From positions 1,054,001 to 1,118,000 of the forward strand of contig NZ_JABAHI010000008.1 of the NCBI RefSeq assembly GCF_012584445.1: a stretch of 64,000 nt of DNA, given 5' to 3'. How positions within the stretch are numbered: the stretch's first letter is position 1; each line of letters starts with the position of its first letter. Below are positions 1 through 64,000 of this stretch, piece by piece. The translations under genes and the position numbers were made by a program. The stretch comes from Olsenella sp. KGMB02461 (GTDB taxonomy: Bacteria > Actinomycetota > Coriobacteriia > Coriobacteriales > Atopobiaceae). The notes beneath the pieces are model-generated. The model did no database searches and had not been told where the DNA came from. It saw only the letters and a list, made by a program, of their open reading frames with translations.

Positions 1-1031
1 CCAGTCATGAGCATGCGCAGGTCGGGCAGGTCGTAGCGCAGGGCGGCGATGCGCTCGGCGCCCATGCCAAAGGCAAAGCCGCTGTAGCGCTCCGGGTCGA
101 TGCCGGCGTAGCCAAAGACGTTGGGGTCTACCAGGCCGCACCCCAGGATCTCGATCCAGCCGGTGTGGTTGCAAAAACGACAGCCGGACCCGCCGCACAC
201 CCCGCAGGACACGTCCAGCTCGCAGCTGGGCTCGGTGAAGGGGAAGAAGTGGGGGCGATAGCGGGTGGCGCGATGGGGCCCGAAGAGCTCCTTGGCCATG
301 TGGTCCAGCGTGCCCTTGAGGTCGCCAAAGGTGATGCCCTCGTCTACCACCAGGCCCTCGATCTGGGTGAACTGGGGCAGGTGGTTGGCGTCGGCGGTGT
401 CGGGCCTAAAGACGCGGCCGGGCGACAGCATGTAGATGGGAGGCTTTTGTGCCTCCATGGTGCGCATCTGCACCGGGGAGGTCTGGGTGCGCAGCAGCAC
501 GTCGGAGACCAGCGAGCCAGCCGAGGGATTGAGCGGGTCTTCCACATAGAAGGTGTCGCGTGGCGAGCGCGAAGGGTGGTCTGCAGGGGCATTGAGCGAC
601 GTGAAGTTGTAGTACTCGGTCTCCACGTAGGGGCCGGACTCGATGGAGTAGCCCAAGCCGATGAAGATGTCCTGGATCTCGTCCACGATCTGCGAGATCA
701 GGTGCTGGGTGCCCACATGGGGCCTGCGACCCGGCAGCGTCACGTCCACCGAGGACGCCTCGATGCGCGCCGCCAGCTCCGCCGCTTCCAGTTGGGCCTT
801 GCGCTCTGCCAGCACGGCCTCCACCTGGCGGCGCACCTCGTTGGCCAGCTTGCCCACCTGGGGGCGCTCCTCCGGCGTGAGGCTCCCCATAGAGCGCAGC
901 ACGGCTGTGAGCTGGCCTTTCTTGCCGGTTACCGCCACGCGCACGGCATCCAGCGCCTCCAAGCTCTGCGCCTGCTCGATGCGCTCGCGGGCGCTGGCAG
1001 CAATGCCTTCGAGCTCGTCGATCATCGACAT
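1..1031 (-). CDS. pheS: phenylalanine--tRNA ligase alpha subunit, 3' end cut by window edge
   Basis: Catalytic subunit that charges tRNA-Phe with phenylalanine in the cytoplasm as an alpha2-beta2 enzyme. The frame reads from the window edge and has the family order: an N-terminal helical arm, then the class II synthetase core. A four-cysteine patch (CGVCGGSGCRFC) is followed by the conserved GWIEILGCG, and the last readable part is the motif 3 region GMGAERIAALRYDLPD. I take the ATG at 1029-1031 because GGGAGA lies 7 nt upstream on that strand; an in-frame ATG 6 nt further in is possible. The C-terminus lies left of the window, where pheT would be expected. The gene is preceded by a T-box leader, so it is probably controlled by uncharged tRNA-Phe. 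Confidence 0.96.
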   Translation of the reverse strand, partial: MSMIDELEGIAASARERIEQAQSLEALDAVRVAVTGKKGQLTAVLRSMGSLTPEERPQVGKLANEVRRQVEAVLAERKAQLEAAELAARIEASSVDVTLPGRRPHVGTQHLISQIVDEIQDIFIGLGYSIESGPYVETEYYNFTSLNAPADHPSRSPRDTFYVEDPLNPSAGSLVSDVLLRTQTSPVQMRTMEAQKPPIYMLSPGRVFRPDTADANHLPQFTQIEGLVVDEGITFGDLKGTLDHMAKELFGPHRATRYRPHFFPFTEPSCELDVSCGVCGGSGCRFCNHTGWIEILGCGLVDPNVFGYAGIDPERYSGFAFGMGAERIAALRYDLPDLRMLMT

Positions 1032-1127
1032 CGATCAATCTCCCTTCTTCAAGAGCCGCTCCCCTGGCGGAGGGCGGGTCTTCTCGGCAGCTTTGGGCCG
1101 CCTTGCCATAAAGGCCACCGAGACAAC

Positions 1128-1166
1128 AAAAAACCGCCCCTGGCCTGTAATGTGAGCCAAGGACGG
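1128..1166 (-). terminator. T-box-controlled terminator
   Basis: Minus-strand stem of about 11 bp (CCGTCCTTGGC pairing with the GCCAGGGGCGG side, with G-U pairs) followed by six T residues. It lies about 100 nt before the pheS start and directly after the T-box sequence. Confidence 0.85.
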
Positions 1167-1445
1167 ACGAATCCGCGGTACCACCTTGATTGACGCTGGG
1201 TGCAAGAGTCCCGAGCGACCACTCGTTGTGCCCGTCCCGTGGGCCAGACGGCTCGCCTACTGGGCAAAGATGCCGAGAAACCCTTGAGCATCCCTGCCGT
1301 TAAGCTCGCAGCTGGTAGAGTGAACGCCGCAACCCGTCGACCCCTGAGGTCTTCCAGCCTAGGACCCCTTCTCTGGTGAGGGCGACACGCAGGGTCGCAA
1401 CCCTCTCCGTCATCGCTTAGCAGCCTATGGTAGCACAGCTTGAGG
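1128..1445 (-). promoter_or_regulatory. T-box leader of pheS
   Basis: On the minus strand the T-box sequence AAGGTGGTACCGCGGA lies at 1187-1172, just before a terminator hairpin, which is the classical antiterminator/terminator arrangement. About 250 nt of structured leader precede it. A TTC triplet (complement of 1322-1324) on the 3' side of the presumed stem I is a plausible phenylalanine specifier. Uncharged tRNA-Phe would allow read-through into pheS. The leader also contains one full copy of the TGCCGAGAAACCC motif at 1271-1283. Confidence 0.9.
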
Positions 1446-1461
1446 CCCACAGGCGGTTGGC

Positions 1462-2220
1462 CTAGTCTTCTCGGGGCACGCAGATGAGCTGCACGCCGGC
1501 GCCCTGGACGGCCTGGGCGATGTGGGGGTCCAAGCCGTCGTCGGTCACTACGCAGGCGATCTTTCCGGAAAGGCGCATGGGCACGACGCCGTGGCGCAAG
1601 AACTTGTCGGACTCGGTGAGCACGATCACCTGCTGTGCCTGAGCCGCCATGTCGAGCACCGCCTGGGCGCGCATCTGGTCGCTGTTGGTGAAGCCTTGGT
1701 TAGGCATGTAGCCGTCCACGCCTATGAAGAGCCGGTCCACGCAAAAGTTCTTGGCGCTCTGGGCCACCATGGGCCCCACGTTCACCTGGGCGTCGTTTTG
1801 GTAGGTGCCCCCTAAAAGGATGGTTTTCGCACCCGGCTCGCGGCGCACGTAGCCCGCGATGAACGCCGAGTTGGTGACCATGGTGACGCCCATAGAAGCG
1901 CTGGCGAGCTCCTGGGCCAGCAGGGCGCAGCAGGACCCGGACTCCACCATCACCGTCTCGCCCGAGGCCACAAGGCCTGCCGCTGCTGCGGCGATGGAGC
2001 GCTTGGTCTCATAGTGATAGGCTAGCCGGCCGTTGATGTCGTTGGGGTTGCCCAAGGCAGCATAGCCGTGCTCGCGCCTGATGACGTCGCGGGACTCCAG
2101 ATCGTCCAGATCCTTGCGCATGGTGACCGAGGAGACCCCCAACTCTCGGGCCAGCTGAGCCACCTCAAGGCGCTCATGCTCTGTGAGCAGTTCTAATATA
2201 CGAGCGTCGCGCTTGCCCAT
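1462..2220 (-). CDS. DeoR/GlpR-family transcriptional regulator
   Basis: A 252-aa DNA-binding regulator. Residues about 4-57 form the DeoR winged helix (LAREL..SSVTMRKDLDDLE), followed by the phosphosugar-sensing domain (about 75-235) with the typical ESGSCCALLAQEL and LLGGTYQ segments. Family members repress sugar operons and are released by a sugar phosphate; the ligand here is unknown. The start ATG at 2218-2220 is preceded by AAGGAG. It is divergent from the first GntR gene and shares a 161-bp intergenic region holding two inverted repeats. No sugar genes lie beside it on the same strand, so its target may be the neighbouring glycyl radical locus or lie elsewhere. Confidence 0.9.
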   Translation of the reverse strand: MGKRDARILELLTEHERLEVAQLARELGVSSVTMRKDLDDLESRDVIRREHGYAALGNPNDINGRLAYHYETKRSIAAAAAGLVASGETVMVESGSCCALLAQELASASMGVTMVTNSAFIAGYVRREPGAKTILLGGTYQNDAQVNVGPMVAQSAKNFCVDRLFIGVDGYMPNQGFTNSDQMRAQAVLDMAAQAQQVIVLTESDKFLRHGVVPMRLSGKIACVVTDDGLDPHIAQAVQGAGVQLICVPRED

Positions 2221-2300
2221 GTTTCTCCTTAGGCCTAATCGTAGTTATATGCTCAGTATACAGGTTTCGTTTTTACGTGCTTAGGCTTTCATATGAACCC

Positions 2301-2322
2301 GTTCAAGGAACCTGCCTTGAAC
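2301..2322. promoter_or_regulatory. inverted repeat, candidate operator
   Basis: Perfect 8-bp arms GTTCAAGG and CCTTGAAC separated by 6 nt, between the divergent DeoR and GntR genes. Candidate binding site for one of the two; which one cannot be told from sequence. Confidence 0.55.
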
Positions 2323-2346
2323 CTTGTGCAATCGCTGCAAAACTAG

Positions 2347-2369
2347 CTGACAGAACAGTTTTCTTTCAG
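2347..2369. promoter_or_regulatory. second inverted repeat before the GntR gene
   Basis: Arms CTGACAGAA and TTCTTTCAG (one mismatch) around a 5-nt spacer, ending 12 nt before the GntR start codon. This is a position suited to autoregulation. Confidence 0.4.
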
Positions 2370-2381
2370 TAAAGTTGTGGC

Positions 2382-3158
2382 ATGAAATCGATAGAGTACA
2401 TCAAACATCATTTTGACTTCGAGAGTCCTCAGCCGCCGGGCACGCAACTGGCCGTGGTGGTGGTCGAGACCATCAAGGCTGGTGTGTTAGCACCCGGCGA
2501 CCCCCTCCCCACCGAGCGGGAGTTCTGCGACGCCCTGTTGCTGCCGCGCTCTGCCGTGCGCGAAGCCATGGAAATCCTGCGCACCTCCGGCGAGATCACC
2601 CGGATGGCAGGGCTGGGAACCTTTGTGGCCCCCTCGTTCATGCGCCGACAGCTGGACTCCGTCTACGACTTCACGCGCTCCGTGAAGGCCGAGGGCATGG
2701 AGCCTTCCACAAAGGTGCTGTTGTTTCAGCGCACCTACCCTGCAGGCTTCTCTTCTCGCACCCTGGACTTGCCCTTGGATGAGCCCTCGATTTTCAGGAT
2801 AGAGCGCCTGCGCTATGCCGACGGCGTGCCCATGTCGCTGGAGATAGAGCATATCCCCTGTTTGCGCTTCCCCGACCTCGCCCAGGCCGATGTGTCAGGC
2901 TCCCTCTATGAGATGCTCGCGCACAAATACGGCGTCCAGATTGGCGACGCCGACGAGTACTACCAGGCCATTCTTTTGGGAAAGCGCGAGGCTAAGCTGC
3001 TGGACCGCCAGTATAGGAGCCCTGCGTTCCGCATTGTGCGCGTGGTGCGCGACACCTCTGGCCAGGTATTCAACATCACCGAGGCCTTTGTCCCCGGCGA
3101 CCACACCCGGCTTGGCGTGCACCTCGAAGGGCGCACACCCCCCCCGAACTTCGACTGA
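2382..3158 (+). CDS. GntR/HutC-family regulator with UTRA domain (1)
   Basis: A 258-aa regulator. The GntR winged helix covers about residues 20-85 (PLPTEREFCDALLLPRSAVREAMEIL, then the wing GLGTFVAP). The UTRA ligand domain covers about 100-245 (FRIERLRYADGVPMSLEIEHIP). UTRA regulators usually bind a phosphorylated sugar or a carboxylate and release an operator near their own operon. It is closely related to the next gene, sharing the order VYDF/LYDF, RIERLR, SLE and LLGKREA. No strong ribosome binding site precedes the ATG at 2382. Context suggests control of the glycyl radical enzyme/activase pair downstream. Confidence 0.9.
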   Translation: MKSIEYIKHHFDFESPQPPGTQLAVVVVETIKAGVLAPGDPLPTEREFCDALLLPRSAVREAMEILRTSGEITRMAGLGTFVAPSFMRRQLDSVYDFTRSVKAEGMEPSTKVLLFQRTYPAGFSSRTLDLPLDEPSIFRIERLRYADGVPMSLEIEHIPCLRFPDLAQADVSGSLYEMLAHKYGVQIGDADEYYQAILLGKREAKLLDRQYRSPAFRIVRVVRDTSGQVFNITEAFVPGDHTRLGVHLEGRTPPPNFD

Positions 3159-3239
3159 GCCCTAGCCTGGCAAGCTGAGCCAACCTCTCACAAGCCTTTG
3201 GCGCACCATAAACCTCTCGCCGGATATACGGGCACCTGT

Positions 3240-3260
3240 CTATATATATGTTATATATAG
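3240..3260. promoter_or_regulatory. AT palindrome touching the start of the second GntR gene
   Basis: CTATATATA and TATATATAG are perfect 9-bp arms around TGT, ending 3 nt before the ATG. It could be both a -10-like element for a nearly leaderless transcript and an autoregulatory operator. No clear Shine-Dalgarno fits between it and the ATG. Confidence 0.5.
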
Positions 3261-3263
3261 GGC

Positions 3264-4043
3264 ATGGACACGCTTGCCTCGATCGCCCGCGAGCTTTCTC
3301 GCGCTGGCGCTCGCCCCAACTCCTCGCATATTGCCGCCGCCCTGCGCGATCTCATCCACCGGGGGCTCTTGGCGGCCGACGACCCCCTGCCCTCCGAGCA
3401 CGACCTATGCCGTGCTCTAGGCGTGGGCCGATCCACCGTACGCGCCGCACTGGCATCCCTGGTGGACGAAGGCCTGGTAGTGCGCAAATCTGGCAGCGGC
3501 ACCTTTGTGGCCCCCGCCACCATGCGCCGCTCCCTAAACAGCCTCTACGACTTTTCTGGCGAAGTGGAAAAGGCTGGCATGATCCCCGCCAGCCAGGTGC
3601 TGTCCTTCGAGTGCGTGCGGCCGCCCAGCGGGGTGGCTCGGGCCTTGCAGCTTCCTACTACCGAGAAACCCACCTACCGCATTGAGCGCCTTCGCCTGGC
3701 CGATGACATCATGATGTCTCTGGAAACCAGCTATCTGCCCTGCGAGCTCTTCCCAGGCCTCACGCGCGGGCAAGTGGCCGGATCGCTCTACCGCGCGCTT
3801 CAGAAAGGCTGGGGCGTCGAAGCTGCTTCGGCTCAAGAGGTCTACGAGAGCGTGCTTTTAGGCAAACGCGAGGCGGCTCTATTGGGAAGGCCTGCCCGCA
3901 GCGCCGCTTTCAAGGTCACCCGCACTGCCTTTGACAAGCTGGCGCACCCCTTTGAGGTAAGCCAGGTTATCGCGCCGGGCGACCACACCCGCTATGCCGC
4001 CGAACTCAAGCCGGCTCACACCCAGTGGGGACCCCTGCAGTAG
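3264..4043 (+). CDS. GntR/HutC-family regulator with UTRA domain (2)
   Basis: A 259-aa paralogue of the preceding gene, 105 bp downstream on the same strand. The winged helix (DPLPSEHDLCRALGVGRSTVRAAL, wing GSGTFVAP) is followed by a UTRA domain (YRIERLRLADDIMMSLETSYLP, LLGKREAALLGRP). The two proteins align through their whole length, so a tandem duplication followed by divergence is likely. It ends 13 bp before the stop codon of the convergent activase gene. The UTRA ligand is unknown. An AT palindrome abuts the start codon. Whether the two regulators respond to different ligands or form heterodimers cannot be judged from sequence. Confidence 0.9.
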   Translation: MDTLASIARELSRAGARPNSSHIAAALRDLIHRGLLAADDPLPSEHDLCRALGVGRSTVRAALASLVDEGLVVRKSGSGTFVAPATMRRSLNSLYDFSGEVEKAGMIPASQVLSFECVRPPSGVARALQLPTTEKPTYRIERLRLADDIMMSLETSYLPCELFPGLTRGQVAGSLYRALQKGWGVEAASAQEVYESVLLGKREAALLGRPARSAAFKVTRTAFDKLAHPFEVSQVIAPGDHTRYAAELKPAHTQWGPLQ

Positions 4044-4056
4044 GGCAAATTCGTCT

Positions 4057-5124
4057 TTACACGAAGGCATCCACGCCCCGCTCCCTCAGCGCCTCTGCCA
4101 GCGGCTCAACATCCTGTGCGCTCAACTGCGCAACGCCTTCCATCCCGTACTCCCGGCCCAAAAGCTTGTATTTGTTTTCTCCAAACTGGTGGAAAGGCAG
4201 CAATTGGAGGCGAGGCTTCTCGGCAGCTTTGCCCCCATGGGCGCCGGAGCATCCCGCAGCCTGCCAGGCGTCGAGGATGTGGGCAGCCAGGCCGTCGGCG
4301 GTGGCAGCTACTGCACTGGCCGAGAGCGACGGGTCGATGTTGAATCCCGGGATCACCGGCGTGCGGCAGAGCACCTGGGCGCCAGAGGCAAACGCGCGGC
4401 GCAGATTGTCCTTGATGCGCGCGAGATCCACGCTGGCGCCTGCCTTGTGCGCCGCATCATCCCAGTGCTTCACATCGAAGAGCAGGATATCCATGGCGTC
4501 CAGCACCTGCTCGAAGACCTCCGGCGCGGCATGGCCAGTGGTCTCCAGGGCACAGGAGATGCCCTGGGCATGCAGCCGATCTGCCGCTTGGCGCACAAAG
4601 TCGGGCCACAGGAGCGCCTCGCCTCCCGAGAAGGTCACCCCTCCGCCCGACTGTTCATAGAAGGGCTTGTCTTGAAGGCATTGGGCCACCACCTCGTCTA
4701 CCGACTTCTCGGCCCCCACCAGGCTCATAGCTCCCCACACGCAGGCGCCAGCCACCTGGGGCTGGCGCTTCTCGGCAGCTAAGGCGGCGTGATCCACAGA
4801 CACCTGGGGCAGCCCGTCCTCATCAAAGGCCAAAGTCACTGCCCGGCTTGCTGCGGCGCAGCAGCCGCAGCCTCTGCAGGAGCGGCCGTCCCACTCTAGC
4901 TGGGAGTAGGCCAGCTGGCTTTCGGGGTTGGCGCACCAGGCGCATCGCAGCGGGCAGCCCTTGAGAAAGACCACTGTGCGAATGCCGGGGCCATCGTCCA
5001 AGCTGAACTTTTGAACGTTAAACACCGGGGCTTTGAGCGGAAGCTCTCTTTGGGACGCGCTGCCTCTGCGGGCAGGCGACAATGACTCGATAGAGCAATG
5101 CTTCGTACCGGGATGAGGCTGCAT
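4057..5124 (-). CDS. glycyl radical enzyme activating enzyme (radical SAM)
   Basis: A 355-aa radical SAM enzyme that would install the glycyl radical on the divergent enzyme. It begins with the activase signature SLDDGPGIRT and the cluster motif CPLRCAWC (Cys57, Cys61, Cys64; CX3CX2C). A ferredoxin-like insert (CRGCGCC) has fewer cysteines than a full two-cluster insert. Later come GGVTFSGGE and the family ending LLPFHQFGENKY. I place the start at the ATG of 5122-5124, preceded by GGAGG; a longer frame reaches into the divergent gene and is unlikely. An extra stretch of about 20 residues just before LLPFHQ contains an in-frame copy of the window-wide motif (encoding AAEKP). The activase/enzyme pairing is secure; the substrate is not known. 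Confidence 0.92.
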   Translation of the reverse strand: MQPHPGTKHCSIESLSPARRGSASQRELPLKAPVFNVQKFSLDDGPGIRTVVFLKGCPLRCAWCANPESQLAYSQLEWDGRSCRGCGCCAAASRAVTLAFDEDGLPQVSVDHAALAAEKRQPQVAGACVWGAMSLVGAEKSVDEVVAQCLQDKPFYEQSGGGVTFSGGEALLWPDFVRQAADRLHAQGISCALETTGHAAPEVFEQVLDAMDILLFDVKHWDDAAHKAGASVDLARIKDNLRRAFASGAQVLCRTPVIPGFNIDPSLSASAVAATADGLAAHILDAWQAAGCSGAHGGKAAEKPRLQLLPFHQFGENKYKLLGREYGMEGVAQLSAQDVEPLAEALRERGVDAFV

Positions 5125-5138
5125 GGGTCCTCCATATT

Positions 5139-5156
5139 TACTTACGTTCGAAAGTA
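5139..5156. promoter_or_regulatory. near-palindrome between activase and glycyl radical enzyme
   Basis: TACTTACG TT CGAAAGTA is an 18-bp palindrome with one mismatched pair in the shared promoter region. Candidate operator for one of the GntR regulators next door. Confidence 0.45.
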
Positions 5157-5242
5157 ATTCTTGTTTCGTCTGTGAGTTTAGACTAGACTTCGGGTTGTAG
5201 CAAGCGCTCGCGCCCTTCAGGCCCCATTCACAGGAGGAACTC

Positions 5243-7681
5243 ATGGCTTCTGCCGCATCCCAGCTTTTGGCACACTTTGGCTCGCTGACCCCTCGTATGG
5301 CGCAGTTTCGCGAGGAGGTCCTGGCCGAGCGCCCCTATGTGGACGGCGAGCGCGCCATCCTGTGCACTCAGGCTTACGAGGCCCACAAAAGCCAGCCGGC
5401 GGCCATGAAACGCGCCTACATGCTCGCGCACATCCTGGACCATATGAGCATTTATATTGAGCCGCAAAGCCTTTTATGCGGCAACCAAGCCACTAAGAAC
5501 TGCAATGCGCCGGTGTTCCCTGAGTACACCTTGGAATTCGTGCTCAACGAGCTAGATCTCTTCGAGAAGCGCGACGGCGACGTCTTCTATATCACTCAGG
5601 AAACCAAAGAGCAGATCCGCTCCATCGCCCCCTTCTGGGAGGACAACAACCTGCGCGCCCGCGGCGAGGCCCTGCTGCCCCAGGAGGTTTCTGTATTCAT
5701 GGAAACCGGCCTCTTTGGCATGGAGGGCAAGCTCAACGCCGGCGACGCCCACCTGGCCGTGAACCACCGCCGCGTGCTCTCCTGTGGCCTGCGCTCCTAC
5801 GAGGAGCGCGCCCGCACCCTAAGCGCGCAGCTCGACCTCACCGACCCGGCTTCCATCGACAAGCGCGTCTTTTACAACGCCGTACTCGAGGTCATCGCCG
5901 CAGTGAGGCGTTTCTCGGCACGCTATGCCCAGCTGGCCCGCACCCAGGCCGCTGCCGAGAAGGACCCCCGCCGCGCAGCCGAGCTCCTCGAGATGGCCTG
6001 CATCTGCGACAAAGTGCCCTACGAGCCGGCCCAGACCTTCCGCGAGGCGGTGCAGGCGGTGTGGTTCTTGCAGGTGGTGCTGCAGATCGAGTCCAACGGC
6101 CACTCGCTGTCCTACGGGCGCATGGACCAGTATCTGTTCCCCTACTATGAAGCCGATCTGGCGGCCGGGCGCATCACCCAGGACGAGGCGGCCGAGCTTC
6201 TCTGCAACCTCTGGATAAAATCGCTCACCGTCAACAAGATTCGCAGCCAAGCGCACACGCTCTCCTCGGCAGGCTCGCCTATGTACCAAAACGTCACCAT
6301 CGGCGGCCAGCGCCTGGCAGACGGCGAGCCGCAGGATGCGGTGAACCCGCTGTCCTGGCTCATCCTGCGTTCTGTGGCCCAGACGCGCCTCACCCAGCCC
6401 AACCTCACCGTGCGCTATCACGCAGGCATCGACCCCGACTTCCTGGATGAGTGCATCGAGGTCATGCGCCTGGGCTTTGGCATGCCGGCCATGAACAACG
6501 ACGAAGTCATCATTCCCAGCTTCATCGACTGGGGCGTCTCGCGCGAGGATGCCTACGATTACTCCGCCATCGGCTGCGTCGAGACCGCCGTGCCCGGCAA
6601 GTGGGGCTACCGCTGCACAGGCATGAGCTATCTCAACTTCCCGCGCCTGCTTTTGTGCTGCATGAACGGCGGCGTGGATCTCACCTCTGGCCGCCGCTTC
6701 ACCAAGGATTACGGCCGCTTCACCCAGATGACCAGCTACGAGGAGCTTTTGGGTGCCTGGGACAAGACCATCCGCGAGATGTGCCGCTACTCCGTCATTG
6801 TGGAGAACGCCATCGACCTGGCCAGCGAGCGCGACGTGCCCGACATCCTGTGCTCCGCCCTCACCGACGACTGCATTGGCCGCGGCAAGACCATCAAGGA
6901 AGGCGGCGCCGTCTACGACTTCATCAGCGGCCTGCAGGTAGGCATCGCCAACATGGCCGACTCTTTGGCTGCCATGAAGAAGCTGGTCTTTGAAGAGGGG
7001 CGCATCACCCCGCAGCAGCTTTGGGACGCCATCTTGGATGACTTCCAAAGCCCTGAGAGCCAGCGCATCCAGGCGATGCTTGAGAATTGCGCCCCCAAGT
7101 ACGGCAACGATGACGACTACGTGGACCAGCTGGTGGTGCAGGCCTACGACTCCTACATCGACGAGGTGGCCAAATACCCCAGCACCCGCTACGGCCGAGG
7201 CCCCATCGGCGGCATCCGCTACGCCGGCACCAGCTCCATCAGCGCCAACGTGGGCCAGGGCATGGGCACCATGGCCACCCCCGACGGCCGCCACGCCCAC
7301 GAGCCTTTGGCCGAAGGCTGCAGCCCCGCCCACAACCGCGACCTCCACGGCCCCACCGCGGTCTTCAAGTCCATCACCAAGCTGCCCACTCGAAAGATCA
7401 CCGGCGGCGTGCTACTCAACCAGAAGGTGAATCCCTCCACCTTGGAGAAGCCCGAGAACAAGCGTAAGCTCGAAGCCATGATCCAGGCCTACTTCAATGT
7501 GCTCCACGGCTACCATGTGCAGTTCAACGTGGTCTCCCGCGAAACGCTCTTAGACGCCCAGGCCCATCCCGAGAACCACCGCGACCTCATCGTGCGCGTC
7601 GCCGGCTACTCGGCCTTCTTCAACGTGCTCTCCCGCGCCACCCAGGACGACATCATCGCCCGCACCGAGCAGATGCTGTAG
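5243..7681 (+). CDS. glycyl radical enzyme (PFL-like/dehydratase superfamily), substrate unknown
   Basis: An 812-aa anaerobic radical enzyme. The active-site loop is SAIGCVETAVPGKWGYR, giving thiyl Cys445 and Glu447. The glycyl radical site is RVAGYSAFF near the C-terminus (Gly788). A single Cys followed by V-E is typical of the dehydratase/lyase subgroups (glycerol, diol, choline and hydroxyproline enzymes) rather than true pyruvate formate-lyase, which has Cys-Cys. The length matches the uncharacterised PFL-like group with E. coli YbiW. Start ATG has AGGAGG 5 nt upstream. The activase is divergent and two GntR/UTRA regulators lie alongside, so expression is probably substrate-induced. No microcompartment genes are visible. 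Two motif copies (5912, 5954) lie in the coding sequence. Confidence 0.9.
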   Translation: MASAASQLLAHFGSLTPRMAQFREEVLAERPYVDGERAILCTQAYEAHKSQPAAMKRAYMLAHILDHMSIYIEPQSLLCGNQATKNCNAPVFPEYTLEFVLNELDLFEKRDGDVFYITQETKEQIRSIAPFWEDNNLRARGEALLPQEVSVFMETGLFGMEGKLNAGDAHLAVNHRRVLSCGLRSYEERARTLSAQLDLTDPASIDKRVFYNAVLEVIAAVRRFSARYAQLARTQAAAEKDPRRAAELLEMACICDKVPYEPAQTFREAVQAVWFLQVVLQIESNGHSLSYGRMDQYLFPYYEADLAAGRITQDEAAELLCNLWIKSLTVNKIRSQAHTLSSAGSPMYQNVTIGGQRLADGEPQDAVNPLSWLILRSVAQTRLTQPNLTVRYHAGIDPDFLDECIEVMRLGFGMPAMNNDEVIIPSFIDWGVSREDAYDYSAIGCVETAVPGKWGYRCTGMSYLNFPRLLLCCMNGGVDLTSGRRFTKDYGRFTQMTSYEELLGAWDKTIREMCRYSVIVENAIDLASERDVPDILCSALTDDCIGRGKTIKEGGAVYDFISGLQVGIANMADSLAAMKKLVFEEGRITPQQLWDAILDDFQSPESQRIQAMLENCAPKYGNDDDYVDQLVVQAYDSYIDEVAKYPSTRYGRGPIGGIRYAGTSSISANVGQGMGTMATPDGRHAHEPLAEGCSPAHNRDLHGPTAVFKSITKLPTRKITGGVLLNQKVNPSTLEKPENKRKLEAMIQAYFNVLHGYHVQFNVVSRETLLDAQAHPENHRDLIVRVAGYSAFFNVLSRATQDDIIARTEQML

Positions 7682-7742
7682 GGCAGGGATCCCGCAGCGC
7701 ACGGCGTGCAAGCTGCGCAGAGCCACTGGAGGCTCTGCGTCC

Positions 7743-7874
7743 GCCGGAAAGTGCAGCTTTGGAGATGGCCCATCTGCCGGAAAGTGCAGCTTTGGAGATG
7801 GCCCATCTGCCGGAAAGTGCAGCTTTGGAGATCGCCCATCTGCCGGAAAGTGCTGCTTTGGCACGAAGGCCATC
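7743..7874. repeat. 33-bp tandem repeat, four copies
   Basis: Copies begin at 7743, 7776, 7809 and 7842, each opening GCCGGAAAGTGC. The first three are nearly identical (one change in the third) and the fourth is degenerate in its second half. The unit is 11 codons long, so several frames stay open through it, but no start site or codon pattern supports a gene. Copies are directly adjacent with no spacers. Confidence 0.9.
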
Positions 7875-7904
7875 TATCCGGCACCAAAATTGCCAGAACT
7901 CCCC

Positions 7905-7942
7905 TCGAACGAGCAGATTTCAGGGTAAATCTGCTCGTTCGA
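7905..7942. repeat. perfect 16-bp inverted repeat (hairpin)
   Basis: TCGAACGAGCAGATTT and its exact complement are separated by CAGGGT. No T-run follows on either strand, so it is not a standard terminator. Outside it lie CCGGCACC and, further on, GTGCC and TGCCGG, which could extend the structure. The rest of 7943-8193 is AT-rich promoter-like sequence with no other feature that I recognise. Confidence 0.8.
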
Positions 7943-8193
7943 AGCTATTTGTGCCAAATTCTCTGCCGGAAAATCGCTCGTCATGCCAACACGCGCTTCC
8001 ACCAACCTAGGTGGCCTGGACTTCGGATCACTAGCACCTTTTACACAGATTGCAACTCGTTATCTTAAGTTCGTCTGTCCAATTTCTGTCAAGATTCTGT
8101 CAAATTTCATCTTTATTCTAACTTGTTAAGGCGCTTTTATGATGTCCCTATTTTTTAATAGGCACCATACTTACCACGTGATACCTTCCGATC

Positions 8194-9231
8194 ATGACGA
8201 TGATCCTTGCTGGCATAAGCGCAGTTAACGTGTACCTATCGCGCGTCCCTCTCATTCCGGTACAAACACAGGATGAGTGCGCCAAGATACTTCAAAATAG
8301 TATTCCTTCCAGTGCAGTCATCAGCCAGGTTAAGCGATCGAGCTTCTACCAGGCAGGCCTCTTGCCAGCTATGGCAGTCCTTGGGAAAACGCCAGATGAA
8401 CCTCCGCTAGGAGTGCTCGTATCTACAGATTCGCACCGCAGACAGCTCCTAGGCATCACGCATCATCTCTGGCAAGGCCCTCTCTTCCCCAAGGCGTTAT
8501 ACCGCATCAACACCGCCCAAACCGCCGAGCCGCTCTACGCAGTCTCCCCAGAGCTCCACTTCTTGCTTCGATGCCGAGAAACCCACACCCCCGCTCAAGC
8601 CCTTCTTTTGGCGCTGCAACTCTGTGGCACCTATGAGTTGCGCCCCGATCTCGCAGAGGGCTTCGCAACCCGCCCTGTACCGCTTACCTGCGCCCAGTCG
8701 CTGCAAAACGCCGCCCAATGGCTTCCCACAGGCGCCCGCGGCCACAAGATCGCCCGCTACGCCGCATCCCTCGCACTCGACGGATCGGCCTCTCCGCGCG
8801 AGTCCGGCTTTGCCGCATTCGCCATCACTTCCCGAAGGCACGGCGGCGCCGGCCTGCCAGCCCCCCGCCTCAACTTTGAAAAGTCGCTCTCTCCGCTCGC
8901 CAAGACGCACCTGCCGCAACGAGCCTCCATTCGCTACGACTTTTATTGGCCTGAGAAGCACCTGGCCTGCGAGTACGACTCCAGCTGGTGGCACTCTGAC
9001 CCTCTCCGCGCCGGAGCCGACGACCAGCGCCGCCTTGCCGCCCGCACCCTCAACGACGACCTCATCGGCGTCGCCCGACAAACCCTGAGCACGTTGCCCA
9101 CCGCCACGGCGCTCTTTGACAAGCTGGCCTACATCCTGCAAGGCCGCACACCTCGCCCCCTCTCCCCTCGCACCCTCGCAAGCCGAGAAGAACTCTGGCG
9201 CCTCTGCTTTGGCCACCACAGCTTCTGGTAA
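8194..9231 (+). CDS. uncharacterised protein with nuclease-like C-terminus (DUF559/PD-(D/E)XK type)
   Basis: A 345-aa protein of no firm family. The C-terminal third contains ASIRYDFYWPEKHLACEYDS followed by WWH. The spacing of Asp and Glu-Tyr-Asp around hydrophobic strands resembles the DUF559/Vsr-like endonuclease fold often found in Coriobacteriia proteins of this size. The middle (ASLALDGSASPRESGFAAFAI) resembles the region before that fold in such proteins. No signal peptide or membrane segment is evident. No good ribosome binding site precedes the ATG at 8194; the ATG at 8200 is equally possible. It stands alone, downstream of a repeat array. Nuclease activity is inference; the reading frame is well supported by codon use. 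Confidence 0.65.
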   Translation: MTMILAGISAVNVYLSRVPLIPVQTQDECAKILQNSIPSSAVISQVKRSSFYQAGLLPAMAVLGKTPDEPPLGVLVSTDSHRRQLLGITHHLWQGPLFPKALYRINTAQTAEPLYAVSPELHFLLRCRETHTPAQALLLALQLCGTYELRPDLAEGFATRPVPLTCAQSLQNAAQWLPTGARGHKIARYAASLALDGSASPRESGFAAFAITSRRHGGAGLPAPRLNFEKSLSPLAKTHLPQRASIRYDFYWPEKHLACEYDSSWWHSDPLRAGADDQRRLAARTLNDDLIGVARQTLSTLPTATALFDKLAYILQGRTPRPLSPRTLASREELWRLCFGHHSFW

Positions 9232-9366
9232 CCCGTCTCTTTCTGATAGTCCACCGCACTGCCAAGAAACGCTGCATCGCTTCCTGCCCTCGGCTGCCCA
9301 GACAGCTCGCCTCCCTGCAAAGAAACACTCCCATCCCACCTCGCATGTTATTCAATACCGCAGTAC

Positions 9367-9402
9367 AAAAACCGGCCCCGCTCCCAAAGGAGCGAGGCCG
9401 GT
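9367..9402 (-). terminator. terminator of the surface-protein operon
   Basis: Minus-strand hairpin with outer arms ACCGGCC/GGCCGGT and inner GCTCC/GGAGC, followed by five T residues, about 45 bp past the adhesin stop codon. Confidence 0.85.
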
Positions 9403-9448
9403 GCTCGTTGCGGGTCGTTGCCTCAGGCATTATTCCTGATGGCTGGTA

Positions 9449-12400
9449 TTACTCCTGGTTGCGCTTGCGCTTCACCACTAGCAGCACGGTCACGCCCACA
9501 AAGACTGCTGCCACCAGACCCAGGATGATTGGTGCGATATTGGTGGTATCGCCGGTCTTGGCGATGCGAGTGGTGCGGTCGTTGTCCTCATCGGTGCGGG
9601 TGATGCGGTTGATCTCCTCCACATCCAACCTGCGGTCGAAGAGTACCACGGTGGTGTCGTTGAGCGATGCGTTGCCGTCCTCAGTGCCAGAGGTCACTGA
9701 GAGCTTGCCGTAGGAGTCGATGGTAAACTCCACGTCCTTGGCCACGGCATAGCCGTCGGGAGCGGACACCTCATGAAGGATATAGGGGGTGTCCACGTTG
9801 AGCTTGGCGGTAAGCACCTCGCCGGAAGCCTTGGTGGTCCACTCCTCCACCACCTTGCCAGTGGCCTTCTCAACCACCTGCAGCTTGGCGCCCTCTACCC
9901 AGTTGTGGGTGTTGGTCTCCTGCTTGTTGAAGGTGATGGTGGTGGCTTCGTCGTAGACGCCGCCGTCCTTGGCATAGGTGTACAGGGCGTTGCCGTCGCC
10001 ATCCACCTCGGGTTTGGTGTAGAGGGCATTGTCCTGCCCAGCCTCAGCAGCAGCATCAGTGTCGGACTCGTCGCCCTCAGCGGTGACCATGATGCCAGGC
10101 TCCACGTCCTTGGTGTCGGAGTAGGCCATGGAGTAGCCGTTGGGCGATGCGGTGTCGGGAATCAGATAGAAGTAGGGACTCCTGAACTCGCTCACAGTAT
10201 GGCCGGCAGGAGCGGCGAACTCCTTGAAGTAATAGAGCTGGCCTGCCTGCAGGTTCACGTCGTCAAACTGGATCCAGCCGTCCTTGTTGGAGGTGCCGGT
10301 GGCCACCTTGATGTCGTCCTGCACGCCGTTGTTGACCATGAAGAGGCTGTAGGTGGCGCCCTCGAGGCCGTTGTCGCGGTCGAGCACGGAGGTCTTGCGC
10401 ACCTTGAGGCTCATGCCGCGGGCCTTGTTGGTCATGGTGGGGTGCCAGTCGGGGTCTGCAGACTCGGCGAAGCGCACGTTGGTGCCGTCTTTGTACTCGC
10501 CGTAGTACATGTCGGTGGCCTTGAGGCTGCCGCCCTCGCGCTTCACCACTACGGTGAAGGTGATGATCTGATCGCTGTAGATCACCGAGGGGTCGCGGTT
10601 GGCATCAGGGTTCTCCACCACGCGGTAGCGATAGGTGCCAGGAGCAGTGAACTCGAGGCAGCAGGGGTCGTCCTCGGTGCCGGCCACAGGATTGGCGGCG
10701 TCGAAGTCCACCATGCCGTAGCGGTCGTTCTTGGCGGTGGAGATGACAGTGCCGGTAGTGTCGGTGTAATCCTTCACCTGGATGAGATCGAAGGTGTACT
10801 CGCCCTCCTGCAGGGTACGGCCCTCAAGGACCTTCCACATCTTGGGGTCTACCAGGCACTTTTGATCCACCGCCTGATCACTGGCCGCAAAAGCGCGATA
10901 GGAAGCGAACTTCAGTGCACCGCTGGTGTTCACGAACTGGGGGGCTTCTGTGCCGTACTCATAGATGCCTTCGGTCTCGAAGCTGTCTGCGTAGTAGATC
11001 TGAGTGCCCTTGACCTCGAGCCCACGGCCATCGGAAGTCTGACCCACCTCGACGCGAATTACGTACACGGTGGGATCGGTGCCGCCGTCCTCAGAAAGCG
11101 CGTACCAATAGGCGCCCGACTTGGTGTAGGTGACAGGAGTGCCAAACTCCACTGCCTCCTCGCCCCTGTCGTTCACAGAGACCGAGCCAGTTACCTTCAC
11201 CGCATTCTCGCCGGTGTCCTCAGAAGAGGCCTCGCCTTGGTTGCGGAGAAGATCGGCCACCTTGGCAGTGCTTAGCTCCGCATCCGTCAGGTTGCGCAGG
11301 CTCTGGACCGTGAAGTCAAAGCTTCCGGCCGTCTCGCCAAAATAGATCTTGGAGGCCTGAGGCGTCCAGCTGCCACGGAGCTGCCAGCGGTTGGTCACCG
11401 TGTTGTTGGTGAGCGAAGGAATGGTCACGCTCACGTCCTGGCAGCTATAGGTCGTGGTGGTGAGGCTGGCATTGGCCATAGAGGGGCGCTCGATGGCAGG
11501 AGTAAGGGTCACGATGACCTGATGAGCCTCACCGTCGGTGAGCATGTCCTTATCGGCAGAAGCAACCTCGCGAATGTAGAGGTTGTCGTAGGTCTGAGGA
11601 GCGCCCACCTTGTCCTTGAGGTAGGACTTGAGCAAGGCCTGGTCATCTACCGAGAAGATCACCTGGTCGCTCAAGTGAGGGGTGACGCCTTCGTACTGCT
11701 CGTTGCTGAAGGTGCCCAGGTTGCGGGAGCCGGTCTCGCCAGGGACGCCGTCCCAGAGCTCGAACTCGAATTTCTCCATGGGCAGAGGTGCGCCCTCAGT
11801 GTTTTGGAACGCCTTGGTGATGTTGAACTCAAAGCCGGTGTAGGTAAATCCGGTGTTGTAGAAGGTCGGGGTGGGCAGCTCGCCGCCGTCATCGACAACA
11901 GTGGTCAGGCCGGGTTCGCTCATGGACTTCGCGCTGTAGACGGCGCCCACCTGGGCAGACATGGACTTGCCGTCAGCTGCAAGCTTCACGTCCACGCGAA
12001 TGACTGCCACGGAGGTGTCGGAGGCGATGGTATCAGTGTCGCTGGTGGTCTCGCGCAGGGCGTACCAATAGGTGCCCGGCTGCTCGTAGGTGATCTCGGG
12101 GAAGACCACGTCTGCCATATCGTTCTCGTCAAACTGGGCGTTCGACGCATTAAGCACCAGCTCGCCTACCCCGTTGTCGACAATCTTGCCGTCCTCGGTG
12201 GGGATGTAGGTCTCCGGCGAGCGGAGATGCTCGCCCACCACCAGCTTGTCAAAGGCCACGCTGTCGGCATTGAACCATACGCCGTCCAGGCCCCGAAGCT
12301 CGAACTTGAACAGACTGTTGTCGGCCGTGGCGCTATCGGACAGGTGCTTATTGGCCTTGGGCACAAAGGAAGTACTCACGTCGATGGTGTTGGTAACGGT

Positions 12401-15400
12401 GGGGACGTCCTCAGAAGTCCACTCGTTGCCATCCCAGGTCTGGTTAGTGATCACAGGTTTATAGAAGGTCTTGTCGTTATTGGCTGCGTTCTCGCTGTTT
12501 ACCACACGCTCGGCCTCGGTCTTCACCGTGAGGACGACCTTGTGGGTCTTCTGGTCGAAGGAGATCTTGTCGTTGTTGGGATCGACCTCGGTGACGGTGA
12601 ACTCGTAGTCCCTGGCGTCGCCCAGCGACTTGTCGATGTAGTTCTTGCCAGGGATCTCGAAGGTCACCAGGCCCTCTGCGTTGGCAGTAGACTCAGAAAC
12701 CAGATCACCCTGAGCGTCCGTCAGCTGGAAGGTGAACTTCTCGTCCTCGATTTTGAGGTCGTTGTTCAGGCTGTTCTTGAAGAGCTTCTTGATATTGAAG
12801 CTCATGGACAGATAGGCATCGTCGGTGTTGTGGAAGACCATGGGATCGTCCGTATTGGCGATCTCGGCGATATCAAGCTTTCCATCGACCGACGAGGTCA
12901 TGCGGTAATAGGTAACCGTGGGAACGATCTCGCGGTTCGCGGCAGTGAGCTCGACCTTTGCCACATATACCGTGGGATCGTAGGAGATGGCAGAAGAGTT
13001 GTCCAGGAAGTTCTCGGTCACCTTGTACCAATAGGTCTTGCAGGAGTCGTAGGATTCCTTGGTGTAGGTAATGTCACCAAAGCTCACAGGAGCCAACGAA
13101 CCAGCGAAGTCGCCGTTAGCAGCTTCGATCTTGATGACACCAGTGCCATTGTCCACTAGCTTGCCGGCGGAATCAGCCACGAGGGCATCGCCCTTGCGAG
13201 CCTCATAGACACCCTCGGCTGCTTTCTGAGAGTCCAGTGCCTCAAAGGTGAACTTGAAGGCGCCAGACTTGTCGGTGGTGTTGCCGTTGTAGCGCTTGGT
13301 TGCCGAGAAGGGCACCTGAGCATCCGCAACTTTGATCTTGTTGATGAAGGTGAACCCAGCGGCAGGCACCTCTTTCCCGTCCACCATGGTTACCTTTGCA
13401 GTGGCGCCAATGACGGGTTTGGTGATGCCCATATCGCTCTTGGCGCCCTGGGTCACCTTGAGCTCAAGGCTGATGGAGTGGATGCCCTTGTCATAGGTGA
13501 CGCCAGGAACGTTGCCCTGAACCTCGCGGAAGTAGAGGGTGGTGTAGATCAGGGCACCAGGTTTCATGCCCTTGAGCTTGGCCTTCAGATAATCCTGATT
13601 GTCTACCTTGAACTCCACCTTTCCAGATGCGTTGTTCTTGGCAGTGGCCAAAGGCTCGCCAGAGCAATCCGGATTGTCGAAGAGCTCGAAAGCAAACTCG
13701 CCATTTTCGGGCCTGAACTGATTCTCGAGATCGTTCTCCAGCATCTTGGCGATAGAGAAGTCGAAGCCCTCATAGAGATAGTTGGTATTGATGAAGGCGG
13801 GAGACTGGGTGTTGCTCACCTTTTTAAGCTCGCTGTTGGCATCGGCAGCCTTGTAAGTTTCCACTACCTCTGCCTTTAGAGCCTTCTTGCCATTCTTCTT
13901 GACGTTGACCTTTACCAGGTACACAGAGGAGTCAAAGGCAGTAACAGAAGCGTCGCCTTCGGCCTTCTCGCGAATGCGGTACCAGTGATCGCCCTCGGCA
14001 GTGTAGGTCATCTTCTTGAAGAGCTGATTGGCAGTTTGATTCTGAGAAACAGAATCGCCCACAGAGACGGTCAGGCTGTCGGCCACACCGTCACTCTTTT
14101 TATCCTTATCAGCAATGGACTTGCCCTGCATCTCCTGGAGCTCGAAGCTGTAGGTACCTGCAGAAAGACCAGAAGCGGTCTTGGTCACGCCCAGTTGAGC
14201 CTCACCCTTCACATTGAAGGTGTTGGTGAGGGGGGCATCGGCGGGAGACTTACCGTTCACCTTTATCCAATCGACAATCGGTGTTTTGGTTCCCGCCTTA
14301 TCCCAGTTACTTGGTTCCTCTGTCTTAAATTCTTTTATATGAACATCGATTGTATAAATATTACTATCATAACTAATTGAGCTATTGGTCCCTTCGACCT
14401 CTCGTACGTAGAAGATCCAAGTTTGATCCTTCTTGTCATTCTTATTTTTGTCTTTGTATTGTCCTTGCGTAAGCGTGAACTGAATGTTCCCAGAGGAATC
14501 GTTAGTTGCAGTAGTCAGCACCTTAGCGTCTGCATGAGTGCGAGGGTCTTTATCAAGAAGCTCGAAGGTAAATGTACCGGCAGGCTGTGATAGCGGATCG
14601 CCCAAACTTGTTTTATAAGATTTTTGAAGTTTGATATTAAAAGCGCCATATTCGATTCTTGGCTCATAGTTAATCTTGAGAGTACCGTTGCAGCCGATAC
14701 CACCACCATGAGTCGTGCTACTGTTTCCACTGATTGTCACGGCTCCAGTGACAGAGCCGCTGTATGTGCTCGTGAAACCAACCGATTCATTGTTTACAGA
14801 ATAGGTATCGCCAGCTTTAAGAGAGATCTCCTCTCCAGTAGCTTTTGTGGCACCAGGCCTAAAGCCGGCCCGATAACCCTTCATCACAATCTGATTATTG
14901 CCCCCAAGAGATGTGCCCTTTACTACGCTGGAACGAGTGCCATAGAAATCTTTTGCCAGATCTGCTTTAAAGCCATCTTTGAAGGTACTGTAAGCAAGAA
15001 TGTCACCGACTTGTTTACCATCAACACTATTATTATATAGCCCATTATGTTCAGGTTTAGCAGTTTTACTGGCACTATTCCCGTAGAGAGCAACACCGTC
15101 CTCAAGAGAGAGACCTAGGCGCGCATGGGGGCAGCCAGCAATACCACCACCTAAACCATTGGCAGTATTGCCAGTAATAACTACGCTCTTCATTGTGAGA
15201 ACACCATTGTTCTCAATGAAGATGCCACCTCCACCCCATGACCAATCGGTTTCAGTCTTATTACCCGTAATAGAACCGCTGTTGATTGTCGAGTTTGCTG
15301 CAGCGGTATAGATACCGCCACCTTCGCATTGTTTGGCGGTGTTTCCAGTAACCTGACCGCCGTTCATCACAAAGGTGCATGCTTGGTCGATAAAGATACC

Positions 15401-16333
15401 ACCACCAGCAGATTCAACTGTATTTCCCTGAACAATACCGTTATTTAGTGTGAAAGAGCCACCATTTTTCTTGTTTGCATCTGCTCTTACAAGCACCGCC
15501 CCGCCACAGTTCGTATAGTTCTTATACTTCCCTGTTGAACTACCAGGCGCATAAACGGTGCCGTTATATCCCTTATGAGCTAAAGCGGAGCCACTTCCTC
15601 CAGTTATGGTGGGACCACTTGCAGCATCGCCTATGGTTAGCTTTCCGCGGGGTTGGACGATGATGACAGACCCATGACCGTTACCCGTAAGAGTGCCAGC
15701 ACCTTTGATAATGACGCTACCCTGGCCCTCAACAACAATTGCCGTGCCATTATAGTTCTGATCGCTAATTACTGTATCTTTAGCGTTCGTATCATGGCTT
15801 TGGATGGAGCCCTGCAGATCGATAGTCAAAGTCCCCTTTTTTACCACGATCTGGGTAGTGAGCGTCACACCAGGGTTAACGGTAAGGGTGTGAGCCTTAC
15901 CGTCGTTGTAGGTAAGGTCCTTGGTGCCGTTGCTGGTGACAGTCTGGTCAGCAGCATTGTTCTGCAACCCGCTAGGTGCCACGCGCGCAGGGCCAGTGGC
16001 CATTGCGGCGGCAGTGGCAGCAGCTACGGGTGCCTGGTCGAGAGCGAGCTCCTCCTCAGGAGCAGCGCCCTCCTGAGAGGGGGCGTCCTGCTCGGCAGCG
16101 GGAGCTGCAGGATCGGTGTCGGCGGGATCCTGAGCTGCAGGATCTGAGGTGAGGTTCTCGGCATCGAGCTGCACCAGATCGTCGTCAGAGATCACCACAG
16201 GAGCGGCGTCGATGTTGAGGTCCTGCTCGGCGTAGGCCAGAGGCGCCACCGGCGTGGAGGTGACCACCATGACAAAGGAGAGCGCGAAGGCGAGAATCCT
16301 TTTGAGCAGCATGTTCTTAGAAGTGTTGTTCAT
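9449..16333 (-). CDS. giant cell-wall-anchored surface protein: beta-helix region plus isopeptide-domain stalk
   Basis: About 2,294 aa, secreted and probably sortase-anchored. An N-terminal signal (KRILAFALSFVMVV, then AYA) is followed by an acidic Ala/Pro/Glu linker. A right-handed beta-helix-like region (about 120-560) is rich in GGGI, NNG and TGNTA turns. About nine domains of the Spy0128/FctA pilin-isopeptide type follow, then two SpaA/Cna-B-like domains, and the tail RIAKTGDTTN, a hydrophobic helix and KRKRNQE. The domains alternate between two sequence types (REV...SYD...H and YWYAL.E...VYVIRV). Start at the ATG of 16331-16333 rather than the ATG 9 nt upstream, because AGGGGA then sits at a normal distance. 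It lies 12 bp after the MucBP gene in one operon. Likely an adhesin; the ligand is unknown. Confidence 0.9.
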   Translation of the reverse strand: MNNTSKNMLLKRILAFALSFVMVVTSTPVAPLAYAEQDLNIDAAPVVISDDDLVQLDAENLTSDPAAQDPADTDPAAPAAEQDAPSQEGAAPEEELALDQAPVAAATAAAMATGPARVAPSGLQNNAADQTVTSNGTKDLTYNDGKAHTLTVNPGVTLTTQIVVKKGTLTIDLQGSIQSHDTNAKDTVISDQNYNGTAIVVEGQGSVIIKGAGTLTGNGHGSVIIVQPRGKLTIGDAASGPTITGGSGSALAHKGYNGTVYAPGSSTGKYKNYTNCGGAVLVRADANKKNGGSFTLNNGIVQGNTVESAGGGIFIDQACTFVMNGGQVTGNTAKQCEGGGIYTAAANSTINSGSITGNKTETDWSWGGGGIFIENNGVLTMKSVVITGNTANGLGGGIAGCPHARLGLSLEDGVALYGNSASKTAKPEHNGLYNNSVDGKQVGDILAYSTFKDGFKADLAKDFYGTRSSVVKGTSLGGNNQIVMKGYRAGFRPGATKATGEEISLKAGDTYSVNNESVGFTSTYSGSVTGAVTISGNSSTTHGGGIGCNGTLKINYEPRIEYGAFNIKLQKSYKTSLGDPLSQPAGTFTFELLDKDPRTHADAKVLTTATNDSSGNIQFTLTQGQYKDKNKNDKKDQTWIFYVREVEGTNSSISYDSNIYTIDVHIKEFKTEEPSNWDKAGTKTPIVDWIKVNGKSPADAPLTNTFNVKGEAQLGVTKTASGLSAGTYSFELQEMQGKSIADKDKKSDGVADSLTVSVGDSVSQNQTANQLFKKMTYTAEGDHWYRIREKAEGDASVTAFDSSVYLVKVNVKKNGKKALKAEVVETYKAADANSELKKVSNTQSPAFINTNYLYEGFDFSIAKMLENDLENQFRPENGEFAFELFDNPDCSGEPLATAKNNASGKVEFKVDNQDYLKAKLKGMKPGALIYTTLYFREVQGNVPGVTYDKGIHSISLELKVTQGAKSDMGITKPVIGATAKVTMVDGKEVPAAGFTFINKIKVADAQVPFSATKRYNGNTTDKSGAFKFTFEALDSQKAAEGVYEARKGDALVADSAGKLVDNGTGVIKIEAANGDFAGSLAPVSFGDITYTKESYDSCKTYWYKVTENFLDNSSAISYDPTVYVAKVELTAANREIVPTVTYYRMTSSVDGKLDIAEIANTDDPMVFHNTDDAYLSMSFNIKKLFKNSLNNDLKIEDEKFTFQLTDAQGDLVSESTANAEGLVTFEIPGKNYIDKSLGDARDYEFTVTEVDPNNDKISFDQKTHKVVLTVKTEAERVVNSENAANNDKTFYKPVITNQTWDGNEWTSEDVPTVTNTIDVSTSFVPKANKHLSDSATADNSLFKFELRGLDGVWFNADSVAFDKLVVGEHLRSPETYIPTEDGKIVDNGVGELVLNASNAQFDENDMADVVFPEITYEQPGTYWYALRETTSDTDTIASDTSVAVIRVDVKLAADGKSMSAQVGAVYSAKSMSEPGLTTVVDDGGELPTPTFYNTGFTYTGFEFNITKAFQNTEGAPLPMEKFEFELWDGVPGETGSRNLGTFSNEQYEGVTPHLSDQVIFSVDDQALLKSYLKDKVGAPQTYDNLYIREVASADKDMLTDGEAHQVIVTLTPAIERPSMANASLTTTTYSCQDVSVTIPSLTNNTVTNRWQLRGSWTPQASKIYFGETAGSFDFTVQSLRNLTDAELSTAKVADLLRNQGEASSEDTGENAVKVTGSVSVNDRGEEAVEFGTPVTYTKSGAYWYALSEDGGTDPTVYVIRVEVGQTSDGRGLEVKGTQIYYADSFETEGIYEYGTEAPQFVNTSGALKFASYRAFAASDQAVDQKCLVDPKMWKVLEGRTLQEGEYTFDLIQVKDYTDTTGTVISTAKNDRYGMVDFDAANPVAGTEDDPCCLEFTAPGTYRYRVVENPDANRDPSVIYSDQIITFTVVVKREGGSLKATDMYYGEYKDGTNVRFAESADPDWHPTMTNKARGMSLKVRKTSVLDRDNGLEGATYSLFMVNNGVQDDIKVATGTSNKDGWIQFDDVNLQAGQLYYFKEFAAPAGHTVSEFRSPYFYLIPDTASPNGYSMAYSDTKDVEPGIMVTAEGDESDTDAAAEAGQDNALYTKPEVDGDGNALYTYAKDGGVYDEATTITFNKQETNTHNWVEGAKLQVVEKATGKVVEEWTTKASGEVLTAKLNVDTPYILHEVSAPDGYAVAKDVEFTIDSYGKLSVTSGTEDGNASLNDTTVVLFDRRLDVEEINRITRTDEDNDRTTRIAKTGDTTNIAPIILGLVAAVFVGVTVLLVVKRKRNQE

Positions 16334-16345
16334 AGTCTCCATCCC

Positions 16346-18478
16346 CTAAGCGTTCTTGGTGTCGGAGGCATCGGCGTTCTTCTTGCGCTTGAAGATGAAG
16401 AAGAACAGCAGGGCCAAAAGTGCAGCGAGGCCGGCGATGGATCCCGCCATGACAGCCGGGTTTTGGAAGCCGGCGACCAGGGGGTTCGCGTCGTCGTCAA
16501 TGCGCTGCTCGGCGGTGGACTGGCCCTCGGGGGAAGCCAGAGGGTTGCCGTCGTCGTTGATGATGGTGGTGGCGTCGCCGGGAGCTACGCCGGCGTCAGT
16601 GGCAGGCAAAGCTGCACCGGTAGCGGCAGCGGCGATAGGGGCCGCGGTGATGCCGCCGCCTGCGGTGCCGGCAGCCGCCGCGCGAGGAGTATCGATGATC
16701 TGGGTGCGCTGAATGACCACGTTGGCGTTGAGCTGGTCGTTCACGTTGCGGTAGTAGATGGTGTAGACGCGGGTGGGCGAATAGAAGGCGTGGCGGATGC
16801 CGCCCTCCTGGCCAGGCAGACGCACATAGCGCTCGCCGTCATCTGCCGAGAAGCTCTCATCTCCCACGACTGTGAGGAAATCGGTCATCTCGGGATTCAC
16901 CGGGTAGGTGTCAGTCTTTAATATGGCGCCCGTGGCGATGTCCTGATAGCGCACCTGGATGTCGTAGCCCGCGCCAGGCACGTAGTCCTCGGGCACGTAG
17001 TAGACGTAGACCATGAGGTCTTTGCCGGCGGTGAGGTCATCCCACTTATAAGAGATGGTCTGAGTGTTGGAGGCGGCGGGCACATAGGTAGCACCGTCGT
17101 GCTCGAAGGAAGCCGGCTCGTAGGTGAAGTCCTGATCAGGGGTGACCTTGCCGGACTTGCGGCCGATCTCGGTGGCGTTGGTGCCGTCGATCTCCACCAC
17201 GGTGAAGGTGGCCTCTTTGGTGTCTTCGGAGGAGCTATAGAGGGCGTGAAGCACGCGATGGCCGTTGGCGTCCTGGTCAAAAAGCGCCTCGGAGAGGTCG
17301 CCGGTGAGCACCAAGGGATTGCCCCACTCGTGATCTACGCGAGCCGTGCTGCTGCCCTGGACGCCGGTGAAGCTGTAGAAAGCCACACCCTCGGAGTGGC
17401 TGGCCGCACTGGAGAAGGAAAGCGGCAGCGAGTACTGGTAGCCAGCGCCATGGATGTCGACGGAGTCAGTCCAGAGCACCTGGTTGGGACCATCGCTATT
17501 CTCGGCCTCGAAGCTGATGGTGAGCTGGTAGGCATTGGCCTGGGCCATGTCTTCCACCGCCACCACGCGCACGGTGGCGTTGGGCTGGGCTACGGTAAGA
17601 CGCTTGGTGGAACCCAGCGAGGAGAGCGTGCGGTAATACTGGCCGTTGGAGAAGAAGGACTGGTCGATGGGGACATCCAAGCCCTCGCCCTCGATGCCGG
17701 CGAAAGACTCGGTGCGCACGATGTCGCCCTCGTCGGTCTTATAGGTGACGGTGCCGGTGGCCGCATCGGTCGCAGTCTTCTCATAGGTGGCTACAAAGGC
17801 GTTGAGATTCTCGTCGAACGCATTGTCGACCTTCTGCTCGCCGACGCGCTGGAGCCCGTAGGCGTCGCGGCTGCCGTCGGCCTCTTTATAGATGGCGTTG
17901 CCTGCACCCAGGTTTTTGGGTGCAGACTTCTCATCGTCATTGGCGGTGCGGATGCCAAGAAGGACATAACCCTCATCCTCAACTTGACCCTCAGACACAA
18001 GGTGTCCGTAGACGGGGTAGACGGTGCCCTCATAGAGGGGATTCCCGTTGCGCTGGGCATCCCACACCGCGATTTGGTAGCGGGTCGCGGTAGTGGCGGA
18101 ACCATAGAGCTCCTCGGGCGTGGCATCCTCCAGCGCCAGAGACAGAATGTGCGAGAGCGCCACACCCTTCTCGGGGGCAGGGCCGTTGGTCTGCGCTTGG
18201 GCGAGATCATACTTCTGGCGATAGGAAAGGTAGGTCTGCTGGCCGCCTTCTTCCTTGATCACATCTATATAGAGTGGCTCGCCTTGATGATCTCCGATGC
18301 GGATGAGCTCCCACTCTGTGGCAGTGGTTTCCAAAGAATCGGTGCCTCGCACATTGGTCTGCAAGGCGGCTTCATCGGCCAGCGCCGAGAGCGGGAAGCC
18401 CAGGGTTCCCAAAACGCAGATCACGGCCATGAAGACCGCCAGCGTAGCCCGCGTGCTTCGCTGAATGAAAGTACGCAT
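16346..18478 (-). CDS. secreted MucBP-domain surface protein with C-terminal membrane anchor
   Basis: A 710-aa exported protein. The signal peptide (ATLAVFMAVICVLGTLGFPLSALA) ends near residue 35. A MucBP-like domain lies at about 490-560 (YDIQVRYQDIATG...). An Ala/Gly-rich linker follows, then a hydrophobic helix (GSIAGLAALLALLFFFIF) and KRKKN. There is no LPXTG. Instead NDDGNPLAS and DDDANPLVAG occur before the helix, the second where a sorting motif would sit. Start at the ATG of 18476-18478 with GGAGG just upstream; an ATG 18 nt earlier lacks this. First gene of the operon with the giant adhesin, whose ribosome binding site overlaps this gene's stop codon. A mucin-binding role is inferred from the domain only. 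Confidence 0.85.
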   Translation of the reverse strand: MRTFIQRSTRATLAVFMAVICVLGTLGFPLSALADEAALQTNVRGTDSLETTATEWELIRIGDHQGEPLYIDVIKEEGGQQTYLSYRQKYDLAQAQTNGPAPEKGVALSHILSLALEDATPEELYGSATTATRYQIAVWDAQRNGNPLYEGTVYPVYGHLVSEGQVEDEGYVLLGIRTANDDEKSAPKNLGAGNAIYKEADGSRDAYGLQRVGEQKVDNAFDENLNAFVATYEKTATDAATGTVTYKTDEGDIVRTESFAGIEGEGLDVPIDQSFFSNGQYYRTLSSLGSTKRLTVAQPNATVRVVAVEDMAQANAYQLTISFEAENSDGPNQVLWTDSVDIHGAGYQYSLPLSFSSAASHSEGVAFYSFTGVQGSSTARVDHEWGNPLVLTGDLSEALFDQDANGHRVLHALYSSSEDTKEATFTVVEIDGTNATEIGRKSGKVTPDQDFTYEPASFEHDGATYVPAASNTQTISYKWDDLTAGKDLMVYVYYVPEDYVPGAGYDIQVRYQDIATGAILKTDTYPVNPEMTDFLTVVGDESFSADDGERYVRLPGQEGGIRHAFYSPTRVYTIYYRNVNDQLNANVVIQRTQIIDTPRAAAAGTAGGGITAAPIAAAATGAALPATDAGVAPGDATTIINDDGNPLASPEGQSTAEQRIDDDANPLVAGFQNPAVMAGSIAGLAALLALLFFFIFKRKKNADASDTKNA

Positions 18479-18931
18479 AGTTCCTCCGTCTATCATCCAC
18501 GGCTCTGGTCCGGCCGCAGAACTTCCTTCAGGGGCTGCTTAGACGATCTATTAGAGTGCGAGATCCTCTAAATTCAGAGTTATTGCAGCTTATTTTATGG
18601 TTAGGTTAATAAACGGATCGCGATAAATCAATCTATTTTTGAAAATACGCCACGTAATATATATGCATCTATTTTACTTATTACGCTATTTACCAGGTGT
18701 TTTATATTTTTTATTGCGTTTAGTTATTTATTTCAATAGATATGTAATATGTGGCATTTTTACTCAGTATCTATCTATTTAATTAGATATGTAACTCGGA
18801 GCATTTTGGTGTTTTATTTAGGGACTTATTGACACAGGCGAAACTGAGGCACACGAAATCCTATCCAGTGTATCGTTCATCTGCTTTTATATAGATGTAC
18901 ATAGATCCACAAATTTGCTCTATAGTTCACT
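18479..18931. promoter_or_regulatory. AT-rich control region upstream of the surface operon, with direct repeats
   Basis: A 453-bp gene-free stretch far richer in A and T than its surroundings. Two 24-bp direct repeats, 47 bp apart (18737-18760 and 18784-18807), share TAGATATGTAA and, six bases on, GCATTTT. An inverted repeat TTAGAG/CTCTAA lies at about 18551-18571, near the operon start. The layout suggests binding of a regulator or nucleoid protein; no promoter could be fixed by eye. Confidence 0.6.
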
Positions 18932-18940
18932 TTATAGAGC
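18917..18940 (-). terminator. hairpin overlapping the TSUP stop codon
   Basis: GCTCTATA and TATAGAGC around 8 nt. On the minus strand it begins within the last codons of the transporter gene and is followed by AAATTTG, only a weak T-run. Confidence 0.45.
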
Positions 18941-19726
18941 CGTAAATCCCATAAAATTTGCGATGGTTATGCCCATGATGACAACCAGGAGCCCAATAAA
19001 CAGCCTATCCACTATTTTGTTGGAAAGCCGCGCGTTAAGGGTGCGCCCGCCGGCGGCACCGGCAATGCCAAATCCCACCATGCCCAGGAAAAGCAGCGGG
19101 TCGATCCCCGATAGGTCTTGAGTGAAAAGCGACATCAGCGTGGCTGCGGTCTGGGAGTACAAAATGATGTAGAGGGAGGCTTGAGCCGCGTCCTTGCTGG
19201 TCATGGCAAAAAAGAACGTCATGGCGACGATATTGACCGGGCCTCCGCCAATGCCCAAAAAGGCAGAGATCGCACCAAGCCCCACCCCTACCAACGCTCC
19301 CGTCCACCAACCGGACAGATGGCGCTCGCGCACTTCATCCTCATCTCGCCTGAGCGTATAGACAATGGTGAACAGGCATACCGCAAACAGGGCCGCCGCC
19401 TGGGTGCAGCCCACGATGCGCGGATAGGGAAAGGCCGTGCTCAATACCGAGAAAAGCTGCTTTCCTGCAAGGCCGCCTACCACAGCTCCTACCGCCACAG
19501 AAGTATCAACCTTAGCTTCAGCCCTAAGGTTTCCCTTGGCCCGGGCCCGCAGCACCGAATAGAGGGCCATGGCAAGCACCGTGCAGCCAGAAAGAAAGCT
19601 CACCTGGGCCACATCCATATGGCCAAAGAGGTCCAGCGCCGGCTTGATGATGACGCCGCCGCCAAGGCCGCAAATGGAGCCGACAAAACATGCCGCAAGG
19701 CAGATGGGCCAAATGATCCAATACAT
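18932..19726 (-). CDS. TSUP/TauE-SafE family membrane transporter
   Basis: A 264-aa integral membrane protein with about eight hydrophobic segments in the two-half TSUP pattern. Each half carries the glycine-rich signature: GSICGLGGGVIIKP at the N-terminus and AISAFLGIGGGPVNI in the middle. The family exports or imports small sulfur-containing or organic anions (sulfite, sulfoacetate and similar); the substrate here is not predictable. It sits between the surface operon and the tagatose-type locus, in its own transcription unit. The start at 19726 has only a weak upstream purine stretch. Confidence 0.88.
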   Translation of the reverse strand: MYWIIWPICLAACFVGSICGLGGGVIIKPALDLFGHMDVAQVSFLSGCTVLAMALYSVLRARAKGNLRAEAKVDTSVAVGAVVGGLAGKQLFSVLSTAFPYPRIVGCTQAAALFAVCLFTIVYTLRRDEDEVRERHLSGWWTGALVGVGLGAISAFLGIGGGPVNIVAMTFFFAMTSKDAAQASLYIILYSQTAATLMSLFTQDLSGIDPLLFLGMVGFGIAGAAGGRTLNARLSNKIVDRLFIGLLVVIMGITIANFMGFTAL

Positions 19727-19789
19727 AGGGAGCTTTCCGGTAGGAGGGCTAAGGGTTTCTCGGCGTTTTTACCCACACCGGCCTAGGGC

Positions 19790-19832
19790 AAAAAGCCAGG
19801 AGGGCGCCTCTTTGGGACGCCCGCCTGGCTTT
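19790..19832 (-). terminator. terminator after the LacA/LacB chimera
   Basis: Minus-strand arms of about 15 bp (AAAGCCAGGCGGGCG against CGCCCTCCTGGCTTT, one mismatch) with a T-run, 28 bp past the stop codon. A motif copy (19757) lies just downstream. Confidence 0.9.
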
Positions 19833-19859
19833 GAAGGACTCGCAGGTTATCGCAGTTGG

Positions 19860-20489
19860 CTAATCGTGGTAGCAGCCCTCGTCCCACTTCGCCAGGAACT
19901 CGTCGAAAAAGTCGGGGGCGGCCTGGGCTTTGGCGTCGCCCTGCCAGACGGCGTCGATCTTGGCTACCAGGGCGTCATTCTCTGGCGTGGGCCGATACTG
20001 GGCGGCCAAGAAGGCGTCCACGATGTCGGCGATGAGGAACTCGCCGCAGATCTTGCCGCCAAAGCCCACCACGTTGGCAGCCAGATTCTCGCGGGCGTAC
20101 ACGGCCGGCGCCATGTCGCGCACCAAGCAGCAGCGGGCTCCAGGAACCTTGTTCACCGAGTTGGTGATGCCTACGCCCAGGCAAATGAGGCACACATTGT
20201 TGTGCTGGCGGGTCATAAACGCGCTGCGCTCGTCGGAACACTCGCAGGCCACCAGGCCCTTCATCTTGCAAGCCGCCATATAGCTGCCGGCGCCATAGCG
20301 GTCGAAGGCAAAGCCCAGGCTCTCAGGGTGTGCAAGCAAGTCCGAACCTACAGCCACGGCAGAGTCCACAAAGTCTGCCGCTGGTTCCTCTGATAAGTCC
20401 ACCACCTCATGGCCCAGCTCCAGAAGATAGGCCTTCACCACCTCTTTGAGCTCCATGCCCTCGTTGTCAGACCCAATCACGATACGCAT
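19860..20489 (-). CDS. lacAB: galactose-6-phosphate isomerase: in-frame LacA-LacB chimera
   Basis: A 209-aa protein of the RpiB/LacA/LacB family. LacAB normally converts galactose 6-phosphate to tagatose 6-phosphate as a complex of two proteins. Residues 1 to about 103 match LacA ([44 protein letters not shown]). Residues about 104-209 match the second half of LacB ([33 protein letters not shown]) down to its characteristic end [16 protein letters not shown]. The C-terminus of LacA and about 65 residues of LacB's N-terminus are missing, as if a deletion had joined adjacent lacA and lacB in frame. Cys103 sits near where LacB has its catalytic cysteine. Start at 20489 with AAAGGA upstream. Same strand as the lacR-like gene, 65 bp behind it. 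Confidence 0.88.
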
Positions 20490-20554
20490 TGCGGTTCCTT
20501 TCTTTGCAGGGTCTGCAGGCAAAGCCGACTCGCCTTGGCCCCGATTGCCACCAT

Positions 20555-21319
20555 TTAGCCAATGATCTGGGTGTGTTCTGAGAGGGACTCCCTTTGCTCG
20601 CCGGTGAGCCCCTTATCTGTCACCAGGGCGTCTACGTCATCCAAGGAATAAAACGTGTAAAAATCCCTGCGTCCAACCTTGGAGGAGTCACACACTACGT
20701 AACGGCGATCCGACCGCTCGAACACCTCGTTTTGAAAGCGCCCCTCCTCCATGTTCGAGGTGGAGATGGCTCCATCCAAAATGCCGTTGCAGCCGATAAA
20801 CGCCACATCGATACCTAGAAGGTCCACGGAGTTCTCTGCCATGGGGCCTACGAACGCATCGGTAGTGGGGCGATAGACGCCGCCTACCAGGCAGAGCTCT
20901 GTGTGTGGCCTACCCCGCAGCAGATCAAAGATCGAAAGGCTGTTGGTCACGATGCGCAGCCGACCTGCAGGCAACGCCTGGGCTACCAGCTCCATAGTGG
21001 TGCCCGCGCCCAAAAAAACGGTGTTGCCGGGCTCCACCAACTTGGCGGCCGACGCTGCCACCGCACGCTTCTCCTTCACATGAAGGGAGCGCTTCTCGCC
21101 ATGGGTGAACTCGCGAGGAACCGCCGTGCCGCGCTGACCTGCCACAGAGCGCGCGCCGCCATGGACGCGCACCAGCCGCCCTTGGGCCGCCATTTCCTCC
21201 AAGTCACGGCGCACCGTCATGTCAGAGACCTGCAGCTCTTGGGCCAGCCGATGTACCGTAGCCGTGCCCAGGTTTTCGCACAGCTGCTCGATGGCATCTT
21301 GGCGCTCAGACTTGAGCAT
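20555..21319 (-). CDS. DeoR-family repressor, LacR-like
   Basis: A 254-aa regulator: DeoR winged helix ([32 protein letters not shown]), then a phosphosugar domain with [26 protein letters not shown] and LVGGVYR. The start is the ATG at 21317-21319 with AAGGAGG 5 nt upstream; an ATG 54 nt earlier lacks a ribosome binding site. It is first in a two-gene unit with the LacA/LacB chimera and diverges from the lacC-like kinase, so the 119-bp gap presumably holds its operators. By analogy with LacR it would respond to tagatose 6-phosphate; that ligand is inferred from the neighbours. Confidence 0.9.
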
Positions 21320-21438
21320 GACTGCCTCCTTGTTATTATTGTGTGCGTTAGTGTTCTTTTCGGTTCGAATCAAACAGTATTACACAATATCTAACAGACG
21401 CAAGACCCCAGAAAGATTTCCAGAAACCGGAGGAACCC

Positions 21439-22371
21439 ATGATTGTCACCGTGACTCCCAACACCTCCATAGACAAGGCCTACTCCATTGCGGCCCCTTT
21501 GGCTGTGGGCCAGGTGCAGCGCGTGCAGCGTGTCATCGACGTGGCGGGAGGCAAGGGACTCAACGCTGCTCGGGCGGTAGCGGCCTGTGGTGCAGAGGTG
21601 GTAGCCTGCGGCTTTGCCGGCGGCCACGGAGGGGCGCTCCTTCGCGAACTGCTCGACGGCGACGGCATTGCCCACGATTTTGTGGAGACAGGCGCAGAGA
21701 CCCGCTCTTGCATCAACGTGCTGGACCCCTCCGGCACCTCCACCGAGTTCCTAGAGCCTGGACGCCCGGTCACCCAGGAAGAGTTTGATGAGTTGCTCCA
21801 GCGAGTGGCCTGGCTGGCATGCGAGGCCGCAGTGGTCGCGGTGGACGGCTCAGTGCCGGCAGGCCTTGGCGCCGACGCCTGCGCCCGCCTCGTGGCAACG
21901 GTAAAAGCCCAGGGCACCCCTGTGATTCTTGACACTTCTGGAGAGCTGCTCAAAGAGGGCATTCGCGCGCTGCCCACCATGGTGAAGCCCAATGCCGACG
22001 AGCTCTCCTGGCTCACCGGCCGTCCCTGCAACGACCTTGACCAGATGGTTGAGGCCGCTCGCACGCTCCATGCCACCGGTATCGAGCGGGTGGTGGCAAG
22101 CCTAGGGGCTCAGGGGGCGGTGATGGCCTGTGCCACAGGCATCTATCGAGGCATCGCTCCGCACATCCAGGTGGTAAATCCTGTGGGTTCCGGAGACACG
22201 CTGGTGGGCGCCTTCGCCGTGGCACTGGAGCGCGCCATGGATGACGCCTGTGCCCTCGCCTTTGCCATGGCCGCCGCCACTGCCAACTGCCTCTCCCCCG
22301 CTACCGGCAACTTTGATCCTCAGACAGCACGGGAGCTGCGCAATCAGGTGAAAGTCCACAGGCTCGCCTAG
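21439..22371 (+). CDS. lacC: PfkB-family kinase, tagatose-6-phosphate kinase (LacC) type
   Basis: A 310-aa sugar-phosphate kinase expected to turn tagatose 6-phosphate into the 1,6-bisphosphate. It has the PfkB substrate motif VAGGKGLNAAR near residue 38, a nucleotide region with ASLGAQGA, and the anion-hole/catalytic motif NPVGSGDTLVGAF. NPVGSGD and SLGAQGA match LacC better than 1-phosphofructokinase, which usually has GAGD. The ATG at 21439 follows CCGGAGGAACCC. It is divergent from the lacR-like/chimera unit and convergent with the next DeoR gene. Fructose-1-phosphate kinase activity cannot be excluded from sequence. Confidence 0.82.
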   Translation: MIVTVTPNTSIDKAYSIAAPLAVGQVQRVQRVIDVAGGKGLNAARAVAACGAEVVACGFAGGHGGALLRELLDGDGIAHDFVETGAETRSCINVLDPSGTSTEFLEPGRPVTQEEFDELLQRVAWLACEAAVVAVDGSVPAGLGADACARLVATVKAQGTPVILDTSGELLKEGIRALPTMVKPNADELSWLTGRPCNDLDQMVEAARTLHATGIERVVASLGAQGAVMACATGIYRGIAPHIQVVNPVGSGDTLVGAFAVALERAMDDACALAFAMAAATANCLSPATGNFDPQTARELRNQVKVHRLA

Positions 22372-22399
22372 GAGCAGGCGATTCTTCCCTGCTAACTCT

Positions 22400-22431
22400 C
22401 TTCGGGGCACTTCGCACTCCGTGCCGAGAAG
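22400..22431. terminator. inverted motif pair between convergent genes
   Basis: CTTCGGGGCAC and GTGCCGAGAAG form an imperfect hairpin (two mismatches) between the convergent lacC-like and DeoR genes. The right arm is a copy of the window-wide motif. There is no long T-run, so it is a probable bidirectional terminator only by position and shape. Confidence 0.45.
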
Positions 22432-22452
22432 CCCTTGCCTCTCGCTCCCCAC

Positions 22453-23304
22453 CTACCCCTGCGCCAGGATGAGCCGAGCTTCCGGCGCCTGCTCTTGAAG
22501 CTCTGCGGCTAGAAGGCCATGAGGGTCGCTGTCTGTCACCACCGCATCCACGTGAGCCAGGGTGTCTACCAGCAGCAATCCCGGCGCATTCACCTTGGTG
22601 GCATCCATGAGCACCACTGTGCGGGCGGCGCAGGAGAGCATGGCCCGCTTGATCTGAGCCATGGGGGCGAAGTTGGTCATGAGGCCGCGGCCAGGCACAT
22701 AGCTGGTAGGGCATACAAAGGAGATCTGAGGGTGCAAAAGCGCCAGGGCCTGCTCTGTCATGGGGCCATAGGTGTAGCGGTGGCCTTTGCGCAGCTCGCC
22801 GCCCAGCAAGATGACATCCAGCGACGGCATGGAGCGGTCGATGAAATCCGCCACCGTAAAGTCGCAGGTCACCACCGTCACCTCGTTGCGGACTCCCAAC
22901 GCGCGCACCAGCTCCAGCGCCGTAGTGCCCGAGTCCACCAGCACGGAGTCGCCGTCTGACACCATGGCTGCCGCCGTGCGGCCGATGGCCTGCTTGGCCT
23001 CGACGTTCACGTTCACACGCTGATCCTGGATAGACACCGTGAGCGCCCGCGAGAGCGACACCGCCCCGCCATGGGTGCGCCGCAGGCGCCCCGCCGCCTC
23101 AAGCTCGTCCAAGTCCGAGCGCACCGTCACCCGCGACACTCCAAAGAGTTTCGCGAGGTCTGCCACCTGCACCGAAGCCTCGCGCCCCAAAAGGTCCATG
23201 ATGGCAGCGCGGCGTTCCTCGGCAAAAGAATGCCCCGAGCCATGAGTGGGACCAGGCGTCGCGGGGCCGGGCAACGAAGCGTCGTTGGGAGCAGAGGCGG
23301 TCAT
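22453..23304 (-). CDS. DeoR/GlpR-family regulator
   Basis: A 283-aa regulator with a roughly 28-residue Pro/Gly/Ser-rich N-terminal extension before the winged helix (LAKLFGVSRVTVRSDLDELEAAGRLRRTHGGA). The sensor domain contains LVDSGTTALELVRAL and ILLGGELRKGH. AAAGGA lies 7 nt before the ATG at 23304. It is divergent from the GatY-type aldolase, separated by 327 bp containing two direct repeats that suit DeoR binding. It probably controls the aldolase separately from the lacR-like gene, so the pathway would have two DeoR regulators; this is inferred from position. Confidence 0.9.
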   Translation of the reverse strand: MTASAPNDASLPGPATPGPTHGSGHSFAEERRAAIMDLLGREASVQVADLAKLFGVSRVTVRSDLDELEAAGRLRRTHGGAVSLSRALTVSIQDQRVNVNVEAKQAIGRTAAAMVSDGDSVLVDSGTTALELVRALGVRNEVTVVTCDFTVADFIDRSMPSLDVILLGGELRKGHRYTYGPMTEQALALLHPQISFVCPTSYVPGRGLMTNFAPMAQIKRAMLSCAARTVVLMDATKVNAPGLLLVDTLAHVDAVVTDSDPHGLLAAELQEQAPEARLILAQG

Positions 23305-23340
23305 AGGAGCTTTCCTTTGCGAAGGTTCTGTGAACTCTTA

Positions 23341-23398
23341 GCTTTCTTTATTTTGCATTTTAGCAAGGATTCGACTTTCTTTTGTTTTCTAAAGCAAG
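23341..23398. promoter_or_regulatory. tandem AT-rich direct repeats, candidate DeoR operators
   Basis: CTTTCTTT followed by T-rich sequence and ending AGCAAG occurs at 23342-23367 and again at 23375-23398, 33 bp apart (about three helical turns), near the DeoR gene. The rest of the 23305-23631 interval holds one full motif copy at 23460-23472 and the aldolase ribosome binding site; I see no other gene. Confidence 0.5.
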
Positions 23399-23631
23399 AT
23401 TTTGTCACAGCTGTAAGGAACCTTAGCTTCCATTGGCGCCCACTGGCGTTTCGTTTGCTTGCCGAGAAACCCCTTCTTCGCCACCAGTGCGGCCACGCAA
23501 ATCGCGCTACATTGCCACCAGCAAGTAACGGCGCAGGTTTTTGGCGCGCAGGAGCACCCCGATCCCCTCCTCCCAGATTGGCGCCCCGTTCTCGCCAAGG
23601 CCCAAAGCCGCAGACGCAGAAAGGAACTGCA

Positions 23632-24483
23632 ATGCTTGTCACCACCAAAGAAATGCTGCTCGATGCTCAGAAGAACCATTACGCCGTGGGCGCCTTCAAC
23701 GTGGAAGACCTGGAGTTTGTGATGGCCGTGCTGGCCGCCGCAGAAGAGCGTCGCTCTCCGGTGATCATGCAGACCACCCCCAGCACCGTGAAGTATGCCA
23801 ACCTGGACTACTTCTATGGCATGGTGCACGCTGCGGCCAAGAATGCCAGCGTGCCGGTGGCGCTGCACCTCGATCACGGCGACGGCTTCGAGCGCTGCAT
23901 GCAGGCCATGCACGCCGGCTACACCTCCGTCATGATCGACGGCAGCCACGAGTCCTTTGAGGACAACATCAAGATCACCGAGTCTGTGGCTCGCGTAGGC
24001 GCCGCCATGGGCATCCCCGTAGAAGCCGAGCTGGGCCGCGTGGGCGGCAAAGAGGACGACGGTCCCGACGCCGGCCACGGCAATCCCTTCACCGATCCCG
24101 CCGAGGCCGAGGAGTTCGTGCGCCGCACCGGCTGCACCTCCCTGGCAGTGGGCGTGGGCACCGCGCACGGCGTCTACCACGGCACTCCCCACATCGAGCA
24201 GGAAGTGCTCAAGGCCATCCGCGAGCGCGTCGACGTGCCCCTGGTGCTCCATGGCACCTCCGGCGTGCCCGACGACCAGGTCAAAGAGGCCATCGCCAAC
24301 GGCGTGTGCAAGGTGAACTACGCCACCGAGCTTCGCCAGGAGTACATGAAGGGCTTCATGGCCTACATGGCCGCCAACCCCGAGGTCTTCGATCCCAAGA
24401 AGCCCGCCAAAGCCGGCATGGCCAACATCTGTGCCATCGTTGCCAGCCACATGGACAACCTGGGTTCCACCGGTCGCGCCTAG
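23632..24483 (+). CDS. class II aldolase, tagatose/fructose-1,6-bisphosphate type (GatY/KbaY/FbaA)
   Basis: A 283-aa zinc aldolase that would split tagatose (or fructose) 1,6-bisphosphate into dihydroxyacetone phosphate and glyceraldehyde 3-phosphate. Recognisable motifs in order: AVGAFNVEDLE, zinc/catalytic HLDHG, MIDGSHES, AELGRVGGKEDD, GTAHGVY with a zinc histidine, LHGTSG, and phosphate-binding NYATELR. GGKEDD resembles GGQEDD of GatY/KbaY. The ATG at 23632 has AAAGGA 6 nt upstream. It completes a tagatose-6-phosphate-like route with the LacA/LacB chimera and LacC-type kinase, although Gram-positive lac operons use the unrelated class I LacD. Use as the general glycolytic aldolase is the main alternative. 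Confidence 0.88.
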   Translation: MLVTTKEMLLDAQKNHYAVGAFNVEDLEFVMAVLAAAEERRSPVIMQTTPSTVKYANLDYFYGMVHAAAKNASVPVALHLDHGDGFERCMQAMHAGYTSVMIDGSHESFEDNIKITESVARVGAAMGIPVEAELGRVGGKEDDGPDAGHGNPFTDPAEAEEFVRRTGCTSLAVGVGTAHGVYHGTPHIEQEVLKAIRERVDVPLVLHGTSGVPDDQVKEAIANGVCKVNYATELRQEYMKGFMAYMAANPEVFDPKKPAKAGMANICAIVASHMDNLGSTGRA

Positions 24484-24525
24484 CCTTCGCAGAGCGCCGC
24501 TCGCTTTACGCCATCCATTGGTAAA

Positions 24526-24570
24526 GAAAACACCCAGCTGCACCTCCTCCCAGCAGCTGGGTGTCTTCTT
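24526..24570 (+). terminator. terminator after the aldolase
   Basis: Perfect 11-bp arms ACACCCAGCTG and CAGCTGGGTGT, preceded by AAAGAAA and followed by CTTCTT. It could serve both directions. A motif copy (24583-24595) lies just beyond. Confidence 0.85.
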
Positions 24571-24646
24571 ATGGCGATGGAGGGGTTTCTCGGCAAGGAA
24601 CACAGGGGCTCAGCCCAACCCTTCCCCTGCGAACGGCCCCTAGCCC

Positions 24647-25528
24647 CTACCCCTTAGCCTCCAGTTTGCGCACCTTGAGCGTCACTGTATCGATGGATTG
24701 CGAACCGATAAGATCGTAGACTTCGCCGTTGGCAGCCGTCGTGGGCTCCATGGTGAACTGCGTGTTGGGAGCCACGTCCTGGGACACCACCACATAGCTG
24801 GCGAGGGCTTCTTTGTCTGCAGGGTCGATGTAGGCGCCGTCGTCGCTCACTGTGGCTAGATGGATGAAGCCAGGACCATAGGCATCGGTGAGGTTGCCCG
24901 CAGCGGAGTTATAGCCGCATTCAGCCAGATTGCGGCCCGTGTAATCGCGGATATAGTTCGTATATCTATCAGGAGCGCCATCGATGGCAGTCATATCCAC
25001 CGGAGTGGGGTCGGGACTTCCCGCGGCCTTCACCGCCAGAACTATTTGCTCGTGGCTTTGCCAGCGAGCGATGGTCTGAAGCTCGTTTCCCTCTTCATCC
25101 TGCCTAAACTCGATGTCAACCTGAGTATTGGGCGGCAGGTTTTGATCGAAGACCACGTAGCCTTTGAGCTGCTCCTCGTTTTCTGGATCCACAAAGACGC
25201 CCGAAGGGTCCACGTAGACCAATCGCAGATAGATCGCGCCCAACTTCTCCATGCGAAAGGTGTTGGCCGCCGCATAGCCTAGAGCTGCGGCATTTTGCCC
25301 TTTGTAGTTCTTGATGTAGGCCACATGGGGGTCGGAAGATACTTTAGGGGCTTCTTCCTGGGGCTTTTCTTCTGGAGCCTCACTCCCTTGGGAGCTCCGG
25401 CTGTCGCCGCTTGCCATAGTGTTCGCCCCGCATCCGCACAATCCCGCACCCAGGAGCAGTGCTCCACCCAGAAAGGCCCGCCTCGTGAATGCAGGCGCGC
25501 CCTGAGCTTTCAACGTTTCATTGTTCAT
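24647..25528 (-). CDS. lipoprotein with two PASTA-like repeats
   Basis: A 293-aa exported protein. N-terminal TRRAFLGGALLLGAGL resembles a Tat signal and leads into a lipobox-like LCGC (Cys33 likely lipidated). A Ser/Glu/Pro-rich spacer precedes two repeats: YIKNYKGQNAAALGY...YVVFDQNLPPNTQ and YIRDYTGRNLAECGY...YVVVSQDVAPNTQ. The repeat shape resembles PASTA domains (GxNLAxxGY ... VVSQ..APNT), which can bind muropeptides or beta-lactams. Start at the ATG of 25526-25528 with GGAGGAG 4 nt upstream. It overlaps the end of the MerR gene by 11 nt, so translation is probably coupled. Function unknown; outer face of the membrane is a confident location. Confidence 0.8.
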   Translation of the reverse strand: MNNETLKAQGAPAFTRRAFLGGALLLGAGLCGCGANTMASGDSRSSQGSEAPEEKPQEEAPKVSSDPHVAYIKNYKGQNAAALGYAAANTFRMEKLGAIYLRLVYVDPSGVFVDPENEEQLKGYVVFDQNLPPNTQVDIEFRQDEEGNELQTIARWQSHEQIVLAVKAAGSPDPTPVDMTAIDGAPDRYTNYIRDYTGRNLAECGYNSAAGNLTDAYGPGFIHLATVSDDGAYIDPADKEALASYVVVSQDVAPNTQFTMEPTTAANGEVYDLIGSQSIDTVTLKVRKLEAKG

Positions 25529-26168
25529 GTTCTCCTCCATTGCTTTGAGTTCTTAGGCTGGCTGCCTCTGCAGCGCTTCGCAGCATCTCTGCAGATCCAG
25601 GCCCCAGCCACACATCCATCGCCAATGCCATCCCAGGACTATCGATGAGTCCTGGGGTGCAGAGCAGCGCTTCTATACAGGAGGCAAAGTCCTTCTCTGG
25701 CGCCTTATCAAGATCTGTCTCCAGCGCATTTCGAATTCCTATATGTCGAGACACAAGCTTTTCAAACGAGGCCCCTGCATCCAAGGCCCCCGCATCACCT
25801 TCTACTGCAGCCAGCAGCGCCTCGGCCTGAAGCAACTGCCCCGCCACGTCCTCTGCCCGTGCCTTGAGCCTCGACACCTGTACCCTTAGCAAGTCTCCAA
25901 TGCTCTTGCCGGCTTCTTTTTGCGCTTCAATCTCAACTTTGATCTCTGGCAGGCTCAGCCCCTGGCGCCGATACTGCTTCACCACATAGAGCTGTGCGAG
26001 ATCTTCCAGGTCATAGCTACGACGGCCCCAAGCAGTGTCTTGAGGATTCAGGATCGCCACTCCGCCTTGGCCGCTATAACAGGCGCGCTGGATATCTCGG
26101 CGCCCAAGGCCGATAAGCGTCTCCACCTCCGAGATCTTCCACCCACTCGCGTGCCTGCTCTGCCTCAT
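25518..26168 (-). CDS. MerR-family transcriptional regulator
   Basis: A 216-aa regulator. The N-terminal MerR helix-turn-helix (GWKISEVETLIGLGRRDIQRAC, then WGRRSYDLEDLAQLYVVKQYRRQGLSLPEI) is followed by a long helical region (about 85-150) and a C-terminal domain of about 65 residues that I do not recognise. The start is the ATG at 26166-26168, preceded by an excellent AGGAGGTG; the longer open frame upstream lacks one. It overlaps the lipoprotein gene by 11 nt, so regulator and lipoprotein form one unit. The effector is unknown. The leader upstream contains terminator-like hairpins. Confidence 0.88.
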   Translation of the reverse strand: MRQSRHASGWKISEVETLIGLGRRDIQRACYSGQGGVAILNPQDTAWGRRSYDLEDLAQLYVVKQYRRQGLSLPEIKVEIEAQKEAGKSIGDLLRVQVSRLKARAEDVAGQLLQAEALLAAVEGDAGALDAGASFEKLVSRHIGIRNALETDLDKAPEKDFASCIEALLCTPGLIDSPGMALAMDVWLGPGSAEMLRSAAEAASLRTQSNGGEHEQ

Positions 26169-26278
26169 CGTTTCACCTCCTGCATCCAAGCCAAGCTGTT
26201 CAATGAATGAACAGCAAGCCTCCAGAAGGCGCCCCCTCTCGCCGGGCAGGTTGTTCTCATCCACTGTTGCTCCTCTCA

Positions 26279-26427
26279 CTAATGAGGGAGCCCTCTGCCC
26301 CCTCATTAGGGGCTGTGTAAAAACTGCGGATGAAACCCCAGGTAAATGCCGTGTTATTAAGGATTGCGCGGTCTCATCCCCCACCTCGGCATCAAAAAGC
26401 AGCCCACCTGGAGGAAGGCGGGCTGCT
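26279..26427 (-). promoter_or_regulatory. leader with successive terminator-like hairpins upstream of merR
   Basis: Reading toward merR there are three elements. AGCAGCCC/GGGCTGCT (26398-26427) is followed by five T. GGATGAGACC pairing with GGGTTTCATCC (26328-26379) is followed by five T after a 4-nt gap. CTAATGAGGG/CCCTCATTAG (26279-26309) is a perfect 10-bp inverted repeat. No gene precedes them on this strand for more than 2 kb, so they look like attenuators of the merR-lipoprotein mRNA or the ends of a small RNA. Apart from this, a LexA-like box and a 12-bp palindrome (AGACTCGAGTCT, near 26497), I see nothing in 26169-26686. Confidence 0.5.
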
Positions 26428-26570
26428 CAGGGCTGGAGGCGATGGACTGAGACGAACTGAGCTCATACAACTACTGGGGTTAGAGTGTTGTCCCAAGACT
26501 CGAGTCTCCGGCTGGCAAGCTAAACCATTGGTCGCCGTCCATGTATGTCCGTTCGTTGATTAGAGCATAC

Positions 26571-26582
26571 GAACAGTTGTTC
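26571..26582. promoter_or_regulatory. LexA-box-like site upstream of the helicase
   Basis: GAACAGTTGTTC (preceded by C) fits the Gram-positive SOS pattern GAAC-N4-GTTC, about 105 bp before the helicase start. A perfect site of the same type precedes sbcD. Confidence 0.5.
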
Positions 26583-26686
26583 TTATAGCAAGGCTGAGTC
26601 ACAATGGAGACCTAAAACCGAGCGCTCTAGGTGCTCATGCGATAGGGTTAGTAGACATTCCCATGCCTGTGAGAGGAGGGCGCCAA

Positions 26687-28153
26687 GTGGCAGAAAAGGC
26701 TTCAGAAAAACGAGCCTGCGCAGATGCAGAGCAACAGGCTGCCATCGACGCCATCCTCTCAGGGGAAAACGTCTTCCTTACCGGCGGGGCCGGCTGCGGC
26801 AAATCCTTCGTGATAGAAGAAGCCTTGCGCCTCCTGCGCAAAAAGCGGCGCAATGTTGTGGTGTGCGCCCCTACAGGCATCGCGGCGCTCAATGTTGGCG
26901 GCACTACAGTGCACAGGGCCTTTAAGCTGGGCCTTGGAGTACAGGGACGCAGCACGCGCCTTAGGGTGCGGGAGCCCATCTCTCAAGCAGATGTAATCAT
27001 TATTGATGAGATATCCATGCTGCGATGCGATCTTTTCGATGCGGTGTCCACCATCATGCGCAAAGTGCGCCCTCGACCTCAATTGGTGGTGGTAGGCGAT
27101 TTCTCCCAGCTGCCTCCCGTGGTTGCCGGCGATGACGAAGCTCATCTCAAAGATGAGTACGGCATGCTCTACCACGGCCCCTTCGCATTCCAAGGGCGCC
27201 GCTGGCAAGAATGGGACTTCCATCCCTTTATCCTAAGGGACCACCATAGACAGGCAGACCCTTCGTTTTTGGATGCCCTTACCGCCATTCGCAAGGGAGA
27301 CCCTTCGGCCTGCCAATGGATAAGCCAGCATGCCTGCGATGAATATATTGAAGGGGCTCCCTATATCGCCTCCACCAATCGCGTGGTAGACAGGATCAAT
27401 TCCCGGCGCCTGAGCGAGCTCTCCGGAAAAGCCCACACCTTCAAAGCGCGCACCACCGGCTCCTTTGGCTCGGTTCACCCGGTGGACGAGACCATCACTC
27501 TCAAGCGTGGGGCACGAGTGGTGTGTTGCAAGAACGACCCTGACGATGCCTTTGTAAACGGCTCCATAGGCACCGTAACCGGATTTCCTGCAGACGGTCA
27601 GGTGCGCGTGGAGCTCGATAGCGGCGACACCGTTACCGTCGAAGCGATGAAATGGAGCGCGCTGGATTACGAAGAAGATGAAGAGGGCGGTCTACGAGAG
27701 GTAGAGAAAGGCACCTACACGCAGATTCCTTTGCGTTTGGCCTGGGCCATGACCATCCATAAAACCCAAGGACTCACTCTGGATTCTATGAATCTCGATC
27801 CCCATTGTTTTGAGAAAGGCCAGCTCTACGTAGCCCTTTCAAGGGTGCGATCTGTGAGCGATCTCTATCTCACCTGTCCTATAGATCCCACTTGGCTCAT
27901 GGTAGACCCCGAGGTGCGCGCTTTCACGCGCCAGGTGTGGAACATCTCGCAAAGCTGGGACCCTGAGGCCCACGCTTATAAGACCCAATGGAGAGAACCC
28001 AAGAAAAAGCTAGGCACTGCCACCGGCACTCGGAGGAGTGCTCGCAACAAAGAGAGCCGCGAGCGCTCAAAAGTCTCTCCACCTAAAGCGTTTGGTGCGG
28101 GACGCACTAGGCCTGCGAGCAAGCTTAAGGCTCGAACACCACATAGCGATTAA
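26687..28153 (+). CDS. Pif1/RecD2-like superfamily 1B DNA helicase
   Basis: A 488-aa ATP-dependent 5'-3' helicase. Walker A is GGAGCGKS, then APTGIAALN (motif Ia), the Walker B IIDEISM, GDFSQLPPV (motif III), a region with RDHHRQ, and the UvrD_C_2-like end with MTIHKTQGLT and YVALSRVRS (motifs V and VI). The basic C-terminal tail is probably disordered. I choose the GTG at 26687 because GAGGAGGG lies 6 nt upstream; an ATG 24 nt earlier lacks a good site. Such helicases resolve G-quadruplexes or recombination intermediates. Its last 29 bp overlap the convergent methyltransferase gene. A LexA-like box upstream suggests DNA-damage control. Confidence 0.9.
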   Translation: MAEKASEKRACADAEQQAAIDAILSGENVFLTGGAGCGKSFVIEEALRLLRKKRRNVVVCAPTGIAALNVGGTTVHRAFKLGLGVQGRSTRLRVREPISQADVIIIDEISMLRCDLFDAVSTIMRKVRPRPQLVVVGDFSQLPPVVAGDDEAHLKDEYGMLYHGPFAFQGRRWQEWDFHPFILRDHHRQADPSFLDALTAIRKGDPSACQWISQHACDEYIEGAPYIASTNRVVDRINSRRLSELSGKAHTFKARTTGSFGSVHPVDETITLKRGARVVCCKNDPDDAFVNGSIGTVTGFPADGQVRVELDSGDTVTVEAMKWSALDYEEDEEGGLREVEKGTYTQIPLRLAWAMTIHKTQGLTLDSMNLDPHCFEKGQLYVALSRVRSVSDLYLTCPIDPTWLMVDPEVRAFTRQVWNISQSWDPEAHAYKTQWREPKKKLGTATGTRRSARNKESRERSKVSPPKAFGAGRTRPASKLKARTPHSD

Positions 28154-28880
28154 GGGCTCCGGAGGACCCATCTGCAAAGAAGCGCACCCTTTCCTGCACT
28201 GAGCCCATAAGGTTGTCAAGCTCTTCCTCATCTACGTGGTGGCAAAAACGGACGACCTCAGTATCCCCTTGCCACCCCAGCAGCCAGTCTTTTGGCCCAA
28301 AGCTGTCCACAAGGCCTGGCCATCTTTTGCGAGCTTCTAGAGTTACCTGCTGTGCCTTTGTGGAGAGACGCCCGTCATCCATAAAGCGCCAGCAGGCAAC
28401 GGCCGCCACCCCGCCAGGAGCCAAAAGGGAGCTTAGGCGCTCAATCAATGCATGCCTCTGAGAGGCAAGAGGAAGGTGATGTATAAGGCCAAAGCACACC
28501 GCCACATCAAAGTTTCCCTGCCACTCCACTGGGAGCGGCCCGAGGGAAGCAAGGTCGAACGAAGCCGTGCGCACCCCCTCTAGTCCCATCCCTTCTGCCA
28601 TCAGTGGCAGACATCTGTCCACCCCCAACGCTTCAAAGGCCGCTTCTTGAGGCAACTTCCCTTTGAGCCATGCCTCAAAACGCAAGTTCCCGCAACCCAA
28701 ATCAATGAGGCGAACCGGGGCTCCTTGGGCTGCGCGGGTCTTGGCAAGAGGGGCGATATAGGGCAGCAGCAACTCCCAACCTTGCCAGCCTTGCTGGCGT
28801 GTAGCCGAGAAACTTGCAGCCTCACGCTCGTAAAACTGCGCAGTGAGTGAAGATGCCAATGCCGCCTGGGCGCTATCCAC
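28125..28880 (-). CDS. SAM-dependent methyltransferase, Trm9/ALKBH8-like
   Basis: A 251-aa class I methyltransferase. Motif I is RLIDLGCGNLRFE (near residue 60); later come FDVAVCFGLIHHLP and LLAPGGVAAVACWRF. Further on, DWLLGWQGDTEVVRFCHHVDEEEL resembles the tail of Trm9-type enzymes, where a tryptophan-containing loop is followed by R.YH.F..EL. Trm9 methylates the carboxymethyl group that Elp3 chemistry places on wobble uridine of tRNA. The divergent neighbour here is Elp3, which makes that role attractive, but it rests on motif resemblance plus context. A generic small-molecule methyltransferase remains possible. The 3' end overlaps the helicase gene. Confidence 0.75.
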   Translation of the reverse strand: MDSAQAALASSLTAQFYEREAASFSATRQQGWQGWELLLPYIAPLAKTRAAQGAPVRLIDLGCGNLRFEAWLKGKLPQEAAFEALGVDRCLPLMAEGMGLEGVRTASFDLASLGPLPVEWQGNFDVAVCFGLIHHLPLASQRHALIERLSSLLAPGGVAAVACWRFMDDGRLSTKAQQVTLEARKRWPGLVDSFGPKDWLLGWQGDTEVVRFCHHVDEEELDNLMGSVQERVRFFADGSSGALNRYVVFEP

Positions 28881-29046
28881 GAGCTGCCCCCTTCTTTGAT
28901 GAACGATGCGGGATGTATCTGGTGCTTTGGGGGTCTGTAGCTTAACCGCAAGCTACCAGAACCCACGCAGTTATACTAGCGTGGCCTAGAGGCTGGAGCC
29001 TAAGAAGATTTCTTATATAAAACACACTGTGATGTAAGGGGGGGCC

Positions 29047-30924
29047 ATGACACTCACCTATAAAGAGCGTTTGGAGCAAGCTCTCCTAGAGCTTGCCAGA
29101 CAACTTTCTTGCCAAGAGGGCCAGCTTTCTGAGAAGGAGCTTCTTAGGCTTATAAGACAGCAAAACACTGGAATTGCGGCACCGGATGCTCCTGTGAAAA
29201 AGAGGGCGCTTCTCCCCTACTACCTGCACCAAGACGAGCTTCACCCCGGCATTTGGCAGGAAAAGGGCATCAGTGAAGCCCTGGAAGCGCGCATCAAAGA
29301 GCAGCTTCGAGCCAAGCCTCGCAGAACCGCTTCTGGGGTAGCCACGGTCACCGTCATCGCAAAGCCCTGGCCTTGTTCTGGCAACTGTCGCTATTGCCCC
29401 AACGACTTGCGCATGCCAAAGAGCTATTTGGCCGACGAGCCCGCCTGCCAGCGAGCTGAACAATCATTCTTTGATCCATTCTTGCAAGTCTCCGGAAGGC
29501 TGCGCGTGCTTAGAGACATGGGCCATCACACCGATAAGGTGGAGCTTATCGTATTGGGTGGCACCTGGACAGACTACCCCGCCCCCTATCGCGCCTGGTT
29601 TGTGCGCGAGCTTTTCCGCGCCCTCAACTGCGCAGGTTCGCCGGAAGAAAGAACGTTGGTGGCCGAGCGCCGGAAGCGCTATCTAGACGCGGGCTTCTCG
29701 GCAGATCCAGCAGGCTGTCAAAAGCGTGCAGCAGATCTACAGTCGCAGGTAGATGCTGGTCTTCTCACCTATAACGAAGGTTGGAGGCGCCTGTGGGCGG
29801 AGGATGAGGGTTGGCGTGAGCTTGCGCACGAGCAGATCGCCGCCCTTGAAGAGGTTGAAGCCCAGCAGCACATAAACGAACATGCACGTTGCCGCTGCGT
29901 GGGCCTCTCCTTTGAGACTCAGCCCACCGCCATTAACGCTGCTGCTCTCGAAGAGATGCGCAGGCTAGGCTGCACAAAAGTGCAGGTAGGCGTGCAGTCG
30001 GTGGACTTCGAGCGCCGCAGCGCCAGCGATAGGCCCATATCCGATGCCGTACTTGAGCAGGCTTTTGGACTCTTGCGCCTCTTTGGCTTCAAGATCCACG
30101 CGCATATTATGGCGAACCTCCCAGGGGCCTCGCCAGAAAAAGACAAAAGCGACTATCTGGCTCTTGTCACTGATCGCGCCTTCGAGCCAGACGAGGTCAA
30201 ACTCTACCCCTGCGCGCTTATCCGAGGCACCGCCCTAGAGCGCGATCATGCAAAGGGTTTGTGGCAGCCCTATAGCCGAGAAGAGCTCTTGGACGTCCTG
30301 GCCCAAGATGTGCTTGTCACGCCGCCCTTTGTGCGCATCTCTCGCATGATCAGGGATTTCTCTGCCCAAGACATCGTGGCAGGCAGCCGCGAGGCCAATC
30401 TGCGGCAGGCAGTGGAAGATGCCGTAGCCGCCTATTCGAAAGCCCAAGGAAAGCCGGTCCAGGAGATTCGCATGCGAGAGATTGCAGGCGAGCAGCCCAG
30501 CGCAGGCCAGCTTGCCATGAGCACCTACGAGTATGAGACCCTCGTCTCCTGCGAGCGCTTTCTTTCTTGGACCACACATGACGGATCCATCGCAGGCTTT
30601 TTGCGCCTCTCGCTCCCCCAACCCCAGCACGCCAAAGCCGTATTAGGCGCCCCCGACGCCATGATCCGCGAGGTGCATGTCTATGGACGAGTCTCTGAGC
30701 TAGGCCTTCAACAGCCTGGCGCGCAACATCGCGGCTTAGGGCGCTCTTTGGTAGAGGAGGCGTGCCGCCAAGCTGCCAAGAAAGGATACCCTGCCATCAA
30801 GGTGATCTCTGCTGTGGGCACACGCGAGTACTACCGAGGCCTTGGCTTTAAAGATGCGGGCCTTTATCAAAAAAAGGAACTTCAAGCAGATTGCCTGCTT
30901 GAAGTTCCCAAATGTCCCAAATAA
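29047..30924 (+). CDS. Elp3-type tRNA uridine(34) acetyltransferase (radical SAM + GNAT)
   Basis: A 625-aa homologue of the catalytic Elongator subunit Elp3. It uses acetyl-CoA and a SAM radical to put a carboxymethyl-type group on C5 of wobble uridine in tRNA. The N-terminal region is followed by the radical SAM motif WPCSGNCRYC (Cys110, Cys114, Cys117), then VELIVLGGTWTDYP, VGLSFETQP, VQVGVQSVD and IHAHIMANLPGA. The C-terminal GNAT domain (about 510-620) has EVHVYG, QHRGLGRSLVEEA and ISAVGTREYYRGLGF, the usual Elp3 ending. Length agrees with single-subunit bacterial and archaeal Elp3. AAGGGGGG precedes the ATG. Divergent from the Trm9-like gene. The last codons overlap two minus-strand terminators. 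Confidence 0.93.
   Translation: MTLTYKERLEQALLELARQLSCQEGQLSEKELLRLIRQQNTGIAAPDAPVKKRALLPYYLHQDELHPGIWQEKGISEALEARIKEQLRAKPRRTASGVATVTVIAKPWPCSGNCRYCPNDLRMPKSYLADEPACQRAEQSFFDPFLQVSGRLRVLRDMGHHTDKVELIVLGGTWTDYPAPYRAWFVRELFRALNCAGSPEERTLVAERRKRYLDAGFSADPAGCQKRAADLQSQVDAGLLTYNEGWRRLWAEDEGWRELAHEQIAALEEVEAQQHINEHARCRCVGLSFETQPTAINAAALEEMRRLGCTKVQVGVQSVDFERRSASDRPISDAVLEQAFGLLRLFGFKIHAHIMANLPGASPEKDKSDYLALVTDRAFEPDEVKLYPCALIRGTALERDHAKGLWQPYSREELLDVLAQDVLVTPPFVRISRMIRDFSAQDIVAGSREANLRQAVEDAVAAYSKAQGKPVQEIRMREIAGEQPSAGQLAMSTYEYETLVSCERFLSWTTHDGSIAGFLRLSLPQPQHAKAVLGAPDAMIREVHVYGRVSELGLQQPGAQHRGLGRSLVEEACRQAAKKGYPAIKVISAVGTREYYRGLGFKDAGLYQKKELQADCLLEVPKCPK
30869..30908 (-). terminator. second terminator, embedded in the elp3 3' end
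   Basis: Perfect 14-bp arms GGAACTTCAAGCAG and CTGCTTGAAGTTCC around 5 nt, followed on the minus strand by seven T. It lies inside elp3 coding sequence (encoding ...KKELQADCLLEVPK) but faces the LEA-like gene. Confidence 0.7.
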
Positions 30925-30961
30925 AAAACGCCTCTGCCCGGCGTTGCGCAGCGGGCAGAGG
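30923..30961 (-). terminator. terminator of the LEA-like gene
   Basis: CCTCTGCCC and GGGCAGAGG arms with further inner pairing, followed by six T on the minus strand. It overlaps the last two bases of the elp3 stop codon. Confidence 0.9.
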
Positions 30962-30995
30962 TATTGCCAAATAAGAGAGGAGAGAAGCTCCTGGT

Positions 30996-31352
30996 TTACT
31001 TGAGGTCCTCCTTGGCGGCATCGACGCCAGCCTTGAGGTCGTCTGCGGCGATGTCTGCCTTGGCACTGTCAACCTCGGCTTTGGCGCCTGCCTTTTCTGC
31101 AGAAACACCCACCTTGTCGCCGGCCTCGCGGGCAGCGGCGCTCGCCTTGTCGGCGAAATCGTGAGCCTTATGAGCCAGGTCCTCAGCACCCTCGGCGATA
31201 TGGCCGCCCAGATCCACGGCGCCATCGGCAACCTTGTGCGCACCTTCTGCGGCCTTGGAACCCAAATCCTTGACGGCGTCAGCGGCGTCTCCGCCAAGCT
31301 CGGACGCCTTGCCTGCAACTTTGTTAGCAATCTCATTAAAATCGATGCCCAT
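30996..31352 (-). CDS. LEA-like amphipathic helical protein
   Basis: A 118-aa hydrophilic protein made almost wholly of Ala, Lys, Asp, Glu and Gly in an 11-residue-like helical rhythm (for example ASELGGDAADAVKDLGSKAAEG and AHKAHDFADKASAA). There is no signal peptide and no cysteine or tryptophan. The composition matches late-embryogenesis-abundant-like or YtxH-like stress proteins that coat membranes or proteins during desiccation or osmotic stress. Start ATG at 31350-31352, preceded by GGAAGGA. It forms its own unit with two terminators in series. The stress role is inferred from composition only. Confidence 0.75.
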   Translation of the reverse strand: MGIDFNEIANKVAGKASELGGDAADAVKDLGSKAAEGAHKVADGAVDLGGHIAEGAEDLAHKAHDFADKASAAAREAGDKVGVSAEKAGAKAEVDSAKADIAADDLKAGVDAAKEDLK

Positions 31353-31438
31353 AGTAGTGTCCTTCCACTGCTGGGGAGCGGGACGCGATTGCGACACCGC
31401 TTTTTGTCTGGCAGGTCTATACCCGCCAACCCACAAAC

Positions 31439-31502
31439 CACGCCCCGCAAAGGCAAGTGGCACGAAAGAACGGCCTTCTCCGCAAGGCCTTCACGGGGCG
31501 TG
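31439..31502. other. long nested hairpin between nagA and the LEA-like gene
   Basis: Outer arms CACGCCCCG/CGGGGCGTG and inner arms GGCCTT/AAGGCC. It lies about 50 bp past the nagA stop codon and about 90 bp upstream of the LEA-like gene. No T-run, so it may be a processing or 5'-leader structure. Confidence 0.4.
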
Positions 31503-31549
31503 CTTAAAACGTGGACGAATCACGCCATTACACGCATCGCACCGTTGAA

Positions 31550-32701
31550 CTAGACTGCCTCCCAGGCAATCTCGCCGCCCACATAGGTGGCCTCCAGCTC
31601 CATGGCGCTGGTAAAACAGGCGAGATCGCCGTCGCGGCCCGGACGGATGGAGCCGCACACATCATCGATGCCCACACTCTTGGCAGGAACGATGGAAGCC
31701 ATGGCCACCGCCTCGGCAGGGGTGACCAGACCCCAATCCACCACGTTCTTCACGCATTGGCACAGGCCCACGATGGAACCTGCAAGATTCCCGCCTTCCT
31801 TGAGGCGCGCCTGGCCGTCCTTGACGGTGATGGGCAGGCCCTCCATCACGTAATCGCCCTCGGGCATGCCGCCGGCAGCCAAACAGTCGGTAATGAGGCA
31901 CACCTGGTCTTTGCCGCGAGCGCGCATCACCACATTGACAGACACCGGGTTCACGTGGTTGCCGTCGCAAATGAGCTCGTCATAGACGTCGGGGCAGGTA
32001 AGGGCTGCGCCCACCATGCCCGGCTCGCGATGGTGCAGCGGGCTCATGGCGTTATAGGTGTGCACGAAGACCGTGGCGCCGGCATCCACTGCACGGCGAG
32101 CCTCCTCATAGGTGGCGTTGGAGTGGCCTAGGGCTACGATGGCGCCCATCGCGGTGGCCTGAGCGATGAACTCGGGGGCGCCGTCGTTTTCTGGTGCCAG
32201 AGCGATCTTGAAGGCAAGGCCATCGGCGCATTCCATCCAATGCTCCAGCACATGGATGTCGGGGTTTCCCATATAGGCGGGGTTTTGAGCGCCCTTGTAC
32301 TTCTCAGAGAACCAGGGGCCTTCCAGATAGATCCCCTGCACGCGGGCCGCCTTGGGCTTGTTCACATGGGCAGCAGCAATGGTGCAGGCCTCGGCGATGC
32401 GCTCGGTGGGAGCGGTAAGGGTGGTGGGAAAGAAGCTGGTGCAGCCGTTGCGCACCAGGCCTGCGGCGATGGCGTCGAGCCCCTCGGGGGAGAGATCCAT
32501 GACATCATGGCCGTCAAAGCCATGGATATGGGTGTCTACCAGGCCAGGAGCCACCCAATCGCGCTCGTCGATGCGATCTACATTGTCAGGCATCTGAGTG
32601 CTAAAGGCGCCAAAGACGCCGTCGTGAACAGTGAGATAGCCAGGGCCCGTAGGGCCAGAGGGAAGGAAGAAGGAGTTGGCATGGATAGCAAAGGTCGACA
32701 T
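31550..32701 (-). CDS. nagA: N-acetylglucosamine-6-phosphate deacetylase
   Basis: A 383-aa amidohydrolase that removes acetate from GlcNAc 6-phosphate, the first committed step of amino-sugar catabolism and recycling. The metal site begins with DTHIHGFDGHDVMD; further family signatures are EGPWFS, GHSNATYEEA, HTYNAMSPLHHREPG and the catalytic aspartate region LITDCLAAGG. Start ATG at 32699-32701 with AAGGAGG 5 nt upstream; a longer open frame has no such site. The SIS-domain gene lies 149 bp upstream on the same strand and could supply the next deamination/isomerisation step. Length is normal for NagA. Confidence 0.95.
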   Translation of the reverse strand: MSTFAIHANSFFLPSGPTGPGYLTVHDGVFGAFSTQMPDNVDRIDERDWVAPGLVDTHIHGFDGHDVMDLSPEGLDAIAAGLVRNGCTSFFPTTLTAPTERIAEACTIAAAHVNKPKAARVQGIYLEGPWFSEKYKGAQNPAYMGNPDIHVLEHWMECADGLAFKIALAPENDGAPEFIAQATAMGAIVALGHSNATYEEARRAVDAGATVFVHTYNAMSPLHHREPGMVGAALTCPDVYDELICDGNHVNPVSVNVVMRARGKDQVCLITDCLAAGGMPEGDYVMEGLPITVKDGQARLKEGGNLAGSIVGLCQCVKNVVDWGLVTPAEAVAMASIVPAKSVGIDDVCGSIRPGRDGDLACFTSAMELEATYVGGEIAWEAV

Positions 32702-32850
32702 AGGTCCTCCTTGAGCAGCAATGCTCGGTAATTGGCCGGCGTGCAGGGCCCAAAAGCCCCACACCGGCTCTTATGGGCGCGCGAAAGCGGGAGCACTAGG
32801 GGCTATTGCGCCTAGGGTCTCCCTATCCGCAGTCTAGAACTACGGCGACC

Positions 32851-34008
32851 CTACTTTACCGATGCGGCAAGCAGAAGCACCTGAACGGCCATGAGGTATG
32901 GCAACCCTAAATAACTGCAAGGCAGCGCTGCAAAGCCATCAAAGGTGAAGCTGCGGCCGGTGAAATGCGGAGCCTGCTCTGGCTGGAGAGCCACCAACGC
33001 GCAGCCGTTGTCTGCGGCGGCCTCGTCCATCTCTTGAAGGGCTGCTACTTGGCTTGCGCGGTCATCGTCAGTGCCGCCCACCAAAGCGACGCCCAACGCA
33101 TCGTGGAGCACCTTGTTGTCCAGCGCGGCCGACTGCACGTCGCCCATACGCACCTCGATCGAGCGCTCTTCAAGGCCGCAGAAATTCTTCGCCTCATCGC
33201 GAGCCTCGCGCGCAACCCCTGCGAAAGCAGGGCCGTCGCTCAACACGCACAGCGCGTCAAAGGGAGAGAGCACCAGGCTTGCCAGCGCCGCCTCGTCCAT
33301 GATGACCTTGTCACCCATGGCGGCCGCCTGGTTGGCATGGGCGAGTTTCTTAGCCACAGGAGCGGCGTCCAGGCACAGGATGGCAAAGAGCGCCAGACAC
33401 GTGAAGCCCGCCAGCTGCACAGGCTCGCTGTCCACGGGAGCAGTGGAAGCGTCGTCTGCGGCAGAGGCGACCAGGGGCAGGGCCACTACCAGGCCGTCAT
33501 CCTCGGGTGCGAGAGCGGCGGCCAGAGGGTCGTCAGAGCTGCAGGCAACCCCCAACACAAAGAGGTTCTTGGTCTGGGAGCGCACCTGGGCGACGGCCGA
33601 CAAAAGACCCTCATCGTCGCCGCGGGAAAGGGCGACGAGCAGGACGGTCTCCTGGTCGCGGACGTAGTCGGCAGGAGCAGAGGCAAGGTCTGCGCAGGAG
33701 ACGCAGGTGAAGTCGCAGCCTTCGATGGGGTGGGCCACCGCTGCGCTGCAAGCAGTCTGGGCTGCGTTGAGCGCGAGGCCGGAGCCCGTAAGCACCACCA
33801 GCAGCTGGCCGTCGACACCGTCTTGAGCCTCGTCGCCGCCCATCACGCCAGCCGCCGCGCGAGCACGCCCGATGAGATCGTTGATGTCTTCTGTCGCATC
33901 GCGGTAGAGCGCAGCCACCTCGCGCCAGAGTGCCGGCTGGCGGCGAATTTGGGAGGCAGGAGCCTGGGCGTGGTTGTGGATGAGCTGGATAAGGTCGTGT
34001 TCGAGCAT
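32851..34008 (-). CDS. SIS-domain sugar isomerase/deaminase, AgaS-like
   Basis: A 385-aa protein with two divergent SIS domains. The first shows LLVVLTGSGLALNAAQTACSAAV and VLLVALSRGDDEGLLSAVAQVR, where the usual S-x-S-G pattern appears as ALSRGDD. Length (about 385) and placement before nagA match AgaS, a galactosamine/glucosamine-6-phosphate deaminase-isomerase, but similarity is weak. The start is ATG 34006-34008 with GGGGGAGG upstream. Expected role: converting the deacetylated amino-sugar phosphate to a keto-sugar phosphate plus ammonia. A regulatory or scaffold role cannot be excluded since the second half is poorly conserved. Confidence 0.7.
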   Translation of the reverse strand: MLEHDLIQLIHNHAQAPASQIRRQPALWREVAALYRDATEDINDLIGRARAAAGVMGGDEAQDGVDGQLLVVLTGSGLALNAAQTACSAAVAHPIEGCDFTCVSCADLASAPADYVRDQETVLLVALSRGDDEGLLSAVAQVRSQTKNLFVLGVACSSDDPLAAALAPEDDGLVVALPLVASAADDASTAPVDSEPVQLAGFTCLALFAILCLDAAPVAKKLAHANQAAAMGDKVIMDEAALASLVLSPFDALCVLSDGPAFAGVAREARDEAKNFCGLEERSIEVRMGDVQSAALDNKVLHDALGVALVGGTDDDRASQVAALQEMDEAAADNGCALVALQPEQAPHFTGRSFTFDGFAALPCSYLGLPYLMAVQVLLLAASVK

Positions 34009-34184
34009 GGGTCCTCCCCCACATGGATTGCTAAGAACGTCCTTGAGGCAGATACCCGCCCCCGGCCCCTCCCTTGCGCGCAAACTGGCCAGAAAAGCTG
34101 TGGTTGGCATTGTGTGGGCCAGAAATGTGCGGTCACCGTGGCATAGTGGAGGTGCGCCTTTGACGGTGCGGAGAAAGGAGCTTC

Positions 34185-35456
34185 ATGAACACTTCCGACT
34201 TCGAAGTGCAGGACCTGCGTGCCTACGACGCCGATCCCCTGCTGGGACAGCGCCTGGCCGCCCTGCGCTCCCAACTACATATGGACGTCAATGCGCTGGC
34301 AGCAGCCTCAGACGTCCCAGCCGACATGATCATGGCCTACGAGTCCGGCGCCGCCCTGCCTGACCCTGCGGCTGCCGACGATCTGGCAGAGGCCTTAGAC
34401 GTGTCGGTTGAGCAGCTTATGGCTGGCTGGCGCACCCCCGAGGAGGCCGAGGAGCCCATGGTAGGCCCCATCGCCGGCCGCATCCGGGTGCTGCGCGCCT
34501 CCCGCGCCCTCTCGCGCGAGGATTTGGCCCAGCTCTGCAACGTGACCTTGGACCAGGTGGATGACTGGGAGAGCGGCCGCTGGATCCCCTCCCGCGAGCA
34601 GGTGGCCCGCATCTGCCGCGTCTTTGGCATCACCCGCGACCGCCTCATGATGAACAACGCCCTCCAGCTCTCCCAGCAGCTGCAGCAAACCCTGCCGCGC
34701 CGGGAGCGCAAGCCGGCTCGCCCCGAGCGCCCAGACCTGGAAGAGGTCGCCGAGGACGAGGCGGCTCCCGCAGAGGCAGAAGAGGCAGAGGTCGTCGAGG
34801 CAGAGCCTGAGGCAGAGGCACGTCCTTCTCGGCCTGGCCGTCGTCCTCGCAAGGATGCCGCCGCCGAGAAAAACCAGCCTTCCCACGGCGAGGCTGCCGC
34901 TGAGCCTGAGGCGCCCTCTGAGCCTCCTGCTGCCGAGAAGCCCGAGCCTTCAAAACCTGCCAAGCGCACCCGCCGCTCGCGCACCAAGCGCGCCGAGACT
35001 CAAGAACCTGCAGCTCAAACGCTGCCCTGGGATGAGTCAGCGCAGGCTGCCTCAGAGCCCAACGAGGGCCAAACGGCCATGAACCTTGACGAGAGTGCGG
35101 CTCAGGCCGAGGAGACCAAGCCTCGCAAGACGCACACCCGACGTCCTAGCAGCGCCAAGGCCGCCAAGCCCAAGGCTGCCAACAAAGCCGAGGATGCTGC
35201 TGCCCCTGCCGCACAAGAAGCGCCGGCTTCTGGTGGAGCCCCAAAGGCCGATGCAACCACCAACGCCGCAGCCCTGGGCGAGCGCATCAAGACCCTGCGC
35301 AAGCAGCGCAAGATGACCCAAAAGGATCTGGCGGCAGCCGCCGGCACCTCCACCGGCTCGATCTCTAAATGGGAAGCCGGCGCCCAGCCGCGCGCCTACA
35401 TACTGCCGCGCCTGGCAAAGGCGCTGGGAGTTTCGGTAGCGGAGCTTAGGGGCTAG
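34185..35456 (+). CDS. XRE-family protein with three helix-turn-helix domains and a basic disordered linker
   Basis: A 423-aa protein. HTH 1 (about 17-66: LGQRLAALRSQLHMDVNALA), HTH 2 (about 100-150: AGRIRVLRASRALSREDLAQLC) and, after a linker of about 190 residues, HTH 3 (about 363-423: LGERIKTLRKQRKMTQKDLA). The linker begins acidic and turns into Ala/Pro/Lys/Arg-rich sequence with basic patches such as RPGRRPRK and KRTRRSRTK, reminiscent of AT-hook or histone-tail-like segments. It contains three copies of the window-wide motif. AAAGGAG precedes the ATG. HTH 3 is the most canonical Cro/C1 domain. Possibly a nucleoid-associated or global regulator; no target is visible. Confidence 0.8.
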   Translation: MNTSDFEVQDLRAYDADPLLGQRLAALRSQLHMDVNALAAASDVPADMIMAYESGAALPDPAAADDLAEALDVSVEQLMAGWRTPEEAEEPMVGPIAGRIRVLRASRALSREDLAQLCNVTLDQVDDWESGRWIPSREQVARICRVFGITRDRLMMNNALQLSQQLQQTLPRRERKPARPERPDLEEVAEDEAAPAEAEEAEVVEAEPEAEARPSRPGRRPRKDAAAEKNQPSHGEAAAEPEAPSEPPAAEKPEPSKPAKRTRRSRTKRAETQEPAAQTLPWDESAQAASEPNEGQTAMNLDESAAQAEETKPRKTHTRRPSSAKAAKPKAANKAEDAAAPAAQEAPASGGAPKADATTNAAALGERIKTLRKQRKMTQKDLAAAAGTSTGSISKWEAGAQPRAYILPRLAKALGVSVAELRG

Positions 35457-35501
35457 GCCCGCAGGCGCTGCATCAAAGGTGCCCTTTTGCACGTTCATAG
35501 A

Positions 35502-35542
35502 CAACGCCCGCGAGCTGGAATAGGTCCAACTTGCGGGCGTTG
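35502..35542. terminator. strong hairpin after the three-HTH gene
   Basis: Arms CAACGCCCGC and GCGGGCGTTG, with further pairing inside. No T-run on either strand, so it may be a bidirectional or Rho-assisted end between the convergent three-HTH and small membrane-protein genes. Confidence 0.45.
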
Positions 35543-35607
35543 CGGTGTCATAGCGGGCTCAGCGGTGCGCACAGGGGGCTCCCTGCGCTTTGAGCCCTCA
35601 TTAGGCA

Positions 35608-35787
35608 TTAGGCCTGATAGCGGCCCTTTACCAGATACCAAATGATGTAGGCCGCAAAGAGCACCACGCCGATGGGCAGGAGGGTGTTCACAAAGAACCT
35701 GAGACCGGTGACGAAGAGGCCCAAAAGGACCATGAGGATGACAAAGACGACGAAGCCTGTGATGACAGACTGCAGGGTGTTGTTCAT
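35608..35787 (-). CDS. 59-aa membrane protein with two hydrophobic segments
   Basis: A small gene starting at the ATG of 35785-35787 with AAAGGAG upstream and ending TAA at 35608-35610. Residues about 8-28 (VITGFVVFVILMVLLGLFVTG) and 35-53 (TLLPIGVVLFAAYIIWYLV) are membrane spanning, ending KGRYQA. It lies 82 bp downstream of the JetD-like gene on the same strand, so the two could be co-transcribed. I do not recognise a family. Confidence 0.75.
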   Translation of the reverse strand: MNNTLQSVITGFVVFVILMVLLGLFVTGLRFFVNTLLPIGVVLFAAYIIWYLVKGRYQA

Positions 35788-35869
35788 GAAACTCCTTTGG
35801 CGTTAAGAAAAGCGTGCATGCAAGTGATTTTACGCCCAGATGCTTTGAGGGGCGTCTGGGCCCTGAGCC

Positions 35870-38023
35870 TTACGCATGCTCCTTGATGGCCTCGCGCACC
35901 CGCGCCTGTTGGCGTTTGCCCAAACCGCGCAGGGTGCGGCCATGGCTAATGGACTCCTGGTCCATAAAGGCTTGGGCTCGCTCATGGTCCCAGCCGGGAA
36001 GCGCCGCCAAAAGCTGGATCACCGGAATGGAGCGCGCCAAGTCGTCCACAGCGTCCATGAGATCGAGGGCAGAGACTTTACCGGCAGAGACGTTGGCCAA
36101 GAGGCCTTGGCGCTGCTGCTCCGTCTCGCGACGATGCTGGCGGGACGCCTTGGCTTTGGATGCTTTGGACTGGGAAGGCTCAGCGCTCGCGGCTTCTGGC
36201 TGCTCGGTAGGGACAGCCTCTGGCTGCTCAGAGGCCCCCTGGGGAGAGTCAGGGGTTACTGCCGCATCAGCAGCCTCAGCGCCCTTGGAAGCCGCGGCTT
36301 TCACGCGCGGCTTGCGAGTGCGGCGGCGGGTGCGTTTCTCGGGCTCTGGAGCAGCCGCGTCTTCGCTGGTTGCTACCGCCTCAGGGGCTGCGGCGGCGTC
36401 CTGAGCTGAAGGCGCAGGCTTCTCGGCAGCTTGAGACGTGGCGGGAGCAGGCGCGGCTTTGGCAGGCGCAACGCTGGCACTCGCAGGCTTTTGAGTAGCT
36501 GCAACTTTTTTAGATTGGGTGTGAGCTGAGGTTTCCTCTTGTGCAGAGGCGGCCGCGGGGGTTTCGGCGCGAGAAGGGGCGTTTTGGCGCGCCTGACGCT
36601 TGTAGGTGCCCTCGTTGGAGCGGCGGGCACGGCTGCGCGAGGCAGCGCGCGCGCGCGCGGGCGCAGGCTTGGGTTCCTCGGCGGCGCCGCGGCCCTCCGG
36701 AAGGGCCATGGCGGCGTCCACGTCGTAGTCGGAGAAGAGGTCCAGCGCCACGATCTCCTGCTCCAACTTGACGTTTCGCTCCAGCATGTAGGAGACCAGG
36801 CCGCGGTAGCGCTCGTACTCCAAAAGGCGCGCCAACAGATCGCGGTCTTTGGAAGTGAGCGGGTGAATGGCCTTGCGGTAAGAGGGGTTGGCCAGCTCGG
36901 CGATGCCCATGTGAAACATGCCCACCTCGCAGCCCAGAGTCTCCTCGATCACCCTATGGGCCTTGATGCCCGCATAGTCGATGTCGCCAAAGTGCGCGAA
37001 CTCCACCTGAGGGTTTTGCTCGTGGATCATGCGCAGCAAGGCGCGATGGCGCGGAGACACCGACCCCTCGGTGTAGATATAGACGTCGTCGCCGTTACAG
37101 CGGCGGTAGGCGTCCAGGTTCTCCACGGTGATGATGCGGCTGGCACGCACGTAGGAGCGGTCGATGTTGGGCAGGTCCACATCGAACATGGAAATGCCGT
37201 TGGGCAGGATGGAGGCGTCGATGGCGCCCCTATCGGTGATCAGAACGATGGGGCCTTTGATGCAGATGGTCTTAAGGTCTGCAATGACTCCCGCGTCGGT
37301 GAGCGCCCCTTGGTTCGACGAGGCAGAGTTCTTGCGGCGCAGCGTAGAGGCTAGGCGCTTGAGGCCGGTCTTGTCGATCTTCTTGGTGTCGCCGGTCACC
37401 AAAAGCGACAGCTCGCGAGGGGTGAGAGGGGCGTCCACCTCCTCCAAATACTCGCAGGCTTCCCGGGTGATGCGTGGGTCCACAGGACCAGAGCTGCGGC
37501 GTCCCCGACCCCTGCGAGGCCGCGACGACCCACTGGATGCGCTTTCATCCGCACTCTCGCCGGACGGCGCTTCCTCGGCGTCCTCAGAGGGGCCAGGTTT
37601 TTGAGCTCCTACCTCCTCCAACGCCCCATAGGCCTCAGACACCTCGGCCTCCGAGGCCTCGTCCTCCTCGGCAGAGGTAGCCTGCTGACGTTCCCTATAG
37701 GCTGCCTCCCGCGCTTCCTGCTCGAGCCTGCGCTCGAACTTGGCCAGCTCGGCGGCTGCGGCCTCGGGGTCTTCCAGCACAATGGAGTCCACGTAGGTGG
37801 CGCCGTCGCGGCGAGATTTCTTCATACGCACGATGCGCAGGCTCTCCAACGACTGCACTGCCGAGAAAAAATGCGCTGCCTGCTTGCGCTCTGCCTGGGT
37901 GTCCCGCTCGCCATAGTGGGGCAGGATGTCTTGAGGCGCCAGCTCAACAGCCTCATTATCGTGCGCCGCTTCGTCACACAGGCGCAGCAATAGTTCATAT
38001 TTAAATGTATCGGTTTGTTTCAC
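35870..38023 (-). CDS. JetD-like toprim protein (DUF2220/DUF2399 type) with long disordered tail
   Basis: A 717-aa protein. Residues 1-90 look like a winged-helix or arm region (ILPHYGERDTQAERKQAAHFF). A low-complexity acidic/basic stretch (about 95-185) precedes a domain with the toprim signature: IITVENLDAYRR (Glu301), VYIYTEGSVSPRHRALLRMI, then FAHFGDIDYAGIKAH (Asp347, Asp349). VEN plus GDID is how the nuclease subunit JetD of Wadjet anti-plasmid systems and relatives read. From about 440 to 640 the chain is Ala/Pro/Glu/Lys-rich; a helical C-terminal domain closes it. Starts at a GTG (38021-38023) with GGAGG 7 nt before it. No JetA, JetB or JetC is adjacent. Nuclease activity is inferred from motifs. 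Confidence 0.75.
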   Translation of the reverse strand: MKQTDTFKYELLLRLCDEAAHDNEAVELAPQDILPHYGERDTQAERKQAAHFFSAVQSLESLRIVRMKKSRRDGATYVDSIVLEDPEAAAAELAKFERRLEQEAREAAYRERQQATSAEEDEASEAEVSEAYGALEEVGAQKPGPSEDAEEAPSGESADESASSGSSRPRRGRGRRSSGPVDPRITREACEYLEEVDAPLTPRELSLLVTGDTKKIDKTGLKRLASTLRRKNSASSNQGALTDAGVIADLKTICIKGPIVLITDRGAIDASILPNGISMFDVDLPNIDRSYVRASRIITVENLDAYRRCNGDDVYIYTEGSVSPRHRALLRMIHEQNPQVEFAHFGDIDYAGIKAHRVIEETLGCEVGMFHMGIAELANPSYRKAIHPLTSKDRDLLARLLEYERYRGLVSYMLERNVKLEQEIVALDLFSDYDVDAAMALPEGRGAAEEPKPAPARARAASRSRARRSNEGTYKRQARQNAPSRAETPAAASAQEETSAHTQSKKVAATQKPASASVAPAKAAPAPATSQAAEKPAPSAQDAAAAPEAVATSEDAAAPEPEKRTRRRTRKPRVKAAASKGAEAADAAVTPDSPQGASEQPEAVPTEQPEAASAEPSQSKASKAKASRQHRRETEQQRQGLLANVSAGKVSALDLMDAVDDLARSIPVIQLLAALPGWDHERAQAFMDQESISHGRTLRGLGKRQQARVREAIKEHA

Positions 38024-38109
38024 GGAGCGACCTCCAAGCCGCCGGTCGAACTACATGGGTGTGCCCCAAGGCACAGTCTCTTAGTGTATACCGCACTATC
38101 GCCCCAGGT

Positions 38110-38166
38110 AAAACGCCCGACCTTAAAAAGGGTGCCGAGAAGCACAGACCTTCAAAAGACCGGGCG
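38110..38166 (-). terminator. terminator of the ROK kinase unit, motif in its loop
   Basis: Minus-strand arms CGCCCGGTCTT and AAGGTCGGGCG (two mismatches) followed by TTTT. The loop holds a motif copy as GTGC-TTCTCG-GCAC, itself a small hairpin. No gene seen elsewhere in 38024-38259. Confidence 0.55.
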
Positions 38167-38259
38167 ATCATCTGCACACGCATCATCGAGCCAAAGTTGG
38201 GGCATCAAGAGCCGCCGGAGGCTATCCTGCGAGGTCGCAGCGCGGAGCTGCCAGCGCGC

Positions 38260-39261
38260 CTAGAGCCCCTCGCGGGTCTTGGCATGGCAGGCAGCACCCA
38301 CCATGCCTGCCAGATTGCCCATGGTGGCCTCCACAATGGGAGTGTCGGCGCAAGTAGGCAGCGTGGCAGCCCTATAGGCTTCGAGAAGCTCGGGGCCAAA
38401 GAGGTCAAAGGCTGCGCTGATGCCTCCGCCAATGACAAACGCCTCGGGGTCCAGGGCACAGGCCAGCATGCCCAACGCGCGGCCCAGATAGCCGCTGTAC
38501 TGGCTGATGGCCGCCTGAGCCACCGGGTCGCCGGTGCGGGCGGCGTCGAAGATAGGCAGCGCATGGGCGTCGTGCTCCAGGGGCACAGGGTCCTCGCCGG
38601 CGGCCTCGCAGGCGGCCCGATAGAGATAGACCAGGCCACGGGACGAGGTGTACATCTCAAGGCAGCCCTGTTGGCCGCAGTTGCACTGGCGGCCGCCTGG
38701 CTCCACCACGATATGGCCTATCTCGCCGGCACCGCCGCTGCGCCCCACCGCCACCGCGCCGTCAAAGACCATGCCGCCGCCCACGCCGGTGCCCAGCGTC
38801 ACAAAGACCAGGTTGCGCGCACCTTCGCCGGCACCCTTCCACATCTCGCCCAAAGCGGCAGCGTTGGCGTCGTTCACCGGGTAGACCTTCACGCCCATGA
38901 CGCGCTCCAGCGCCAGGATGAGGCCTTCCAGGTCCACATCCACATTGGGAGCCATGAGCAGGGTGTCTTCTGCAGTCACCACTCCAGGGAGCGCCAAGCC
39001 CACGGCGGCTACCTGCTGCTGAGGCTTGAGGTTCTCGGCAACGATGGCCTGGACCTGCTTGGCCGCCTCTAGCACCTCTTCGCCGGTGCGCATGGACTTG
39101 GTGCGCACGGCGTCCCTGGCCTGCACCACCCCGTCCAAAGTGACCAGAGCCACCTTGACGGTGGTGCCGCCCACGTCGATGCCCACCAGCAGACGCTCCG
39201 GGCCACCGGCGCCGTCCACATCCTCTGTCACACCAAGAATCTCAACCAACGTCTGGGACAT
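38260..39261 (-). CDS. glcK: ROK-family sugar kinase (glucokinase)
   Basis: A 333-aa sugar kinase. N-terminal ATP-binding GIDVGGTTVKVALV, sugar site PVNDANAAALGE, the TLGTGVGGG loop, and the ROK zinc motif GHIVVEPGGRQCNCGQQGCLE (H, three Cys) near residue 180. Length and lack of an N-terminal HTH mark it as a kinase and not a NagC/XylR repressor. The start ATG at 39259-39261 has GAGGAGGA upstream; a longer frame exists but lacks a site. It stands at the end of a run aminotransferase, Ddl-like ligase, kinase on one strand, with a 66-bp gap before it. Glucose is the likely substrate; other ROK sugars such as N-acetylmannosamine are possible. Confidence 0.88.
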   Translation of the reverse strand: MSQTLVEILGVTEDVDGAGGPERLLVGIDVGGTTVKVALVTLDGVVQARDAVRTKSMRTGEEVLEAAKQVQAIVAENLKPQQQVAAVGLALPGVVTAEDTLLMAPNVDVDLEGLILALERVMGVKVYPVNDANAAALGEMWKGAGEGARNLVFVTLGTGVGGGMVFDGAVAVGRSGGAGEIGHIVVEPGGRQCNCGQQGCLEMYTSSRGLVYLYRAACEAAGEDPVPLEHDAHALPIFDAARTGDPVAQAAISQYSGYLGRALGMLACALDPEAFVIGGGISAAFDLFGPELLEAYRAATLPTCADTPIVEATMGNLAGMVGAACHAKTREGL

Positions 39262-39327
39262 GATGCTTCCTCCTCTTAGGGTTTCGCGCAACGCGCGTTA
39301 GGGGCGTGAACGGCCTGGACGGCCTGA

Positions 39328-40320
39328 TTAGCAGCCGCGCTGGTAGGCTTGCTGCACCATGGAGTCCAACAGCTCGGGCAGCGAGATCTGGGCGGCGGCA
39401 AGGGCCACTGGCACCAACGAGGTCTCAGTGAGGCCGGGGAAGACTTTGAGGTCCAGCACACGGGGAGCGGCGCCGTCCCACACCATGTCGATGCGGGCCA
39501 TGTCGCGGCAGCCAAAGGCGCGATAGACCTCGATGGCTGCACGCTCGCAGGTGCTGCGGGCCACGTCTGCCTCGGAAGGGTCGGGCGAGAGCGACTGGGG
39601 GCGCACCGGGCAGAAGTAGTGGACTTCCTGGGGGTTCAGGCGCGCGTCGGTGTCGTAGATGCCGTCGACCACGATCTCCACCGGAGGCAGCACGGTCTCG
39701 TCGCCGGGATCGCCAATGACGGTGACGGAGAGCTCTGCGCCCTCCACCCACTCTTGCACCAGCGCAGTGTCGTCGTAGGCCAAGGCGCCCATGAGGGCCA
39801 CACCCAGCTGGTCGGCCTCCTCCACCTTGGCAAGGCCCATGGCAGAGCCGCCGCAGCCAGGCTTCACGGCCAGCGGGAAGCCGCCCACACGCTCAGGCAT
39901 GAGGTCCAGCGCCTTGGCGGCGCCCAGGTTGCGGAAGGCCCCTGCCGGCAGCGCGATCTGGGCAGGCCAGCGCACCACGGAGTCTTCAGGGGCATAGGCC
40001 CGGGCCATCACGAAGGGCAGCTCGGCCTTGTTCCACGTGTTGCGGCACACCGGGGGCAGCGAGCCCACGAAGGGGATGTCCAAAAAGGTGAGCAGCGAAG
40101 GCACCGCCCCATCCTCGCCGCCGGCGCCATGCATGGCGATGAATGCCACGTCCGGGCGCTCGGCGCGCAGGGTGTCTACCAGGTTCTCGTCGGCATCCAG
40201 GGGGATCACGGTGTGGCCGGCCTCTTCCAGCGCCTCCACCACGTGCTTGCCGCTGGCCAGGGAGAACCGACGCTCAAAGGAGGAGCCGCCCATAATCACG
40301 GCAACAGTTAGCTTTTCCAT
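39328..40320 (-). CDS. D-alanine--D-alanine ligase-like ATP-grasp protein with altered metal site
   Basis: A 330-aa ATP-grasp protein. It keeps Ddl N-terminal signatures: GGSSFERRFSLASGKHV, MHGAGGEDGAVPSLL and VGSLPPVCRNTWNK, then LAVKPGCGGSAMG and CRDMARIDM. The strand that normally reads E-x-N-x-x-PGMT, supplying two magnesium ligands, here reads LDLKVFPGLTETSLVP, so Glu and Asn are replaced by Asp and Lys. It could be a Ddl with unusual chemistry, a ligase for another amino acid pair, or a degenerate copy. The ATG follows AAGGGA and lies 3 bp after the aminotransferase stop codon, so the two are translated together. A second, canonical ddl elsewhere in the genome would favour neofunctionalisation. 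Confidence 0.8.
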   Translation of the reverse strand: MEKLTVAVIMGGSSFERRFSLASGKHVVEALEEAGHTVIPLDADENLVDTLRAERPDVAFIAMHGAGGEDGAVPSLLTFLDIPFVGSLPPVCRNTWNKAELPFVMARAYAPEDSVVRWPAQIALPAGAFRNLGAAKALDLMPERVGGFPLAVKPGCGGSAMGLAKVEEADQLGVALMGALAYDDTALVQEWVEGAELSVTVIGDPGDETVLPPVEIVVDGIYDTDARLNPQEVHYFCPVRPQSLSPDPSEADVARSTCERAAIEVYRAFGCRDMARIDMVWDGAAPRVLDLKVFPGLTETSLVPVALAAAQISLPELLDSMVQQAYQRGC

Positions 40321-40323
40321 GGA

Positions 40324-41595
40324 TTACATCCCTTCGCTTGAGGCCTCAGGCAGAGCCCCTGCCTTGAGGAACGCACGGTAGAGCTCCATACGGTCTGCGA
40401 TGACTTCCGAGAGGCGCCTGACGCCTTCGCGGATCTTCTCCTCTGGCTCGTAGGAGAAGGCCAGGCGCATGGAGGACTTGCCCTCGCCGTTGGGGAAGCA
40501 GTTGGAGCCAGGCACGTAGGCCACGCCGTTTTCCAGCGCCGCCGACATCATCTGCTCGGTGTCAAAGTAGGGCGGCAGCGTCACGTAGACAAAGAGGCCG
40601 CCTTGCGGGTGGGTCCAGGTGGCCTCAGGCGGGAAGAACTCTTCCAGCGCCGAGATCATGGCGTCGCGGCGGCTCCTATAGATGGCGCGGGACTTCTCCA
40701 GGGTGCCCTTCCAGTCGGTCCGCGTGAAGTACTGCTCGGCCAGAATCTGGTTGAAGGCGCTGCAGCAAAGGCTGGCCCCCTGCTCGCAGAGGTTGATCTT
40801 GGCGATCACCGGCTTGGGCGCCACGCACCAAGCCAAACGCAGGCCCGGGGCAAAGATCTTGGAAGTGGTGCCCAGGTAGATGACGTTGGGATCCATGGAT
40901 TTTAGGGGCGGGATGTGCTCGCCCTCAAAGCGCAGGCGGCCATAGGGGTCGTCCTCGATCACCTGGATGTGATACTCGTGGGCCAGCTCCAAAAGGCGGC
41001 GGCGGCGCTCCAGCGTCATGGTGACGCCTGCAGGGTTTTGGAAGTTGGGGATGGTGTAGATGAACTTGGCGCCGCGGGGCCCCAAGCGCTTGAGGGTCTC
41101 TTCCAGCGCATCCATGGACATGCCCTCGTCGTCCATGGGGACGACCTCGACGTCTGGCTGATAGGCCGAGAACGCCTGGAGCGCGCCCAAATAGCTGGGG
41201 CCCTCCACGATGATCTTGTCGCCCGGATTGATGAACACGCGCCCCATGAAGTCCAGCGCCTGCTGAGAGCCGCCGGTGATGATGATCTCATCGGGATCCA
41301 CATGGATATCGTCTTCTGCCAGCATGCCAGCCACCATAGTGCGTGTCTCGATGCGCCCGTCCGAGCCGCCATACTGCAAAGACTTCAAACCGTTCTCGGT
41401 GACGACGCGCTTGGCGCACTCGGCCACCTCGTCCAGCGGCAGGCTGGAAATGTCAGGGCTGCCGCCGGAAAGCCCGATGACGTTGGGCCTGGATATAGCT
41501 GCGAACAGGTCGCGCACGGCACTGCGGCGAAGATGCTCTATGCGGTCTGCATAGACATCCTCCCATTCGTCAAAACTCAAGTAAGAACTCGCCAT
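40324..41595 (-). CDS. PLP-dependent aminotransferase, class I/II (2-aminoadipate/aromatic type)
   Basis: A 423-aa fold-type I aminotransferase related to LysN, ARO8 and MocR catalytic domains but without an HTH. Motifs: LSGGSPDISSLP, LQYGGSDG, IITGGSQQALDF, IPNFQNPAGVTM, IEDDPYG and the lysine motif GTTSKIFAPGLRLAW. The start at the ATG of 41593-41595 follows AAAGGAG. It is first in a unit with the Ddl-like ligase (3-bp gap) and the ROK kinase. Amino donor and acceptor are not predictable; its coupling to a D-amino-acid-type ligase hints at amino-acid supply for that ligase. Confidence 0.88.
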   Translation of the reverse strand: MASSYLSFDEWEDVYADRIEHLRRSAVRDLFAAISRPNVIGLSGGSPDISSLPLDEVAECAKRVVTENGLKSLQYGGSDGRIETRTMVAGMLAEDDIHVDPDEIIITGGSQQALDFMGRVFINPGDKIIVEGPSYLGALQAFSAYQPDVEVVPMDDEGMSMDALEETLKRLGPRGAKFIYTIPNFQNPAGVTMTLERRRRLLELAHEYHIQVIEDDPYGRLRFEGEHIPPLKSMDPNVIYLGTTSKIFAPGLRLAWCVAPKPVIAKINLCEQGASLCCSAFNQILAEQYFTRTDWKGTLEKSRAIYRSRRDAMISALEEFFPPEATWTHPQGGLFVYVTLPPYFDTEQMMSAALENGVAYVPGSNCFPNGEGKSSMRLAFSYEPEEKIREGVRRLSEVIADRMELYRAFLKAGALPEASSEGM

Positions 41596-41814
41596 AGCTC
41601 TCCTTTCAACGCTATCCACTCTATCAGCGTTGGAGTCTCATTTTGCTGCCGAGAAAAACGTCCATCCCCAATGGAAAGCTTAGGTGGGGTCAGAGGGGTT
41701 TTATGAGGGGTAGGATGAGCCCAGACATCCCTTGTAGGGAGGGTGGGTTTATCGGCATTTGTTGATGCATGAGATGTGCCCGCCTCCCCTGCCCCATCGA
41801 GTTAAGGAGCCTCT

Positions 41815-43389
41815 ATGGCGCATTTGGACCTTCAAGACACTCTGACCGCCCTCGATGCCTTGGAGCTCAGGCGCTACGCCCTTCGCTACGGCATGATCAG
41901 CGCCCTTTGGCTGGCAGAGACCGCCGACCCCGCCGCCTGCGCCCACAATCGCGGCGAAGCCATAGCCACCCTGCAAGAGGACGACCGCCAGCTGCTGTGC
42001 GGCGATGAGGGTCAGGCCATCGTGGCCCAGCTAGAGACCCGCAAAAGCCAGCTGGACTTCTTCCGCGCCGCCCAGCTGCGCGTCATGAACCGCGACCAGC
42101 AGGAGCAGCTGCGCATTCCCGCCCAACTGGCAGGCCGCATCGCCCGCCTCGCCAACGAGGCCACCGACGCCTGGAAACGCGCCAAGCAGAAAGATTGCTG
42201 GGACGACTTCGCCCCCTATCTGGACCAGCTGGTGGCCGCCTCCAAAGAGATGGCTCTGGCGCTGAATCCTAAGGCAGACCCCTACGACACGCTGTTGGAC
42301 CTCTTTGAGCACGGTACCAGCCGCGCCTTCTACGACGCCTTCTTCGACCAGCTCAAAGCCACCGTGGTGCCCCTGGTGGCTGCGGTGGCCAAGGCCCCCC
42401 AGCTTTCAAATGAATGCGTGCGCGGCTACTTTGACCCCTCCGTGCAGTGGGAGCTCTCTCGCGACCTGGCCACCACAGAAGGAGTCGATCCTCAAAAGCT
42501 GGTGCTGGGCCAAACGGAGCACCCCTTCTCCGACGCCATCGACTCCCAACACGTCTTCATCGCCACCCACATCTACCCCGACGACCTGCTCTCCAACGTC
42601 TTCTCCATGCTCCACGAGGGCGGCCACGCCATGTACGAGGCCGGCGTGGACCCCGCCTACGACCTCACCTGTCTCCACGGAGGCACCTCCATGGGCATGC
42701 ACGAGGCCCAGAGCCGCTTCTTCGAGAACCTGGTGGGCCGCGACCGCGCCTTTGCCAAGCCGCTTTTGGCCCTTTTGGCCTCCCACTTCCCCGAGCAGCT
42801 GGCCTCCGTCACGCCCGACGAGTTTTACCTGGCCGCCAATCGCGTGGAGCCTAGCCTGGTGCGCACCGAGGCCGACGAGCTCACCTACCCCCTCCACATT
42901 ATGGTGCGCTACGAGATCGAGAAGCAGCTTTTCGACGGCAGCCTCACCGCAGCCCAGGTGCCCGATGCCTGGGCAGAGCTTTACCGCTCCTACCTGGGCG
43001 TAGAGGTGCCCGACAACCGCCGCGGCGCCCTTCAGGACGTCCACTGGTCCCAGGCCTCCTTTGGCTATTTCCCCACTTATGCCCTGGGCAGCGCCTACGG
43101 CGCCCAGTTGCTGCATGCTCTCAAGGCGTCCCTGGCAGCCGACGGCACCAGCTGGGAGGAGGTGCTTGCCTCTGGCGACCTGGCTCCCGTGCGCGCTTGG
43201 CTGAAGGACCACATCTGGCGCTGGGGCCGTGCTAAAGAGCCTGCCCAGCTTATCTTGGAGGCCACCGGCGAACCCTTTGACGCTCACTTCTACTGCGATT
43301 ACCTTGCCGAGAAGTACATCCGCCTCTACAGCCTGAACCCCCTTATCCTCGACCCCAAGCTTCAGGATGACCATCCTGCACACGTCTAA
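41815..43389 (+). CDS. M32 family carboxypeptidase (carboxypeptidase Taq type)
   Basis: A 524-aa zinc metallopeptidase that trims C-terminal residues from peptides in the cytoplasm. The active-site motif reads MLHEGGHAMYEAG (HEXXH form HEGGH), followed about 35 residues later by the M32-specific MHEAQSRFFENLVGR carrying the third zinc ligand. Further conserved segments are SFGYFPTYALGSAYGAQ and the region around HIWRWGR near the C-terminus. AAGGAG precedes the ATG. Length is standard for the family. It is followed after 9 bp by dtd. A one-mismatch motif copy (GGGTTTATCGGCA, 41745-41757) precedes the gene. Confidence 0.95.
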   Translation: MAHLDLQDTLTALDALELRRYALRYGMISALWLAETADPAACAHNRGEAIATLQEDDRQLLCGDEGQAIVAQLETRKSQLDFFRAAQLRVMNRDQQEQLRIPAQLAGRIARLANEATDAWKRAKQKDCWDDFAPYLDQLVAASKEMALALNPKADPYDTLLDLFEHGTSRAFYDAFFDQLKATVVPLVAAVAKAPQLSNECVRGYFDPSVQWELSRDLATTEGVDPQKLVLGQTEHPFSDAIDSQHVFIATHIYPDDLLSNVFSMLHEGGHAMYEAGVDPAYDLTCLHGGTSMGMHEAQSRFFENLVGRDRAFAKPLLALLASHFPEQLASVTPDEFYLAANRVEPSLVRTEADELTYPLHIMVRYEIEKQLFDGSLTAAQVPDAWAELYRSYLGVEVPDNRRGALQDVHWSQASFGYFPTYALGSAYGAQLLHALKASLAADGTSWEEVLASGDLAPVRAWLKDHIWRWGRAKEPAQLILEATGEPFDAHFYCDYLAEKYIRLYSLNPLILDPKLQDDHPAHV

Positions 43390-43398
43390 GGAGAGCCC

Positions 43399-43845
43399 AT
43401 GCGTGCATTGCTGCAGCGAGTAAGCCAGGCTCAAGTCACCGTGGACGGCCAGGTCACCGGCGCTATTGGCAATGGGTTTCTCGTCCTTTTGGGAGTGGGG
43501 CCTGATGACACGCCCCAGATTGCCGAGCGCCTGTGGGACAAGATCCGCCGCCTGCGCGTCTTTGACGATGCAGCCGGCAAGATGAACCTGTCGTTGGAGG
43601 CGGTGGGCGGCAGCGTATTGGTGGTGAGCCAGTTCACCCTCTACGCCAACTGTCGCCGCGGCAATCGCCCCGGCTTCACCGACGCCGCCAAACCTCAGCT
43701 GGCAAACGAGCTCTACCAGCACTTTTGTCAGGTAGCCGCCCGCGACGTGCCGGTAGAGACCGGCATCTTCGCCGCCGAGATGCAGGTGTCGCTCACCAAC
43801 GACGGCCCCATCACCATCTGGCTGGATTCCGACGACCTGTTCTAG
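43399..43845 (+). CDS. dtd: D-aminoacyl-tRNA deacylase
   Basis: A 148-aa enzyme that hydrolyses D-amino acids (and glycine) mischarged on tRNA. The two signature loops at the dimer interface are both present: VVSQFTLYANCRRGNRP and LTNDGPITIWLDS (usually NxGPVT). Starts MRALLQRVSQAQVTVDG like most Dtd proteins. AAGGAG precedes the ATG, 9 bp after the M32 peptidase stop codon, so the two genes form an operon. Length is standard. Confidence 0.96.
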   Translation: MRALLQRVSQAQVTVDGQVTGAIGNGFLVLLGVGPDDTPQIAERLWDKIRRLRVFDDAAGKMNLSLEAVGGSVLVVSQFTLYANCRRGNRPGFTDAAKPQLANELYQHFCQVAARDVPVETGIFAAEMQVSLTNDGPITIWLDSDDLF

Positions 43846-43863
43846 CTGCTGGCTGGGATGCAG

Positions 43864-43896
43864 GGGTTTCTCGGCAGACTGATGGTACGAGAACCC
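43864..43896. repeat. inverted pair of the window-wide motif
   Basis: GGGTTTCTCGGCA at 43864-43876 faces CGAGAACCC at 43888-43896, giving a hairpin with one bulge, 18 bp after the dtd stop codon. A further full copy follows at 43920-43932. Confidence 0.6.
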
Positions 43897-43935
43897 TTAA
43901 GTCCCCGGTGGCGACAGATGGGTTTCTCGGCAGCA

Positions 43936-43975
43936 AAACGCCGCCCTCCCCAATATGACGTGTGGGGAGGGCGGC
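43936..43975 (-). terminator. terminator of the hydroxyacyl-CoA dehydrogenase gene
   Basis: Perfect 12-bp arms GCCGCCCTCCCC and GGGGAGGGCGGC, followed on the minus strand by GTTTT, 35 bp past the stop codon and immediately before a motif copy. Confidence 0.85.
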
Positions 43976-44010
43976 ATGTTCATGGCCTGCGATATGCGAG
44001 ATTTTAGAGC

Positions 44011-44988
44011 TTATTTATGGCTGTAGTCGTAGAAGCCCTTGCCGGCGGCTACGCCGGTCTCACCTGCATCGATCTTCTTCTTGAGCATGGCAGAGATGCC
44101 TTTGAAGTTATAGGGGGCGATGAAGCCGGGGATCTTGGTGTAGGGCTGCACGATGTTGTAGGCGGTGACCAGGCCCACCACGTCCAGGATCTGGAAGGGG
44201 CCGTTGGGCGAGCCGGTGCCGCGGACCCAGGCGGTGTCGATGGACTGGGGATCGGAGATGCCGTTCACATAGAGGTCCATGGCTGAGAACAAAAATGGGA
44301 TGAGCATGGAGTTGAGCAGGTAGCCCGCCTTCTCCTTGTGAACCGGCAGGGCCACCATGCGGATTTGCTTGGCAAACTCCATGATGGCGTCGAAAGAAGC
44401 CTTGGAGGTCTTGGATTGGGCCATGACCTCGGCGATGTTGTTCTTCCAGATGTGGTTGGCAAAGTGCATGGCCAGATAGCGGTCGGGACGGCCGGTGTAG
44501 CGAGCGAAGGTGCTGGGCAGCAGGCTGGAGGAGTTGGTGACCAGAATGGTCTTGGCGGGCATAAGCGGCGCAAGCTTCTTGTAAAAGTCGATCTTGGCTT
44601 TCTCCTGCTCGGCCATAGACTCCACTACCACGTCTGCGTCCTCTACGGCCTTGGCCATGTCCAGCTCTAAACGCAGGTTCTTGGCAGCCTCGTCCACCTT
44701 TTTGTGGCAGGCATCAGGATCAAAGTTGTCAGGATCTGCGATGCCCATAGCCCAAGCGCCGGCAGGCATGGGCTCGCCCTCTTCCTGGCTCTTCTTGAGG
44801 GCCTCCGCCATCTCGTCGATCTGAGCGTGATAGTCCTTTACCAACTGGTCGATCTTTGGCTGAGTGCGGCCAATGGAGCCCTCGCTGCGGAGCCAAATGG
44901 TGGTATCAAGCCCGCAGTAGGCGCTTTGAAATGCGATCTGGCTACCCAGCACGCCGCCGCCGGCCACTACTACCTTTTGAAATGCCAT
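44011..44988 (-). CDS. 3-hydroxyacyl-CoA (3-hydroxybutyryl-CoA) dehydrogenase family protein
   Basis: A 325-aa NAD(P)-dependent dehydrogenase. The Rossmann motif VVVAGGGVLGSQIAFQSA starts at residue 5, with VVVESMAEQEKAKIDFYKKL and LVTNSSSLLPS as in the family. The C-terminal helical domain contains HFANHIWKNNIAEVM and GTGSPNGPFQILDVVGL. It likely interconverts 3-hydroxy- and 3-ketoacyl-CoA in butyrate or branched-chain metabolism, but no thiolase, crotonase or acyl-CoA dehydrogenase lies nearby. The ATG at 44986-44988 has AAAGGA upstream; a longer frame lacks one. Single-gene unit with its own terminator. Confidence 0.88.
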   Translation of the reverse strand: MAFQKVVVAGGGVLGSQIAFQSAYCGLDTTIWLRSEGSIGRTQPKIDQLVKDYHAQIDEMAEALKKSQEEGEPMPAGAWAMGIADPDNFDPDACHKKVDEAAKNLRLELDMAKAVEDADVVVESMAEQEKAKIDFYKKLAPLMPAKTILVTNSSSLLPSTFARYTGRPDRYLAMHFANHIWKNNIAEVMAQSKTSKASFDAIMEFAKQIRMVALPVHKEKAGYLLNSMLIPFLFSAMDLYVNGISDPQSIDTAWVRGTGSPNGPFQILDVVGLVTAYNIVQPYTKIPGFIAPYNFKGISAMLKKKIDAGETGVAAGKGFYDYSHK

Positions 44989-45214
44989 GGAATATCCTTT
45001 CTTTTTGGTTCTTCCCACCCATTCATACCAAACCTACTCAGATAGAACTGTTCCATGTGCACTGAAACGCAGTTTGAATACCACCTTAAAGTCGTGATTC
45101 ACTGGCATCGATTCCCAAGATACGCAATCTGCCTGGCCTAAAACGTCATGCGCGTCCTTATTCATATTCTACTTTTGATGTCTACTGTGCTATATCCGAT
45201 GCTCCATTTAGCTT

Positions 45215-45508
45215 TTAGTTGAGCCAAAAGGGAAAGCCCCAGAGCGGCCCAAAGATCAAAACAAGCCCATAGACCATCAAAAAGAGCGCGAAACCAAACC
45301 TGAGCATCTGGCGGCTTTTATAGAGGCTCACCGCCATGACGGCAGAGACGGCCACCAGCACCGAGTTGCTGATCACAGTAGCAGTCCGAAGGTCCAACAC
45401 TGTGCACAGCATTCCCAACGTAGTGAGCACCAGCGCGGCTACCCACAGCCAGAAAGGATCTTCTTTGATGCGTTCAACCAGTTGGTTTCCCACTTGCTCA
45501 ATGCGCAT
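45215..45508 (-). CDS. 97-aa membrane protein of unknown function
   Basis: Small protein with an amphipathic N-terminus (MRIEQVGNQLVERIKEDPFW), then three hydrophobic segments (about 21-37, 44-60, 70-92) and a short C-terminus GFPFWLN. No family recognised. The ATG at 45506-45508 has only a weak AGAGG upstream. A 32-bp palindrome lies about 50 bp upstream, between direct repeats of CCTTAAGGGTT and the divergent sequence, suggesting tight regulation. I see no gene in 44989-45214. Confidence 0.6.
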   Translation of the reverse strand: MRIEQVGNQLVERIKEDPFWLWVAALVLTTLGMLCTVLDLRTATVISNSVLVAVSAVMAVSLYKSRQMLRFGFALFLMVYGLVLIFGPLWGFPFWLN

Positions 45509-45555
45509 GGCCAGACCTCTTTGCCGTCGCCTTAAGGGTTGGCTCCTTAAGGGTT

Positions 45556-45587
45556 AACCAACTATATATTGCACTATATAGTTGGTT
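45556..45587. promoter_or_regulatory. 32-bp palindrome, candidate operator
   Basis: Perfect 13-bp arms AACCAACTATATA and TATATAGTTGGTT around TTGCAC, 48 bp upstream of the 97-aa membrane-protein gene. CCTTAAGGGTT occurs twice, 15 bp apart, immediately before it. Arms include CTATATA/TATATAG, also seen in the palindrome at 3240-3260. Confidence 0.6.
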
Positions 45588-45786
45588 ATAACTGGACTCA
45601 TACCATACTATAGAACACCCTATGCGTTCACCATGCATCGGCTAGACATCTGTAAACATCAAGCCGATGCATATCTAACTTTGTAATTCTCAATCCCCTT
45701 TTAACTGATTTTCTCGCGCGGCTCATAGGCGCCCTTTGCGGCTCTCGCCTCGCCCGTTTACTACAAGGATTGTAACTACTTTTGTA

Positions 45787-45867
45787 TTACCAATAGAGCA
45801 TCACCGGAGCCACCACCATGGGGAGCAAAACGGCCAGACAAGCGACAATGAGGATAGCTGCAAGCAT
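45787..45867 (-). CDS. 26-aa single-span membrane peptide
   Basis: ATG at 45865-45867 preceded by GAAGGAGACTTCA (strong ribosome binding site, 7-nt spacing); stop TAA at 45787-45789. The peptide is almost entirely hydrophobic (MLAAILIVACLAVLLPMVVA, then PVMLYW). It resembles small regulatory membrane peptides or type I toxin-like peptides, but no antisense RNA is evident. It is isolated in the 45509-46043 intergenic stretch, which otherwise holds only the palindrome and a motif hairpin. Confidence 0.5.
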   Translation of the reverse strand: MLAAILIVACLAVLLPMVVAPVMLYW

Positions 45868-45976
45868 TGAAGTCTCCTTCGAACGAATCTTTTATCGACT
45901 TCAATGCTGACAGCCCTACCCCCTAACATCCATCGATTTAGATAACAGGTCTATGACACTGTCGTAAGGTTGCCCT

Positions 45977-46014
45977 TGCCGAGAAACACCAGTCCCGTGA
46001 GCTGGCGCTTCTCA
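45977..46014 (-). terminator. hairpin containing the motif, after the nitroreductase gene
   Basis: GAGAA..CCAG and CTGG..TTCTC pair around about 9 nt. One side is TGCCGAGAA (45977-45985) and the other its degraded inverted partner. It lies about 30 bp beyond the nitroreductase stop codon; no strong T-run. Confidence 0.4.
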
Positions 46015-46043
46015 GTATCCCAAGACTTGCGAAGCCGCTATCT

Positions 46044-46658
46044 TTAGACCAGCACCTCTTCTAGAGAGCGCTTGGGCACATGATGCACACCTTGGTCGTC
46101 GCGCCAGTACTTGATGCCGTCAGGGGAGCCGTCCAAAGGCTCGAGCACGCACTTCTCCACAGGAGTGCCCAGGGCAATGACTACCAGAGGCTCGACGCCA
46201 TCCAAGCTCAAGAATTCTGCGAGATCGGGCTTGAAGTTGCGCAAAATGCAGCCCCCAAAGCCGGCCTCGGTGGCTGACAACAGGATCGTTTGAGAGGCAA
46301 TGCCCGCATCCACCCAGGTCAGAGGGGTGACCTTATCGGCAGCGCATACCACGATATAACCTGTGGGACGCTCTGCCAGCTCCGGGCCATCCCAGGTGGC
46401 AAGATAGCCGGCCCAGCCCAGGCGCTCAAATACCCCGTCGCGCACGCTGGCATCGCTCACCAACCGATAGCGAAGGGGCTGCAAATTGCCTGCCGAGGCC
46501 GTCTGGCGCGCCAAGTCTACCAAGGCCAGCATGAGTTCGCGAGGAATAGGATCGCCGTCATCGAAGCGTCGGTAGCTGCGGCACCCGCGTACAGTGGCTG
46601 CAATGTCATCAAGTCCGTAATCGAGTTCAGCGCGCTCGATGGTCTTCTCCATGTCCAT
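46044..46658 (-). CDS. nitroreductase-family flavoprotein
   Basis: A 204-aa FMN-dependent oxidoreductase. VRGCRSYRRFDDG near residue 25 is the family's N-terminal FMN-binding motif; DLARQTASAGNLQPLRYRLV follows, and DAGIASQTILLSATEAGFGGCIL is the central helix region. The KS/P.G.NLQP-type residues contact FMN. Electron acceptor unknown (nitro, quinone or enoate compounds). Start taken at the ATG of 46656-46658 with AGAGG 8 nt upstream; an open frame continues 14 codons further. Lies 64 bp downstream of the HAD phosphatase gene, likely co-transcribed. Confidence 0.88.
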   Translation of the reverse strand: MDMEKTIERAELDYGLDDIAATVRGCRSYRRFDDGDPIPRELMLALVDLARQTASAGNLQPLRYRLVSDASVRDGVFERLGWAGYLATWDGPELAERPTGYIVVCAADKVTPLTWVDAGIASQTILLSATEAGFGGCILRNFKPDLAEFLSLDGVEPLVVIALGTPVEKCVLEPLDGSPDGIKYWRDDQGVHHVPKRSLEEVLV

Positions 46659-46722
46659 CAGGCATCCTCTCTCTGGCTGGCTGCGTACCGCGTCGACCAT
46701 GCCCCTACTGCTACAATCGGCT

Positions 46723-47577
46723 CTACTTGCTTTTGCCGTCCTTGATCACCATTATGCAGCGGTCCTCTTCGCACATGTGAAGCACGTCGTCGATGAGGCC
46801 CAGGTGCACGCAGGCACGATAAATACCTGCATCGTCTACCGAAGTGGTGATCACATTGGCCACGTCTTTTGCCCTATGGTCTGCGTTGCCCATGGCAACA
46901 CCGTTGCCCACTGCGGCTAGCATCGAAGCGTCGTTGCCGCCGTCGCCAAAGGCATAGGCGTCCTTGCGATCGATGCCGTAATGGTCAAGCACCGCCCAGA
47001 CGCCTTGATCCTTGCCGCCGTCTGCAGGGATGACGTCTGCGAAATCCTCAGTCCAGCGCACCAGCTTTACCTTGTCGGTGACGTCGGTGATCAGGTGCTC
47101 GTCTTCTGGCGCGATAAAGGCATTGAGCTGGTAGACCGGACGAGTATAGGCGGCTTCTGGCACATCTTCATCAAACTTCACGTTGGCGTGCTCCTCAGCG
47201 GCAGTCACCAGCGGCCCGTGACGCGGGGTGAAGGCGCGGTCCGCCGTCATATAGACGATGTCAAAGCCGCCCTTGAGTGCTTCCTCGGTAATGAGGCGCA
47301 CCGCCTCAGGATCCACCGCCGTCATACGAAAGATGCCGCGCTCATCCAAGCACACCTGGCCTGAGTTGCACAAAAATCCGTCGAAGCCCTCAAAATCGCC
47401 CTGGCCGTTGCGCAAGAACGAAGGCACCTGGAACAATGCACGGCCCGACGCCACATAGATAAGCACGCCGTTGTTGCGAAGCTCCTGCAACGCTACCTGG
47501 GTGGTATGGGGCATCGAGTGAGTGCGGAAGGATAACAGGGTGCCATCGATATCAAAGAACGCGATTTTTTGAGCCAT
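46723..47577 (-). CDS. HAD-superfamily phosphatase, Cof/IIB type
   Basis: A 284-aa sugar-phosphate or nucleotide phosphatase. Motif I IAFFDIDGTLLSFRT near the N-terminus carries the nucleophile Asp. YVASGRALF is motif II, and YAFGDGGNDASMLAAVGNGVAMGNA is motif IV. The cap domain sits between motifs II and III, as in Cof-type (IIB) enzymes. The start ATG is at 47575-47577 with GAAAGAAG upstream; a longer frame lacks support. Substrate not predictable. Confidence 0.9.
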   Translation of the reverse strand: MAQKIAFFDIDGTLLSFRTHSMPHTTQVALQELRNNGVLIYVASGRALFQVPSFLRNGQGDFEGFDGFLCNSGQVCLDERGIFRMTAVDPEAVRLITEEALKGGFDIVYMTADRAFTPRHGPLVTAAEEHANVKFDEDVPEAAYTRPVYQLNAFIAPEDEHLITDVTDKVKLVRWTEDFADVIPADGGKDQGVWAVLDHYGIDRKDAYAFGDGGNDASMLAAVGNGVAMGNADHRAKDVANVITTSVDDAGIYRACVHLGLIDDVLHMCEEDRCIMVIKDGKSK

Positions 47578-47795
47578 AAAGAGTCTTCTTTCAAATCTTT
47601 GAGGGGCGGGCTTTCTTGGCACAGGCCCTAAAGCCTGTCAGAAAGCATGAGGTAGATACCCTGGAAGTTGTCGCTGGACAAGACAAGATCCGCTAATGGA
47701 GTGACAGATCTCATCTATGAGTCACCTCACAAGATGGGATTCTCCCGTAGAGGTTCCACTTGTGCCCAACCTTCATGAAAATCCCGGAGACTCCC

Positions 47796-48959
47796 TTAAG
47801 CTCCAAAGCCCGCTTCGCCGATCTTTGCGGCGGCACGGGCGAGCTCCTCTGGAGGCAGCACCAGCGCCAGGCGCACATACCCCTCGCCCTCTGGGCCAAA
47901 GGCGGCACCAGGCGTAACCACCACTCCCGCCTTCTCCATGAGGCCCTGCACAAAGTCGAAAGAGTTTTCATAGCGCTCCGGAAGCTTTGCCCACATGAAC
48001 ATGGTGCCTTGAGCATTGGGGCGCTCCCAGCCGATGGCCTCAAGACCGTCTGCCAATGCGTCCCTACGTGCTTGATAGTTGAGACGCTGTTGCTCCACAG
48101 GAGCCAAGTCGCTGGTAAGCGCTGCAATGGCCACCTTTTGCAGAGGGATGAAGGTGCCAAAGTCCAGCTGGCCGCGAAGCTTGCGCATGGCAGCAACCAC
48201 ATCAGGACGACCTACCAGGAAGGAGAGGCGCGCACCGGTTACATCGAAGGACTTGGAGAGGGAGAAGAACTCCACGCCCACCTCTTGGGCGCCCTCATAC
48301 GCCAAGAACGAGCCACCCTTGTGCCCGTCGAAAATGATGTCAGAATAGGCATTATCGTGCACAATGAGCAGGTCATGCTCCTTGGCAAAGGTCACCAGCT
48401 CCTCATAAAACTCCGGAGTGGCTACAGAGCCCACTGGATTTGCAGGCAACGACACCACCATATAGCTGGCCTCATCAGCCTGATGAGGATCAATGCCTTC
48501 CAAGTAGGGAAGGAAGTTATGCTCGGCAGTCAGGGGATAAAACACCGGAGCCGCCCCTGCGAGATGCGCAGCACCTGCGAAGATGGGATAGCAAGGATCT
48601 GGCACCAACACCGAATCACCGGGATCCACCAGCGTCATCGCCAGGTGGGCCATACCCTCTTGGGTGCCCGAGACCATCATCACCATGTCGGGTGTAATTT
48701 CAACATTGAAACGACGCTTGTAGTAGGCGCACACCGCATCCAGAAGTTCTGGCAGGTCATGGAGCGCATACTTCCAAGAATTGGGATCTTTGGCCGACTC
48801 CAGCAGCGCATCGACAATCTCTTGGGAAGGCGCAAAGTCAGGGGTTCCCACCGACAGATCGATTATGGTCTTGCCCTGGTTTTCAAGCGCGCGGCGCTGG
48901 GCGTTGAGTGAGGCAAACACTTCTTCGCCAAAAGCATCGAGACGTCGGGAGAATTTCAT
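47796..48959 (-). CDS. class I/II aminotransferase (DapL/AlaA-like)
   Basis: A 387-aa PLP enzyme. IDLSVGTPDFAPS opens the chain; MVSGTQEGMAHLAM, PDPCYPIFAGAAHLAGA, SLPANPVGSVATPEFY and VHDNAYSDIIFDG follow, with the PLP lysine in SLSKSFDVTGARLSFLVG. This pattern fits the group containing LL-diaminopimelate aminotransferase and alanine/glutamate aminotransferases of anaerobes. Without dap neighbours I cannot decide between lysine biosynthesis and general transamination. AAAGGG lies upstream of the ATG. Single gene; 47578-47795 holds no recognised feature except a weak hairpin near 47700-47730. Confidence 0.88.
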   Translation of the reverse strand: MKFSRRLDAFGEEVFASLNAQRRALENQGKTIIDLSVGTPDFAPSQEIVDALLESAKDPNSWKYALHDLPELLDAVCAYYKRRFNVEITPDMVMMVSGTQEGMAHLAMTLVDPGDSVLVPDPCYPIFAGAAHLAGAAPVFYPLTAEHNFLPYLEGIDPHQADEASYMVVSLPANPVGSVATPEFYEELVTFAKEHDLLIVHDNAYSDIIFDGHKGGSFLAYEGAQEVGVEFFSLSKSFDVTGARLSFLVGRPDVVAAMRKLRGQLDFGTFIPLQKVAIAALTSDLAPVEQQRLNYQARRDALADGLEAIGWERPNAQGTMFMWAKLPERYENSFDFVQGLMEKAGVVVTPGAAFGPEGEGYVRLALVLPPEELARAAAKIGEAGFGA

Positions 48960-49330
48960 AGCGCTACCCTTTCGAGCCGAAGAGCCAAATCTTGATTTCC
49001 TTCTAGACTGGTCCGGATGACAGTCCCAGCCCAGCCGCCAGATCCAAAAGCATGCACGTCCTCTATGCTACCCCCACATTTTTGCTTCATGGAAGCTTAG
49101 ATGCCGAGAAGAGATGAGCTGTTACATCCAGACCGCGTTTTGGACCAGAGGCACCCTCGCATCAATGAGTCATGCCCTTTGACGCTCGCAGCCCAGAAGG
49201 ACTACTCGCCAGAAAGAGGGTGCGGCACCCTAGAAGCTGGTAAATGATAGGTAAGGCTGCCCGTGTCCTGTGTGCGCGGGCATCTCCTATAACGATGTTC
49301 TAAACGTTGGCTAAGAGAAAGCGAACCACC
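48960..49330. other. 371-bp divergent intergenic region
   Basis: Contains one motif copy (TGCCGAGAA at 49102-49110), a short palindrome GGGTGCGGCACCC near 49221, and presumably the promoters of the flanking divergent genes. I found no gene, RNA or longer repeat in it. Confidence 0.5.
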
Positions 49331-50236
49331 ATGCTTGTATCTGTCATGGGCGACTCCATGTCGACTTTCGAGGGTTACATCCCCGAGGGTTGGAACGTGT
49401 TTTATACCGGCGAGAACCTGGAATTCACTGGCGTTACCACGGTAGAGGACACCTGGTGGATGCAGGTCATCAAAGGCATGGGCGGCGAGTTTCTGGCCAA
49501 CGCCAGTTGGTCTGGCTCCTGCGTCGAGGGCGTAGGCTACCCAGCGGGCGAGTCTCGCATGCGCACCAATGCCTTGCAAAAAAACGGCGTTCATCCCGAT
49601 GCTGTGCTCATCTTCATGGGCATCAACGACTTTGGTTGGGGTGGCACCTTTAACCAAATGCTTGGCCGCGGCACCGCCACCCCTTACAACATCGATCTTT
49701 CCAAGTATCCCGTCGAGCCTCCTGCCATGGCTCCTGTGGATGCCGCAGAGAAGTTTGGCGAGGCCTATAGCCGCATGCTGCAAAACATTGTCTGTGACAA
49801 CCCTGGCGTCGAAGTGTGGTGCATCACCCTTCCCGTGGGCCGCCTCACAGGCACCAACAGCACCTGCTTCACCTATCCCTACCGCGGCAATCACTTTGAC
49901 CGCTACAACAACGCCATTCGCATTGCGGCTGGTCAGTGGGAGAACTGCCACGTGGCCGACGCCCGGGCCTTCATGCTGGACTACGATGCCGCTGACGGCA
50001 CCCACCCCACCAAGCTTGGCATGCAGCAGATTGCCTCTCAAGTGCTCGCTGCCATGGGCAAGGATGTGGAGCCTCAAGGCGTGGCCAAAAGCGAGCAGGT
50101 GTGCTTCCGTGACAACTGCATTGGGTGCCCCTATGCCCGTGGCACCGCCTTTGGTTGGAACACGGTATGCGAGCTGCTCTTCCCGGACCGCACCTATACT
50201 CAGGTGCGCGGCGTAGACGCGCAGACCCAAGCCTAA
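49331..50236 (+). CDS. SGNH/GDSL-type hydrolase (esterase)
   Basis: A 301-aa serine hydrolase. The four blocks are visible: block I VSVMGDSMSTFEG (nucleophile Ser), block II with ANASWSGS (Gly/Asn oxyanion hole), block III FMGINDFG (GxND), and block V DYDAADGTHPTKLG (D-x-x-H). No signal peptide, so probably cytoplasmic. A cysteine-rich C-terminal piece (CFRDNCIGCPYARG) is unusual for the family and could bind metal. The start is the ATG at 49331; a TTG 24 nt upstream is in frame but less likely. Candidate sugar acetylesterase. Followed by a clear terminator. Confidence 0.85.
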   Translation: MLVSVMGDSMSTFEGYIPEGWNVFYTGENLEFTGVTTVEDTWWMQVIKGMGGEFLANASWSGSCVEGVGYPAGESRMRTNALQKNGVHPDAVLIFMGINDFGWGGTFNQMLGRGTATPYNIDLSKYPVEPPAMAPVDAAEKFGEAYSRMLQNIVCDNPGVEVWCITLPVGRLTGTNSTCFTYPYRGNHFDRYNNAIRIAAGQWENCHVADARAFMLDYDAADGTHPTKLGMQQIASQVLAAMGKDVEPQGVAKSEQVCFRDNCIGCPYARGTAFGWNTVCELLFPDRTYTQVRGVDAQTQA

Positions 50237-50299
50237 GGCCACCTCGCTTTATAGGTAGGCTGCTGGCGATGGGCTTACTTATAATCGTCCTTTCTTATG

Positions 50300-50330
50300 A
50301 GCCCCTCTGTTTTGTGGCAGAGGGGCTTTT
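50300..50330 (+). terminator. terminator after the SGNH hydrolase
   Basis: AGCCCCTCT and AGAGGGGCT arms followed by TTT, 63 bp past the stop codon. Confidence 0.85.
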
Positions 50331-50358
50331 AGGCCTCACCCCTAAGTGCTGCTCTGAG

Positions 50359-53169
50359 CTAATCCAGATGCAATCTGGCCTCAGACCCAGTTTTGCTTCG
50401 CGTCACCACTATCTGCTTAGGGATGGTTTCACGCATGAGGTCGACGTGGCTGATGACGCCGACAAGCTTAGAATCGCCCGTGAGATTGGTAAGCGCATTG
50501 ATGGCCAATCCCAGTGACTCGGTATCCAATGAGCCAAAGCCTTCGTCGACAAACATCACATCTAGGCGCACACCTCCCGCCTGAGACTGCACCACATCAG
50601 ACAACCCCAATGCCAATGAGAGCGACGCCTTGAACATCTCTCCGCCCGAAAGCGTAGAAGCTGGCCTACGCTTACCGGTGTAAGCATCGAAGACATTGAT
50701 ATCCAAACCTGTTGCGCCTCGAAGGTCCCTAGACTCAACCGATCGCTCTAGGGCGAATCGTCCTTGAGTCATGGAAGAGAGCCTGCGATTAGCTGCTGCG
50801 AGCACACGATCGAACCAACGGGCCTGCAGGAAAGTCTCAAAATCAAGACCCTTGTGAATTCCCTCACGCCTTGCCACGCGGCCAAGAGGCTCAAGTACTT
50901 TGAATTCATCTCGGATCTGATCTTGGCGAGATGCCAATTCTTCAAGCACTTTCTTTACCCCGCTATTGGCAGCTGTTCTTTCCGCCAATGCATCTTGCCG
51001 ATCGCGCAATGCTTGGCCTTGCGCTTCCCAGGCATCGCGATCTTTTTGATAGACCTCTTTGTCTGGCACAGAAAGCTTGTCTCGCTGTTCTTTCAAAAGA
51101 CACTGCTGCTGAGCTGTTTGCTCAAGTTTTTGTTGACTCTCTTGCAGTGTCTTTTGTGCGGCCTCACGAATTCGCTTCAACTCTGCCGCCTGATCATGGA
51201 ACCCTTGAGCAGCTTTTCTTGCTTCATCGAGACTTGGATAGCTCAATCCACTGGCCAGAGTGCTCAAGCGCTCCTTTGCAGCAGCCAATGCACTGGAAGC
51301 TTGGCCTTGCTGTTCCAGCGCGCTTTTAAGAGCTGCTTGGGCTTCTTCTTGGGCTTTCTTGAGAGTCCCAATGCTCTGCTGAAGCTCCTGGGATTCCCTT
51401 TCTAATGCCTTTAAACTATCAAGCTTGGTTTCAAGGGCTTTTCTTTGGCGCTTTTCACCTTTCACCATTTCTTTAAGGGCAGCTACTTGTTTCTTAGCAA
51501 GAGCCGCTACCTGATCTACAGACTCAAAGCTGGTGCCTAGTGCAGTTTGATCTTCCGGATCCAATGCGTTCCATGCGGTCTCAAAGCGCCCCTGAGCAGA
51601 GGAGAGCTCCTTTGCTGCTGCGTCTCGAATCTCAATGGCCTGATCGCGGGCTTCCTGTAAATCATTTAACTCGTCTTCTGTAGGCATGTCTTCGGCCAGC
51701 GGGGCAGGTGACGGATGAGTAGTAGCTCCGCATACCAAGCAGGGCTGACCTTCTTGGAGCTTTTGAGCCAGAATTCCTGCCACGCCATTGCTGCGAGCAT
51801 TGTCGGCCATAGACCAGCGATCTTTTGCATCCTGAGCTGCTTTTTGCAACTGGTTATAGTCAACTGTTTTATTGAGGCAATCCTTTGCCAACGTGGCTAC
51901 CTGACCACAGGTGCCAATACGCCTTTCAAGAGATTCCACTTTCTTTTGGATGCCGTTGAGCATCTCGGAAGTCTCAAGACGTTGTGTATTTACCTCAGCA
52001 AGTTGAGCAATCCTTGCATCAGCCGCATCAAGGGCAGCCTTCGCCTCAGACTCTTGCGCCTGGGCGACATCCTTTGCCTGTTGAACGCTTTTCTCGGCAG
52101 CCTGCGCTTTGTTTACTTCCTCACGCTGTGCATCCACCGCAAGATAGTCGTCAAATTCTTTCTCTATTGCAAGGCTTTGAGCCGTAAGATGATGCTCTTG
52201 AATTTCGTTTTTCTGGGCCTCGCTATAACGATTCTTGGCCCTGGCAACAGCGTTTTCCAATTCTGGAAGCTGGCAAGTCATCCGAGCAATGGAATCATCG
52301 AGCTCCTGAGCACGCTCCAAAAGCTGACGCTGACGCTCAAGCTCAGAGGACTCTTTTTGGAATTGTGCGAGAACCGCCGAGAGTTCTGCGCGTTCACTTT
52401 CGTCGGCCTTGCATAGTTCCTCGACTACGCTAAGAGGATCAGCTACGGTGGCAGCTTCGCCCTGTGCCCAATTCTCAAGCTCCTCCACAAGTTTGGGCGC
52501 ACCTTGAGCTCGAATCACTTCGGTGCGAGCCTGATTCTTTATATTTTTAGCTTCAGCCTCCACTGAAGCCGCTTGCGACTTGAGCATCTCTTGTAAGACA
52601 CCCGCGTTGGCTGTGTGGAAGAGCGTCGAGAACACCTCTTTGCGCTCTTTGGTATCGGCCTCTAGCAAGCGTGCAAAATCGCCCTGAGCAATCATGGCTA
52701 TCTGCATGAACTGCTTCTGGCTAAGTCCTAAAAGCTCCTCGATGCGCCTGGTTACCTCGAGCTTTTTCGTAATAGGCGAAATTCCTTGAGGAATAGCCCC
52801 GCTCTCAACACCCTCCCAAAGCTCTACAGTGGGCTTGTTGGTGGTGACGCCTTTTTTGCCTTGCTTTGGTCTCTCATAGAACAAGGTGCGGTGCACTTTG
52901 TAGCGTATGCCTTTGAGTTCAAACTCCAGATCCACGTAGCCAGGAGTGCCAAACTCGGCAAATTGAGAGTATAGAGTGCTGTCGTTATCTCCATCATTGG
53001 CAGTACTGCCAAACAACGCAAAGGTAATTGCATCAAAAATAGTGGTTTTACCAGCACCGGTGTCGCCGCAAATCAAATAAAGGCCCGAAGTTCCCAGCTG
53101 CTCGAAGTCGATGGTAGTTTCTTTTGCATAGGGCCCAAAGGCGCTCATGGTAAGGGTAAGCGGTCTCAT
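50359..53169 (-). CDS. sbcC: SbcC: SMC-like ATPase of the SbcCD nuclease
   Basis: A 936-aa ATPase subunit (Rad50 homologue) of the complex that opens hairpins and trims DNA ends. Walker A is CGDTGAGKTTIFDAITFALFG near residue 35; Q-loop region KQFMQIAMIAQGDFARLLEA. Two long coiled-coil arms flank the zinc hook QPCLVCGATTHP (Cys477, Cys480). The C-terminal lobe has LSGGEMFKASLSLALGLSD and the Walker B MFVDEGFGSLDTES. Length is somewhat shorter than E. coli SbcC, as usual in Gram-positives. It starts 3 bp after the sbcD stop codon. A motif copy (52091) is translated as AAEKS inside a coiled coil. Confidence 0.96.
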   Translation of the reverse strand: MRPLTLTMSAFGPYAKETTIDFEQLGTSGLYLICGDTGAGKTTIFDAITFALFGSTANDGDNDSTLYSQFAEFGTPGYVDLEFELKGIRYKVHRTLFYERPKQGKKGVTTNKPTVELWEGVESGAIPQGISPITKKLEVTRRIEELLGLSQKQFMQIAMIAQGDFARLLEADTKERKEVFSTLFHTANAGVLQEMLKSQAASVEAEAKNIKNQARTEVIRAQGAPKLVEELENWAQGEAATVADPLSVVEELCKADESERAELSAVLAQFQKESSELERQRQLLERAQELDDSIARMTCQLPELENAVARAKNRYSEAQKNEIQEHHLTAQSLAIEKEFDDYLAVDAQREEVNKAQAAEKSVQQAKDVAQAQESEAKAALDAADARIAQLAEVNTQRLETSEMLNGIQKKVESLERRIGTCGQVATLAKDCLNKTVDYNQLQKAAQDAKDRWSMADNARSNGVAGILAQKLQEGQPCLVCGATTHPSPAPLAEDMPTEDELNDLQEARDQAIEIRDAAAKELSSAQGRFETAWNALDPEDQTALGTSFESVDQVAALAKKQVAALKEMVKGEKRQRKALETKLDSLKALERESQELQQSIGTLKKAQEEAQAALKSALEQQGQASSALAAAKERLSTLASGLSYPSLDEARKAAQGFHDQAAELKRIREAAQKTLQESQQKLEQTAQQQCLLKEQRDKLSVPDKEVYQKDRDAWEAQGQALRDRQDALAERTAANSGVKKVLEELASRQDQIRDEFKVLEPLGRVARREGIHKGLDFETFLQARWFDRVLAAANRRLSSMTQGRFALERSVESRDLRGATGLDINVFDAYTGKRRPASTLSGGEMFKASLSLALGLSDVVQSQAGGVRLDVMFVDEGFGSLDTESLGLAINALTNLTGDSKLVGVISHVDLMRETIPKQIVVTRSKTGSEARLHLD

Positions 53170-53172
53170 GGC

Positions 53173-54315
53173 TTAGGCCTCCAAGTTTTCGACGGAGGCT
53201 TCCACTACAGCCACCTGTTCTGGACTCATAGAATGACCTGTCTGCAGTTCAAAAAACTCGCCAAACAGCGCTTCCAAAGAAGCCTCAGCCTCTACCGGCA
53301 TCAATGGCAGTTCATCCTCTGCATCTATCTCTGTCTGCAGCTCGAGTCCCATCAAATTGGGGTAGGCTTCGCGCAAGCGGCCCATGGCGTCCAATGGCAT
53401 GGCATCATCTGTAAGCGTCACATACACATAATCATCAGCAGGTGCCGAAGCTAGTACTTCCGGACTCAAAAGCTCCTCCAACGGACCGCGAATCTTTCTC
53501 AAATCATGCACTGGCTCAATGGGTACCAGCTCAATGGAAGTCTCGCAGGCGCCATCTTTCTTGGATCCCATTTCGACTAGCACCATCGACTTTTCGTTGG
53601 ACGCCTCGCTCACAGAGTATTTCACCGGAGATCCGGCATAACGCACCGTATCCCGAGCCACCTTCTGAGGCCTATGCAGGTGACCCAGCGCCACATAATC
53701 AAAAGGCTCATAGACCGACGCGTCGACATTGTCTGTGCCGCCCACGTTCAACTCACTCTCTGAGCGTTGGGGGCTCACCAGGCCATTGGTGACAAATTGG
53801 TGGGATACGCAGACATTGAGCTGGGAAGTATCGATGCCCATTGCATCCACCAGGGCTTTGAGTGCCATCGTATAGGTGTCTGTTTTGACATCCAAAGCGG
53901 CGCGTACCGTAGCCGGGCGCACAAAGGGGATAGGCCAGATATATACCGGCCCCTCCTCATCACTCACTATCACAGGCTTTACGGGCTCTTTAAGAGGACC
54001 GGTGACATGTACCCCGCGGGAAGCCAGTAACTTTGACCCATAGCCCACCCGGGCAGCCGAATCATGGTTTCCTGGAGTCGCCACCACGGTGATGTTTTTC
54101 TCGGCAAGGGCCTCTAAAAAGCTGCCGATAAGATCTATCGCCCGGTCGCTGGACTGTGCATTGTCATAGAGATCGCCCGCTAAGAGCACCACGTCAACGG
54201 CGCGATCTTCGCAGAGCCTTACGGCTTGATCAAGTGCAGATCTAAGTTCTTCTTCCATGGAGTATCCGCGCACCCGTTTGCCCGCGTGAAGATCTGAAAG
54301 ATGTAGCAATCGCAT
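53173..54315 (-). CDS. sbcD: SbcD: nuclease subunit of SbcCD
   Basis: A 380-aa calcineurin-like phosphoesterase (Mre11 homologue). Metal-binding motifs in order: LLHLSDLHAGKR, LLAGDLYDNAQSS, VVATPGNHDSAARV, VCVSHQFVTNG and VALGHLHRPQ, all intact. The C-terminal part is the SbcC-binding region. AGGGG precedes the ATG at 54315. First gene of the sbcDC operon. A perfect GAACATATGTTC palindrome at 54371-54382, 55 bp upstream, suggests LexA control. A motif copy (54098) is translated as LAEKN. Confidence 0.96.
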   Translation of the reverse strand: MRLLHLSDLHAGKRVRGYSMEEELRSALDQAVRLCEDRAVDVVLLAGDLYDNAQSSDRAIDLIGSFLEALAEKNITVVATPGNHDSAARVGYGSKLLASRGVHVTGPLKEPVKPVIVSDEEGPVYIWPIPFVRPATVRAALDVKTDTYTMALKALVDAMGIDTSQLNVCVSHQFVTNGLVSPQRSESELNVGGTDNVDASVYEPFDYVALGHLHRPQKVARDTVRYAGSPVKYSVSEASNEKSMVLVEMGSKKDGACETSIELVPIEPVHDLRKIRGPLEELLSPEVLASAPADDYVYVTLTDDAMPLDAMGRLREAYPNLMGLELQTEIDAEDELPLMPVEAEASLEALFGEFFELQTGHSMSPEQVAVVEASVENLEA

Positions 54316-54370
54316 AGCCGCCCCTACCCTTAATGTTTTTTGTCACTGTACACTAATTCGCTCTTGAATG

Positions 54371-54382
54371 GAACATATGTTC
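54371..54382 (-). promoter_or_regulatory. LexA (SOS) box upstream of sbcDC
   Basis: GAACATATGTTC is a perfect 12-bp palindrome identical to the core of the Gram-positive SOS consensus, 55 bp upstream of sbcD. It would also be near the promoter of the divergent ppaC. Confidence 0.7.
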
Positions 54383-54536
54383 TGATATCTTGTAGGTGCG
54401 GTGACGATCGGGTGCCTTAACTCATTCACCGCGCCACTAGGAGAAAAGTCCTGTTCTAATAGGTGGTATTTAAAGCTATGTTTGTCTTCAGGTAGCCTTC
54501 ACGCCTAAAGACACTCACCTATTCAAGGAGCAAACC

Positions 54537-56195
54537 ATGGCAGAGTCCATCCGCAAAGTAAATGTCATCGGGCATTTAAATCCCGATACTGACAGTATTT
54601 GTTCCGCCATCTCCTACGCCTACCTTAAAAACGCGCTGGGCCCTAAGATTTTTGAGCCCCGCCGTTGCGGCAATATCAATCGCGAGACTGCATTTGTGTT
54701 GAAGCGTTGGGGGGTCGAGGAGCCGGAGCTCATTACCTCAGTGCGTCCCCAAATCAAGGACCTTGAATATCAAAAGCAAAAGGGTATCAATGGCGAGATG
54801 TCGCTTTATGCCGCTTGGAACCTCATGCGCGAAGAGCATCAGGACACCCTTTGCATCACTGATGAGAACGAGGACCTGCGCGGCCTGGTCACCGTAAAAG
54901 ACATCGCCAACGCCAATATGGCCATCTTCGACACCGATGTCTTGGCAACCGCTCGCACCAGCTACCGCAATGTGATCGAGACCCTCAACGGCGAAATGGT
55001 GTTGGGCAATCCTGATGACGTCATCACCAGCGGCCGCGTCTTTGTAGGCACCAGCCCTGAGATGATGGAAGACACTATCGAAGAGGGCGATATCGTACTT
55101 GTCACCAACCGCTATGAGACCCAGCACTACGCGGTGGGAAGCGGCGCTGCCTGCCTCATCATCTGCTGCGACGCCCCTGTGACTCGCGCGCTTAAGAGCT
55201 CTGCCGAGCACCATGGCTGCCGCATCATCACCACCCCTTACGATACCTACGCAGCCACCCGTCTCATCTGCATGTCTATGCCGGTGCGCTCCATCATGCT
55301 CGACCACGACCTCGTCGAGTTCTCCGTCAATACCACCGTGGAAGACGTCCGCAAGGTCATGAGCTCAACCCGCCACCGCTTCTTCCCTGTCATCAATGAA
55401 GAGGGCCATTTTGACGGTGTCATTACCTCTGCCAACCTCTTCGACATCAAGCGCAAGCACGTCATCTTGGTAGACCACAACGAGGTCTCCCAGGCGGTAG
55501 ACGGCCTGTCTCATGCCATCATTCTTGAAATCATCGACCACCATCGCATTGGCTCGATCGAAACCTCTGCCCCCGCACTCTTCCGCAACCAGCCGGTTGG
55601 CTGCACCTGCACCATCGTCAAGCAGATGTATGACGAGAACGGCGTCACTCCTCCGCCACACATCGCAGGTCTCATGCTCTCGGCTATCCTCTCCGACACA
55701 CTCACCTTCCGCTCCCCCACCTGCACGGATCAAGACCGTATTGCAGCCCAGGAACTGGCTGGTATCGTAGGGGTAGACATCGATGCCTATGCAGATGAGA
55801 TGTTTGAAGCCGGCGCAGACCTCACTGGCCGTACCGCTGACGAAGTCTTCCACGGCGACTTCAAAGTCTTCTCTCGAGGCAGCGCACGCTTTGGCGTAGG
55901 CCAAGGCAGCTACATGACCGAGGCCAGCCGCCGCGCCGCAGAGGACCTGCTGCGCCCCTATCTGGCTGACGCAGCTAAGAACGAGGATCTTCCCATCATT
56001 TTGTATATGTTTACCGATGTGAAGACCCAGACCACAGATCTGCTCTATTACGGCGAGGGCGCCGAGGCTGTCATCAAGGCCGCTTTTGGTGTCGAGCCTG
56101 AAGAAGGCATGGCCGTGCTGCCTGGCGTCGTAAGCCGCAAGAAGCAAATGATCCCGCCTCTCATGAACGCCTTCGAGCGTCTCTCGGAGGAGTAA
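54537..56195 (+). CDS. ppaC: manganese-dependent family II inorganic pyrophosphatase with CBS and DRTGG domains
   Basis: A 552-aa enzyme that splits pyrophosphate. DHH part: VIGHLNPDTDSICSA at the N-terminus, with VILVDHNEVSQAV and EIIDHHRIGS after the insert. The regulatory insert (about 75-305) contains CBS motifs (LRGLVTVKDIA and FFPVINEEGHFDGVITSANLFDI) around a DRTGG domain, as in clostridial CBS-PPases that are inhibited by AMP and stimulated by other adenine nucleotides. The C-terminal DHHA2 domain has the substrate-binding end SRKKQMIPPL. AAGGAG precedes the ATG. It heads a unit with the large unknown protein 31 bp downstream. Confidence 0.95.
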   Translation: MAESIRKVNVIGHLNPDTDSICSAISYAYLKNALGPKIFEPRRCGNINRETAFVLKRWGVEEPELITSVRPQIKDLEYQKQKGINGEMSLYAAWNLMREEHQDTLCITDENEDLRGLVTVKDIANANMAIFDTDVLATARTSYRNVIETLNGEMVLGNPDDVITSGRVFVGTSPEMMEDTIEEGDIVLVTNRYETQHYAVGSGAACLIICCDAPVTRALKSSAEHHGCRIITTPYDTYAATRLICMSMPVRSIMLDHDLVEFSVNTTVEDVRKVMSSTRHRFFPVINEEGHFDGVITSANLFDIKRKHVILVDHNEVSQAVDGLSHAIILEIIDHHRIGSIETSAPALFRNQPVGCTCTIVKQMYDENGVTPPPHIAGLMLSAILSDTLTFRSPTCTDQDRIAAQELAGIVGVDIDAYADEMFEAGADLTGRTADEVFHGDFKVFSRGSARFGVGQGSYMTEASRRAAEDLLRPYLADAAKNEDLPIILYMFTDVKTQTTDLLYYGEGAEAVIKAAFGVEPEEGMAVLPGVVSRKKQMIPPLMNAFERLSEE

Positions 56196-56226
56196 TTCGA
56201 GACGGGGCGACATTAAAGGAAGGTCC

Positions 56227-58743
56227 ATGGAGACATCTGCCACTCTGCACCTGCCGCCCTACAGCAAGATCACCACCTTCCCCGATCTTTTGGGTCAGGA
56301 GCCCTCTTCGGAGGGCTCCGCCCTCTCGAGCGGGCTGGTATTGCTTGAGCCCACCACCCGCTCATGGACTGAATGTGGGTGGAACTGGGCTCAGATAGAT
56401 CCTGCTTCGATCCACCCTCGCGCCCCTAGATGGGGTTATTTGGCCCGCCTTCTTGACGGCAGCAATGTCAAAATCTATGGCTGCATAGGGCCAAACGGCG
56501 AGTTTTGGCCATGCGAAGAACCCCAAAACGAGCCTCCTGCCACAGCGCCCTTTATGCGTGTGGTTCCAGAAGGCGGAGGTAGAAGGGGCACCATCACCGC
56601 AGACCTCAAAGATGCTCCTCCCTTTGCTTATTGGAAGGCCACTGGCCGCCACAAATACAAGCTCACCAAGCTCCCTGAGAGGTTCAACGGCGCTCTTACT
56701 TCACCGGACGCCCCAGAGCTGGAACTTTGTGAGCTCATTGCCCTCGCAAGCGCCTGCTTTGTGACTCTTTATGAGACTTCTGATGGATCAGACGAAAACA
56801 GTCAGGAAGCATTCTCACTGGACGTTCTCACCAAGAGCCCGCTGCCAGATGCCCTGGACCGCCTCCTTGAAGCCAGCGATTCAGCCAATCCCCTAGCTCG
56901 TTATAGCGCCCGTATCCTGGCGCGATCAGGAGCAAAATTCCTGCGTCCGCTGGCAGCCAAATACGACTGCACTATCGTGAGGCTTCCCACTTCCAACCTC
57001 TGGTGGATCCGCATGCCCTCCGACCTTCCTTTGGAGGATCGTCGCCAGTTCCTCAAAGTGGAAAGCGCCATTAACCGCATCCAGCTCATCTTGGACAATG
57101 AGAGCGCGCTGGCTTCCAAAGACGAAGACTACATTCAATCCTTTGATGTCTACAAAAACACGATCGGTCTTTTAAACCTCATTGAGACTCACAAGCTCAG
57201 TACCACCTCCGACGAGAACCCGCTGCGCACCGTACAAGGTTTCAGCGCTCCCAAGGGCTCCGAATGGGATGCACGCACGCGTATCTCTCAATCTTGCGAG
57301 CGGTTCCCCTTCTTCACTCGTCTGGAGTACCGTTGTGATATTGATATCAAACTGGGCGTGGCAACCTTCGAGTACGCGGTGCCTGATCCAGACCTCATGC
57401 CCACTCCCTCAGAGAGCGGAAGGGACACCACAAAACAGGACCTTGCCAATCTCTCTGGCATCTATCTCGCCACATTCCTCGCAAGCACTGCCTTTGAGTC
57501 AAACGTCTGCATCATGAATTGCGTGGTCAATGGGTTCGCCGGCTCATTGGGAGGGGACTGCATCATGTCTTTCTCCTTCACCCGCAGCACTTTTGAATCC
57601 CATGTGCTCGCAACCCTCGAGAGCTGCCATTCCAGCACTAAGCCAAGAGAAGTCGCAGCCGATCTTGGCCAGGCTGCTCGATTCTCAGGTGGCCACCAAG
57701 CTGTAGAATCCTTCCGCGTCGAGGGGCTTACCTCTCGCCGCTGTGACCCCTCAGAAGACCAGCGAGAGCTCCCCGACCGTCTTAAGGACCTGCTACGTGC
57801 CGACCGTGTCTGCGAACTTGAGGTAAATCGCGATTTTTATCCTGAGGCCACCCAGCAAGTGGACCAGATTGTCGAGGAAGAAAAAGACAGCCCCGTGGTG
57901 GCCATCATGCGGTTGGAGACCTTGGCTGCTGAGGTGTTGGAAGCCTATGAGAAAGACTATGGCGCTCAAGAGGGCTTGGTGCCCCTCTATTGCGACGGAT
58001 ACTATGCCCGCATGACCATCCATAACGCCCCTCCAGGAGGCACACTTCTCACGGGCATCGATGCGCTCAAAGACCCGCTGGCGCTTTCTCCAGAGCATGC
58101 GGCAGATCCTCATAAGCTTCGCTACTTCCGCGTGCCCGACGCCTACTTCGCCGCCAAGTACTCTTTGAGCAATCGCTATCGCGACCTCGATGACTACCCC
58201 AGCGCTTTAGCCATCCTCGACCAGCTTATCGCCATTGCCCCTAGCTCCAGCCGCCCTCGTCTGCAGCGTGCGGTGGTGCTAGGCGACATGCAAGATTGGC
58301 AGGCTACCATAGAGGCCATCATCGACACACTTAAGGTGGCTCCTGATCTGGCGCTTTTCCCCTACTGCTTCTATCGCATGGCCTATGCCTATTGGCATCT
58401 TGGGCAACATGATCTTGCAGCGGCTTGCTATACCTTGGCCCAGCGAGATCCAGACATCAGCGATCAAGCCCAGCACGAGCTCTTTGCCATGCAGGCAGAG
58501 ACGCATATAGAGCTTCCTGATGTGGCCGAGGCTTCCAGGCGCCTCCAGGCCCAGGGCATCCCGCTGGTACCAGTGGCTTCTGCCTCTGAAACTCTGGCCC
58601 AGTCCACCATCTCCCTGGTCGAGTGCGACGTTCCCCTAATGGCTTGGACCGGCACGTTCATCCTGGGGGACCGCATGTATAACGACGCCCTGGCGGGAGT
58701 GGGCCGCTCTCTGCTCGACGGCACGCCCAGTGCCTATGCCTAA
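56227..58743 (+). CDS. 838-aa uncharacterised protein with TPR-like C-terminal region
   Basis: I recognise no family for most of this protein. It lacks a signal peptide and membrane spans. The N-terminal 150 residues contain many prolines and paired tryptophans; the middle (about 270-480) is mixed alpha/beta with a Gly-rich stretch NGFAGSLGGDCIMSFSFTRSTF. From about 640 to 770 the pattern is TPR-like: YSLSNRYRDLDDYPSALAIL, then helices around LQRAVVLGDMQDWQATIEAI and MAYAYWHLGQHDLAAACYTLA. AAAGGAAGG precedes the ATG, 31 bp after ppaC, so co-expression with pyrophosphatase is likely. The role is unknown; a scaffold for protein partners fits the TPRs. Confidence 0.75.
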   Translation: METSATLHLPPYSKITTFPDLLGQEPSSEGSALSSGLVLLEPTTRSWTECGWNWAQIDPASIHPRAPRWGYLARLLDGSNVKIYGCIGPNGEFWPCEEPQNEPPATAPFMRVVPEGGGRRGTITADLKDAPPFAYWKATGRHKYKLTKLPERFNGALTSPDAPELELCELIALASACFVTLYETSDGSDENSQEAFSLDVLTKSPLPDALDRLLEASDSANPLARYSARILARSGAKFLRPLAAKYDCTIVRLPTSNLWWIRMPSDLPLEDRRQFLKVESAINRIQLILDNESALASKDEDYIQSFDVYKNTIGLLNLIETHKLSTTSDENPLRTVQGFSAPKGSEWDARTRISQSCERFPFFTRLEYRCDIDIKLGVATFEYAVPDPDLMPTPSESGRDTTKQDLANLSGIYLATFLASTAFESNVCIMNCVVNGFAGSLGGDCIMSFSFTRSTFESHVLATLESCHSSTKPREVAADLGQAARFSGGHQAVESFRVEGLTSRRCDPSEDQRELPDRLKDLLRADRVCELEVNRDFYPEATQQVDQIVEEEKDSPVVAIMRLETLAAEVLEAYEKDYGAQEGLVPLYCDGYYARMTIHNAPPGGTLLTGIDALKDPLALSPEHAADPHKLRYFRVPDAYFAAKYSLSNRYRDLDDYPSALAILDQLIAIAPSSSRPRLQRAVVLGDMQDWQATIEAIIDTLKVAPDLALFPYCFYRMAYAYWHLGQHDLAAACYTLAQRDPDISDQAQHELFAMQAETHIELPDVAEASRRLQAQGIPLVPVASASETLAQSTISLVECDVPLMAWTGTFILGDRMYNDALAGVGRSLLDGTPSAYA

Positions 58744-58787
58744 GCAGGAAGGCCACTCGATCCTCTTCGCGCCTCGTATTTGACATT

Positions 58788-58865
58788 CTGCCGAGAAACC
58801 CTCCCTCTCTCATGACTGGCTTCCTCTGTCGAAGCCCATCCTGGGGAGGCGGGGTTTCTTGGCAG
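58788..58865. terminator. terminator-like inverted motif pair
   Basis: CTGCCGAGAAACCC at 58788-58801 and GGGTTTCTTGGCAG at 58852-58865 are inverted with one mismatch; the flanking CTCCC and GGGAG can extend the pairing. It lies about 45 bp after the stop codon of the 838-aa protein gene. The loop is about 50 nt and holds no gene. Confidence 0.6.
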
Positions 58866-58983
58866 GAGCCTTAAGAAACCTGAACCGACTAGAAGGAAAG
58901 TCTGGGGCATTTTAGGGAATTCTTCTTCAAGCACTGTTGCTCGAGACGGCCGGCGCGTCTGTCTCCAAAACAAAGGAAGTCCC

Positions 58984-59427
58984 ATGTCGCAGGATCCTAA
59001 GAAAATTGCCGAGCAAAGCAAGGGCCTCTGGGCCGAGTTTAAAGAGTTCATCTCCCGCGGATCGGTGATCGACCTCGCAGTAGGCATGATCATTGGCGCC
59101 GCGTTCACTGCCATCGTGAGCTCGCTGGTAAACGATGTGGTGATGCCCCTCATCGGCGTGATTATCGGCGGCATTGACTTCTCTGGCATCCAGACCCAGG
59201 TGGGCGGCGCCACCATCATGTGGGGCAACTTCATCCAGGCAATCATCAACTTCTTGCTTATCGCCCTGGTGGTCTTCCTCATGGTGAAGGCCATCAACAC
59301 TGCCCACGATGTGATGACCAAGAAGAACGTCGAGGAACTCGAGGAAGCTACCGCCGAGCCCACTCCCGAGGACAAGCAGCTGCAGCTGCTTGAGGAGATC
59401 CGCGACGCCCTGGTAAATCGCGAGTAA
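58984..59427 (+). CDS. mscL: large-conductance mechanosensitive channel
   Basis: A 147-aa membrane channel that opens on high membrane tension to release solutes during hypo-osmotic shock. The N-terminal amphipathic helix leads into WAEFKEFISRGSVIDLAVGMIIGAAFTAIVSSLVNDVVMPLIG, the conserved first span with pore glycines. A periplasmic loop and second span (FLLIALVVFLMVKAIN) follow, then the charged helical bundle EDKQLQLLEEIRDAL. Length is typical. The start at 58984 has AAAGGAAG upstream. Single gene with its own terminator. Confidence 0.96.
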   Translation: MSQDPKKIAEQSKGLWAEFKEFISRGSVIDLAVGMIIGAAFTAIVSSLVNDVVMPLIGVIIGGIDFSGIQTQVGGATIMWGNFIQAIINFLLIALVVFLMVKAINTAHDVMTKKNVEELEEATAEPTPEDKQLQLLEEIRDALVNRE

Positions 59428-59451
59428 TTAAGGGTTTATCGCGGCCAAGTG

Positions 59452-59489
59452 CGGCATGACTGCCTCCAATGACAGCATGCCGCCTTTTT
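59452..59489 (+). terminator. terminator of mscL
   Basis: CGGCATG and CATGCCG arms (extendable through CTG/CAG) followed by CCTTTTT, 25 bp past the stop codon. Confidence 0.9.
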
Positions 59490-59553
59490 CTGCCAAAAAT
59501 GGTAGCTACCAAATATATTCGTTATTTGTCAAACTTCTCTACCAGACATCAGC

Positions 59554-60576
59554 TCAAAGGAGCATGCCCTGTGTGTTCAAACCCATGCTCACCGCAGACT
59601 CATAGAGCAGCTGGCTAGTAACAGGATCGGGCGGCTCCACGCCATCTTTGACGGCCAAAATATTGTCCACCACCACGTTGCCCATGCGCTCGCTGGACTC
59701 ATAAGTGTTACCTGCAACATGTGGGGTTACCAGCACATTCTCATAGTCATAATAGGGTTGATGAATGGGTGGCTCTCTATCGAAAACATCCGTAGCAAAA
59801 CCCTTAAGCCGTCCTTCTAGGAGCGCTTTATTAAGGGCGTCGTGACGAACAATGCCCGCGCGTGCCGTATTGATAAGGATCGCAGAATCTTTCATCATCC
59901 GAAGTTCGCGAGCGCCTATAAGGTTTCGAGTCCCATCGTTAAGAGGAGTATGGATAGTCACTACATCGGAACGTCGAAGCAAGTCATTCAAAGTCGTATA
60001 TATAACGCCATAGATGGTGGGCTCGTTCCTCTGCACGATATCGTAGCCAAGAATATCCATTCCAAAACCCATGGCACGCCGCGCCACCGCGCTTCCAATC
60101 TGGCCTACACCCACAATGCCAATAGTCTTACCATAGAGGCTTGTACCTGCGACTTTATCCCATCCCCCGCTGCGCGTGGATATGACCATCTGCGAGATAT
60201 GGCGTTCCAGATCTAGAATAAGGCCCATAGTAAAATCGGCCGTCTCCTCGCGATTGGTTGCTGGCGCGTAGGTTACTTGGATATTCCGCGCCCGTGCTTC
60301 GGCGAGATCGACGCCATCAAAACCCACGCCGTAGCGGGCAATTATACGCAGTTTTCTCAGGCGTTTAATCACGCTCGCGGGCAATGGGTCATTGCCTAGA
60401 ATTATCGCATGGGCGTCTCCGGCGAACTCCACCATCTCACCCTTGGTAAGTGGGCGACCATAGGGGTTAAGACGCACCTCACATCCTGCCTCTTCCAGGC
60501 GCCTCACAGGTCCATCCGCAAATCGACCGAATGTAACGGCGCTCGAAGCTACAACCCACTTTGACGAACGAGACAC
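59554..60576 (-). CDS. D-isomer-specific 2-hydroxyacid dehydrogenase
   Basis: A 340-aa NAD-dependent dehydrogenase of the phosphoglycerate/hydroxyacid type. The catalytic arginine lies in INTARAGIVRHDALNKAL, the nucleotide motif is GKTIGIVGVGQIGSAVARRA, and the catalytic Glu/His lie in DVFDREPP and TPHVAGNTYESSERM. YGVGFDGVDLAEARARNI is the substrate-domain signature. I choose the GTG at 60576 because GGGAG sits 5 nt upstream; an ATG 15 nt earlier lacks one. Last gene of the sugar-acid operon, after a hairpin. It could reduce a 2-keto acid formed by the dehydratase, or oxidise an imported 2-hydroxy acid; the true substrate is not known. Confidence 0.88.
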   Translation of the reverse strand: MSRSSKWVVASSAVTFGRFADGPVRRLEEAGCEVRLNPYGRPLTKGEMVEFAGDAHAIILGNDPLPASVIKRLRKLRIIARYGVGFDGVDLAEARARNIQVTYAPATNREETADFTMGLILDLERHISQMVISTRSGGWDKVAGTSLYGKTIGIVGVGQIGSAVARRAMGFGMDILGYDIVQRNEPTIYGVIYTTLNDLLRRSDVVTIHTPLNDGTRNLIGARELRMMKDSAILINTARAGIVRHDALNKALLEGRLKGFATDVFDREPPIHQPYYDYENVLVTPHVAGNTYESSERMGNVVVDNILAVKDGVEPPDPVTSQLLYESAVSMGLNTQGMLL

Positions 60577-60624
60577 GATTGCTCCCACCATTTCATTAGT
60601 TATTCTGAGGGCATTTTAGAGCAA

Positions 60625-60663
60625 GCGGGCGGCTCAAGGCTTCTTTAGCCCCGAACCGCCCGC
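60625..60663 (-). terminator. intra-operon hairpin between lactonase-like and dehydrogenase genes
   Basis: GCGGGCGG and CCGCCCGC arms in a gap of about 117 bp; no good T-run. May reduce expression of the downstream dehydrogenase or act in mRNA processing. Confidence 0.4.
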
Positions 60664-60693
60664 GATTTACACGGCGCATTGTCTCGTATCTGA

Positions 60694-61599
60694 CTACCCC
60701 CAGTTAAGCAAACGCTGGGGATTATCCGTCATCATGGCGTCAAAAGCCTCGTCACCAATACAAGCTACCAGTTCCTTCTTAAGGTCCGTGAGAATATAGG
60801 CGAGGCCTGGCTTCCCCCCATAAGCAGGCCAGTAATCCTTCTTGCCCATATCCCCAGCCAAACAAAGCCTGTCGCCAACGCCCATCTCCACAAGCTCCCT
60901 GATCATTGCCACGCGTTCATGATCGCGGCCGTCGAGATCCCTCCCTACATGGTCGAGACTCACATAGGCTCCAGTGTTGCAAATAGCCGCAATATAGGCA
61001 GCATTCAATGTCAGGTCCACATGGGAGAGACAGACGTGGCTTGGGTCCATCCCTTCAGCCTCGATAAGAGCCAGTTGTTCTAAGGCCATGGTGCCTTTGT
61101 CACAATGAGTGATCATGGGCATCTGATGCTCAACAGCCACAGCGGTGCAGACCCTGATGGCACGGTGCTCGCGCTCTGTAACGGCATTTAAGCTTGTGCC
61201 TACCTTGACGGCACCTGGCTTGACGTGATGAGTTCCAATGCCCCTCTCGATCTCATCAGCTATCACCTCTGCCACCTCGGCATCAGAAAGAGCGTCAAAC
61301 CACTTAGGCAGGTGCTCCTCCTTGTGGAGTCCAGTCACGCACACAATATGGCATCCTGTGCGTTGAGCCATAACCCGCAAAGCTTCGGTATTTCGGCCAA
61401 AGTTGAGCGGAGAGAGCTCGACGATGGTCGATCCGCCTGCAGCCATGAAGGTTTCGATTTCCTCGATGCCTCGATCCACATCATCTAAGGTGTAAGGATA
61501 GAATGCAGGCAGTTCGTTAGGTTTCACATAAAGATGCTCATGGATATAGGTAGTGCCTAGTTGGGCAGCATCCACGGGACCCAGTACCGTATTAACCAT
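60694..61599 (-). CDS. phosphotriesterase-family metal hydrolase, probable sugar lactonase
   Basis: A 301-aa amidohydrolase-superfamily protein. The binuclear metal site is complete in sequence: YIHEHLY (H-x-H), KPGAVKVGTSLN (carbamylated Lys), MITHCDKGTMALEQ (His), LSHVDLT (His) and LAGDMGKKDYW (Asp). Members beside sugar-acid genes generally hydrolyse lactones of sugar acids or their phosphates, not organophosphates. The ATG at 61597-61599 follows TAGGA and lies 5 bp after the dgoD stop codon, so it is translated with dgoD. Opening a galactono-type lactone before dehydration would fit, as inference. Confidence 0.85.
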   Translation of the reverse strand: MVNTVLGPVDAAQLGTTYIHEHLYVKPNELPAFYPYTLDDVDRGIEEIETFMAAGGSTIVELSPLNFGRNTEALRVMAQRTGCHIVCVTGLHKEEHLPKWFDALSDAEVAEVIADEIERGIGTHHVKPGAVKVGTSLNAVTEREHRAIRVCTAVAVEHQMPMITHCDKGTMALEQLALIEAEGMDPSHVCLSHVDLTLNAAYIAAICNTGAYVSLDHVGRDLDGRDHERVAMIRELVEMGVGDRLCLAGDMGKKDYWPAYGGKPGLAYILTDLKKELVACIGDEAFDAMMTDNPQRLLNWG

Positions 61600-61604
61600 G
61601 ATTC

Positions 61605-62750
61605 CTACCACTCGGCAATGGTGCCGTCATAGTTCTTCCAAGCAGGGTTACGCCACACAAGCCCCTCAGCAGAGATTTGGCGGATCTTCTCCTCATCCAT
61701 GATGAGACCCAAGCCAGGCTTGTTGGGAATCTGCACATAGCCATCCTCGAACTCGAAGATATCCTTGTTCTCAATGAAGTCGAGAATGTCGAAGCCCTGG
61801 TTGTAATGGATGCCAAAGCTCTGCTCCTGGATGAACACGTTAGGAGTACAGGCATCCACCTGAAGCGTGGCAGCCAGCGCGATAGGTCCATAGGGAGCAT
61901 GGGGCGCTGCGGCCATATCATAGGCTTCGGCCATGGCGCAGATCTTGCGCGTCTCGAGAATGCCGCCGCACATAGCCACGTCGGGCTGAATGATGTCGAT
62001 GGCCCCTTGTTGGAATAAGGTCTTGTACTCCCATCGGGTATAAAGTCGCTCACCGGTGGCCAGAGGAACAGCAACCTCACTGGCGATCTTGTCAAAGACC
62101 TCCCAGTTCTCAGGGAGCACCACTTCCTCTAAGAACATGGGGTGATAGGATTCAAGAGCTTTAGCAAGCACCTTGGCCATAGGCTTGTGCACACGACCGT
62201 GAAAGTCGATGCCTACTTCGATATCGTCGCCGCAGACCTCGCGGATAGAGGCGATGCGATCCACTACCGCCTTCACCTTGTCGTAGGTGTCAACGTAGTG
62301 AAGTTCCTCAGTGGCGTTCATCTTCACTGCACGAAAGCCGCGATCAAGGCGGCTCTTAGCTTGTTCGGCAACGTCTGAGGGGCGATCTCCGCCAATCCAA
62401 GAATACACACGGATACGATCGCGAGCAGCGCCCCCAAGAAGCTCATACACGGGCACGCCAAAGGCTTTACCTTTGATATCCCAGAGCGCCATCTCAATGC
62501 CCGAGACAATAGTGCCGTTGATGGGGCCGCCACGAAAGAAGGAACGGTGCAACTCCTGCCAGAGACGCTCGATCTCAAAGGGATTTCGGCCAACAATGCG
62601 CTCGGCCAGCTCCTTGGCTCCCTCCACCACAGTACGGGTCTTGGTACCAGAGATAAGCTCACCCCAACCAGAAATGCCCTCATCGGTGTTTACCTTGATA
62701 AAGATCCAACGGGGCTTAACCTCAAAGAGCTCCACATCGGTAATTTTCAT
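61605..62750 (-). CDS. dgoD: D-galactonate dehydratase family protein (enolase superfamily)
   Basis: A 381-aa mandelate-racemase/enolase-superfamily dehydratase, expected to convert a galactonate-type sugar acid to the 2-keto-3-deoxy acid. Close to E. coli DgoD over its whole length (382 aa): KPRWIFIKVNTDEG, RGGPINGTI, ALWDIKGKAFGVPVYEL, YSWIGGDRPSDV, GIDFHGRVHKPMAKVLAK (first metal ligand and catalytic His), a second-strand VLPENWEVF where DgoD has EEPVL, TGERLYTRWEYK, PHAPYGPIALAA and FGIHYNQGFDILDF. Start ATG at 62750 with AGGGA upstream. It lies between the PTS gene and the lactonase-like gene. The substrate could be a related hexonate. Confidence 0.9.
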   Translation of the reverse strand: MKITDVELFEVKPRWIFIKVNTDEGISGWGELISGTKTRTVVEGAKELAERIVGRNPFEIERLWQELHRSFFRGGPINGTIVSGIEMALWDIKGKAFGVPVYELLGGAARDRIRVYSWIGGDRPSDVAEQAKSRLDRGFRAVKMNATEELHYVDTYDKVKAVVDRIASIREVCGDDIEVGIDFHGRVHKPMAKVLAKALESYHPMFLEEVVLPENWEVFDKIASEVAVPLATGERLYTRWEYKTLFQQGAIDIIQPDVAMCGGILETRKICAMAEAYDMAAAPHAPYGPIALAATLQVDACTPNVFIQEQSFGIHYNQGFDILDFIENKDIFEFEDGYVQIPNKPGLGLIMDEEKIRQISAEGLVWRNPAWKNYDGTIAEW

Positions 62751-62773
62751 ATTTATCCCTAGCTTCCAGAAGA

Positions 62774-62798
62774 GCCCAGGGGATCTTCTCCCCTGGGC
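62774..62798 (-). terminator. perfect hairpin between gatC and dgoD
   Basis: GCCCAGGGG and CCCCTGGGC around 7 nt, in the 64-bp gap. Only a weak TCTTCT follows on the minus strand, so partial termination or mRNA processing is more likely than a full stop. Confidence 0.5.
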
Positions 62799-62814
62799 CA
62801 GATGAACAAACCGA

Positions 62815-64000
62815 TTAAGCGAACAGACCGCCCACGAGAGAGAGCAGGTAACCGATGAGGTGCGTACCGGCATCCTCGGTGCTAATGAGCTCCATGCCTT
62901 CGGGAAGGACAAATCCACCGGTAAGCGCAAGCTCGGTGTGAACGGGAGCCATGGCAGTGCCGATAAGCAGTACGGCTGCGGTAATAAGGGTTGCCGACAG
63001 GATGCCACGAACAATGTTGCCCTTTCCAAAGGCGCAGGGCCACGCGGCCAGCCACATGGCCTGATAGGCAATGTCGGCCACAGGAAGGAGCTTGTTGCCA
63101 GGCAAGAAAGCCGCAAGCACTAGAGTGATGGGCACCATGATGATGCCTACAGTGATGACGGAATCATCAGCCACGGTCAGAGCGGCATCGACACCCATGG
63201 TGAAGTTGGCATCGGGAAACTTCTTGGACAGGGTGTTTTTGACGGCGTCAGCAAAGGGGAGCAGGCCCTGCATGAGGATCTGCATCATCTTGGGAGTCAG
63301 GACCATGGTGGCCGAGGTGCTCATGGCGACGATCATGATCTGATCCACCGGATCGCCGGCAAGAATGCTGATAAGAGCACCAAATATCAGGCCCATGAAC
63401 ATAGGCTCGCCAACAAAACCAAAGCGTTCTTGGATGCCTGCAGGAGAAGCGTTGACGTTCTTGAGGCCGGGGATAACACCCCAAAGCTAATCGAGGAAGA
63501 AAGCGATGGGGGCCCAGCAAACCGAGTTGGACGTGGGGAAGTTGACGCCTTCGAGCTCGAAGTAATCCTCCACCACAGGAGTGGTCCAGTCGGCAAGCTT
63601 GAACGAGATGATTGCGTCGATAGCTGCGGCCACAAGAGCAATCCAGGGGTTTCCACCAGTGGCATACCATACGAGGGCGCCCGTGAAGATGTAGTGGTTA
63701 TACGACCAGAAGTCCACCATCACCGTGCGAGTCTGCTTGATGAGAAGCATCACTACGTTCACGCCGAGGATAACGAAAACCACAGGAGCTGCCAGGGGGA
63801 ACGACCAGGTAGCAGCAGCGCGGGCCGGCCAGCCCACATCCATAATGGACGTCTGTATGCCCCAGTTAGCAACCATAGCCTGGACACTGCCGGCCACCTG
63901 ACCTACGAACCAATTGATGACGATATTGACGCCCGCAAAACCAACGCCCACAAGAAGAGCGGACTTCAAAAGAGTGTTCATTTTCACGCGGAAGATGAGG
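62815..64000 (-). pseudogene. gatC: PTS galactitol-type EIIC component interrupted by an in-frame amber codon; 5' end cut by window edge
   Basis: Membrane component of a GatC-family phosphotransferase permease. From the window edge the frame gives LLVGVGFAGVNIVINWFVG, MDVGWPARAAATWSFPLAAP, DFWSYNHYIFTGALVWYATGG and EDYFELEGVNFPTSNSV, all matching GatC in order. A TAG at 63487-63489 interrupts it after WAPIAFFLD. The same frame continues LWGVIPGLKNVNAS, FGFVGEPMFMGLIFGALISILAG, then membrane spans to the normal end at 62815, again as in GatC. There is no frameshift or loss of codons. Either a recent nonsense mutation, a sequencing error, or read-through. The true start lies right of the window; the GTG at 63987 falls inside the conserved first region. 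PTS EIIA/EIIB genes are expected upstream. Confidence 0.82.

Follow-up and report, generated by a model that had tools for sequence, protein, structure and literature searches.

A Candidate Two-Enzyme Wobble-Uridine Pathway of Elp3 and a Trm9-like Methyltransferase in Olsenella and Related Bacteria

The elp3 locus

The window, a 64,000-nucleotide stretch of the genome of Olsenella sp. KGMB02461, contains two divergent genes whose starts lie 166 bp apart (Table 1). One encodes a methyltransferase of 251 residues with a GTG start, and the other encodes an Elp3 protein of 625 residues. The sequence-only reading had placed the two genes next to each other over a common promoter region, and its coordinates proved exact.

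Table 1. Features of the elp3 locus, numbered from the first nucleotide of the window
Feature	Position	Strand	Basis
Gene of the Trm9-like methyltransferase (class I, SAM-dependent; predicted to methylate the carboxyl group of tRNA cm5U34)	28125..28880	-	ORF, Pfam, family profile, motifs
N244, counterpart of ScTrm9 N271	28149..28151	-	alignment
R211-F-C-H214, counterpart of Trm9 RYYH (ScTrm9 R241 conserved, Y243 replaced by Cys)	28239..28250	-	alignment
D198xxxGW203, counterpart of Trm9 DVMVPW	28272..28289	-	alignment
H134-H135, aligned with Trm9 HH (ScTrm9 H115)	28476..28481	-	alignment
N-terminal FSATRxxxWxGW motif, aa 24-35 (R28 aligns with ScTrm9 R29)	28776..28811	-	alignment
Divergent intergenic region, 166 bp, presumably both promoters	28881..29046	.	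head-to-head layout recurs in most related loci
elp3, radical SAM + GNAT, predicted tRNA U34 carboxymethyl synthase	29047..30924	+	ORF, domains, TIGR01211, residues
CX3CX2C iron-sulfur motif of Elp3 (C110, C114, C117)	29374..29397	+	alignment
Lineage-specific insert in radical SAM domain of Elp3, aa about 196-271	29632..29859	+	alignment
Elp3 E290, tunnel residue (E207 of Min Elp3)	29914..29916	+	alignment
Elp3 K385-L-Y387 (K302/Y304 of Min Elp3)	30199..30207	+	alignment
GNAT (acetyl-CoA) domain of Elp3	30544..30876	+	domain search

Elp3 had been described as complete, with a CX3CX2C motif and a GNAT domain, and our analysis agrees. The protein scored 373.6 bits against the curated model TIGR01211 (cut-off 350), and a profile search identified radical SAM, Radical_SAM_C, and GNAT domains. 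All of the catalytic residues that we tested are present: the three cysteines of the iron-sulfur motif, the acetyl-CoA-site residues K164, K349, E542, and Y595 (K77, K193, E386, and Y441 in Dehalococcoides mccartyi Elp3, DmcElp3), and the tunnel residues that correspond to E207, K302, and Y304 of Methanocaldococcus infernus (Min) Elp3. Archaeal and bacterial Elp3 is known as a stand-alone protein (PMC13315578, PMC6367351). DmcElp3 and M. infernus Elp3 resemble the window protein in that they are stand-alone enzymes that combine a radical SAM with a KAT domain and have identical catalytic residues, whereas the window protein differs in carrying the lineage-specific insert of ~70 residues. In the published passages that we consulted, no Trm9 partner is described for DmcElp3.

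Trm9-like motifs in the methyltransferase

Pfam assigned the window methyltransferase to the class I SAM enzymes through generic methyltransferase domains only, and no NCBIfam family matched it. When a profile of its family was compared with all PDB sequences, the best match was Yarrowia Trm9 (5cm2_Z; 31 bits, E = 1.6e-6), and the second match scored 24.9 bits. A family member from outside the class also matched Trm9 best (67.7 bits, E = 9.8e-18), through the C-terminal DxxIPW..RYCH region. The Trm9 signature, which comprises an N-terminal SxTRxxxW motif, HH, W, DxxxxW, R[FY]xH, and a C-terminal Nx[YFW] motif, was found in all family members (19/19 and 6/6), in the one haloarchaeal protein (1/1), and, apart from its missing N-terminus, in Yarrowia Trm9. 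It was found in none of the 12 nearest generic methyltransferases and in none of 868 shuffled ORFs. Four of the five yeast Trm9 residues needed for cm5U34 methylation (R29, H115, R241, and N271) are conserved in the window family; the fifth, Y243, is Cys throughout the class family and Tyr, Phe, Cys, or Val in the out-of-class relatives. The presence of the signature in all members agrees with the earlier claim that the motifs resemble those of Trm9. The HMM comparison that had been proposed as a check gave Trm9 as the top PDB match and no UbiE-type NCBIfam model over its cut-off: the window protein matched none of the UbiE/UbiG-type models, and one relative scored 21 bits against UbiG (cut-off 103).

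The family is very divergent from Trm9. In one-to-one hhalign comparisons of the SAM-binding core, it scored no better against Trm9 than against generic methyltransferases. A maximum-likelihood tree groups the out-of-class proteins with Trm9 (95/85), places the window family on a branch of 1.2 changes per column, and neither joins that family to the Trm9 clade nor rejects the joining (AU p = 0.22). A single-protein search for related loci with the window methyltransferase returned one unrelated fragment and nothing else; a family this divergent is beyond the reach of single-sequence patterns. An AlphaFold model calculated without an alignment had a pLDDT of 40 and was set aside. In summary of the comparison with Trm9-Trm112 and the ALKBH8 methyltransferase domain (5cm2), the window protein shares with them its assignment by sequence to class I, the signature motifs, and the pairing with Elp3, but it has only ~25% identity to Trm9 over the core, is encoded by a bacterium in which we found no Trm112 above the cut-off, and, in the window's class, has R[FY]CH in place of RYYH and LGW in place of VPW.

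Distribution of the pair and of other wobble-uridine enzymes

Among 149 genomes of the window's class, 73 carry both genes, one (G085) carries Elp3 with no detectable methyltransferase, none carries the methyltransferase alone, and 75 carry neither. The association is far beyond chance (Fisher p = 1.6e-42); kinship among the genomes inflates this value, but co-loss, seen in each of two genera, and a joint deletion arose separately. G045 and G101 lack both genes although they belong to genera that otherwise carry the pair, and in G029 (counted among the 73) a single deletion truncated both genes. Four genomes (G117, G136, G142, and G015) have both genes even though these are far apart or on different contigs. 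Co-occurrence, another of the proposed checks, is almost perfect. The statement that Elp3 is uncommon in bacteria needs adjustment for this class, in which 74 of 149 genomes have it. In 396 genomes of the phylum, only six further genomes with Elp3 were found outside the class, and all six carry a Trm9-like methyltransferase. In G215, G388, and G180 it is head to head with elp3, in G204 one gene separates the two, and in G352 and G380 both genes are found at the ends of contigs.

Elp3 and a Trm9 homologue are clustered in Sulfolobus solfataricus, for which an mcm5s2U-like modification has been predicted (PMC2584109, PMC5372719). Like the window locus, the archaeal clusters (Sulfolobus, and candidates in Haloferax) combine a single-subunit Elp3 with a Trm9 homologue; unlike them, the window genes are bacterial and head to head, with no Trm112 above the cut-off. 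Searches of the literature returned no papers on Elp3 in combination with Coriobacteria, or on Elp3 in combination with both MnmE and Actinobacteria.

MnmE-MnmG is the C5 wobble-uridine pathway of most bacteria. In the window's genome, the models for MnmE, MnmG, CmoB, and Trm112 gave nothing above their cut-offs, and MnmA is present. MnmG exceeded its cut-off in one of the 149 class genomes and fell below it in 148. In a set of 14 genomes, MnmE passed in none, CmoB was below the cut-off in the window's genome and in all 13 others, and MnmA passed in 12, with fragments in the other two. All five U34 tRNAs whose yeast counterparts bear mcm5U-type modifications, those for Lys, Glu, Gln, Arg(UCU), and Gly(UCC), are present.

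A predicted pathway and its alternatives

We consider it likely that Elp3 and the methyltransferase form a two-enzyme pathway that takes the place of MnmE-MnmG. Elp3 would act without other Elongator subunits, by analogy with its archaeal and Dehalococcoides relatives, and would use acetyl-CoA and SAM to add a carboxymethyl group to C5 of U34, giving cm5U34. The methyltransferase, a putative bacterial relative of Trm9/ALKBH8, would then methylate the carboxylate of cm5U34 with SAM to give mcm5U34, and MnmA could add sulfur to yield mcm5s2U34 in tRNA-Lys(UUU), tRNA-Glu(UUC), and tRNA-Gln(UUG). Such a pathway would fill the role that MnmE-MnmG holds in most bacteria, with a predicted action on the same C5 position in a similar set of tRNAs but by a different chemistry. 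The intact genes and their conserved catalytic residues, their linkage and joint gain and loss, the Trm9 signature, and the absence of MnmE and MnmG are what our analysis shows; the substrate and the product are predicted. Because the two genes are kept or lost together in nearly every genome that we examined, bacteria with the pair probably make an mcm5U-type modification. At the level of sequence, the earlier interpretation of the locus as a minimal wobble-uridine pathway is supported.

The characterized eukaryotic Trm9 and ALKBH8 enzymes require Trm112 (PMC5372719), a partner that defines the eukaryotic holoenzyme and not the catalytic family. The earlier reading, if real, would have the organism make an mcm5U-type modification without Trm112. 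No PF03966 member passed the cut-off in the window's genome, although the same search does find the family in E. coli, Corynebacterium, and archaea, and from this absence we infer that the methyltransferase may be independent of Trm112. It is possible but unlikely that the pair makes mcm5U with the help of a small activator, similar to Trm112, that escaped detection by the Pfam model. The requirement of the eukaryotic enzymes is consistent with such an activator, as is a sub-threshold match of 19.8 bits inside a 781-aa frame of the window's genome; however, the Trm112-like matches in the class are short, sporadic, mostly within long frames, and do not track the pair. An overlooked activator would fit the best explanation in all respects except Trm112-independence. 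It is less probable still that the methyltransferase acts in the Elp3 pathway but does not form mcm5U and instead methylates, for instance, another position of a cm5U derivative or another anticodon-loop nucleotide. The long tree branch, the replacement of Y243 by Cys, and the change of DxxxPW to DxxLGW in the class would suit a different product, whereas the retained residues that position cm5U34 in Trm9, together with the clearly Trm9-like out-of-class members that have the same gene arrangement, argue for mcm5U.

We strongly disfavor the view that the protein is a small-molecule or UbiE-type methyltransferase whose position beside elp3 is accidental or reflects no more than shared regulation. 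Generic domains are all that Pfam recognizes, and over the SAM-binding core generic methyltransferases and Trm9 align equally well, but the generic enzymes are without the Trm9 signature, and the two genes co-occur even when unlinked and are lost together. A UbiE-type enzyme was rejected because no UbiE, UbiG, or CmoM model was above its cut-off, and a chance neighborhood was rejected on the co-occurrence counts. CmoM is the bacterial cmo5U34 carboxyl methyltransferase, and it provides a bacterial precedent for esterifying the carboxyl group of a modified U34. That the window enzyme is CmoM-like and converts cmo5U34 to mcmo5U34, without acting on the Elp3 product, is nevertheless scarcely credible: it co-occurs with Elp3 and has no CmoM-family match, and CmoM was rejected because CmoB, the enzyme that makes cmo5U, was below the cut-off in all 14 genomes.

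The most far-reaching form of this reading, which we hold to be rather probable as a whole, is that Elp3 and a Trm112-independent Trm9-like methyltransferase constitute a bacterial mcm5U/mcm5s2U pathway that would replace MnmE-MnmG across much of the class and in some deeper relatives. The mcm5U-type modification is regarded as a eukaryotic signature, and the two-gene pathway is best known from eukaryotes. If this reading is true, mcm5U would be native to these bacteria, and a lineage without MnmE-MnmG would decode with a wobble modification made by two enzymes, compared with about fifteen proteins in yeast. The pair would offer a minimal system for the enzymology of Elp3 and Trm9, a means to ask whether catalysis by Trm9 needs Trm112, and a hint as to how the eukaryotic pathway arose, and a partner gene that falls outside all curated NCBIfam families could now be named.

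The divergent gene pair and its Elp3

The methyltransferase gene and elp3 are transcribed divergently with 166 bp between them, and the sequence-only reading had placed both exactly where we find them. At its 3' end, the methyltransferase gene overlaps the 3' end of a convergent helicase gene by 29 bp (28125-28153).

Features of the methyltransferase-elp3 locus (window positions)
Feature	Position	Strand	Basis or remark
PIF1/RecD2-like helicase gene	26663-28153	+	convergent with methyltransferase gene
Class I methyltransferase gene, 251 aa	28125-28880	-	ORF reading
elp3, 625 aa	29047-30924	+	ORF reading, TIGR01211
Insert in Elp3 radical SAM domain, aa about 196-271	29632-29859	+	alignment

Against TIGR01211, whose cut-off is 350 bits, the Elp3 protein scored 373.6 bits. 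It contains Radical_SAM, Radical_SAM_C and GNAT domains together with the iron-sulfur cysteines C110, C114 and C117, which bears out the initial claim that it is complete. Among proteins of solved structure, it is related to Elp3 from Dehalococcoides, Methanocaldococcus and the Elongator complex. One study (PMC6367351) describes K77, K193, E386 and Y441 of DmcElp3 as critical, and E207, K302 and Y304 of MinElp3 are described likewise (PMC13315578). All are kept, as K164, K349, E542 and Y595 and, with the MinElp3 numbers carried over via the 95-residue E-to-K spacing in DmcElp3, as E290, K385 and Y387. The radical SAM insert is present in all 30 aligned Elp3 proteins of the class as well as in that of the window; the segment is 67-121 residues long, mostly with a YN[EQ]A-like core, and out-of-class Elp3 proteins have 8 residues there. 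The insert could be a tRNA-binding stand-in for the Elongator subunits.

Co-occurrence of the two genes

We searched 149 genomes of the class, each at least 90% complete. Of these, 74 have Elp3 and 73 have a member of the methyltransferase family, all 73 being Elp3 genomes; 75 have neither. The pairing proposed at this one locus thus recurs in 73 of 149 genomes, and the methyltransferase never stands alone. The sole Elp3 genome without it, G085, is a draft of about 180 contigs in which elp3 (locus L067) lies on a 6-kb contig with different sequence upstream.

The association (Fisher p = 1.6e-42) is overstated as a measure of independence because the genomes are related, yet the two genes were also lost together in separate events. 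Both are absent from G045 and present in four congeners, both are absent from G101 and present in its congener G116, and families f1, f2, f4 and f10 are each mixed for the pair. In G029 (locus L064, 1530-3303), a single deletion spanning the shared region truncated both genes at the N-terminal end, leaving the last 54 residues of the methyltransferase and an Elp3 that lacks its first 206 residues and so the cysteine motif; this is a natural double knock-out.

Among the first 30 Elp3 loci, 20, including that of the window, have the methyltransferase upstream and divergent within 1.5 kb. About 1.7 kb of other genes separates the two in genus g19, they are far apart on one contig in G117 and G136, and they lie on different contigs in G142 and G015. 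As both genes are kept in these last four genomes though unlinked, linkage alone does not explain the co-occurrence. The pair is a unit. One genome, G047, has two Trm9-like copies (C4:255276-256094 and C6:123767-124519), one of which adjoins elp3.

A profile of the class family gave four out-of-class matches above 56 bits (G215, G380, G352 and G388) among 396 genomes of the phylum, and no other above 38 bits. A separate search of the same genomes found out-of-class Elp3 only in these four, G180 and G204, and reading of the loci revealed a Trm9-like methyltransferase in all six. The genes are head to head in G215, G388 and G180, divergent with one gene between in G204, and each at a contig end in G352 and G380. 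The Elp3 proteins of these genomes belong to the ordinary, archaeal-like kind, scoring about 600 bits and lacking the insert, so two deep Elp3 lineages share the partnership.

Relationship of the methyltransferase to Trm9

The window methyltransferase matched only broad Pfam methyltransferase domains and, in an NCBIfam search, no family. For the profile built from 19 class sequences, the top match among all PDB sequences was Yarrowia Trm9 (5cm2_Z; 31 bits, E 1.6e-6; runner-up 24.9 bits), in line with the Trm9 likeness first suggested. Trm9 also led the PDB matches of the out-of-class protein from G215 (67.7 bits, E 9.8e-18), in an alignment that extends through the C-terminal motifs. The Trm9 C-terminal sequence was the PDB copy, retrieved with a bait query; where it has DVMVPW, RYYH and DNWW, the window protein has DWLLGW, RFCH and LNRY. 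A signature made up of these motifs, composed after this alignment had been seen, occurs in 19/19 class proteins, 6/6 out-of-class proteins and haloarchaeal WP_006068033.1, and in Yarrowia Trm9 once its missing N terminus is left out. It occurs in 0/12 generic methyltransferases (picked from weaker matches) and 0/868 shuffled ORFs. The haloarchaeal protein is a class I enzyme encoded on a Natronorubrum bangense plasmid (L137, 1444-2154); it has the full signature but its annotation is that of a generic methyltransferase.

Yeast Trm9 is reported to need R29, H115, R241, Y243 and N271 for cm5U34 binding and methylation (PMC5372719). With yeast numbering placed by inference via the Yarrowia motifs, four of the five correspond to invariant class residues (R28, H134/H135, R211 and N244), and the Y243 position is C213 in the window protein.

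Maximum-likelihood analysis placed the out-of-class proteins with Trm9 and WP_006068033.1 (support 95/85), and the class family formed a long branch without a settled position; a grouping of all of them into one Trm9-like clade was neither favoured nor rejected (AU p 0.22). When the class family was compared directly with Trm9, as a single sequence, by hhalign, only the SAM-binding core aligned, and the result was no better than with generic enzymes. The class family aligned with the out-of-class proteins (E 1.4e-26, 224 columns), and these aligned with Trm9 (E 4.7e-21, 186 columns). Judged by these alignments, the link of the class family to Trm9 runs via the out-of-class proteins.

A proposed wobble-uridine route

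mcm5U has been listed as typical of eukaryotic tRNA, an Elp3-Trm9 pathway has been predicted for some archaea, with the genes clustered in Sulfolobus (PMC2584109), and bacterial genes resembling the eukaryotic Trm112-dependent methyltransferases have been stated to be undetectable (PMC5372719). Our literature search, of partial coverage, returned nothing on Elp3 with Coriobacteria or on Elp3 with MnmE and Actinobacteria. Trm112 (PF03966) had no match above cut-off in the window genome, in keeping with the sequence-only reading; within the class, the hits are weak, most of them fall in long frames, and their distribution does not follow that of the pair.

MnmG exceeded its cut-off in 1/149 class genomes and MnmE in 0/14 genomes checked, including that of the window; what the MnmE model matched was confined to its GTPase portion. 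The common bacterial route to xnm5U is therefore missing. The sole full MnmG (G062:C8:4785-6713, 730 bits) may reflect horizontal transfer or contamination. CmoB was not found in the 14 genomes. MnmA exceeded its cut-off in 12/14, with fragments in the other two, and 2-thiolation is thus likely to be available.

Archaeal Elp3 is reported to cleave SAM and to place a carboxymethyl group from acetyl-CoA-derived acetate onto U34 C5 (PMC13315578). From its conserved residues, Elp3 here would do the same. By analogy with Trm9, the methyltransferase would hold the modified anticodon via R28, R211 and N244 and methylate the carboxylate with SAM as donor, and MnmA may add sulfur at C2.

ARAGORN found tRNA-Lys(UUU), Glu(UUC), Gln(UUG), Arg(UCU) and Gly(UCC), and for each of them also a tRNA with C34 (CUU, CUC, CUG, CCU and CCC). 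Because of these C34 tRNAs, the modification more likely tunes the reading of A-ending codons than serves a need at G-ending ones.
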